Shown piece by piece: positions 1-28,835 of a stretch of 28,835 nucleotides of DNA. How positions within the stretch are numbered: the first letter of the stretch is position 1; every line of letters starts with the position of its first letter. Position numbers and translations under genes: made by a program. The notes beneath the pieces are model-generated. The model worked only from the letters and a program-made list of their open reading frames with translations. It had not been told where the DNA came from and did no database searches. This DNA comes from a virus, in the IMG/VR virus record IMGVR_UViG_3300000385_000021, positions 1-28,835 of that record; one strand, 5' to 3'.

Positions 1-1
1 A

Positions 2-85
2 AAGAAGTGCCGTAAGTCCACCCTCAAGGACAAGCAGATTGGTCACATCCGTCGCTGGCGAAACCTTTATGGAAGTATGGAGTAA
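2..85 (+). CDS. 3' end of an unidentified gene (partial)
   Basis: An open frame runs in from the left edge and ends at TAA 83-85, encoding only the last 27 residues of a protein. The tail is strongly basic (several Lys and Arg, ending in GSME). It lies 6 nt before the connector gene, where head genes (capsid or a small head protein) usually sit. The fragment is too short to assign a family. Confidence 0.5.
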   Translation, partial: KKCRKSTLKDKQIGHIRRWRNLYGSME

Positions 86-91
86 TACTGA

Positions 92-562
92 ATGTGGTCC
101 TACGATGAGACTTCTCTCGGGACCGACAGTGCCGCAGAGCGATTGAACTCTGTCAGGTGGCTTGTCGGGGATACGGATGTAAATGATCAGCAGGTCCAAG
201 ACGAGGAGATTTCCTTTGCCTTGGATCAAACTGGGTCTAACATCTACTATGCTGCATCTTATGTGGCTAATGCCATTGCGGCAAAGTATTCCCGGCGGGT
301 CACCGTTGATCTTGATGGCGCTCTACAGGCTGAATACTCTGACCTTGCGAAACAATACCGTGTTCTGTCCAGTCAACTGAGGCAAGACGGTCAAAGGTTT
401 TCTGGGACTGCCTTTAATCTTTACGCAGGGGGTATTTCTATCTCGGACATTAACACTAACCGTAAGAACCCTGATAGGCCCCAACCTGCATTTCGTAAAG
501 ACCGTTTTGACAATCCTTACGGTGCTAATCGAGACCCCTCTTACTACGACGGAAATGAATGA
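92..562 (+). CDS. head-tail connector (HK97 gp6-like adaptor)
   Basis: 156-residue protein likely to be the adaptor ring bolted onto the portal, the first layer of the neck. The N-terminal half has the pattern typical of gp6-like connectors: a stretch RLNSVRWLVGDTD near residues 17-29, then an acidic segment with DEEISFAL, then a helix with an alanine-rich core (YAASYVANAIAAKYS). In the family these helices pack around the portal. The start ATG 92 follows the previous stop by 6 nt, and the gene overlaps the next by ATGA. Position just before closure, gp10-like and tail terminator genes supports the call. Family assignment is by pattern, not alignment. Confidence 0.75.
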   Translation: MWSYDETSLGTDSAAERLNSVRWLVGDTDVNDQQVQDEEISFALDQTGSNIYYAASYVANAIAAKYSRRVTVDLDGALQAEYSDLAKQYRVLSSQLRQDGQRFSGTAFNLYAGGISISDINTNRKNPDRPQPAFRKDRFDNPYGANRDPSYYDGNE

Positions 563-924
563 TCTTTCGTGCGGCTGACATTAAATACCTTATCGAAGAC
601 CACGGGAAAGAGGTCACTTATTCCCATGTAGGGTCTGTGGGGTCTTACGTTCCGGGGAGTGGTCTCACGGGAGGTTCCTCCACAGATTACACTGTTGTGG
701 TGTATACCTACAATTACCGTCTTGAGGAAGTGGACGGTGATAGTATCCTCAGAGGAGATAGACGGGCTGCTATGCCTACCAAGGATGTAAATGGGGATAC
801 ACTACCTGAACCTGAACCGGGTGACACTCTTGCTGGTGAAGGGGATGAGGTTACTGTGGTTTCTGTCTCTCAGATCATGTCCGGTCCAGAGGCAGTCTGT
901 TACATACTACAGGTCAGAGAATGA
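559..924 (+). CDS. probable head closure / head-tail joining protein
   Basis: 121-residue protein, beta-rich by composition, with many Val, Tyr, Thr and Gly. The C-terminal part (GDEVTVVSVSQIMSGPEAVCYILQVRE) looks like the beta-barrel end of stopper proteins such as HK97 gp7 or SPP1 gp16, which plug the portal channel after packaging. The order connector, this gene, gp10-like, tail terminator matches the conserved neck order of siphoviruses. Start and stop overlap both neighbours by 4 nt (ATGA), suggesting translational coupling. The middle (residues about 35-50) is Gly/Ser rich. Identification rests mainly on synteny. Confidence 0.6.
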   Translation: MIFRAADIKYLIEDHGKEVTYSHVGSVGSYVPGSGLTGGSSTDYTVVVYTYNYRLEEVDGDSILRGDRRAAMPTKDVNGDTLPEPEPGDTLAGEGDEVTVVSVSQIMSGPEAVCYILQVRE

Positions 925-1376
925 AGCTGAATGTCCAAGTCAACCGTGGCCTAGATGGTAAGTTCCAGAAACTGTCTAACATGCTTGAGGGATACCGAGA
1001 TGAATACCTTGAGCGTATGGGTTTTGAACTTGTAGCTAACTCCCCTTCTGATACCGGAACATACATTACAAACCACAATATCGGAACGTCAGAGGTTTCA
1101 GCTACCCTAGAGCAACAAGGTCAACGTAGACCCCGAGGAACAGGGCCTTTCGATCACCCTAATCACTCACTGTATGTCCAACAAGGCTACGAGAAACTTC
1201 TAGCGGATATTGCAGCCCTCCCAACAGAAACAATGAGAGTGGTATTCTCTAACGCCACAACTTACCAAGATGAGGTTGAGTATGAGCATGGTTACGCTCC
1301 TTATGGCAGGACTTCTAGGGAACACTCTCGTATTGCACAAGAAGCTGCTGAAGCCGTAAAGTCTAGGAATAGGTAA
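921..1376 (+). CDS. HK97 gp10-like neck / tail completion protein
   Basis: 151-residue protein. The segment SPSDTGTYITNHNI (about residues 40-54) resembles the 'PVDTG.L..S' part of HK97-gp10-like proteins. The C-terminal half carries the 'N...Y...VEYEHGYAP' pattern typical of the family (here FSNATTYQDEVEYEHGYAPYGR). Members act at the neck, helping to join tail to head. The gene overlaps the closure gene by 4 nt and its final TAA shares one base with the next ATG (TAATG). Its place directly before the tail terminator is the usual one. Confidence 0.78.
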   Translation: MKLNVQVNRGLDGKFQKLSNMLEGYRDEYLERMGFELVANSPSDTGTYITNHNIGTSEVSATLEQQGQRRPRGTGPFDHPNHSLYVQQGYEKLLADIAALPTETMRVVFSNATTYQDEVEYEHGYAPYGRTSREHSRIAQEAAEAVKSRNR

Positions 1377-1783
1377 TGTCAATCTACAGCGATATTCGGA
1401 CTGCACTAGAGACAAGGCTTTACAACACAAGCAATATCCCTGTTATCGCATGGGAGAATGTTGATTACAGCCCCACGACCGGAACCCCTTTTATTAAGTT
1501 CCAATTCCAACCCACTTCCCGTAGGCCCGCAGTGAGGGGAACCAATCCCCAAATGAGATACCAAGGTCTTGTAACCCTACTTGTCCACCAACCAGAGAAT
1601 GAAGGGCCTATTGACACGGAAGAACTTGTGGATGATCTAGTCAGTCGATTTGATGCCACTACAGACATTTCCTACAATAGTATTTTTGTAAGAATTGAAT
1701 ACACAGAGAGACAAAACTCTTACCTCAGTAAACCTTGGTATGTAACCCCCATCCGTATCGGTTGGTATAGCTACGCACAGTAA
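1376..1783 (+). CDS. tail terminator protein (gpU-like / DUF4128-like)
   Basis: 135-residue protein that would cap the tail tube at its head-proximal end, stop tube growth and offer the docking surface for the neck. It starts with a helix (MSIYSDIRTALETRL), followed by a strand ending in 'PFIKFQFQP', then 'GLVTLLVHQPENEG...DTEELVDDLVSRF', the alpha/beta pattern seen in tail terminators. The end, 'YVTPIRIGWYSYAQ', is a typical last strand. It lies directly before the tail tube gene, as in lambda and HK97. The start overlaps the previous stop as TAATG. Confidence 0.72.
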   Translation: MSIYSDIRTALETRLYNTSNIPVIAWENVDYSPTTGTPFIKFQFQPTSRRPAVRGTNPQMRYQGLVTLLVHQPENEGPIDTEELVDDLVSRFDATTDISYNSIFVRIEYTERQNSYLSKPWYVTPIRIGWYSYAQ

Positions 1784-1795
1784 AGGAGGCCATAA

Positions 1796-2731
1796 ATGGC
1801 ATTTTCTCAGGGCAGTCGTTCCCGTCTATCCTTCATTGAAGAAACTACCTTTGGGACTACTCCCTCTGGTGACTTCACTAATATCCCGTTTAATACACAT
1901 AGCCTGAACCTCACAAAAGAGCGTGTCTCGGGTAATGAAATCCAGCCTGACCGTATGCTTCGTGTGGACCGTCACGGCAACCGCCAAGTGGGTGGTGATA
2001 TTGTAGTTGACCTTCGGGCCACTGACTTTGATGCTTTCCTTGAGTCGGTAATGCTCTCGACTTGGCAGACTTCTACTGGAACCCCGGATGAACTCAAGGT
2101 TGGCACCACCCCGAAGTATTTTTCCATTGAGGATTTTGCAGCCGATATTGACCAAGCACGTCTCTTTACCGGATGCACCATGTCTTCGATGAACATTTCC
2201 ATTGCCCCTAACCAGATGGTCACGTCTACTTTTGGTGTTGTGGGTAAGGACATGACTATCTCTCAGACGGAAAAGACCGTTGCATCTTCCACGGTGAATA
2301 ACCCGTTTGATAGTTACTCCGGTGATGTTCAGATTGCAGACACGGGCGGTAGCCTTAGTGCTATTACATCCATCACTGCTGTTGACTTCACTCTTGACAA
2401 TTCCTTCTCTCCGACTTTCGTGGTTGGGGATGATAGTGCACCTCACATTCTTGCTGAAATGGCTTCTGTCGAGGGGACGTTCTCTGCTTACTTTGAGGAT
2501 GCTTCCCTGATTGAGCGTTTCATCAATGAGACTGAGACCCAACTTTCTGTTTCTGTAAATGATCCCTCGGGCGTGAATGAGTATGAGTTCTTGTTCCCCC
2601 GTATTAAGATCAATGGCGCAGATGTTCCGGTTGGTGGGACTGGCCCTCGGATTGTTGAACTTCCGTTTGTGGCCCTCTACGATGACACGAATGAAAGTAA
2701 CCTCGTGATCTACCGCCCGGACAGCACTTAA
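1796..2731 (+). CDS. major tail tube protein
   Basis: 311-residue protein that would polymerise in rings around the tape measure to form the tail tube. The N-terminus (FSQGSRSRLSFIEETTFGTTP) and the later 'QVGGDIVVDLRATDFDAFLESVM' segment follow the pattern of siphovirus tail tube proteins with a repeated beta-sandwich. At 311 residues it is longer than a single-domain tube protein, consistent with two tandem tube folds. The ribosome site is close to ideal (AAGGAGG at 1783-1789, 6 nt before ATG), as expected for a very abundant protein. A structured noncoding gap follows. The 320-residue antisense reading frame here is a shadow. Confidence 0.8.
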   Translation: MAFSQGSRSRLSFIEETTFGTTPSGDFTNIPFNTHSLNLTKERVSGNEIQPDRMLRVDRHGNRQVGGDIVVDLRATDFDAFLESVMLSTWQTSTGTPDELKVGTTPKYFSIEDFAADIDQARLFTGCTMSSMNISIAPNQMVTSTFGVVGKDMTISQTEKTVASSTVNNPFDSYSGDVQIADTGGSLSAITSITAVDFTLDNSFSPTFVVGDDSAPHILAEMASVEGTFSAYFEDASLIERFINETETQLSVSVNDPSGVNEYEFLFPRIKINGADVPVGGTGPRIVELPFVALYDDTNESNLVIYRPDST

Positions 2732-2837
2732 GTTCTCTACGGAGGACTGGCGGAGGGAGTTGGTAGTCGGGGCTGATTCCCTCCGCACTTAAACACAAAC
2801 CCCGACAATCAATTAAACCCGATAGGAGATACCCGAC
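2732..2837 (+). promoter_or_regulatory. structured leader between tail tube and chaperone genes (H-type pseudoknot)
   Basis: This 106-nt gap is unusual in a genome with almost no spacing. Stem 1 pairs GCGGAGGGA (2750-2758) with TCCCTCCGC (2778-2786), 9 perfect pairs. Stem 2 pairs GTCGGGG (2766-2772), inside the loop of stem 1, with CCCCGAC (2800-2806), 7 perfect pairs. This is an H-type pseudoknot with an A-rich third loop of 13 nt (2787-2799). The same GTCGGG can instead pair with CCCGAC at 2832-2837, directly before the ATG at 2838 and just after the ribosome site AGGAG (2824-2828). There is no T-run, so it is not a classical terminator. Pairing is seen; a regulatory role is inferred. Confidence 0.7.
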
Positions 2838-3218
2838 ATGGCTGACCTTAAAGCATATACCCCTGAAAGTGATACGATTACTGTAACCCTGCCTATTGAG
2901 AATGACGATGGTAGCCCTATGACCATTGAGGTCTATGCACCTTACAGCAAGGAATACAAGGCTCTCGTCCACAAGCAGGCCAATGAACGTATCAAAAAGA
3001 TGAATAACAATAAGAAGCAATACCCTTCGGTTGAGGAACTTGAGAAGTCTCAGCTTGATCTGTATGTGGGTATTACGAAATCTTGGAACATTACTTACGA
3101 CGAAGAGCAACCCAAGTTTTCTGAGGCTAAGGCCCGTGAGATTTACACTACCGTATTCTGGATCAAAGACAAGATTGAGGAGGCGCTTCAAGAGTCCACG
3201 GATTTTATGAACTTCTGA
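2838..3218 (+). CDS. tail assembly chaperone, short form (lambda gpG-like)
   Basis: 126-residue acidic/basic helical protein with no membrane segment. It sits between tail tube and tape measure genes, where siphoviruses encode the chaperones that coat the tape measure during tail assembly. It begins with a beta-rich part ('TITVTLPIENDDGSPMTIEVY') followed by long charged helices rich in Lys and Glu. The ribosome site ATAGGAGAT lies 8-9 nt before the ATG. Near its 3' end a TTTT site allows a -1 shift into the next frame, giving a longer gpGT-like product. Family is inferred from position, size and the frameshift arrangement. Confidence 0.72.
   Translation: MADLKAYTPESDTITVTLPIENDDGSPMTIEVYAPYSKEYKALVHKQANERIKKMNNNKKQYPSVEELEKSQLDLYVGITKSWNITYDEEQPKFSEAKAREIYTTVFWIKDKIEEALQESTDFMNF
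3203..3209 (+). promoter_or_regulatory. candidate -1 ribosomal frameshift site
   Basis: The sequence T-TTT-ATG at 3203-3209 lies four codons before the stop of the short chaperone. A peptidyl tRNA-Phe on TTT (3204-3206) can re-pair with TTT at 3203-3205, after which the ribosome reads TAT GAA CTT CTG in the -1 frame. That frame is open from 3179 to 3556. A purine-rich GAGGAGG stretch (3177-3183) upstream could act as an internal Shine-Dalgarno stimulator, though at about 20 nt it is farther than usual. The site is not a classic XXXYYYZ heptamer. Confidence 0.5.
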
Positions 3219-3556
3219 TCTGTCAGTTGGAGGAGTTTGGGGGATGGAACTTCAAGCTCTCTAAGGCGGATCAGAATGGTGTAACAGAAAGAGAACACTT
3301 AGAGCAAGTAGAAAGGCAGACTGGTAGGACACCTGAACCCCTAATCGGACCGGATTTTCCGCAGGAGTTGTCTTACATATGGTCTGCCTTCATTCATTTA
3401 AGTAACGCTCGATCTGTAGGCTTCAGTGGACCTAATCCTCTATCCTATCAAGAGATCAAGGCATGGATGGAACTGACCGAGACTAACCTTAAGCCTTGGG
3501 AAGTAGAAGCAATAAAGCGCCTAGACAATGTTTACATGAAGGTAATAAATGGCTGA
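3206..3556 (+). CDS. tail assembly chaperone extension (lambda gpT-like), made by -1 frameshift
   Basis: This open frame continues the chaperone in the -1 frame. Residues before any start codon already look like protein (YELLICQLEEFGGWNF), a hydrophobic helix typical of the second half of chaperone fusions. The only early start is TTG at 3227, with no ribosome site upstream. I therefore favour a frameshift fusion of about 239 residues over separate initiation. The C-terminal part ('PLSYQEIKAWMELTETNLKPWEVEAIKRLDNVYMK') resembles the segment in chaperone T-domains that precedes the tape measure. Its TGA (3554-3556) overlaps a small frame starting at ATG 3549. Confidence 0.65.
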   Translation, partial: YELLICQLEEFGGWNFKLSKADQNGVTEREHLEQVERQTGRTPEPLIGPDFPQELSYIWSAFIHLSNARSVGFSGPNPLSYQEIKAWMELTETNLKPWEVEAIKRLDNVYMKVING

Positions 3557-3641
3557 CCTTAAACTTACGGTTGATACCTCGGATGTGATTAAAGGTGTTC
3601 AGTCGTCAGCCAATTACAAGAAGAAAGTTGTTAGGAAGTAA
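3549..3641 (+). pseudogene. short duplicate of the tape measure N-terminus
   Basis: A 30-residue frame opens at ATG 3549 and stops at TAA 3639-3641, immediately before the tape measure ATG at 3642. Its first nine residues, MADLKLTVD, match the tape measure's own MSDLRLTVD at seven of nine positions with the rest conservative. It then runs TSDVIKGVQSS and ends in a basic tail (NYKKKVVRK). It looks like the leftover start of another tape measure allele, cut off by a frame break. It could also be a translated leader peptide. Overlap with the chaperone stop means ribosomes would reach it. Confidence 0.6.
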
Positions 3642-5990
3642 ATGTCTGACCTAAGGCTCACAGTTGATGTAACCGAGTTCAAATCTGCTGATGCTACAAT
3701 TAAGCAGGCAAGACGGACTCTAGACAACTTTAAAGATGCTGCTCGTGATGGAAGTTCCGCCTTGGGTTTGGCCCGAGCGGTAAGAAAGACTGAGAATGAC
3801 ATCCGAGAACTTGTCAGGGCTAAGAGAGATGGTGTTATTGGGGCCAACCTCTATGAAAAGGGGCTACTTGAACTCAAGCGTCAATATGAATCTCTCGGTT
3901 ACTCTTCTCAAAAAGCAACTGCTCAAGTCCGTAGGTTTGCAAATCAAGCAGAACAACAAGCTATTGCTCAGACCCAAATGAGGACTGCTAGTGTAGGTAA
4001 CACCCGGTCGATGAACAGCCTCGGGGTTGCCATGCAGCAATCCGGTTATCAGATCGGTGACTTCTTGGTTCAGGTTCAATCGGGGACTAATGCCTTTGTG
4101 GCCTTCGGTCAACAGGCTACTCAGCTTGTGGGTATTCTTCCCGAGCTTGCTAAGAACACTAGAATTAGTCAGACCGCACTTATTGGTATATCCTCTGCAC
4201 TAGGAATTGTAATTCCGCTTGCTACAGCCCTAATTGGGGCGTATATGAGAACTCGTGAGGAGGCAGAAGATGCTGCTAGTGCCACGGAAACCTTTAGTTC
4301 TGCTGTTGACGATTACTCTCAGGCAACTGAAAATGCAATCAAGTCTTCAAAAGAGCTTTCGGAGGAATATGGAAGTCAAGCTGAGGCAATGGAGCGGCTT
4401 TTTAAGCAACAACGTCGCCTTGCTGAAATTGAAGCCCGCCGTGCTGCTAGTGATGCCCTAAATGTTGGATTGACTATTGAAGATGAAGCTGTCCGTCAGT
4501 TTGTATCTAGTGTAGATATTATTGAAGCTAACTATGAACGTCTCTTTAGAGCACTTGAGGAAGGCTTGGAGCCTCGTCGGAGAGACAGAGGTATAGGTCT
4601 GTTTATTACACAAACCCGAGAACTGGCGGAACTGCTAAACCTCACCGAACAAGGCGCTCTAGATTATGCTGTAGCCTTGTCTCAGGCACAAGAGGCCGCT
4701 GCCTCTGGTGATACAGAACGGATGGCAAATGCTGTCCAAAATCTGTATAATACTCTAAACGATGCTCTTATCCCCGGTGCTGAACTCTCTGACCAAATGG
4801 TTGAGTATCTAAACAAACTCAATGAGGGAGAAATAACCCTTCGGGAGTTTATCGATTTACAAGAGACTAATGCTGACACTATTTCTGATTCCGCAGATGA
4901 GGCAAATAGACTTGCTGATGCTTTCCTAAGGGCTGCTAATAACGCCATTAATATGCAAAGGGCACTAAATTCCCTTTCTACCCCTTTTGAATCTGCTATG
5001 GAAGAGTTGGAGTTTGAAGTCTCTCTTGCAGGAATGGGTGAAGCGGAGAAGTTGGTTGCTACAAGAGTTCGTCGCCTTAGGGAGAGGATGGAAAGTGAGT
5101 CGGAACAAGTCTTCGGATTTGATTATGGTCTCACTAAACAACAGCAACAGCAACTTGCTCAATTTGAAAGTGCATTAAGGGAGAATGTTTCTGCCCTGAT
5201 TAGTGACACTTCCGGTGGCGGAGGTGGTGGTGGTTCTGATGTTATGACCCTCACCGAAGCCCAAAGAGCCATTGACGAGATGACTGCCTCCTACAATGAG
5301 CAAGCCGCTATCGCACTAAAGGTTGCAGACGCAAAGGCTAAGATTAACGAAATCACAAGTCTCTATCCCGGTCTTGAGGATGAGGCCAATAGGGCACTTC
5401 AAGGTTACATTGAATCCCTCAGGGAAAGCGACAGCGTGATGGACAAGTTTGTAAACGACTCTGCTGCCCAAATGTCTGATGCCTTTATGTCCATCATTGA
5501 CGGCAGTAAGTCTGCAAGTGATGCCTTCAGTAACATGGCTCAAGCAATCCTTCGTCAAGCTGTCGAGTTGGCTGTAATCAACCCCATCATGAACAATCTC
5601 TTCGGTGGATTTGGTGGGTTTAATCCTCTGCCCACGTTGTTCAATGCCAACGGTAATGCCTTTGAGAACGGTAAGGTCACTCCCTTCGCTGATGGTGGTG
5701 TTGTAAACTCCCCCACTATTTTCCCAATGGCTAATGGTGCTGGTCTTATGGGTGAAGCTGGCCCTGAGGCTATCATGCCCCTTAAACGTAACGCTCAAGG
5801 TAAGTTGGGTGTTGAGGCTAGTGGACAGCAACCCGTGACAGTTGAGAATCACTTCCATATTTCCGCCAACGGTGATGAGAGTGTCAAGAGGATTATCAGT
5901 CAAGAGGCTCCTAAGATTGCCCAACTCACCCAAAGGCAAATCCTTGACCAACGTAGTCGTGGCGGTGCCTTCAAGAAAACCTTTGGATAA
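3642..5990 (+). CDS. tail tape measure protein
   Basis: 782-residue protein that sets tail length and leaves the tail with the DNA. The first 400 residues are Gln/Ala/Glu-rich coiled-coil helices. A hydrophobic block at about residues 150-205 (GISSALGIVIPLATALIGAY) is likely the membrane-active segment found in this family. A glycine run (about seven Gly) lies near residue 525. The end has the widespread tape measure signature FADGGVVNSPTIFPMANGAGLMGEAGPEAIMPL (quoted here as FADGGVV ... GEAGPEAIMPL). Using the usual 1.5 angstrom per residue, the tail would be roughly 115-120 nm long. The start is ATG 3642 directly after a stop at 3639. Confidence 0.9.
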   Translation: MSDLRLTVDVTEFKSADATIKQARRTLDNFKDAARDGSSALGLARAVRKTENDIRELVRAKRDGVIGANLYEKGLLELKRQYESLGYSSQKATAQVRRFANQAEQQAIAQTQMRTASVGNTRSMNSLGVAMQQSGYQIGDFLVQVQSGTNAFVAFGQQATQLVGILPELAKNTRISQTALIGISSALGIVIPLATALIGAYMRTREEAEDAASATETFSSAVDDYSQATENAIKSSKELSEEYGSQAEAMERLFKQQRRLAEIEARRAASDALNVGLTIEDEAVRQFVSSVDIIEANYERLFRALEEGLEPRRRDRGIGLFITQTRELAELLNLTEQGALDYAVALSQAQEAAASGDTERMANAVQNLYNTLNDALIPGAELSDQMVEYLNKLNEGEITLREFIDLQETNADTISDSADEANRLADAFLRAANNAINMQRALNSLSTPFESAMEELEFEVSLAGMGEAEKLVATRVRRLRERMESESEQVFGFDYGLTKQQQQQLAQFESALRENVSALISDTSGGGGGGGSDVMTLTEAQRAIDEMTASYNEQAAIALKVADAKAKINEITSLYPGLEDEANRALQGYIESLRESDSVMDKFVNDSAAQMSDAFMSIIDGSKSASDAFSNMAQAILRQAVELAVINPIMNNLFGGFGGFNPLPTLFNANGNAFENGKVTPFADGGVVNSPTIFPMANGAGLMGEAGPEAIMPLKRNAQGKLGVEASGQQPVTVENHFHISANGDESVKRIISQEAPKIAQLTQRQILDQRSRGGAFKKTFG

Positions 5991-5993
5991 TAC

Positions 5994-6581
5994 ATGGCCC
6001 TTACATACCCTTTGAATACCCCGACAACTATTGGTATCGAGAGTATTGAACTCCGTGCCATTAATGCTGTGGCTACATCCCAATCTCCGTTTACATACAA
6101 ACAACAGATCATCTCTCACCAAGGGCAAAGATGGGAGGCTTCTGTCAGTGTCCCCAGCACTCGTAGAGACCTTGCAGCCGATTGGAAAGCCTTTCTGACA
6201 GCCCTAAAAGGTCAAACTGGGACATTCCTCTTGGGAGACCCCGATTATGCCACTCCACGAGGGGATGTATCTTCTTGCACCTTGAGTGGTAATGCAGGGG
6301 ATGAGAGTGTTGGTGTAACTATGACGGGAAGTCTCAGGGCTGGTGACTATATCCAAATTGGGTCTGGCTCTACAGCTAAACTCCACCAAGTATTACAAGA
6401 CCAAACAGGAGATGGAACCCTAGAGATTTGGCCTAAACTGAGGGCTGATTACACTGATGAAACTGTGGTGTTCAATAGTCCCAAAGGTCTGTTCCGCCTT
6501 AAGGGTAACTCTAACTCTTGGCAGATCAACAGTTCTAGTTTCTACTCCATTTCCTTCGAGTGTGTTGAGGTGATTACCTGA
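5994..6581 (+). CDS. minor tail / distal tail-like protein
   Basis: 195-residue protein directly after the tape measure, in the position of the distal tail or gpM-like protein that forms the first ring of the tail tip. The recognisable stretch is SHQGQRWEASVSVPSTRRD followed by 'W.AFLTALKGQTGTFLLGDP', seen in many phage tail-tip proteins of this size. The end ('YSISFECVEVIT') looks like the last beta strand. Spacing is 3 nt from the previous stop, with a 1-nt overlap with the next gene (TGATG). Function follows from position. Confidence 0.6.
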   Translation: MALTYPLNTPTTIGIESIELRAINAVATSQSPFTYKQQIISHQGQRWEASVSVPSTRRDLAADWKAFLTALKGQTGTFLLGDPDYATPRGDVSSCTLSGNAGDESVGVTMTGSLRAGDYIQIGSGSTAKLHQVLQDQTGDGTLEIWPKLRADYTDETVVFNSPKGLFRLKGNSNSWQINSSSFYSISFECVEVIT

Positions 6582-7210
6582 TGGCACAGAGAGATATTTC
6601 TACGTCGGTTTTGGGTTCTCTTGAGGAAGGTGTTGTCTACCCCTTCTTTACTGTTGAACTCCTCTTTGACAGTGCTCCGATTAGACTTTGGACTGGCAGT
6701 GGAACACTGGTTTTTGGTGGTGACTCCTACATTGGGACCGGAACACTACTAGACATTTCTTCTGTAGAGGAAACCTCTGAGATGGCTGTCAAGGGGGCCA
6801 CTATTACTCTTACCGGAATGAACTCGGAAGTAATTTCGCTGGCCCTTCAATCCCCCTACCAAGGTCGTATCTGTAACATCTCTTTTGGTATGTTTGCTAC
6901 GGGGGAACTTCTTAAGGAAGATGGAGCCTATATCCTACTTGAAGACGGAAGCACTATTGGACTTGAGACACAAGAGACAGGTCTGACCCAAATCTTCTCT
7001 GGTTACATGGACCAAATGAACATCTCTGAAGGCCCTGAGTTTGGAACCATTGAACTTAAGGTAGAGAATAAGCTGATTGACCTTGAGAGACAGAGGGTCC
7101 GCAGGTTCACAAACCAGTTTCAGAAGTCCCTTTATCCGAATGACCGTGGTCTAGAGTTTGTGGAGAACATTCAAGACAAAGAAATCGTTTGGGGTCGAAG
7201 TGTCAATTAA
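6581..7210 (+). CDS. minor tail protein, tail-tip hub-like (DUF2163-like region)
   Basis: 209-residue beta-rich protein. The opening 'VEEGVVYPFFTVELLFDSAPIRLWTG' type of pattern, the later 'TITLTGMNSEVISLAL', and the end (YPNDRGLEFVENIQDKEIVWG) follow hub or baseplate proteins such as those encoded after the distal tail protein in gene transfer agents and many siphophages. Such proteins connect the tube to the central fibre. It overlaps the next gene's probable GTG start (7200) by 11 nt. Confidence is moderate for tail-tip role, lower for the exact family. Confidence 0.6.
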   Translation: MAQRDISTSVLGSLEEGVVYPFFTVELLFDSAPIRLWTGSGTLVFGGDSYIGTGTLLDISSVEETSEMAVKGATITLTGMNSEVISLALQSPYQGRICNISFGMFATGELLKEDGAYILLEDGSTIGLETQETGLTQIFSGYMDQMNISEGPEFGTIELKVENKLIDLERQRVRRFTNQFQKSLYPNDRGLEFVENIQDKEIVWGRSVN

Positions 7211-7652
7211 GTATCAACAAGAGTTTCTAGACAGCATCCAAGATGAGGTTCTACCCCTTATCGAGAGACACTTTGATGAGGTATATCCCGCTAGAGATAC
7301 CTTTGACCTTGACATGGATTGGGATACCTACCGCTCTCTTGAAAGTGTTAATCTACTGAAGATTTTTACAGCTAGGGACGAAGACAAACTTGTAGGGTAT
7401 CTTTGGGTTGTAATCGCCCCCAATCTTTGTTCCAAAGGTAACTTTATTCCTTCGGAGGATGGTCTTTACGTTGAACCTAAATACCGTGGTCTGACTGTTG
7501 CCAGAAGGTTGATCCAGTTTGGGGAGAAGTGCCTTAAGGAAGACGGTTACGAAGTTCTTTGTATTACCGGGACAGAAGAGAAGCCCATAGACAAGTTTGT
7601 TGAGCGTATGGGTTACAAGAAGATCGAGACTAGGTTTAAGAAGGTTCTCTAA
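7200..7652 (+). CDS. GNAT-family N-acetyltransferase
   Basis: 150-residue protein likely to transfer an acetyl group from acetyl-CoA to an unknown substrate. The acetyl-CoA binding motif is visible as 'GLYVEPKYRGLTVARRLIQFGEKCLKE', with the R/Q-x-x-G-x-A/G core read as YRGLTVAR. The following 'GYEVLCITGTEE...FVERMGYKKIETRF' is the typical last part of the GNAT fold. I chose GTG 7200, where the protein begins SIKYQQEFLDSIQDEVLPL; an ATG at 7158 would overlap the upstream gene by 53 nt. It sits between tail-tip genes, in the slot where lambda-like tails carry a NlpC/P60 peptidase. The target could be a tail protein or a host protein. Confidence 0.78.
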   Translation: MSIKYQQEFLDSIQDEVLPLIERHFDEVYPARDTFDLDMDWDTYRSLESVNLLKIFTARDEDKLVGYLWVVIAPNLCSKGNFIPSEDGLYVEPKYRGLTVARRLIQFGEKCLKEDGYEVLCITGTEEKPIDKFVERMGYKKIETRFKKVL

Positions 7653-10207
7653 TGGCTGTTGTTTCTGCCGCTATTGCTGTTGGTAACGCTGTTCTTGCAG
7701 GTATTGGTGTATCTGTAAGTTCAGTCGCCCTGATCGCTGGTGTGGGGTTTGCTACTCAAGCGGCTCTTGGTCTTGCACTCAATGCTCTTACTCCTAAGCC
7801 TAGTCTTTCTGGTGTAAGTGGCCGTAGACAGCGTGGTTACACTATCAACCAAAGGGAACCTGCCCTAGATCATCAGATCATCTACGGTCGTGCTCGTGCA
7901 GGTGGGGCTATTGTGTTCCAAGGCACTACAGGTAACAACAACAAGTTCTACCATCAGGTGATTGCTTACACTGGGCATGAGATTGAAGCCTTTGAAGAGA
8001 TTTACATCAATGATGCTCGTGTAACTAACCTAGAGTCTGATGGTAATGTAAAAGAGATTGAACTTCCTGACGGGACCACATCCAGTCGTTACGATGGGAA
8101 GATTAGGATTAACAAACACCTTGGTTCCACGGATCAGGTTGCAGATAGTGACCTAGTGAATGAAGTCTCTAATTGGACCAGTCAGCATCGTCTGAGGGGT
8201 ATTGCCTATCTGTATTGCAGGCTCAAGTTTGACCAAGATGCCTTCCCCAATGGTCCCCCTCAGATCACAGCTACTATCAGGGGTAAGAAAGTCTATGACC
8301 CCCGGACTGATACCGTTGCTTGGAGTGACAATCCGGCCCTTTGCCTGAGGGATTACCTCACCAGTGACTATGGTCTGGCTGAAGCCGATGCAAACATTGA
8401 TGATGACCTTGTGTCCACTGCGGCTGATGTGTGTGACCAGACGGCACTGAACGGTGAGAAGAGATATACTTGTAACGGGAACTTCACCACTGGTGAAACC
8501 CCTTACGATGCTATCAATGACCTTCTCACTAGCATGGGTGGTCTCCTTTGGTATGCTCAAGGTGAGTGGCGTATGAAGCCCGCTTACTGGACTGAGCCTG
8601 AGATAACTCTTACTGAGGATGACCTTCGCAGTGAAATCAGTGTCCAGACTAGGCACTCGCGTAGGGATAATTACAATACTGTAAAAGGCACTTTCCGTGG
8701 TGAGGAGACTGATTGGCAGGTAGCAGACTTTCCTGAGGTCACTAACCAAGCCTTCCTCAATGCAGATGGTGGACAAGAGAGTGTCATTGACCTTGAGCTT
8801 CCCTTCACGGATAACTCCGAAGAGGCTCGTAGGATTGGTCGAATTGCCCTAGAGCGGAACAGACAACAGCTTACAGTCCAAGCCTCTTGGGGTCTCAGGG
8901 CCTTCCAAGTCCAAGTTGGTAGTATTGTAAACCTCTCTATTGACCGATTTGGTTGGGATCAGAAGGCTTTCGAGGTTAGTAGTTGGACCTTCGGGCTTAC
9001 AGACAACCAAGACCTTCAGGTTCAGATGACTCTCAGAGAGATTTCCGAGAGCGTCTTTGATGAGGTTGACGATGGTGTAGTCTATGAGAAAGATAATACT
9101 ACTCTTCTGTCTCCTTTTGATGTTCCGCCCATTGGGATTAGTGCATCTGCTACTACTCTTGTTCTCAGAGAAAAACTCACCAACATTATCAACGTCGTTA
9201 TTTCCTCGGGGAGACCTGAGGGTATTGATCGTGTGGAGGTCGAGTTCAAGGAATCTACCCAACCCAACGAAGATTTTACTAGCTTGGGGACGGGTGAGCT
9301 TGGTCTCTTCAGGGCTGTTGACCTTGATACCGGAGACTATGACTTTAGGGCTAGGGCAATTAACAGTTTTGGTGTAAAAGGTGAGTGGGAATTCTTGTTT
9401 GGCATTTCTGCTAACGGACTTCTTGATCCACCTGATGATGTTGAGGGTCTAACAGCGGAAGTCAATGGACCTACTATCCACCTTGAGTGGGAACCTGTCC
9501 CTGACCTAGACCTGAGTTACTACAGGATCAGACATTCGGTTGAGGAAACTGGTGCCACTTGGGCTAATGCTACAACGGCAGTGAATAAAGTCCCACGTCC
9601 TGCATCCGCTGTGTCTCTCCCCACTAGACCGGGAACTTATCACATCAAGGCTTTTGATAAATCAGGTGTGGCGTCTGGTGGTTATACTTCGGTTGTAGTC
9701 CCCGAGACAAATATCCAAGATTTTGCAAACATCGACACTCAAGTTGAAGACCCTACTTTTAGTGGAACCAAGACAGATTGTAGTGTTGTAAACAGTGCCC
9801 TTGAGATTACTGATGTAACTACTGCACCCTCCTCTGCTACTTATGACTTCAGCACTTACATTGATACTGGTTCCGCAAGAAGGGTTAGATCAAGGGTTGA
9901 GGCAAATGTCATAAGGAAGAATAATTCATCTGATCTTTGGGATGACCTTCCGGGTTTGTTTGATGACCTTCCGGGCCTATTTGACGACTTTACAGGAGAT
10001 GCAGACTTTGCAGACACAAACGTAGAGGCTTACATCTCAACTACAGAAGATGATCCAACGGGAACACCTACTTGGAGTGACTATCAACTCTTCAGGGCAG
10101 GTGAGTATTTTGGGAGAGCCTTCAGATTTAGGGTTATCCTAAGGTCTTCTTCTGTTGACATTACACCATCAATTACAGGACTAAAAGCTATAGTGGAGTA
10201 TGACTAA
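7652..10207 (+). CDS. central tail hub / host-specificity protein (gpJ-like)
   Basis: 851-residue protein likely to form the tail-tip hub and receptor-contacting fibre. An N-terminal hydrophobic Gly/Ala-rich region (about residues 1-45) resembles the gpI-like segment found before gpJ. The core contains 'INQREPALDHQIIYGRARAGGAIVFQGT', 'LRGIAYLYCRLKFDQDAFPNGPPQITATIRGKKVYDPR' and 'CLRDYLTSDYGL', the conserved Tip attachment/gpJ pattern. Residues about 485-690 look like fibronectin type III repeats (e.g. VEGLTAEVNGPTIHLEWEPV). The C-terminus carries tandem DDLPGLF repeats and a beta-rich end. It begins at ATG 7652 sharing a base with the previous stop (TAATG). Confidence 0.85.
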   Translation: MAVVSAAIAVGNAVLAGIGVSVSSVALIAGVGFATQAALGLALNALTPKPSLSGVSGRRQRGYTINQREPALDHQIIYGRARAGGAIVFQGTTGNNNKFYHQVIAYTGHEIEAFEEIYINDARVTNLESDGNVKEIELPDGTTSSRYDGKIRINKHLGSTDQVADSDLVNEVSNWTSQHRLRGIAYLYCRLKFDQDAFPNGPPQITATIRGKKVYDPRTDTVAWSDNPALCLRDYLTSDYGLAEADANIDDDLVSTAADVCDQTALNGEKRYTCNGNFTTGETPYDAINDLLTSMGGLLWYAQGEWRMKPAYWTEPEITLTEDDLRSEISVQTRHSRRDNYNTVKGTFRGEETDWQVADFPEVTNQAFLNADGGQESVIDLELPFTDNSEEARRIGRIALERNRQQLTVQASWGLRAFQVQVGSIVNLSIDRFGWDQKAFEVSSWTFGLTDNQDLQVQMTLREISESVFDEVDDGVVYEKDNTTLLSPFDVPPIGISASATTLVLREKLTNIINVVISSGRPEGIDRVEVEFKESTQPNEDFTSLGTGELGLFRAVDLDTGDYDFRARAINSFGVKGEWEFLFGISANGLLDPPDDVEGLTAEVNGPTIHLEWEPVPDLDLSYYRIRHSVEETGATWANATTAVNKVPRPASAVSLPTRPGTYHIKAFDKSGVASGGYTSVVVPETNIQDFANIDTQVEDPTFSGTKTDCSVVNSALEITDVTTAPSSATYDFSTYIDTGSARRVRSRVEANVIRKNNSSDLWDDLPGLFDDLPGLFDDFTGDADFADTNVEAYISTTEDDPTGTPTWSDYQLFRAGEYFGRAFRFRVILRSSSVDITPSITGLKAIVEYD
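9941..9982 (+). repeat. 21-bp tandem repeat inside the hub gene
   Basis: GATGACCTTCCGGG occurs at 9941-9954 and again at 9962-9975. The 21-bp unit encodes DDLPGLF twice, followed by a degenerate third copy (DDFTGD). Units of whole codons can expand or contract without a frame change, so copy number may vary between relatives. The repeat lies between the fibronectin-like part and the C-terminal domain, as a flexible acidic linker. Confidence 0.85.
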
Positions 10208-10891
10208 ATGTCGCAAAACGATTTTGTGATTGCAAACCAAACAGCACCAAACTTTAGGGCTGATCTGAATGACGCACTACAAGCTCTAGCAAGTCTATCT
10301 AGTGGGTCAACTGAACCCTCGACTACCTATGCTAACATGCTTTGGTATGATACGGGGAATAACATCCTCAAGATGCGGACTGAAGCAGATGATGCTTGGA
10401 TTGATATTGGTTATTTGTGCCAATCAACAAACAGATTCTGTATCCTAAATGATACCAATGTAGTTGATTCAACAGGGACTAAATTAGCTGAGATTACTAC
10501 TCAAATTGAGACCGATTGGGAATCAGGTGTTTCCACTTTGGACACCCTTGTATCCCCAGCTAAGGTTAAAGCTGCTATTGAGGCACTTGGGTCAAACATC
10601 CCGACGGCTTATGGCGCAGTTGGAACATATGTGTTTGCATACAACCCCTCTGAAACAACCTTTAATGCTGGGTCAACATATTCTGGTAGTAACTTAAAGC
10701 CAGCGGGGTTATCATTTCTTGATGGTCAAGTTTCCACGGTTGGTCAAACTGCTGTATCTGCATCAGGGGACTTTTCCATATCGGACACTGGTGCATCATC
10801 TCTCTCTGGGACATGGAGAGCAATGGGGCAAACCACAACAAACAATGCGATTGATGAACACCCCGTAACACTTTTTATGAGGATCGCCTAA
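10208..10891 (+). CDS. tail fibre protein
   Basis: 227-residue protein directly after the hub. The N-terminal 75 residues (FVIANQTAPNFRADLNDALQALASLSSGS, then 'LWYDTGNNILKMRTEADDAWIDIG') match a pattern seen in fibre and appendage proteins of marine phages, where it anchors the fibre to the tail tip. The middle looks helical or coiled, and the C-terminal 85 residues are Ser/Thr/Gly-rich beta strands that probably contact the receptor. It is followed with a 1-nt overlap by a chaperone-like gene, the usual fibre/assembly-factor pairing. Confidence 0.72.
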   Translation: MSQNDFVIANQTAPNFRADLNDALQALASLSSGSTEPSTTYANMLWYDTGNNILKMRTEADDAWIDIGYLCQSTNRFCILNDTNVVDSTGTKLAEITTQIETDWESGVSTLDTLVSPAKVKAAIEALGSNIPTAYGAVGTYVFAYNPSETTFNAGSTYSGSNLKPAGLSFLDGQVSTVGQTAVSASGDFSISDTGASSLSGTWRAMGQTTTNNAIDEHPVTLFMRIA

Positions 10892-11286
10892 TGCCTATCC
10901 AAGTAGAATACGCCAAGGGCCTACAATGGGCGGACGCGACGAAAACGGCGTTGGACATGACGGCCAAGCTGTCCACCATTGATGCCGAGATTCCGTTTAC
11001 CGCCAAAGCCGACGACCCGGAGCCGCATGGCAGAGATGCCTTCGCAAGAGCAATGTCAGGTGAGTTTGGGGCTATTGCCGACTATGTTGAGCCTATTGCC
11101 CCTGCTCCGACAGAAAGTAGTGTGCGTAGCAAAAGGGATTCCCTGCTTCAAAAGTCTGACTGGACCCAACTCCCAGATGCACCTACAGACAAATCTGCAT
11201 GGGCTACCTACCGTCAGGCACTTAGGGATGTTCCCCAACAGAGTGGTTTTCCTGATAATGTAATTTGGCCGGAGAAACCTAAATGA
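10891..11286 (+). CDS. tail fibre assembly-like protein (Phage_Tail_APC-like C-terminus)
   Basis: 131-residue protein. Residues about 85-131 read 'RDSLLQKSDWTQLPDAP' followed by 'WATYRQALRDVPQQSGFPDNVIWPEKP', the well-known C-terminal module of phage tail assembly chaperone and fibre-associated proteins. The N-terminal 45 residues are different in origin: the DNA at 10921-11040 is about 61% G+C by hand count against 47-50% on either side. The gene is probably mosaic. It follows the fibre gene (TAATG overlap) and overlaps the endolysin start by 4 nt. Role: folding or trimerisation of the fibre, or part of the virion. Confidence 0.72.
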   Translation: MPIQVEYAKGLQWADATKTALDMTAKLSTIDAEIPFTAKADDPEPHGRDAFARAMSGEFGAIADYVEPIAPAPTESSVRSKRDSLLQKSDWTQLPDAPTDKSAWATYRQALRDVPQQSGFPDNVIWPEKPK

Positions 11287-11726
11287 CTTACGTATTCTCA
11301 CAACGAAGCCTAGATAACCTAGAGGGTGTTCACCCTGATCTAGTCTCTATCGCCCATAAAGCACTTGAACTCACTACTCAAGATTTCACCGTGATCGAAG
11401 GACTAAGGTCAGAGGAACGCCAAAGGCAACTTTACAACGAAGGTAAATCCCAAACCCTTAACTCTCGTCACTTGACTGGTCATGCTATCGACATTGCACC
11501 TTATGTAAACGGGGACATTTCTTGGGAATGGGAATATTTCTACCCAGTAGCAGATGCTTTCCGTAAGGCTGCACAGCAACTTGATATTCCGCTTCGGTGG
11601 GGCGGCTGTTGGAGGGTTAACGACCTTAGGAAATGGAATGGCACTGCAAAGTCTCTGCATGAGAGATGCACCAGTAGCTTTTCTGACGGCCCACATTTCG
11701 AGATGCCTAGAAGGTTTTACCCTTAA
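11283..11726 (+). CDS. endolysin, M15 family L-alanyl-D-glutamate / D-Ala-D-Ala type peptidase
   Basis: 147-residue zinc peptidase that cuts the peptide stems of peptidoglycan during lysis. The family motif SxHxxGxAxD is seen as SRHLTGHAID (residues 61-70), giving zinc ligands His63 and Asp70; the third ligand His138 is in DGPHFEM. The catalytic acid is probably in the 'W.VNDLRKW' region or the Glu before the last histidine motif. There is no signal peptide or membrane anchor, so export would need the holin. It is the first gene of the lysis cassette and overlaps the previous gene by ATGA. Confidence 0.9.
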   Translation: MTYVFSQRSLDNLEGVHPDLVSIAHKALELTTQDFTVIEGLRSEERQRQLYNEGKSQTLNSRHLTGHAIDIAPYVNGDISWEWEYFYPVADAFRKAAQQLDIPLRWGGCWRVNDLRKWNGTAKSLHERCTSSFSDGPHFEMPRRFYP

Positions 11727-11742
11727 ATACCCCGGAGATACT

Positions 11743-11958
11743 ATGCCTAAATCAGTGGAAAGATTCTTGGAGACAGACTGGGTTACAAAACTACTAATGA
11801 CAGCATTTATAGCCCTATTGACTTGGAACCTTAAGACTACCTACGATCTGTCTCTGACCGTAAGGGAAATCCAGAGTTCTTCCGCAATAGTGGATCAAAA
11901 CGTAGAGAGAAGGCTTCAAGGCATCGAGAATGATCTAGAGGATATGAAACATGACTAA
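11743..11958 (+). CDS. small membrane protein of the lysis cassette
   Basis: 71-residue protein starting at ATG 11743, preceded by a ribosome site GGAG (11733-11736). A longer frame from 11554 exists, but it lies inside the endolysin gene. One hydrophobic segment (KLLMTAFIALLTW, about residues 16-28) is followed by a charged helix (REIQSS...ERRLQGIENDLEDMKHD). This could be an antiholin, a pinholin-like protein or an accessory membrane protein. It overlaps the holin start by 8 nt. Confidence 0.65.
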   Translation: MPKSVERFLETDWVTKLLMTAFIALLTWNLKTTYDLSLTVREIQSSSAIVDQNVERRLQGIENDLEDMKHD

Positions 11959-12142
11959 GACCTACAAAAGAGAGTTTGCAGGTATCCTTGTTGTAATCTG
12001 GTTGGGTCTTGTCGGTGTATTCCTATGGACGGAGGCTGACAAGTATTGGACTGTTGCTACCACCATCATGCCTTATGTTTTTGTAATTGCTGGTGGGGCA
12101 TTTGGTCTTGACTCTCTCGCTAAACAAGTAAGGAAGGGCTAA
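11951..12142 (+). CDS. probable holin
   Basis: 63-residue protein with two membrane segments, about residues 10-27 (GILVVIWLGLVGVFLW) and 35-53 (VATTIMPYVFVIAGGAFG), short charged ends and a basic C-terminus (KQVRKG). Size and topology fit a class II-type holin that forms holes to release the endolysin. It sits between a small membrane gene and the spanin pair, overlapping both. Confidence 0.68.
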   Translation: MTKTYKREFAGILVVIWLGLVGVFLWTEADKYWTVATTIMPYVFVIAGGAFGLDSLAKQVRKG

Positions 12143-12381
12143 TGCTTTGGAGAACTATTGCTGGATCGAAAGTCACTTTAGTTGTGGTCACTGCCTTGGT
12201 TGTTGGCTTGATTTCATTCTTCACGATCCGGTATATTCAAGAGGCCGAGAGGAACAAGGTCACTACAGAAATCCAAGACAAGCAAATCGAGAGAAGGAAG
12301 CAAATTGATGAAGGTGTTCGTAGTGCCCCTGACAGCGCTTCTGACAGCCTGCGGTATCTCAACGACCGACAAGGTGACTGA
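12142..12381 (+). CDS. Rz-like inner membrane spanin
   Basis: 79-residue protein with an N-terminal membrane anchor (VTLVVVTALVVGLISFFTI, about residues 11-29) and a charged periplasmic helix (QEAERNKVTTEIQDKQIERRKQID). This is the layout of i-spanins, which bridge to an outer membrane lipoprotein and fuse the membranes at the end of lysis. The gene begins with a TAATG overlap and contains the start of the Rz1-like gene in the +1 frame. Confidence 0.82.
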   Translation: MLWRTIAGSKVTLVVVTALVVGLISFFTIRYIQEAERNKVTTEIQDKQIERRKQIDEGVRSAPDSASDSLRYLNDRQGD

Positions 12382-12538
12382 CAAGGAAGCAGCCGATAGT
12401 GCCCTCTGTGACGGCCTCTCTGAGCCTATTGACACACTGGCAGATACGCTCTTAGAGAACCAAAAGAAAACCCCTGCCCCTGTGATTATTTCAGGGACAA
12501 GGGTCATTAAGGGTTACGATAGTGGTTGTAAAGACTAG
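12308..12538 (+). CDS. Rz1-like outer membrane spanin (lipoprotein)
   Basis: 76-residue lipoprotein nested in and running past the Rz-like gene in another frame. The signal peptide MKVFVVPLTALLTAC ends in a clear lipobox (LTAC), so Cys15 would be lipidated. The mature part has further cysteines and a stretch containing Pro (KKTPAPVIISG). I prefer ATG 12308, 7 nt after an AAGGAAG ribosome site (12294-12300), over TTG 12305. Overlapping Rz/Rz1 genes are characteristic of Gram-negative phages. It is the last plus-strand gene; its stop overlaps the stop of the convergent gene. Confidence 0.85.
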   Translation: MKVFVVPLTALLTACGISTTDKVTDKEAADSALCDGLSEPIDTLADTLLENQKKTPAPVIISGTRVIKGYDSGCKD

Positions 12539-12762
12539 AGGTTAGACCCCTCAGATGCCTCCATCTCAAGGCAGGTTACATCCTCGATAGTGCCACCCTC
12601 AGGAAGAACTTGCTCCATGAAGGGAAGCCCCTTGAACTTAAGGTCACTCATGCAGGCACCCTCGGATGCAAAGGTTCCACCAAAGTAAATACGACAGTCT
12701 TGGGTAGGATCACTCACCTCAGCTTGACAAGCAAGGATTACAGGAACAAAAACACTAAGCAT
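12535..12762 (-). CDS. small exported cysteine-containing protein, unknown function
   Basis: 75-residue protein read leftward, tail to tail with the Rz1-like gene (4-nt overlap of stops). The ribosome site is excellent (AAAGGAG, 6-7 nt before the ATG). The N-terminus MLSVFVPVILACQA looks like a short signal peptide, possibly a lipobox at Cys12. The mature part has Cys23, Cys37 and Cys64 and the pattern 'CRIYFGGTFASEGACMSDL'. I do not recognise a characterised family. An exported small protein in phage could act at the envelope, for example in superinfection exclusion, but that is only a guess. Confidence 0.72.
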   Translation of the reverse strand: MLSVFVPVILACQAEVSDPTQDCRIYFGGTFASEGACMSDLKFKGLPFMEQVLPEGGTIEDVTCLEMEASEGSNL

Positions 12763-12788
12763 AATAATCTCCTTTCGGTTTCTACTAG

Positions 12789-12820
12789 GGCCTCGGGTTA
12801 ATCTCCGGGGTCTTTTTTAT
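12789..12820 (+). terminator. rho-independent terminator for the plus-strand late genes
   Basis: CCTCGG (12791-12796) pairs with CCGGGG (12805-12810) with one G-U pair, extendable outward by two or three pairs, around an 8-nt loop, and is followed by TCTTTTTTATTTT. There is no T-run in the opposite direction. It lies about 250 nt past the last plus-strand gene, so late transcripts would run antisense through 12535-12762 before stopping. Confidence 0.65.
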
Positions 12821-13226
12821 TTTCAAACAGGAACATCAGCCTATCAAGATACCAGTTTGCTTTCTTCAAATCTTCTAGACCATTCTTATAACGGAACCTA
12901 TGCAAATACTTACCGATATTTCCACGAAGGTATCCGATATACTCTTCTTCAGTAAGGAAGTCCTCGATGTATTCAATGGCCTCAATCTTACCCTGACCGT
13001 AGTGACTAGGGCTGTTTACGTTGTCTTGAATATCTTTCGGGGTGTAATCTTCTACCTTTTTCATATACTCCCAAGGTGGAGTGTCATGACAATCAGAATT
13101 ACCTATATAACTTTTATAGTTCTCAAACCTAATACCATCATCTACTACAACCCCTACACCAAGTTTATTCCAGAAGGGATTACTACCCGTGTAAGTAACT
13201 CTGTCCCCAACCTCAAACTTAGCCAT
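12798..13226 (-). CDS. DUF3310 protein with N-terminal KOW/SH3-like segment
   Basis: 142-residue protein starting at ATG 13226 (MAKFEVGDRVTYTG), with GAGG upstream. A longer reading to 13346 would use a different gene's DNA. The first 35 residues look like a small KOW/SH3-type beta barrel. The second half (SPSHYGQGKIEAIEYIEDFL ... GNIGKYLHRFRYKNGLEDLKKANWYLDRL) is the DUF3310 signature found in phage proteins, including the T7 gp1.7 nucleotide kinase. A role in nucleotide metabolism fits the neighbouring reductase gene but is not proven. The start overlaps the upstream small gene by 8 nt. Confidence 0.82.
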   Translation of the reverse strand: MAKFEVGDRVTYTGSNPFWNKLGVGVVVDDGIRFENYKSYIGNSDCHDTPPWEYMKKVEDYTPKDIQDNVNSPSHYGQGKIEAIEYIEDFLTEEEYIGYLRGNIGKYLHRFRYKNGLEDLKKANWYLDRLMFLFENKKDPGD

Positions 13227-13377
13227 CGGGACGCTCCTCTTGCTTTTTGGTGGGTAGTCCATCTTTACGCTTGTTGTTCTGTTTCCACATTCGTTTCTCA
13301 TACGGAGTGGTGCATTCCACCCATTTTCCATCACCGGGTTCGTCATAGGGGTAAGGTGTCTTGATCCATAGTTTCAT
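13219..13377 (-). CDS. small basic protein, unknown function
   Basis: 52-residue frame from ATG 13377 to TAA 13219-13221, ending inside the start of the DUF3310 gene (overlap ATGGCTAA). An AGGAAA ribosome site lies 7 nt upstream. The protein has Trp at 4, 19 and 31, and a Lys/Arg/Asn-rich second half (MWKQNNKRKDGLPTKKQEE), suggesting nucleic acid contact. It fills what would otherwise be an unexplained gap. I recognise no family. Confidence 0.68.
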   Translation of the reverse strand: MKLWIKTPYPYDEPGDGKWVECTTPYEKRMWKQNNKRKDGLPTKKQEERPDG

Positions 13378-13386
13378 GAGCTTTTC

Positions 13387-13449
13387 CTATCGAGGGATAT
13401 GTCCGTTATATGAGACATGGGGCGGCTCCTTGTCCAACTTATCAGACAT
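13387..13449 (-). CDS. possible 20-residue peptide
   Basis: A short frame from ATG 13449 to TAG 13387-13389 begins MSDKLDKEPPHVSYNGHIPR. It fits between the reductase stop and the next small gene. The upstream G-rich stretch (GGTGGGG) is a poor ribosome site. It may simply be chance. Confidence 0.3.
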   Translation of the reverse strand: MSDKLDKEPPHVSYNGHIPR

Positions 13450-13474
13450 AAGCCCACCCCACTGGTTTGTCAAG

Positions 13475-15169
13475 TCAGATACCGCAAGTCCCACCTGCAC
13501 CAGTCAAGTCACAAATATCATGGGCCTCAACGTGTTCCTCGAACTCTTCCCCGAGCTTGTCAACAGCCTCTTGGTAGGAAACAGAAGTCAGAGGTTGCCC
13601 ACCCCGAGCACCATCTGGATAGCAAGTGAAGCCGCGAAGTCGGTGGGCATACTTAGCCAATACAGAAGCAAACTTCTCATCAGTGGAATCATTGTTGTGT
13701 TTGGACCCCCGTGCAGGAAGGTTGATGGTGGAACTAATACTCATGTCAACATAGTCTTGAACATCAGCTTGGAACTTAATCCGACGCTCGTAGTCATTAG
13801 CAAGATCAAGAGCACTCTCGACATTCTTGGGATCAGCACCATACATATCAATAAGTTCTTGTGCAGCACTGTCCACGACGTATTGGTAATGCCACCTGTT
13901 GCCACCCTTAAGATAGCGACGCTTGTAGGCCACAGCGAAGATAGGTTCAATGCCAGTCGAAGTCCCTGCAAGGATACCGATACTTCCCGTAGGAGCAATG
14001 GCACGATTTGCAACAGGGCGGGTTACGCTCAGTCGGTCAGCAAACTCCTTGCTGGTTTTGTCAGAAACACCTTTATAAACAGACAGCCAATTGTGGAGTT
14101 CGGGAGTGACCTCGTAACGATAACCTCGCTGGATAAGCCACTCGTGCATACCCATCAGACCGAGACCAAGACGACGGTTCTTAGACCGAATGAGGTGAAC
14201 TTTGTCATAGGGGAGGTGGGCTTTGAGGGTTCCACAGATCAGGAACATAGTCGAAAGACGGACCACATCCGCAAGTTCCTCTACACCCTCCACACGACCA
14301 AGGTTGATAGAGCCAAGGTTACAAACATCGCTGTCATCCTCGGATGTAACTTCCGTGCAAGCGTTACGAAGGGTCTCATTTTCCTTGTCAAAGAAGTTAA
14401 AAGAGAAGCCCGGTTCAGCAGTCTTTAGTGCTTGACGAACATTTTCTTTGAAGACCTCACCCGGATCACCAGTCTCATAATACTTCAGGAGCCAATCGGT
14501 GTCGTAGTTTACAGAAATATTGGTCATATCAAGAGGTGCAGGGAAGTTGAAGTCTTCTTGCTTGATATCCCAAAGGGTCTTCCCCGTAGAGCCAACAGGC
14601 ATGTCAGCCCAGTCCTTTGCCTTAAGGAAGGACTTCACGTCAGAGTGTTGCCAGTTGAGAGATGCGTAGATAGCACTACGACGGGAACCACCTTGCATAA
14701 CCCGGCGACCGATCTCGTTAATCATGTTCATCTTGGGGATGGGACCGGATGCCTGCCCACCAGTGCGCTGAATAGGGGCACCTTCCCCTCGATACACGCT
14801 GTAGTCCACACCAATGCCACCGCCCGTCATGAGGCAACTCTCGGCTTTCCAAGACAGGTTAGCCCAATCCTCTCGACTATCCTCTTCGGCCTTGAGAAGA
14901 TAGCAGTTGTTGAAGAACTTGTTGGGTCGGCCTGCATAGTAGAGGTAGCGACCACCGGGAAGGAACTTCATGTCTCGGATGTATGCCTCAAGTTGGTCTC
15001 GGTCTTCCTTAGACATTGCCTCACCAGCAACAGAGCACACATCGTTAACCAGAGTTTTTGCAAGTGCAGCCCAAGTCTCAGCCCCTTGGTGTCGATATTT
15101 GTGATTAAAAATGTCTTCCGAGAACTTGCTACGGAACATGGGGTTGAGGTTGGATTTATAGTTAGTCAT
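13475..15169 (-). CDS. nrdJ: class II (adenosylcobalamin-dependent) ribonucleoside reductase
   Basis: 564-residue enzyme that reduces ribonucleotides to deoxyribonucleotides for phage DNA synthesis. Seen motifs: FFNNCYL with Cys89, the SCLMTGGGIGVDYS block (111-124), the radical-site motif NACTE (269-273, Cys271 and Glu273), CNLGSINL with Cys283, and the phosphate-site stretch 'APTGSIGILAGTSTGIEP'. Two C-terminal cysteines (Cys553, Cys562) would pass electrons. No small subunit gene is present in the window, which fits class II. I chose ATG 15169, preceded by AAAGGAG, over an in-frame ATG nine codons upstream that lies before that ribosome site. MazG and ThyX genes nearby share the nucleotide pathway. 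Confidence 0.9.
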   Translation of the reverse strand: MTNYKSNLNPMFRSKFSEDIFNHKYRHQGAETWAALAKTLVNDVCSVAGEAMSKEDRDQLEAYIRDMKFLPGGRYLYYAGRPNKFFNNCYLLKAEEDSREDWANLSWKAESCLMTGGGIGVDYSVYRGEGAPIQRTGGQASGPIPKMNMINEIGRRVMQGGSRRSAIYASLNWQHSDVKSFLKAKDWADMPVGSTGKTLWDIKQEDFNFPAPLDMTNISVNYDTDWLLKYYETGDPGEVFKENVRQALKTAEPGFSFNFFDKENETLRNACTEVTSEDDSDVCNLGSINLGRVEGVEELADVVRLSTMFLICGTLKAHLPYDKVHLIRSKNRRLGLGLMGMHEWLIQRGYRYEVTPELHNWLSVYKGVSDKTSKEFADRLSVTRPVANRAIAPTGSIGILAGTSTGIEPIFAVAYKRRYLKGGNRWHYQYVVDSAAQELIDMYGADPKNVESALDLANDYERRIKFQADVQDYVDMSISSTINLPARGSKHNNDSTDEKFASVLAKYAHRLRGFTCYPDGARGGQPLTSVSYQEAVDKLGEEFEEHVEAHDICDLTGAGGTCGI

Positions 15170-15185
15170 TATTGTAATTCTCCTT

Positions 15186-15257
15186 TTAGTTTCCAAAGAT
15201 TACTGCGTAGAGCAATAGAAATAGGGTTGTAAACCAGATCAACCAGAAAGCATACAT
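15186..15257 (-). CDS. 23-residue membrane peptide
   Basis: Frame from ATG 15257 to TAA 15186-15188 encodes MYAFWLIWFTTLFLLLYAV plus four residues, a single strongly hydrophobic helix with no charged residue. Its ATG shares a base with the MazG stop (TGATG), so translation could be coupled. It lacks a good ribosome site of its own. Its stop lies just before the ribosome site of the reductase. Confidence 0.55.
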   Translation of the reverse strand: MYAFWLIWFTTLFLLLYAVIFGN

Positions 15258-15712
15258 CACACTAGGTCCGAAAGATCGACTTTGGGGTAAGACTTGTTCT
15301 TTTCAACTTTCCCGTTGGGGTTCCGCTTGATAGTCCCGTCCGGTTGATACATCCGACCCATGTTATTCTCATGGACCCTACGGACAGCTTCATCCAAGTC
15401 CCAATCCATGACGTTTGCATATCCGTAGATCACATACACAAGATCGGCAAGTTCCTTGAGTTCAGCAGAATCAGAGCCACTAGTCAGTTTGTTAAGCTCC
15501 TCAACCCACTCTTGAAACTCTTCCTTAATGAGCATGACAGAAGTTGACGGGTTCTTCTTTTGGCCTGCCGTAGAGCGAAACTCTTCCACCATGTCCATAA
15601 GACTGGGACGAATCTTGGTCCGACCTTCTTTAACTGCTTCCTCTAGGATTTCAATAAATTCGTCATCTTCGTTGTAATATTCAAAAGCTACCATGTCTTC
15701 TTTAGATATCAT
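15257..15712 (-). CDS. MazG-like nucleotide pyrophosphohydrolase
   Basis: 151-residue protein starting at ATG 15712 (MISKEDMVAF); an upstream in-frame start at 15751 would overlap the membrane peptide. The metal-binding helices are visible: EEFQEWVEEL (Glu64, 65, 68, 71) and ELADLVYVIYGYA (Glu87, Asp90), followed by the 'VHENNMGRM' motif. Relatives hydrolyse (d)NTPs to monophosphates plus pyrophosphate, and in phages may alter host nucleotide or alarmone pools. The start overlaps the upstream peptide by ATGA. It lies upstream of nrdJ in the same transcript direction. Confidence 0.85.
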   Translation of the reverse strand: MISKEDMVAFEYYNEDDEFIEILEEAVKEGRTKIRPSLMDMVEEFRSTAGQKKNPSTSVMLIKEEFQEWVEELNKLTSGSDSAELKELADLVYVIYGYANVMDWDLDEAVRRVHENNMGRMYQPDGTIKRNPNGKVEKNKSYPKVDLSDLV

Positions 15713-15783
15713 AGAAAAACTCCCACTCCGGTAAGAAAAATAATCGACCAACCCAGTAACATGTAAACGCTAATCATATTCAT
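15709..15783 (-). CDS. 24-residue membrane peptide
   Basis: Frame from ATG 15783 to TGA 15709-15711 encodes a peptide beginning MNMISVYMLLGWSIIFLTG and ending VGVFL, one membrane helix. A GGAG ribosome site lies 7 nt before the ATG, stronger than for the other candidate ATG at 15777. It overlaps the upstream gene's end by 14 nt and the MazG start by ATGA, so it is neatly fitted into the gap. Confidence 0.62.
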   Translation of the reverse strand: MNMISVYMLLGWSIIFLTGVGVFL

Positions 15784-15991
15784 TTAGTTTCTCCACAAAG
15801 GCTTGGTATTCTTTTTGTGTTGTGTAATATTTCAAGGTAATCAGAAGGCCGTTAATTAGATTAACCTTGTTGTCAACAGTCTCGCAAGGGTCTGTATCAG
15901 GTTTGGATTGATAAAGGATATGCTCTTTAAGTTCCTCGACAAAAATCCTCTCGACAAACTCATCAAAGTGTTCTGTAAAGTCAATCATCAT
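15770..15991 (-). CDS. hypothetical small acidic protein
   Basis: 73-residue protein from ATG 15991 (MMIDFTEHFDEFVERIFVEELK), with GGAG about 10 nt upstream. It is predicted to be mostly helical with alternating Glu/Asp and hydrophobic residues, and ends KEYQAFVEKLNEYD. No family recognised. It overlaps the upstream 48-residue gene by 11 nt and the downstream membrane peptide. Confidence 0.68.
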   Translation of the reverse strand: MMIDFTEHFDEFVERIFVEELKEHILYQSKPDTDPCETVDNKVNLINGLLITLKYYTTQKEYQAFVEKLNEYD

Positions 15992-16127
15992 TCTGGTATT
16001 GCTCCAAGTCAATGAAACCTAGTTCCTCAAGAATGTCAATCACGTCTGCCATTACAAGACCACTATCCTCTAGTATCCTGTAAAGTCCGTATCTGTCTAA
16101 CAGGTCTTCAATCTCACTTTTAGTCAT
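15981..16127 (-). CDS. 48-residue hypothetical protein
   Basis: Frame from ATG 16127 to TGA 15981-15983. It encodes a compact acidic helical protein (SEIEDLLDRYGLYRILEDSG ... ILEELGFIDLEQYQNDD). The start overlaps the stop of the PP-loop gene as ATGA, so translation is probably coupled. It occupies otherwise empty DNA and keeps a sensible hydrophobic pattern. No family recognised. Confidence 0.65.
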   Translation of the reverse strand: MTKSEIEDLLDRYGLYRILEDSGLVMADVIDILEELGFIDLEQYQNDD

Positions 16128-16867
16128 TTTTCTTCACAAAATATTCCACATTCAAAATCGTAATCTTTTAGGGGCCTTCCTGTTGTGTTGGGGTCAAGCT
16201 CATCGAGGAAGATACGTTCACCCTTAACCTTCACAAGTTTAGCTCCAATTTTCCTAGACTGTTCCGCCCTTTGCCTAAAGACCTCTGGGTGTTTTTCTCT
16301 GACTAGATTCCAATACGTAGGGGATGCTGCTTTTACACAACCTATACAATTTGCATTTGGATACCCGTCTTTGTAAATCCTTGGCAACTCAATCCCTGCA
16401 CTAACCAATACATTAAAGCAGTCTTGTTTATCATAGCCTTCGTCAATCAGTGGTGTCAAAAGGGTATCTCTTTCTGTTAACTTAAACCTTTCTGCCCTAC
16501 CGGACTCTTCTTTTGTGAAACCTAACACAGTCCAGTCCGGGGAGTTAACCTTTTCCCACTCTTGGCGAGCCTTCTTTTTGAGTTCTAGTGTGCAAGGTGC
16601 TCCCATTGGACCAGACATAAACTTACGATCTTCCCATACTTCAAGGCAAGATTGGTTTGGGTATTTAATAGAAGTAACATGTTGAATCGGGTAATCTAGC
16701 CAACGTGAAACATCCTCTAGAAATCTCTGATTGTCTTCATCTTCTTCCTGAATTGGGTTGTTCAGTATGCTAATTTTGTAATCTTTTCCGTATTTTTCTA
16801 GTGTAAGTTTTGCAGCAACAGCGCTTGCAGCCCCACACGAAAACCATACAGCGATGTGTTCAACCAA
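16124..16867 (-). CDS. PP-loop / PAPS-reductase-like (adenine nucleotide alpha hydrolase) enzyme
   Basis: 247-residue protein that probably activates a substrate with ATP. The PP-loop is 'VWFSCGAASAVAAK' (Ser10 to Ser15), a variant of SGGxDS. Cysteines at 92 (GAPCTLELK), 174 and 177 (NCIGCVKA), and 240 and 244 near the end (ECGIFCEEK) could hold an iron-sulfur cluster or carry sulfur, as in tRNA thiolation or DndC-type enzymes; true assimilatory PAPS reduction is only one option. It starts at TTG 16867, two bases after the previous stop, with GAGAGG upstream. Its DNA is A+T-rich (32% G+C at 16741-16800 by hand count). It lies beside a DNA methyltransferase. Substrate unknown. Confidence 0.78.
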   Translation of the reverse strand: MVEHIAVWFSCGAASAVAAKLTLEKYGKDYKISILNNPIQEEDEDNQRFLEDVSRWLDYPIQHVTSIKYPNQSCLEVWEDRKFMSGPMGAPCTLELKKKARQEWEKVNSPDWTVLGFTKEESGRAERFKLTERDTLLTPLIDEGYDKQDCFNVLVSAGIELPRIYKDGYPNANCIGCVKAASPTYWNLVREKHPEVFRQRAEQSRKIGAKLVKVKGERIFLDELDPNTTGRPLKDYDFECGIFCEEK

Positions 16868-16869
16868 TT

Positions 16870-17403
16870 TTACCTCTCCCTACCAATGAATATCGTTGTT
16901 TGTTCAGTATCATGGAATTTATACCAAGCAAAGTTATCTACCCCCCTCACGGGTTTGTCCTCCTGCCAATACAGACGCCCCACCGAGATCACCTTCGAGC
17001 ACCGGGCCATGTAAGGAGCCATACGGACGTTGTGAGCCATGTCTGCGGGCAGTAGGAGCCAAGTCGGCCTCAGGGTCGGGAGATGTTTGAGAAGGCCCTC
17101 TAGGATGCCCCATGTGAACGGTGGATTTGTGACAATCAGGGCGCACTCACTTAGGTCATCAGCAGTCAAATTCAAGGCCGATTTTTGCACAGCAGATGTG
17201 CCATAATGCTCAATGTCCGACCGCCAGTTACAAGTGGCTACTCTCTTCAAGTGTTCCTCGATATGGCCCCTTCCGTAGCAAGGCTCAGCGAATGTTTCTC
17301 CTTTGACTTCCTCAATGAACTTAGGTGGAAAGGCTGCGGGGTCAATGGTGCAGTAGTGATCCCTTGGCTTTAGTTCCCATTTCTTGTGTTGTCGTTTACT
17401 CAT
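16870..17403 (-). CDS. DNA methyltransferase, N6-adenine type
   Basis: 177-residue SAM-dependent methyltransferase. Motif I appears as AEPCYGRGHI (residues 39-48) and the catalytic motif IV as TNPPF (Asn93-Phe96), the NPPF form typical of enzymes that methylate exocyclic amino groups, often adenine N6. It is short and has no obvious target recognition domain. A downstream 'WLLLPADMAHN' segment fits motif V or VI. The gene is G+C-rich (38 of 60 at 17041-17100) between two A+T-rich genes, which suggests a separate origin. ATG 17403 overlaps the preceding stop (ATGA). It may protect phage DNA or substitute for a host methylase. Confidence 0.8.
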   Translation of the reverse strand: MSKRQHKKWELKPRDHYCTIDPAAFPPKFIEEVKGETFAEPCYGRGHIEEHLKRVATCNWRSDIEHYGTSAVQKSALNLTADDLSECALIVTNPPFTWGILEGLLKHLPTLRPTWLLLPADMAHNVRMAPYMARCSKVISVGRLYWQEDKPVRGVDNFAWYKFHDTEQTTIFIGRER

Positions 17404-17723
17404 TTATGCCAGACCTCTACCCTAATATCTTCCTCTTTTTCAACAACACTTATAAGATGAACCCCTAGGATACTCTCTAGTGATTTTTTGTAGAAGATTA
17501 CTTTACCATTAACTTCAAAACCTTCGTGTGTTTGTCTATCTACAACGTCAGGGTGTGACTTTAGGGTTTCAAGGTAATCCTCGGTAATAAAAAGAACAAC
17601 CCTAACAGGCATATCGCTTATAGGAGTTGATACAGTAAAATCTTTCCAGTCTGTATAAACACCTTTAGAGGGATTACTTTTACCTCTTTGCGCGAATTTG
17701 ATGTTAAAAACTGTCTTACTCAT
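17400..17723 (-). CDS. hypothetical protein
   Basis: 107-residue protein from ATG 17723 (MSKTVFNIKFAQRGK), overlapping the metallophosphoesterase stop as ATGA, with GGAGG 11 nt upstream. A valine start four codons earlier is possible. Beta-strand-like stretches (PVRVVLFITEDYL, GKVIFYKKSLESILGVHLISVVE) suggest a small alpha/beta fold. The DNA is A+T-rich (21 of 60 G+C at 17401-17460). No family recognised. Confidence 0.68.
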   Translation of the reverse strand: MSKTVFNIKFAQRGKSNPSKGVYTDWKDFTVSTPISDMPVRVVLFITEDYLETLKSHPDVVDRQTHEGFEVNGKVIFYKKSLESILGVHLISVVEKEEDIRVEVWHK

Positions 17724-18493
17724 GTCCCATACCACCTCCGAAGCCTGCTAAGTGAGATAATCTCTGGATCATAGCATCCGTTTTCTGCTCCTCGTAGGTA
17801 GACAATACAGGGGAACCAGAACCTTGACATGTTGCCAGCCCAGTGGTTTTGGTAGTCTTGGAATACCCCTGCCACAAGACCCATAATTCGACGCCCATTA
17901 AGGTCAGTATTAACAGAGAAATCAAGTGTATGACTATGAGCAACGACACAAGAGCAATGGTTTTTGGCAAGTAGACTAGAAGCATGATGCTCACCACCAA
18001 TAGGCCGACCTGCGACACCACTAACCATGAAGTGAGCAAAATTAATACCCTCAAGGGAGTAAATACCGGGAGTTTGACCTTCGTAATGGACCACTTCATT
18101 GTGATACTCCCTTAGTTGGTAGTTACTGTAACTTACACCAAATCGGTTTCCTGCCAACTCCGGTTGATACTCAAGGACTTTCTTTAGGCGCTCTTCATGG
18201 TTGCCAACTAGGAACACCTTATGGGGTTGCCGCTTCTTGGACTTCTTGATAGGGTGCCACATACGATCAAGGAAATCTAGTCCAGCGTTAATATCCCGCT
18301 CGTATGAAGCCCCATGAAAGGATGCCTTACCTTTGTCATAGCTACTGAGAGAGGGCATATCGAAGGTATCCCCCATGTTCACCACTACGTCAGGTTTAGT
18401 GTCTAGAATGAACTTCCCAAGCCAATCAGCACGGTCGTTGTCGTGGTCGGGATGAGAATGTGGATCGCCAATACAAAGTATATCTTTAGCCAT
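17720..18493 (-). CDS. calcineurin-like metallophosphoesterase
   Basis: 257-residue protein with the full set of metal-binding motifs: GDPHSH (Asp10, His12), GDTFD (Asp42), GNHEE (Asn98, His99) and AHSH (His186, His188). The family cleaves phosphomono- or diesters, including nucleic acids and cyclic nucleotides; the phage substrate is unknown. A role in DNA or RNA end processing or recombination would fit the block. The start ATG 18493 overlaps the stop of an HNH gene (ATGGCTAA). Confidence 0.85.
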   Translation of the reverse strand: MAKDILCIGDPHSHPDHDNDRADWLGKFILDTKPDVVVNMGDTFDMPSLSSYDKGKASFHGASYERDINAGLDFLDRMWHPIKKSKKRQPHKVFLVGNHEERLKKVLEYQPELAGNRFGVSYSNYQLREYHNEVVHYEGQTPGIYSLEGINFAHFMVSGVAGRPIGGEHHASSLLAKNHCSCVVAHSHTLDFSVNTDLNGRRIMGLVAGVFQDYQNHWAGNMSRFWFPCIVYLRGAENGCYDPEIISLSRLRRWYGT

Positions 18494-19034
18494 GTTGATT
18501 TACCTTATGTTTTTGAATCAAATTACGATTTTTTATATACCTACCAATTGTTGATCTGGTGCAACCCATAAAACCTTCCATTGCTTTAATGGAACCCCTT
18601 TTCTCATACTCTGCCATTATCAACCTATCTGTTTCACAAGATTTAACAAGTCTTTGCTTTCCGTATGGACCACAAATTTTTCCAAGACTGGCTGTATGCC
18701 GGGCATTTTGTGATGCGCTAACCCACTCTAAGTTGTTAACCCTATTATTTTGAGGATTACCATCTTTATGATTTACGTGAGGTAGCATGTGGGGGTTATC
18801 GAGATAAGTTATTGCAACAAGCCGGTGAACAGATATTCTAAGGTCTTTGCCAAGATTTACATAAAGATATCTACCTTTTGAATCAGGCCAAGATTTGATA
18901 ACTTTTCCTTTCCTTGTCCTTCGTGTAAAACTTCCCCATCTATTTTTAACCTCTTCCGTAAAAGTTTTTGAGTAGACAATCCCACAAGGAGTTACCCCAT
19001 ACCTGTCATAATCTACCAAAATATCCTTAGGCAT
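18486..19034 (-). CDS. HNH homing endonuclease (NUMOD4-type)
   Basis: 182-residue free-standing endonuclease starting at ATG 19034 (MPKDILVDYDRYGV) with CCGGAGG upstream. The HNH region reads HVNHKDGNPQNNRVNNLEWV, with His, Asn and His in the usual spacing. The N-terminal part resembles NUMOD4 and the C-terminus has a helix-turn-helix (GSIKAMEGFMGCTRSTIGRYI) for site recognition. Such genes spread by cutting related genomes that lack them. It overlaps both neighbours by 8 nt and is A+T-rich relative to them. Confidence 0.88.
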   Translation of the reverse strand: MPKDILVDYDRYGVTPCGIVYSKTFTEEVKNRWGSFTRRTRKGKVIKSWPDSKGRYLYVNLGKDLRISVHRLVAITYLDNPHMLPHVNHKDGNPQNNRVNNLEWVSASQNARHTASLGKICGPYGKQRLVKSCETDRLIMAEYEKRGSIKAMEGFMGCTRSTIGRYIKNRNLIQKHKVNQHG

Positions 19035-19155
19035 TTTTAGCCCTCCGGTAAGTCTCAATGAGACCAAGAATAATTACAAACAAGAAAAGGGTAGAGAAGA
19101 TATTCCCGATCATAAGCACTTGGGTCAGGAACATGGTCCAAAGAATATCAACCAT
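19027..19155 (-). CDS. 42-residue membrane protein
   Basis: Frame from ATG 19155 to TAA 19027-19029. It encodes a hydrophobic protein (ILWTMFLTQVLMIGN then IFSTLFLFVIILGLIETYRR) with one long or two short membrane helices and a basic C-terminus. It begins at the stop of the upstream gene (TGATG), with AAGAGGA 9 nt before the ATG, and ends inside the HNH start. No family recognised. Confidence 0.65.
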   Translation of the reverse strand: MVDILWTMFLTQVLMIGNIFSTLFLFVIILGLIETYRRAKNA

Positions 19156-19379
19156 CAAAGAACGTCCTCTTCATCAATCTCGATAATGTAAGGCTCTAGA
19201 GTGGGTCTCTTGAAGTGTTTGGTCAGTTCGTAGAGTTCATCAAAGTCCGTATTGAAAAGAGTGGTCTCAGACATTTTACCACCCAGTTCAACCAAAGCCT
19301 CAACAAACCAAATGCCGTCTTCCTCAGGGTCTTCATAAGGACCGTCAATGATCTTGTGGACTTTCATTTCAATGGTCAT
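19155..19379 (-). CDS. hypothetical acidic protein
   Basis: 74-residue protein rich in Glu and Asp (EDPEEDGIWFVEALVELGGK, ending EIDEEDVL). ATG 19379 overlaps the upstream stop as ATGA and has a G-rich ribosome site (GAGGGG). The strand pattern suggests a small beta-rich fold. No family recognised. Confidence 0.68.
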   Translation of the reverse strand: MTIEMKVHKIIDGPYEDPEEDGIWFVEALVELGGKMSETTLFNTDFDELYELTKHFKRPTLEPYIIEIDEEDVL

Positions 19380-19540
19380 TCCGTTTCCCCTCTAATTGTT
19401 CCTTTGACCATACCTGATAGAACTGTGTAAGCCGCGAAAAATTCACCCCTATCCGCAAGCTCTTCCGCAAGGGTAAATGCCTCTTCTAATTTGTCTAACT
19501 TGTTCTCTAGTTCAACAACGTAATGATCCCCGAGACTCAT
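19376..19540 (-). CDS. 54-residue hypothetical protein
   Basis: Frame from ATG 19540 to TGA 19376-19378, with AGGAG 8 nt before the ATG and ATGA overlaps at both ends. Helical throughout: VVELENKLDKLEEAFTLAEE looks like a coiled coil. It fills the gap between two recognised genes. No family recognised. Confidence 0.72.
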   Translation of the reverse strand: MSLGDHYVVELENKLDKLEEAFTLAEELADRGEFFAAYTVLSGMVKGTIRGETE

Positions 19541-19905
19541 TTGCTATTCTCCTGCATAATACGGCTCCACTCTAGTTTGATGTAATAGTCCAGATCGACT
19601 ACCGCAAGGGGCTTCTTATGGTTCGCTTTTACCACAAGCAACGGCTCCTCGTAAAACCCTGCGGCCTCCTCTGCCTGCTCATACAGCTTGTAGACAGCCA
19701 TGCTCTTGTGGCTCTTGCATTCTGTAGATACCGGAAGGAAAGATTTGGCTAGAGGGGACAGTTGCACATCCGGGCCGTTCACTCCCATTGGTGTAGACTT
19801 AATGTCCTCCGCAACAATACCAAAGGGCTTAAGCATTTCCGTAAATTTGTCACGGACTAGTTGCTGTAGGAGCCGCGCTTTCTGTTTACTTGAACTGGTC
19901 TTCAA
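19537..19905 (-). CDS. putative PD-(D/E)XK nuclease (Holliday junction resolvase-like)
   Basis: 122-residue protein. The catalytic pattern appears as GPDVQLS (Asp46) followed by 'STECKSHK' (Glu62, Lys64) and a Gln in the next helix (KLYEQAEEAAG, Gln77), the layout of small resolvases and VRR-type nucleases. It would cut branched or linear DNA during replication or packaging. The start is TTG 19905 overlapping the previous stop (TTGA) with GGAGGAG upstream. It is directly downstream of a Cas4/RecB-like nuclease, suggesting joint DNA processing. Confidence 0.7.
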   Translation of the reverse strand: MKTSSSKQKARLLQQLVRDKFTEMLKPFGIVAEDIKSTPMGVNGPDVQLSPLAKSFLPVSTECKSHKSMAVYKLYEQAEEAAGFYEEPLLVVKANHKKPLAVVDLDYYIKLEWSRIMQENSK

Positions 19906-20768
19906 AAGTTCTCTCCTCCAATCTCAGGGACTTTTGGGGTGTAAACCACTTCGGTGAGCCAGCGCGGGCCTGACGAGTATATGAAGCCCCTGAGGTTATC
20001 CCAACATTGATGTTTCCACTGGCAATAACTACAGTTGGTTGGTAGCTTCATATTACCGGACTTACCATCGGGAACAGGCTCGAAAGGTCTTTCGGGAGGC
20101 TCCATCTCATTGACAATGTGTTGCTTCCGTAGAACCTCTTGTTCCTTCTTCTCTAGTTCCTCAGACAGATCGTAAATATCTACTGCAATGTGACCATGTT
20201 GTTTATCAAATGCAAGGAAACCAGCTTTGTCCTTATATGTTACAAGAGGGTCAGATTGACTTCCGTAGAGGTAAGTAGACAACTGACTGATGTATCCGAA
20301 TAGGTCGTTGTCACGAAGCGTTCCTTTATCAAACTTGGTAAAAGATTGACTAGCGGCTGATTTAATGTCAAAGAGCATTCCGTCGATAACGCAGTCTCGT
20401 GAGCCTCTAATACCGCATACATCCACTGTGTCCTGCAATCCTGCAACGTCATGCCCTGCGGCTTTACATAGTCCAAGAACGTAAGACTCCGTAATGTCAC
20501 CATATATGAACTTGTTAAATGTGCTGGGACTAAGAGGCTCACCGTCAGATTCGCTATTGACGTGATACCACAAGGCCCTTTCACAAGGAGTTCCGAGGTT
20601 ACTAGCCCGAAGGACTCTCTTTCGTTGTTGGTCCCTTCCACGAAACTGCCTATTGAGTGACTCTGCAACCATGTGGGCGACCCACTCCGAGATTTCTTTA
20701 GTCCATCCGCTGCCAGTTGTGAGGACATGGTTAATATCTTCCTTTAGTGTCCAAGGTGTTTTTGTCAT
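19902..20768 (-). CDS. Cas4/RecB-like exonuclease with iron-sulfur cysteines
   Basis: 288-residue PD-(D/E)XK nuclease. Seen: 'NLGTPCERALWYH' with Cys62, a GDITE helix around residue 93, the core 'DCVIDGMLFDIKSA' (Asp129 or Asp134, Lys136), a QLSTYL helix (Gln162), and CSYCQWKHQCW with Cys246, Cys249 and Cys255. One N-terminal plus three C-terminal cysteines is the Cas4/AddB iron-sulfur layout. Phage members process DNA ends in recombination or degrade host DNA. No cas1 or cas2 is nearby. The start overlaps the ThyX stop by one base (TAATG). Confidence 0.83.
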   Translation of the reverse strand: MTKTPWTLKEDINHVLTTGSGWTKEISEWVAHMVAESLNRQFRGRDQQRKRVLRASNLGTPCERALWYHVNSESDGEPLSPSTFNKFIYGDITESYVLGLCKAAGHDVAGLQDTVDVCGIRGSRDCVIDGMLFDIKSAASQSFTKFDKGTLRDNDLFGYISQLSTYLYGSQSDPLVTYKDKAGFLAFDKQHGHIAVDIYDLSEELEKKEQEVLRKQHIVNEMEPPERPFEPVPDGKSGNMKLPTNCSYCQWKHQCWDNLRGFIYSSGPRWLTEVVYTPKVPEIGGENF

Positions 20769-21421
20769 TACATACCACCAATGATCTTAGGGAAAGCAGG
20801 TGCAAGAGCCTCTTTGATCTTACGGGCCAGAAGGACGTGTTCCCATTGAGAAACTCCCGGATCATCCCGAACTTCAAGGTAATGAATCCATGAGCGAAGA
20901 CTGCCTTGAACGTAGAGGGTAGACATGGTGAGACCTTCTGGGAGGATCGACCTAGCACACTCCTTAGCTACCCCTTGCTCAAGCCACCATCGGTAAAAGT
21001 GTTCCGTGTCTCTGGAAACAGTATCAATATCTTCCGCCCAACCCTCGTGGTCCAGTTCATCAGACTCAATACTGTTCTGTCGGTTTTTCTGGTCTTGAAG
21101 GCGGATTTCCCGGTCAGTGAACTCAATATCGTCCGAGTATCTTTGACTAAATTCTTGGAAACTGAAACTCCTATGGCGAATAAGCTGACGAGTAATATCC
21201 CGAGGGGCTTTGACTTCGACCACTGCATTAGCCATTTCAAACACGCTAAAATGTTTATTTCTATAACAATAATCCAGAAGTTTTTCGTAGTCTTCTGACC
21301 TTTTATTGTAATCCCTTTTTGAAGAAACCCTAGCAGAAAAAGCCACAAAGTCTTCTGGATTAGAGGCTGGACATTCCACAGTGGGTTGAGTTACAGCTAC
21401 CAACTTAGCTTCACATTTCAT
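20768..21421 (-). CDS. thyX: FAD-dependent thymidylate synthase
   Basis: 217-residue enzyme making dTMP from dUMP with methylenetetrahydrofolate, FAD and NAD(P)H. The diagnostic motif RHRxxSxxxxSxR is present as RHRSFSFQEFSQR (residues 82-94). The C-terminal 'STLYVQGSLRSWIHYLEVR' also fits, with an Arg-rich substrate site. With NrdJ and MazG it forms the nucleotide supply set. The start ATG 21421 overlaps the stop of an HNH gene (ATGA), so expression may depend on translation of that gene or of a GAGAGG site within it. Confidence 0.93.
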   Translation of the reverse strand: MKCEAKLVAVTQPTVECPASNPEDFVAFSARVSSKRDYNKRSEDYEKLLDYCYRNKHFSVFEMANAVVEVKAPRDITRQLIRHRSFSFQEFSQRYSDDIEFTDREIRLQDQKNRQNSIESDELDHEGWAEDIDTVSRDTEHFYRWWLEQGVAKECARSILPEGLTMSTLYVQGSLRSWIHYLEVRDDPGVSQWEHVLLARKIKEALAPAFPKIIGGM

Positions 21422-21954
21422 TTTCCGTGCCTCTCACTATAACCAAAAGTTTTGTATGCTTGATCCCTAACGGAAATTGCTTCATTAAGGTCTCGGTAGT
21501 AGCCGACAGTTTTTTGTTTACCATTAAACCTAACATTAACCTGAAACCTATCGCCAACCTTAGTTATTCCTGTGTGACCGCTTTTATTGTCAACTCTTTT
21601 TCTGGCATTTCTGTTATTTTCTTGTTTACTCACTACCCTTAGGTTTTCCACCCTGTTGTCTGACCTAATACCATTTATATGGTCAAGAAAGGGGTAGGGC
21701 CATGCCCCTGTGTGAAGTGCCCAAACAACCCTGTGCGCATAAATAGATACACCTAAAACCCTGCCGGTTTTGTAACCGTAAGCATTGGCAGTATTAAAGG
21801 CTTCTTTTTCTGCGTATCTACTGTTCCACCTTTTCCAATCTTTGTCAGAAGAGAAGTAAGACCTTGGCCGATTTCTCCAAAACAGTCTTCCATCAGGAGT
21901 CACAGAAACTAATTCTCGTAAAATATCTATTGGAATTTCATTTTTAGCCTTCAT
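21418..21954 (-). CDS. HNH homing endonuclease with AP2-like DNA-binding domain
   Basis: 178-residue protein. An HNH_3-type motif lies in 'FLDHINGIRSDNRVENLRVVSKQENNRNA' (read as DHINGIRSDNRVENLR). After it comes an AP2-like domain: SGHTGITKVGDRFQVNVRF, 'KTVGYYRDLNEAISVRDQAYK'. This pairing is typical of mobile endonucleases. It sits between a small gene and thyX with TGATG and ATGA overlaps, so insertion preserved both reading units. A+T-rich compared with thyX. Confidence 0.9.
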   Translation of the reverse strand: MKAKNEIPIDILRELVSVTPDGRLFWRNRPRSYFSSDKDWKRWNSRYAEKEAFNTANAYGYKTGRVLGVSIYAHRVVWALHTGAWPYPFLDHINGIRSDNRVENLRVVSKQENNRNARKRVDNKSGHTGITKVGDRFQVNVRFNGKQKTVGYYRDLNEAISVRDQAYKTFGYSERHGK

Positions 21955-22175
21955 CAGAAATCCATACTAAAGTTGTTAGTCTTACGATCACCAGTGATAC
22001 TGTGGATATAATCTTGTCGTGCCGTAAGGTTGTTGAAATCAAAGACAGTCTTGGAGGCTTGACCAATAGCCCAAAGGAAGTCCTCCGCTGTCTCTACTCC
22101 TTCTTGTGTGTAATTCGATGACCAACCATTCCCGAGATCATCGCAAGTCTCTTCAAATGTGACCGTGACCTTCAT
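21954..22175 (-). CDS. hypothetical protein
   Basis: 73-residue protein between the ssDNA-binding protein and the HNH gene. It begins with a strand (MKVTVTFEETCDDLGNGW) and has a helix 'AEDFLWAIGQASKTVFDF'. Starts and stops overlap neighbours by 1 nt. Co-transcription with the ssDNA-binding gene hints at a replication link. No family recognised. Confidence 0.7.
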   Translation of the reverse strand: MKVTVTFEETCDDLGNGWSSNYTQEGVETAEDFLWAIGQASKTVFDFNNLTARQDYIHSITGDRKTNNFSMDF

Positions 22176-22759
22176 CAGAAACCCCCTTCATCTTCCGGTT
22201 CATAGGGAACAAGGTTGTCGATACGTACACCATCCCAACGGATTTTAGTGGCCTTGTTACCCCGCCAGACATTGATCTTTACAGTAATATCCGAGCCATT
22301 TCCGATCAAAACTTCTTCATCCCATTCCTCAACTTTGGGCTTGCCGTATTCATCGTAAACAACATTACCATTTTCATCTTTAAGCACCCCTACCACCTTC
22401 GGGGGACCAAAGACAAAACCCATTTCGTCTGAACCCTTCTCCTTGGGCATGTTGGGTTCCATGTGAGGACGTGTTACCTTATAACGAACTTCCTTGGTCT
22501 CGGGGTTACGCTTGACGAGGTTAGCCATCATGTTATCGATAGGAACGTCTACTGAAGAGAGGTAATCTAGGGCGTCATCCCGAGAGGTAAACACATAACC
22601 GTTTTTAGGGTTTACAAGAAGAAACTCAGTGTTGTATTGACCTTCTGTTCGCTGAAATTTCTTAAGCATATCGGGCGGCGTCTTATCATTCCCTTCGTCT
22701 CGGAAATAGGGTCGCATAAAGTTGGCCTTGCCTTTAAGGTAAATGTTTTTACTAGCCAT
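22175..22759 (-). CDS. single-stranded DNA-binding protein (T7 gp2.5-like)
   Basis: 194-residue protein with features of the gp2.5 group: an OB-fold-like beta-rich body and an acidic C-terminal tail ending in an aromatic residue (PYEPEDEGGF). In T7 this tail, with its last Phe, contacts the polymerase and primase-helicase. The start ATG 22759 has a strong AAAGGAG ribosome site (6-8 nt). It lies between the polymerase and thyX, and the T7-like polymerase and primase-helicase are encoded upstream. Confidence 0.75.
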   Translation of the reverse strand: MASKNIYLKGKANFMRPYFRDEGNDKTPPDMLKKFQRTEGQYNTEFLLVNPKNGYVFTSRDDALDYLSSVDVPIDNMMANLVKRNPETKEVRYKVTRPHMEPNMPKEKGSDEMGFVFGPPKVVGVLKDENGNVVYDEYGKPKVEEWDEEVLIGNGSDITVKINVWRGNKATKIRWDGVRIDNLVPYEPEDEGGF

Positions 22760-22823
22760 GTCAGTAATCTCCTTTGGTTAGTCAGTCAGATGTAAGCCTT
22801 GTAGTCCAATTGGCAATAGTCAC

Positions 22824-23150
22824 TCACGGGTTTGTGATTCTCTTATGGAGGTAATCTAAGATAGTCCTACTTACAGAGAAGCCATGTCTAGGGTTCATCT
22901 TGTCCCCCGGCAAGTAAAACACCCTTCGGTCATCTTGGGCAAAACCATCAGGAACCCCCTTTTGAGCAACCTTTCTGCATTTACCGGTTTCATAAAAGTT
23001 AATTATGTCTTGGTGAGCATATTCCATAGAACGTATTTTACCTCTTTTAACACGGAAAAACTTTACAGTATCTTTTCTCATTTCAAACCAGACGTTTGGG
23101 GCTAAGTGTTCTAGTCTTGTTATATCAAACTCTTCAATGGCACTCGGCAT
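22824..23150 (-). CDS. hypothetical protein
   Basis: 108-residue protein from ATG 23150 (MPSAIEEFDITRLEHLAPN), with GGAG 5 nt upstream. It overlaps the polymerase stop by 17 nt. Basic centre (KDTVKFFRVKRGKIRSMEYAH) and 'VFYLPGDKMNPRHGFSVSRT'. May bind nucleic acid or the polymerase. No family recognised. A 64-nt gap follows before the ssDNA-binding gene. Confidence 0.7.
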   Translation of the reverse strand: MPSAIEEFDITRLEHLAPNVWFEMRKDTVKFFRVKRGKIRSMEYAHQDIINFYETGKCRKVAQKGVPDGFAQDDRRVFYLPGDKMNPRHGFSVSRTILDYLHKRITNP

Positions 23151-24558
23151 AGGTATCTCCGGTTTGAGTATCAATCTTGATTTCCACGTTTAGGTTCAAG
23201 TCTTGGTTCAGTCGGTCTACAGCCTTCTCTAGTGCTTCTTGTGCCCACTTAGGGTCTTTTACACTAGCACCAGTCTCGTCATGGAAGGACAGTTGTCCCA
23301 TGTAACCATTCAATCTAGCCCTTGCAAGCCAACTATCGAAGATAAATACCCCTGTGCTTTGGTTCAGAGTGCTGAAGCGATCTTTGTCAAACCTCAGTTC
23401 ATGCCAGAAGCCACTGACAGGATTTCTAAGCCATGTGTAGTCTCCAACCTGTTTGGTAACTTGTTGACTAGCAATCTTTTCAATAGCCCAATTTTTCTGC
23501 CAGAAGGCATCCAAGAGAGATTGCGCTTTGGTTTTACTGATTCCCATCTCACGGGCTAATTTGTTTGCTCCAACCTTATAGGTGGCACTGTAATTCGTAA
23601 CTTTATATGACTTACGGATAGCTGCTACATCATGGTCCCTTTCCTTGTCAAAGTTATCATACTGCTCTTGAGTGATCTCCCCCGCGAATAGCGCAAGACT
23701 TAGATGCGGATCATAACCCGGTTGAGACATTTCCTCTACATAGTCAGGGTCGATAGGCTTCATATAATGGCGCTTACTTGTATCCTCAAGGCTCACGAGA
23801 TCACACCCAATGAAAGTCTCCCCATCATCTGCCCTCAGGCAACTACGGATTTCCTTGCCGTAGAATTTGTCAATTCCGGGGAGATTGACCACAGGGCGCT
23901 TATGCTTAAATCTGAATGTGTTTGTAAGCCCACCAATCTCTGCCTTCAGGTAATACTTACCATCTCGCTCCACTGCACTCTCAACAAAACCACGGAAGAT
24001 ACCCAACCGATGTTGGATTACACTAAGCCCCTCAAGTAGCTCCACCTCAGGTGCCTTGTCCTTCAGGTTAACCACAGAGGGAGTAATCTCACCTTCCTTC
24101 CTGACTTGCTCAATCTTCCTTTCGTCTCCGGTTTCTTTGTCCCTGAGGTATTTGTATGTGCAGGGCTTCCAACCAAGATCATATAGCCAAGACTTCACTT
24201 GGTCAGTCGAGTTGGGGTTAGGTTCCTCGTAGTCCTTCACATATGTCAATTCCTTTGTTGTAATAGGTTTACCGTGTTCCTTAAGTAGTCTGGTCCATTC
24301 TTGGAAGTGTTTAGTCGGATCGCCATTCTTCTTGTGAGTGATCTTGGGACACTTCTTGGTGACATACTTGGGAACCTTAGGCATCACCCTCTTTAGTGCT
24401 TCGACCTTTTCCTCCTGCATAGCCTCAAGTTCACTGATACACCGCTTGGCAAGGTCCATATCAAACCGGATCGGGTTCTGCTCTTGGTATGCTGCACAAT
24501 CTCCCTTGAACTCAAGATACTTAAGGAACCGGATTAGGTCTTTAGGCATAGAGTTCAT
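23134..24558 (-). CDS. DNA polymerase A, polymerase domain (T7-like, split from its exonuclease)
   Basis: 474-residue polymerase domain. Motif A: GCDLVSLED (Asp253, steric-gate Glu258). Motif B: RKSYKVTNYSATY matches the R-x3-K-x3-Y-x3-Y spacing (Arg315, Lys319, Tyr323). Motif C: SFHDET (His426, Asp427, Glu428). It ends in '...CH' like T7 polymerase. There is no exonuclease motif: that lies in the next gene upstream, whose end overlaps this ATG by 17 nt in a frame one base off. GAGAGG lies 7 nt before ATG 24558. The two products probably assemble, or a +1 frameshift gives a fused form. Confidence 0.88.
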   Translation of the reverse strand: MNSMPKDLIRFLKYLEFKGDCAAYQEQNPIRFDMDLAKRCISELEAMQEEKVEALKRVMPKVPKYVTKKCPKITHKKNGDPTKHFQEWTRLLKEHGKPITTKELTYVKDYEEPNPNSTDQVKSWLYDLGWKPCTYKYLRDKETGDERKIEQVRKEGEITPSVVNLKDKAPEVELLEGLSVIQHRLGIFRGFVESAVERDGKYYLKAEIGGLTNTFRFKHKRPVVNLPGIDKFYGKEIRSCLRADDGETFIGCDLVSLEDTSKRHYMKPIDPDYVEEMSQPGYDPHLSLALFAGEITQEQYDNFDKERDHDVAAIRKSYKVTNYSATYKVGANKLAREMGISKTKAQSLLDAFWQKNWAIEKIASQQVTKQVGDYTWLRNPVSGFWHELRFDKDRFSTLNQSTGVFIFDSWLARARLNGYMGQLSFHDETGASVKDPKWAQEALEKAVDRLNQDLNLNVEIKIDTQTGDTYAECH

Positions 24559-24985
24559 ATAGCAACCTCTCTTGTTTCTCCCAAAGACGCCAGTTGATCT
24601 TAACGTCTTCCGTCACTCGGGCCTTCATCAGTTCATAATCACCTTCAGCCCACTGGTCCTTGTCAACTTTCACCTTCTGGATACCTAGTTCATTGCCCCA
24701 ATCATCGAGACCATGTTTAGACCTCTTAGGAAAAAGATACCACGACAACCAGAGGGTATCGACCTTAAGACCTGCATACTTGTAACCCAAGAGCTTTTCC
24801 ATTAGAGGGAAGTCATACCGATAGCAATTATGGGCACCTGCCATGTCGTGTTGGTCTAGGGCCTCAAGAAACTCCTTCGGATCAGTTGACGTATAGACAT
24901 TCTCACCATCTGCTGTCCAGCCAAAAATGTATATCTTGGTGGCATTATCCAGAAGGTCATTTGCCTCTGTGTCAAAGATCAGCAT
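24542..24985 (-). CDS. DNA polymerase 3'-5' exonuclease domain (DEDDy type)
   Basis: 147-residue proofreading exonuclease. ExoI motif IFDTEAN (Asp5, Glu7), ExoII HNCYRYD (His52, Asp58) and ExoIII 'YELMKARVTED' (Asp127) are all present, in the same order as in T7 DNA polymerase. It ends in YELYA just before the polymerase gene opens in another frame. All catalytic acids are intact, so this is not a decayed domain. Starts at ATG 24985 with AAGGA upstream. Confidence 0.88.
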   Translation of the reverse strand: MLIFDTEANDLLDNATKIYIFGWTADGENVYTSTDPKEFLEALDQHDMAGAHNCYRYDFPLMEKLLGYKYAGLKVDTLWLSWYLFPKRSKHGLDDWGNELGIQKVKVDKDQWAEGDYELMKARVTEDVKINWRLWEKQERLLYELYA

Positions 24986-25209
24986 TTGTAATCCTTATCC
25001 GAAACCTTGCTCATTCCTACGGGCGGGTTGTCATCCCTGTCAAAAGACTGGCCGATACGAGCTAGTTCCTCAAGTGCCTTATCCCTTCGACCTCTTTCAT
25101 AACCCTCTTCAAAAGCTGCATACCAACAGGACAAGAGTTCATCAAGGCTCATGTCAAAGTCCATATTGATCTCGGGGTTGTAAGCCTTATACCATTCCTT
25201 AAAGGTCAT
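24979..25209 (-). CDS. hypothetical protein
   Basis: 76-residue protein between the primase-helicase and exonuclease genes. Helical: TFKEWYKAYNPEINMDFDMS and 'LLSCWYAAFEEGYERGRRDKALEELARIG'. This Trp/Tyr plus Arg-rich helix pattern occurs in small phage proteins of unknown role. It overlaps the exonuclease start by 7 nt; GAGG lies 7 nt before ATG 25209. Confidence 0.7.
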   Translation of the reverse strand: MTFKEWYKAYNPEINMDFDMSLDELLSCWYAAFEEGYERGRRDKALEELARIGQSFDRDDNPPVGMSKVSDKDYKC

Positions 25210-25420
25210 TTTCTTTCCTCAGCTTTCTAATGTAATACCACCTAGTCGCATGATGCACGATAGGAGGAAGTCTTCGGTCCCAACCCCTAAAGCCATATCT
25301 ACTAAATACTCCAAGCCTATAGAACGCCGGATGGATAGCTTCATAGAGACGGAAGGATTTACCAAACAACTTCAACCAGACATAAGGTTTGTGTTTCTTG
25401 TAGTGGATGAAACATTGCAT
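25199..25420 (-). CDS. small basic hypothetical protein
   Basis: 73-residue protein rich in Arg, Lys, Tyr and Trp (MQCFIHYKKHKPYVWLKLFG ... RWYYIRKLRKENDL), with a high positive charge suggesting nucleic acid binding. It starts at the primase-helicase stop (TAATG overlap) and ends within the next gene. No family recognised. Confidence 0.68.
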   Translation of the reverse strand: MQCFIHYKKHKPYVWLKLFGKSFRLYEAIHPAFYRLGVFSRYGFRGWDRRLPPIVHHATRWYYIRKLRKENDL

Positions 25421-26967
25421 TAGAAACCAATCCCTTCTGCTACGTCACCCGAATCGAACACTGGAATCTCCTCTGTTTTCTCGCTTACCATCGTGGTATC
25501 TTGATCGTATTGGAGTTGCCCGCCATCACCAAGAGACGCAAAGGGGCGGTTCTTTGTAACCTCAATGTAAGTCGTGTCCCTCTCCTCTGGGTCTTCCGCC
25601 TTCTTGTCTCGACTTAGCTCAAGAACCATGATAGCCTCTTCCTCAACGGACTTCGCATACTTTGTGTCCCCATCAGCGTTAACGTGAGAAATTGCAACAA
25701 CACCGAAGTTTTTACTCTTGGTCATGTCCACAAGCTGAACAGCAAGCCGTGTCAACTCATTTGTAGCACCATCCGTCCCACTGAGATAGGCAAGCCGCTG
25801 TAGGTGGTCAAGGAACACGAAGTCCACATCGTAGATTTCCTTAGCGAGACGGACCTTCTCAAGAGTGTCATCAATCGGATTATTCGGATCGACAGAAAAC
25901 ACCACAAACCTCTCACCACGAGAAAGCTGCTTCATTGTGTCAACAACCTGATCCTCTGGGATACCATTCTTTTCTGCATCATCCTTAGTCGAGACATTTA
26001 CACCAAGTTCATATGTAACAAGCCCCCTACCAGTCGTTGAGTCCTGTTCCTCCATATGAAGGATTGCAATAGAACAATTGTGGTTCTTAATAAGGTGGTG
26101 CTGGAAGTAACGGAACACGCTCGTCTTACCTGTGCCCGGCAGAGCCTTCACAACAGTCACCCCACCTTTAGTGAATCCACGGATTTTGTCATTCAGTTTA
26201 TGAATAGGTGTAGGGATGAAGTCATAAGGATTTTCATTCTTAAGGATTTCCTCCCATTGGTCAGGACTAGAGATAAAGTAATCAGGCTTCATCCTTTGGG
26301 CATTCCACCACGCAGACTTATACTCCTGACGTGCCCCATTGACTAGAAACTCATTAGCATCCTTGTATTTTGTATGCTGCACCCGATAAGTCTTACCGGG
26401 GAACATCCGGTAGATTTTCTCTGCCAGCTTATTCCCTGCATCGTCATTATCCAGAGAGAGAATGATCTTCTCAAACCCCTGTAGATATTTCTGAGCATTA
26501 GCCCAAAAGTCTTTAGACGGACTGGCCCCCGGAACACTGACACAAGGGTAGTTCCCCATCATCTCGATTACTGACAAACGGTCTTCCTCACCTTCCGTAA
26601 TGGTAATCATAGACGCACTACCATTGTAGTCATCCTGACCGTAGAAGGCATCCATCTTACCAGAGTTACGAATGGTCTTGGGGAGTTCCCTGTGCTTTAC
26701 TCCATTGGGATAAGTATAGTGGACAGTCTCCTTACCGTCTTGTTTTGTAAAGTATACATTGCACTTTTCTAGTGTGCGCTTGCTAATCCCCCGGTAAGTC
26801 TCAGGGACATAGGGTTCTAGGCTCAATCCTTCTTCCTCCTCTTGCTCATAATTCAGTCTACCAGTCCTACCACAAGAGAAACACCGATAGACATTCAGTT
26901 CCGTATTGTAGCTGTAACAGTCTCTATGCCCACAGTAGGGACACGTCTCATGGGTAACTTGTGCCAT
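25420..26967 (-). CDS. primase-helicase (T7 gp4-like)
   Basis: 515-residue fusion that makes RNA primers and unwinds DNA. An N-terminal zinc finger (Cys9, Cys12, Cys29, Cys32) recognises primer start sites. The TOPRIM primase core has ITITEGEED (Glu125) and SLDNDDAG (Asp173, Asp175). The RecA-like helicase has Walker A LPGTGKT (276-282) and Walker B 'VDFVFLDH' (Asp387), with ISHVN as a later motif. The last residues are acidic and end in Phe (DVAEGIGF), as in T7 gp4. GGAG lies 4-6 nt before ATG 26967. Polymerase, exonuclease and SSB genes follow in the same direction. Confidence 0.93.
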   Translation of the reverse strand: MAQVTHETCPYCGHRDCYSYNTELNVYRCFSCGRTGRLNYEQEEEEGLSLEPYVPETYRGISKRTLEKCNVYFTKQDGKETVHYTYPNGVKHRELPKTIRNSGKMDAFYGQDDYNGSASMITITEGEEDRLSVIEMMGNYPCVSVPGASPSKDFWANAQKYLQGFEKIILSLDNDDAGNKLAEKIYRMFPGKTYRVQHTKYKDANEFLVNGARQEYKSAWWNAQRMKPDYFISSPDQWEEILKNENPYDFIPTPIHKLNDKIRGFTKGGVTVVKALPGTGKTSVFRYFQHHLIKNHNCSIAILHMEEQDSTTGRGLVTYELGVNVSTKDDAEKNGIPEDQVVDTMKQLSRGERFVVFSVDPNNPIDDTLEKVRLAKEIYDVDFVFLDHLQRLAYLSGTDGATNELTRLAVQLVDMTKSKNFGVVAISHVNADGDTKYAKSVEEEAIMVLELSRDKKAEDPEERDTTYIEVTKNRPFASLGDGGQLQYDQDTTMVSEKTEEIPVFDSGDVAEGIGF

Positions 26968-27114
26968 TCACTCCATACACCATAGGTTCTTGACTTCATT
27001 GAAGGACCAAACCTTGTCTGCAATCTGGATATTTCCGTCAGGTAGAAACTCCACCACATTGATTACAAGACTAAGGAACAGTTGCATTTGGTCAGTTGAT
27101 AGACATTCGATCAT
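26968..27114 (-). CDS. 48-residue hypothetical protein
   Basis: Frame from ATG 27114 to TGA 26968-26970, one amino acid pattern after another hydrophobic and acidic (MIECLSTDQMQLFLSLVINV, then VVEFLPDGNIQIADKVWSF). It ends one base before the primase-helicase ATG and overlaps the stop of the next small gene upstream as ATGA. The fit between the two neighbours supports it. No family recognised. Confidence 0.6.
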   Translation of the reverse strand: MIECLSTDQMQLFLSLVINVVEFLPDGNIQIADKVWSFNEVKNLWCME

Positions 27115-27227
27115 TCGTCCGCTTTCTCAAACGGCCATATAAGGCCCTCTAGGTCTCTCCGGTAGTTACCCCCTCGGGACAACCTCAATGCCGCTGTATG
27201 GGCTTCTGTGTGGCTCTGTGAGGCCAT
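27111..27227 (-). CDS. 38-residue possible protein
   Basis: Frame from ATG 27227 to TGA 27111-27113 encodes a basic peptide (SHTEAHTAALRLSRGGNYRR followed by DLEGLIWPFEKADE). Its stop overlaps the next start as ATGA. The ribosome site is weak (GAGGGG about 12 nt upstream). 'RGGNYRRDLEGLIWPFE' looks like real protein rather than chance. No family recognised. Confidence 0.45.
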   Translation of the reverse strand: MASQSHTEAHTAALRLSRGGNYRRDLEGLIWPFEKADE

Positions 27228-27340
27228 TGTGTCTAGGTTGCCCCTCTGGGGTTCCTGTAAGGTAGGTCAACTGAGGCAATATTGCAAGTCGTGTTCACAA
27301 GTGCGTGAGCGGCCTTGAAATCTGCCCTTGACAATCCCAA

Positions 27341-27387
27341 GTCTGTTCTGTCTTTTTCTTTTTTACCCTTTTTTCTTTTTCTCTTTT
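27341..27387. other. pyrimidine tract
   Basis: Almost 50 nt of T and C on the plus strand, with several runs of four to six T, only broken by a few G and A. The opposite strand is purine-rich. Such tracts bend or melt easily and often flank origins. No function can be assigned. Confidence 0.7.
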
Positions 27388-27475
27388 GAATATTAATATT
27401 CATAAGAATATATTACTTAAGAAGATATTACAATATGAAGAATAGTTACTCAATGTGAATAATGGTTACTTAAGA
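27387..27475. repeat. A+T-rich zone with palindrome and TTACTTAAGA repeats
   Basis: TGAATATTAATATTCA (27387-27402) is a perfect 16-bp palindrome. TTACTTAAGA occurs at 27413-27422 and 27466-27475, with a degenerate copy TTACTCAATG at 27446-27455. The longer context (GAATA..GTTACT) is repeated too, and TCATAAGA occurs at 27400-27407 and 27481-27488. Repeats of this kind can be protein-binding iterons of an origin or operator. Confidence 0.7.
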
Positions 27476-27488
27476 TAGTTTCATAAGA

Positions 27489-27509
27489 GTAGTCACGTAA
27501 GTGACTTAC
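27489..27509. other. hairpin with GTAA loop
   Basis: AGTCAC (27491-27496) pairs with GTGACT (27501-27506) around a GTAA tetraloop; two further pairs form across a single bulge. On the plus strand the loop is of the GNRA class. No T-run follows, so it is not an obvious terminator. Confidence 0.6.
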
Positions 27510-27511
27510 TA

Positions 27512-27556
27512 GTAGGGAAGGGTGCTAAGCACCCGGTCAGCGAAGCTGATCCCTAC
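27512..27556. other. three-way-junction-like folded element
   Basis: GTAGGGA (27512-27518) pairs with TCCCTAC (27550-27556). Inside are two hairpins: GGGTGC/GCACCC (27520-27534) and TCAGC/GCTGA (27537-27549, loop GAA). The three stems are contiguous with at most two unpaired bases between them. It is not a tRNA: too short, no anticodon or T-arm. Confidence 0.65.
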
Positions 27557-27610
27557 GAGGTTCCGCCCTAAGGGAGTTTACCTAAGGCAGTCTCTTCAGA
27601 GCGGAACCTC
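27557..27610. other. second folded element, 10-bp stem
   Basis: GAGGTTCCGC (27557-27566) pairs perfectly with GCGGAACCTC (27601-27610). The 34-nt interior holds CCTAAGG twice (27567-27573 and 27581-27587). It abuts the previous element with no spacer, so the two may stack. It is transcribed in the minus-strand message just after the gene ending at 27624. Confidence 0.65.
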
Positions 27611-27623
27611 CTTGGGTTTGTAA

Positions 27624-27980
27624 TTATTCTTTTTCTCTGTTAATCATCCACTCAATAGTATCAATCACAGGTTTCCAAGTCTGACTGTCGTCATTTACGT
27701 CCATTAGTTCTTCAGATTCCCAGTCACCGAAGACATTTCTAGTCATTTTGTAAATATTATCATCTCCCTCATCGAAGTATACCCACTCGTCTTTACCCTC
27801 TTCGTGGCAACCTTTGGCAGTCTCTAGGTCATAACCACAAAGAGTAGCATATACACCAAGACAGCAGTATCCTACGGAACCATCAGGAAGAGTGCCTTTG
27901 AGGGTGCCTTTGGTTTTATTGTAATTCCCGGTTTCGAGGGCTTCCTTGAGTTTCTTTAGTTCTTCGATCTTGTCAGTCAT
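27624..27980 (-). CDS. conserved phage hypothetical protein with YCCLGV motif
   Basis: 118-residue protein from ATG 27980, 7 nt after AAGGAG. It contains 'LPDGSVGYCCLGVYATLCGYD', a pattern I recall from phage proteins of unknown function, and an acidic C-terminal half (EGDDNIYKM, EELMDVNDD). A GTG one codon earlier is a possible start. Cys residues at YCC and two later could bind a metal. Noncoding DNA follows. Confidence 0.8.
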   Translation of the reverse strand: MTDKIEELKKLKEALETGNYNKTKGTLKGTLPDGSVGYCCLGVYATLCGYDLETAKGCHEEGKDEWVYFDEGDDNIYKMTRNVFGDWESEELMDVNDDSQTWKPVIDTIEWMINREKE

Positions 27981-27993
27981 CACACTTCTCCTT
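27978..27993 (-). repeat. duplicated translation-initiation region, copy 1
   Basis: CATCACACTTCTCCTT here is identical to 28145-28160. On the minus strand it reads AAGGAG, 7-nt spacer, ATG. Each copy starts a gene: 27624-27980 and 27992-28147. Copy 2 also encodes the end of the upstream protein. Confidence 0.9.
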
Positions 27994-28147
27994 AAAAGAA
28001 CCCTACAATCGAGTATACCAGTCCAAAAACGGACAACACAAAAGCGAATGTCCCCACAGTATTTAGTTTATCTCCCATTGTTACCACTGAAGCCAACATA
28101 AGTAGCATGACAAGACTAGTTACAAAAATTGCGATATTAAGCTGCAT
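27992..28147 (-). CDS. 51-residue two-helix membrane protein
   Basis: Frame from ATG 28147 to TAA 27992-27994 with AAGGAG 7 nt before the ATG. Two hydrophobic segments (IAIFVTSLVMLLMLASVV and VGTFAFVLSVFGLVYSIVGF) are joined by a short polar turn (TMGDKLNT). This is the size and topology of holin-like or inhibitory membrane peptides, but it lies among early genes rather than in the lysis cassette. Starts at the upstream stop (TGATG). Confidence 0.78.
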   Translation of the reverse strand: MQLNIAIFVTSLVMLLMLASVVTMGDKLNTVGTFAFVLSVFGLVYSIVGFF

Positions 28148-28160
28148 CACACTTCTCCTT
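28145..28160 (-). repeat. duplicated translation-initiation region, copy 2
   Basis: Second copy of the 16-nt sequence CATCACACTTCTCCTT. It encodes the end of the 64-residue protein (GEV and stop) and supplies the ribosome site for the membrane protein starting at 28147. Confidence 0.9.
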
Positions 28161-28341
28161 CAAGGAACATCAGCAGTTGGTCGTTATATTCCTTCCAAGC
28201 CCTGTAGAATTGTTCTTCGGTTAGTTCCACTTCTTCCCCGATATTAGGTCCATCAAGGCATATACCGAACATCTTATACAGGTCCACTTCCATGCTTACT
28301 CCATTTATTTCTGTGTAACTCTTACCTTCGAAAGTCACCAT
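28147..28341 (-). CDS. hypothetical protein
   Basis: 64-residue acidic protein (VTFEGKSYTEINGVSMEVDL, 'EVELTEEQFYRAWKEYNDQLLMFLEGEV'). Starts at ATG 28341 inside the end of the upstream gene (ATGGTGA) with GAGG close by. No family recognised. Confidence 0.7.
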   Translation of the reverse strand: MVTFEGKSYTEINGVSMEVDLYKMFGICLDGPNIGEEVELTEEQFYRAWKEYNDQLLMFLEGEV

Positions 28342-28556
28342 TCCACCTCTGAAGACAGTTCAAACAGTTGGGATTTCAGTTCATCTGGAAGTTGTTTGAC
28401 AGGAACATTTACACCAAGAATGTAGACTTCCTCGATTTGAACATCCTGCATCTCAGTCCAGACAGGACTCCCTTGAACACCGTAGTCACTCTCAGCAGGG
28501 ACACCGCTAAAGGTGACATCAATCTCTTCAAGGTTTAGGGTTGCTGTGTGTCTCAT
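28335..28556 (-). CDS. hypothetical protein, first gene of the leftward block
   Basis: 73-residue acidic protein from ATG 28556 (MRHTATLNLEEIDVTFSG), 8 nt after GGAG; an in-frame TTG five codons upstream lies before the ribosome site. Contains DVQIEEVYILGVNVPVKQLP and ends LFELSSEVEW. The pattern is beta-rich at first. It is the promoter-proximal gene, a place where phages often encode host-takeover proteins. No family recognised. Confidence 0.7.
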   Translation of the reverse strand: MRHTATLNLEEIDVTFSGVPAESDYGVQGSPVWTEMQDVQIEEVYILGVNVPVKQLPDELKSQLFELSSEVEW

Positions 28557-28583
28557 CTCTGATCTCCTCAATCTGATGGGGAC

Positions 28584-28612
28584 TGTCTAACCGATTCGTC
28601 TACCGAAGTCAA
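28584..28612 (-). promoter_or_regulatory. putative sigma-70-type promoter for the leftward genes
   Basis: On the minus strand TTGACT (28612-28607), a 17-nt spacer, then TAGACA (28589-28584). The -35 is 5 of 6 to consensus and the -10 is weak. Transcription would start near 28577, about 20 nt before the first gene. Only a pattern match. Confidence 0.5.
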
Positions 28613-28650
28613 GGCCCGAGTGGCAACCGGGAAAAGTTTCGCTGAGGGGG

Positions 28651-28689
28651 TTGAACAATGGCTATGAGCGCCCATATATGCACTGTTCA
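28651..28689 (+). promoter_or_regulatory. putative rightward promoter with an overlapping inverted repeat
   Basis: TTGAAC (28651-28656), 18 nt, TATATG (28675-28680) form a possible promoter for the HNH gene at 28708. TGAACA (28652-28657) and TGTTCA (28684-28689) form an inverted repeat spanning it, with ATGG/CCAT as an inner pair. A protein bound there would block this promoter; that is an inference. Confidence 0.4.
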
Positions 28690-28707
28690 CTTTAAATGGA
28701 GGCAGAA

Positions 28708-28835
28708 ATGGGTGAAACGAAGGAAATTCTGGAAGACATGAAGAAAAATCTGGCTTATGAACCCGAAACAGGTCGGCTTATTTACAAAAACGATAGGTAT
28801 GGGACTAAAACTCCGGGTGAAGAGGCCGGAACTGT
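28708..28835 (+). CDS. HNH endonuclease N-terminus (partial)
   Basis: Frame from ATG 28708, 6 nt after GGAGG, open to the right edge (42 complete codons). Its MKKNLAYEPETGRLIYKNDR followed by 'GTKTPGEEAGT' matches the usual start of free-standing HNH endonucleases of phages ('Y.PETG.L.WK....G..AG'). The HNH motif itself lies outside the window. It runs opposite to the adjacent genes, which suits an inserted mobile gene with its own promoter. Confidence 0.55.
   Translation, partial: MGETKEILEDMKKNLAYEPETGRLIYKNDRYGTKTPGEEAGT

Follow-up and report, generated by a model that had tools for sequence, protein, structure and literature searches.

A conserved candidate RNA element with repeated loop-complementary boxes between the tail tube and tail chaperone genes of phages with mainly alphaproteobacterial hosts

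How are tail proteins made in very different amounts when their genes lie in one cluster and are probably carried on one message? The programmed frameshift signal of tail assembly chaperone genes lies inside the chaperone gene (PMC3556154), and how phages set tail protein amounts beyond this known frameshift is poorly understood. The question is raised by a 28.8-kb viral fragment from the IMG/VR collection (28,835 nt, the whole stretch that was analysed and hereafter the window), in which 106 bases separate the gene for the major tail tube protein (MTP) from the presumed gene for the tail assembly chaperone. An earlier note on this DNA had placed the gap between a tail protein gene and a chaperone gene, and the domain searches agree. 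The upstream product is a clear Phage_tube_2 protein (Table 1). The chaperone assignment draws on gene position, on a weak similarity to Phage_TAC_4 that falls under the curated cut-off, on the Phage_TAC_18 frame that follows (3227-3556), and on relatives of the product that fall in PHROG 313, tail assembly chaperone. The 3227-3556 frame has no obvious start and is shifted by −1 against the chaperone gene, an offset that would match what is expected for the usual chaperone frameshift. Elsewhere in the tail gene cluster, a 164-amino acid open reading frame (7158-7652) encodes, by eye, a putative GNAT-type acetyltransferase.

As listed in Table 1, the gap contains a hairpin directly past the MTP stop codon (P0, with a UACG loop) and a second hairpin (P1) whose apical loop, here called the hub, is complementary to three downstream boxes. 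The perfect core of P1 consists of nine Watson-Crick pairs and reaches 15 bp when G-U pairs are included, and the hub pairs with box A over 7 bp to give stem 2 of a pseudoknot. The 9-bp and 7-bp stems and the 13-nt crossing loop described in the earlier note were recovered at exactly the same coordinates; P0 and box B are further features absent from it. A hairpin of at least 9 bp with a 7-nt downstream loop match arose in 2 of 20,000 dinucleotide shuffles of the gap, and this is the sole site of its kind in the whole window. By plain minimum-energy folding the gap is only moderately unusual (z = −1.98).

Table 1. Features of the tail tube-chaperone junction in the window, with their coordinates and the evidence for each.
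Feature	Coordinates	Strand	Evidence
Major tail (tube) protein gene (MTP), upstream neighbour	1796-2731	+	Pfam Phage_tube_2, E=6.6e-45; 62% identity to Roseobacter phage CRP-6 gp46
P0 hairpin, GTTCTC-TACG-GAGGAC	2732-2747 (arms 2732-2737/2742-2747)	+	Fold; compensatory changes; varied tetraloops
P1 hairpin	2750-2786 (core 2750-2758/2778-2786; with G-U pairs 2750-2764/2772-2786)	+	Fold; compensatory changes; many distinct 5′ arms
Hub, P1 apical loop GTCGGGG, 5′ strand of stem 2	2766-2772	+	Near-invariant loop sequence
Crossing loop, ACTTAAACACAAA, 13 nt	2787-2799	+	
Box A, CCCCGAC, 3′ strand of stem 2	2800-2806	+	Pairing retained in divergent representatives; hub-box covariation
Box B, CCCGAT, adjoins the Shine-Dalgarno sequence	2818-2823	+	Sequence; at least 2 non-start boxes in 27/64 representatives
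Shine-Dalgarno sequence (SD), AGGAG, of the chaperone gene	2824-2828	+	Sequence; predicted from the consensus
Box C, CCCGAC, adjoins the chaperone ATG (2838), competing hub target	2832-2837	+	Enrichment at CRP-6-like starts; 99.5% paired in the 34-sequence alignment
Tail assembly chaperone gene (TAC), 126 aa, presumed regulated gene	2838-3218	+	Position; weak Phage_TAC_4; following Phage_TAC_18 frame; relatives in PHROG 313

Conservation was examined in more than 200 viral contigs gathered by scans with the MTP and chaperone proteins, which gave a set of 170 distinct MTP-chaperone gaps of 60-260 nt. The element was parsed in every CRP-6-like gap of this set; the five parser misses were R5C-like or very distant, plus Sansa, whose loop is changed. 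P1 is built from 93 different 5′ arms across the 170 gaps, all of them paired, and the hub reads GTCGGG in 169 and TTCGGG in the remaining one. An alignment of 34 sequences revealed double compensatory changes at all 12 aligned P1 pairs and all four P0 pairs, with a covariation score of 0.448 compared to 0.212 in shuffles (0/500), and stem 2 was paired in 99.5% of cells. The hub-box pairing was retained in 63 of 64 divergent representative gaps. The loop of P1 thus pairs with sequence 3′ of its own stem, the arrangement of an H-type pseudoknot, and both stem 1 and the hub-box pairing covary. The earlier note had proposed that a genuine fold would leave compensatory changes in both stems, and these were found in relatives with the same flanking genes. 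In most of the complete or near-complete records that were tested, a covariance model returned a single strong hit, located at the MTP-chaperone junction. R5C and Sansa escape the model; their elements were found by reading the gap. Judged from these comparisons, it is well supported that P0 and P1 form hairpins and that the hub pairs with the boxes. The P0 tetraloops are diverse among relatives and include GNRA, UNCG and AGCU. Often P0 is a perfect palindrome (CCCUAGCUAGGG, CUCAGCGCUGAG, CUCUGCGCAGAG), which in L300, L298, L305 and L296 lies just 5′ of P1, and such palindromic hairpins could also dimerise.

Where the hub departs from its usual sequence, the boxes depart with it. One relative (L070) has the hub UUCGGG and three boxes that all read CCCGAA, and in another (L281) GUUGGG is paired with CCCAAC. 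In phiCbK, AUCGGGG is accompanied by CCCCGAU on both sides of the hairpin, and the UGUGGGG of Sansa by CCCCGCA, CCCCACA and a further CCCCACA that adjoins the AUG. Exact matches to an upstream box extend to 11 nt in CcrSC and 8 nt in RXM. Averaged over 20 clades, the longest hub-box match was 7.65 nt in a phage's own flanks versus 6.2 nt in the flanks of other phages; own exceeded swapped in 20 of 20 clades, and none of 20,000 permutations reached the own value. The number of pairing boxes ranges from one to four per element, some of them upstream of the hairpin. Since the tails are C-rich, box counts in single named phages were mostly ordinary against shuffles, and we therefore relied on the pooled and swap tests only.

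The box next to the start codon requires separate treatment. Fifty-two CRP-6-like representatives less than 80% similar to each other were scored for six bases paired to their own hub and ending at or overlapping the AUG. Such a box was present in 45 of the 52, compared to 16 of 253 (6%) other SD-preceded ATG starts on the same contigs, which is the chance level. Most of the exceptions retain CCCGA or CCGAC. The variants of box C are nearly all C-to-T changes (CTCGAC, CCTGAC, TCCGAC, CCCGAT), so that pairing is kept as G-U. Across clades the start-site box covaries with the hub (30/5000 permutations). Inside the CRP-6-like group this covariation was not significant (583/5000), because hub and box C are both nearly invariant there. 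None of 12 R5C-like gaps has a start-proximal box, and the downstream boxes of that group gave no own-versus-swapped excess (4635/5000); box C is also absent in RcXuper, DSS3P8, Domovoi, Bajun and CcrSC. The start-codon pairing proposed in the earlier note is thus upheld for most CRP-6-like phages and by the covariation across clades, but does not extend to the R5C-like gaps or to several other phages. Its picture of two exclusive folds, with the start free or covered, fared similarly: the start box is common but not universal, and a simple switch between two folds is too narrow a description given several boxes, some of which lie 5′ of the hairpin.

The same architecture of hairpin, hub and boxes precedes the chaperone gene in phages that are much more distant. 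It was found in Dinoroseobacter phages R5C and R26L and in Pseudanabaena phage Pan1; in phiCbK, CcrRogue, CcrPW, CcrColossus, CcrSC and Sansa, Caulobacter phages among them; in Brevundimonas phages Domovoi, Gurke and Bajun, Citromicrobium RXM and Rhodobacter RcXuper; and in Ruegeria DSS3P8, Sphingobium Lacusarx and Erythrobacter XM05. Many of these carry a further box upstream of the hairpin. Gammaproteobacterial relatives have next to no gap and lack the element: in the tail modules homologous to these, from Pseudomonas, Vibrio, Acinetobacter, Escherichia, Salmonella and Xanthomonas phages, the MTP-chaperone gap measures about −1 to 28 nt, and gaps this short are frequent where the element is missing. 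Nothing beyond a plain hairpin is present in Microcystis phage Mwe-JY26 or Rhizobium phage P106B, and when the genome collection was scanned with the MTP and with a chaperone, no chromosomal relatives were returned. Apart from Pan1, whose recorded host Pseudanabaena is cyanobacterial, the element is so far restricted to phages with alphaproteobacterial hosts; the link to alphaproteobacterial hosts is suggestive and reflects the phages sampled. The Sansa record annotates the hairpin region (L183, 2492-2531) as a terminator; its loop matches three downstream boxes. In the R5C-like gap of L269, which is without the hub/box pattern, a long hairpin (GATCTCCTGTAATTG/CAATTACAGGAGATT) takes the chaperone SD (AGGAG) into its stem and may have arisen independently as an answer to the same problem of control.

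We infer from its position that the element acts on translation: its boxes adjoin the SD and the AUG, it occupies a single site, and the gene upstream encodes the abundant tail tube. With a probability of roughly 0.57, it would be a cis-acting RNA element that sets translation initiation of the chaperone cistron separately from that of the tail-tube cistron upstream, and translational control of the chaperone is the most likely function given the position of the SD and AUG and the covariation. The hub would engage a single box at any moment. In the pseudoknot, formed with box A, the SD and AUG would stay open, and a duplex with box B at the SD or box C at the AUG would close the start. The predicted duplexes with box A and box C are of similar strength (means of −12.9 and −11.7 kcal/mol), making competition plausible, and box A may be favoured as the nearer box and the one made first. 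The balance could be set by folding order, a bound protein or ribosome occupancy, so that chaperone synthesis is throttled or gated, and P0 may insulate the two cistrons. Two observations fit this scheme less readily: start masking does not explain the boxes that other clades carry 5′ of the hairpin, and the crossing loop of phiCbK-like forms is 4-5 nt, which may be short for an 11-bp stem. More tentatively, one hairpin loop that chooses among two to four duplicate boxes on both sides could be a multi-position translation switch that sets tail stoichiometry or timing, an unrecognised RNA family that has spread through otherwise unrelated Alphaproteobacteria phages and possibly reads a common host factor.

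The hairpin and boxes might instead be the operator of a phage or host protein that represses or activates the chaperone cistron, with the pseudoknot as the recognised shape and not a self-acting switch; T4 gp32 and ribosomal protein S15 act in this way on pseudoknots in the leaders of their own messages. The near-invariance of the loop UCGGG even in R5C-like phages with few boxes, beyond what pairing needs, points in this direction. A host factor shared among Alphaproteobacteria would fit the host range seen so far, Pan1 excepted, and the repeated boxes resemble cooperative sites such as those of T4 (PMC535899). We nevertheless consider a protein operator unlikely, as Sansa and L281 have altered the loop yet kept complementarity, which argues against a strict reader of sequence. 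A role in mRNA processing or stability, with the hairpins protecting the 3′ end of the tail-tube message or keeping the chaperone message apart from it, and with control of translation as a secondary effect, appears less probable still. It would explain why strong hairpins lie right past the tail-tube stop in all forms, and why L269, L014 and L302, which have no hub/box pattern, still carry a plain hairpin there, but it offers no account of boxes that adjoin the SD and AUG and covary with the loop. A search of 2600-2900 for an intrinsic terminator (a GC-rich hairpin followed by a U run) gave no terminator-like site.

That the repeats act in DNA, as operator copies or recombination sites with an incidental RNA fold, is very improbable: the 6-7-bp motif does occur in several copies and both orientations and many P0 hairpins are palindromic, but the compensatory changes in P1, P0 and hub/box contradict a DNA operator, the hub is always an apical loop on the mRNA strand, the P0 tetraloops vary, and no promoter-like site was found in the region around the gap. 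We give hardly any weight to a metabolite riboswitch, or to a frameshift or read-through pseudoknot at the tail-tube stop, for although H-type pseudoknots serve both roles and the stem sizes resemble those of frameshift pseudoknots, the gene encodes a structural chaperone, Rfam has no riboswitch match here, and the frames that continue beyond the stop are short and lack conservation as an extension of the tail-tube protein (medians of 10, 5 and 15 codons in 64 representatives). The small-ligand sensing raised in the earlier note is left unsupported.

Several known systems come close to this element. The operator of T4 gene 32 consists of a phage mRNA pseudoknot upstream of the ribosome-binding site, followed by repeated short units near that site (PMC535899). 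Both features are shared by the element described here, which differs in that its repeats and the hairpin loop are complementary and covary, in sequence, and in distribution (tail genes of mainly alphaproteobacterial phages); the downstream gene encodes a tail assembly chaperone, not a single-strand-binding protein. In the rpsO (S15) leader, two mutually exclusive folds near the SD and start, one of them a pseudoknot, control translation initiation (PMC8470358). Mutually exclusive folds of this kind are proposed here too, but the element sits between MTP and chaperone genes with no ribosomal protein gene and has its target boxes in multiple copies. An S15-type site was considered and rejected: the P1 apical U-G/G-U/G-C cap is present in only part of the CRP-6-like group and is not kept in phiCbK-like or L011-like forms. 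The SAM-II and preQ1-II riboswitches are likewise H-type pseudoknots at ribosome-binding sites. The element here has no match in Rfam and no metabolic gene, and no aptamer core was seen in it; the core of its loop is simply complementary sequence. The frameshift signal of the chaperone genes belongs to the same gene module and acts at the RNA level on chaperone products, as this element may, but the element lies ahead of the start codon, and no conserved extended frame runs into it. The element is a cis-acting pseudoknot at a start site whose unusual addition is several duplicate target boxes for one loop; by analogy it would work like the ribosome-binding-site-proximal pseudoknots of T4 gene 32 and rpsO while belonging to neither.

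The earlier note knew of no described element exactly here, and neither did our searches: Rfam 15 gave no gathering-score match in the window, none at E≤10 in 2650-2900 and none at E≤1 in eight relatives, and the searched literature, the phiCbK genome paper included, does not describe it. The element is a well-supported family of structured RNA that Rfam lacks, and it recurs in hundreds of marine phages as well as in well-known Caulobacter phages. From this conservation it probably controls the amount of the chaperone, a helper protein. CRP-6-type phages are reported to be ubiquitous in the ocean (PMC6918029), and since the element spans these phages and Caulobacter phage phiCbK, it can be tested in a standard model. 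In two relatives, an open reading frame of 147-151 amino acids is inserted between the hairpin and the chaperone start (L016, 4014-4457; L246, 3364-3819). These frames encode zinc-finger-like CxxC pairs and an HLDHI(I/V)P motif, which are typical of HNH homing endonucleases and would suggest such an enzyme, and in L246 an apparent old P1 3′ arm sits beyond the inserted frame. T4 segG likewise overlaps the gene 32 pseudoknot (PMC535899).
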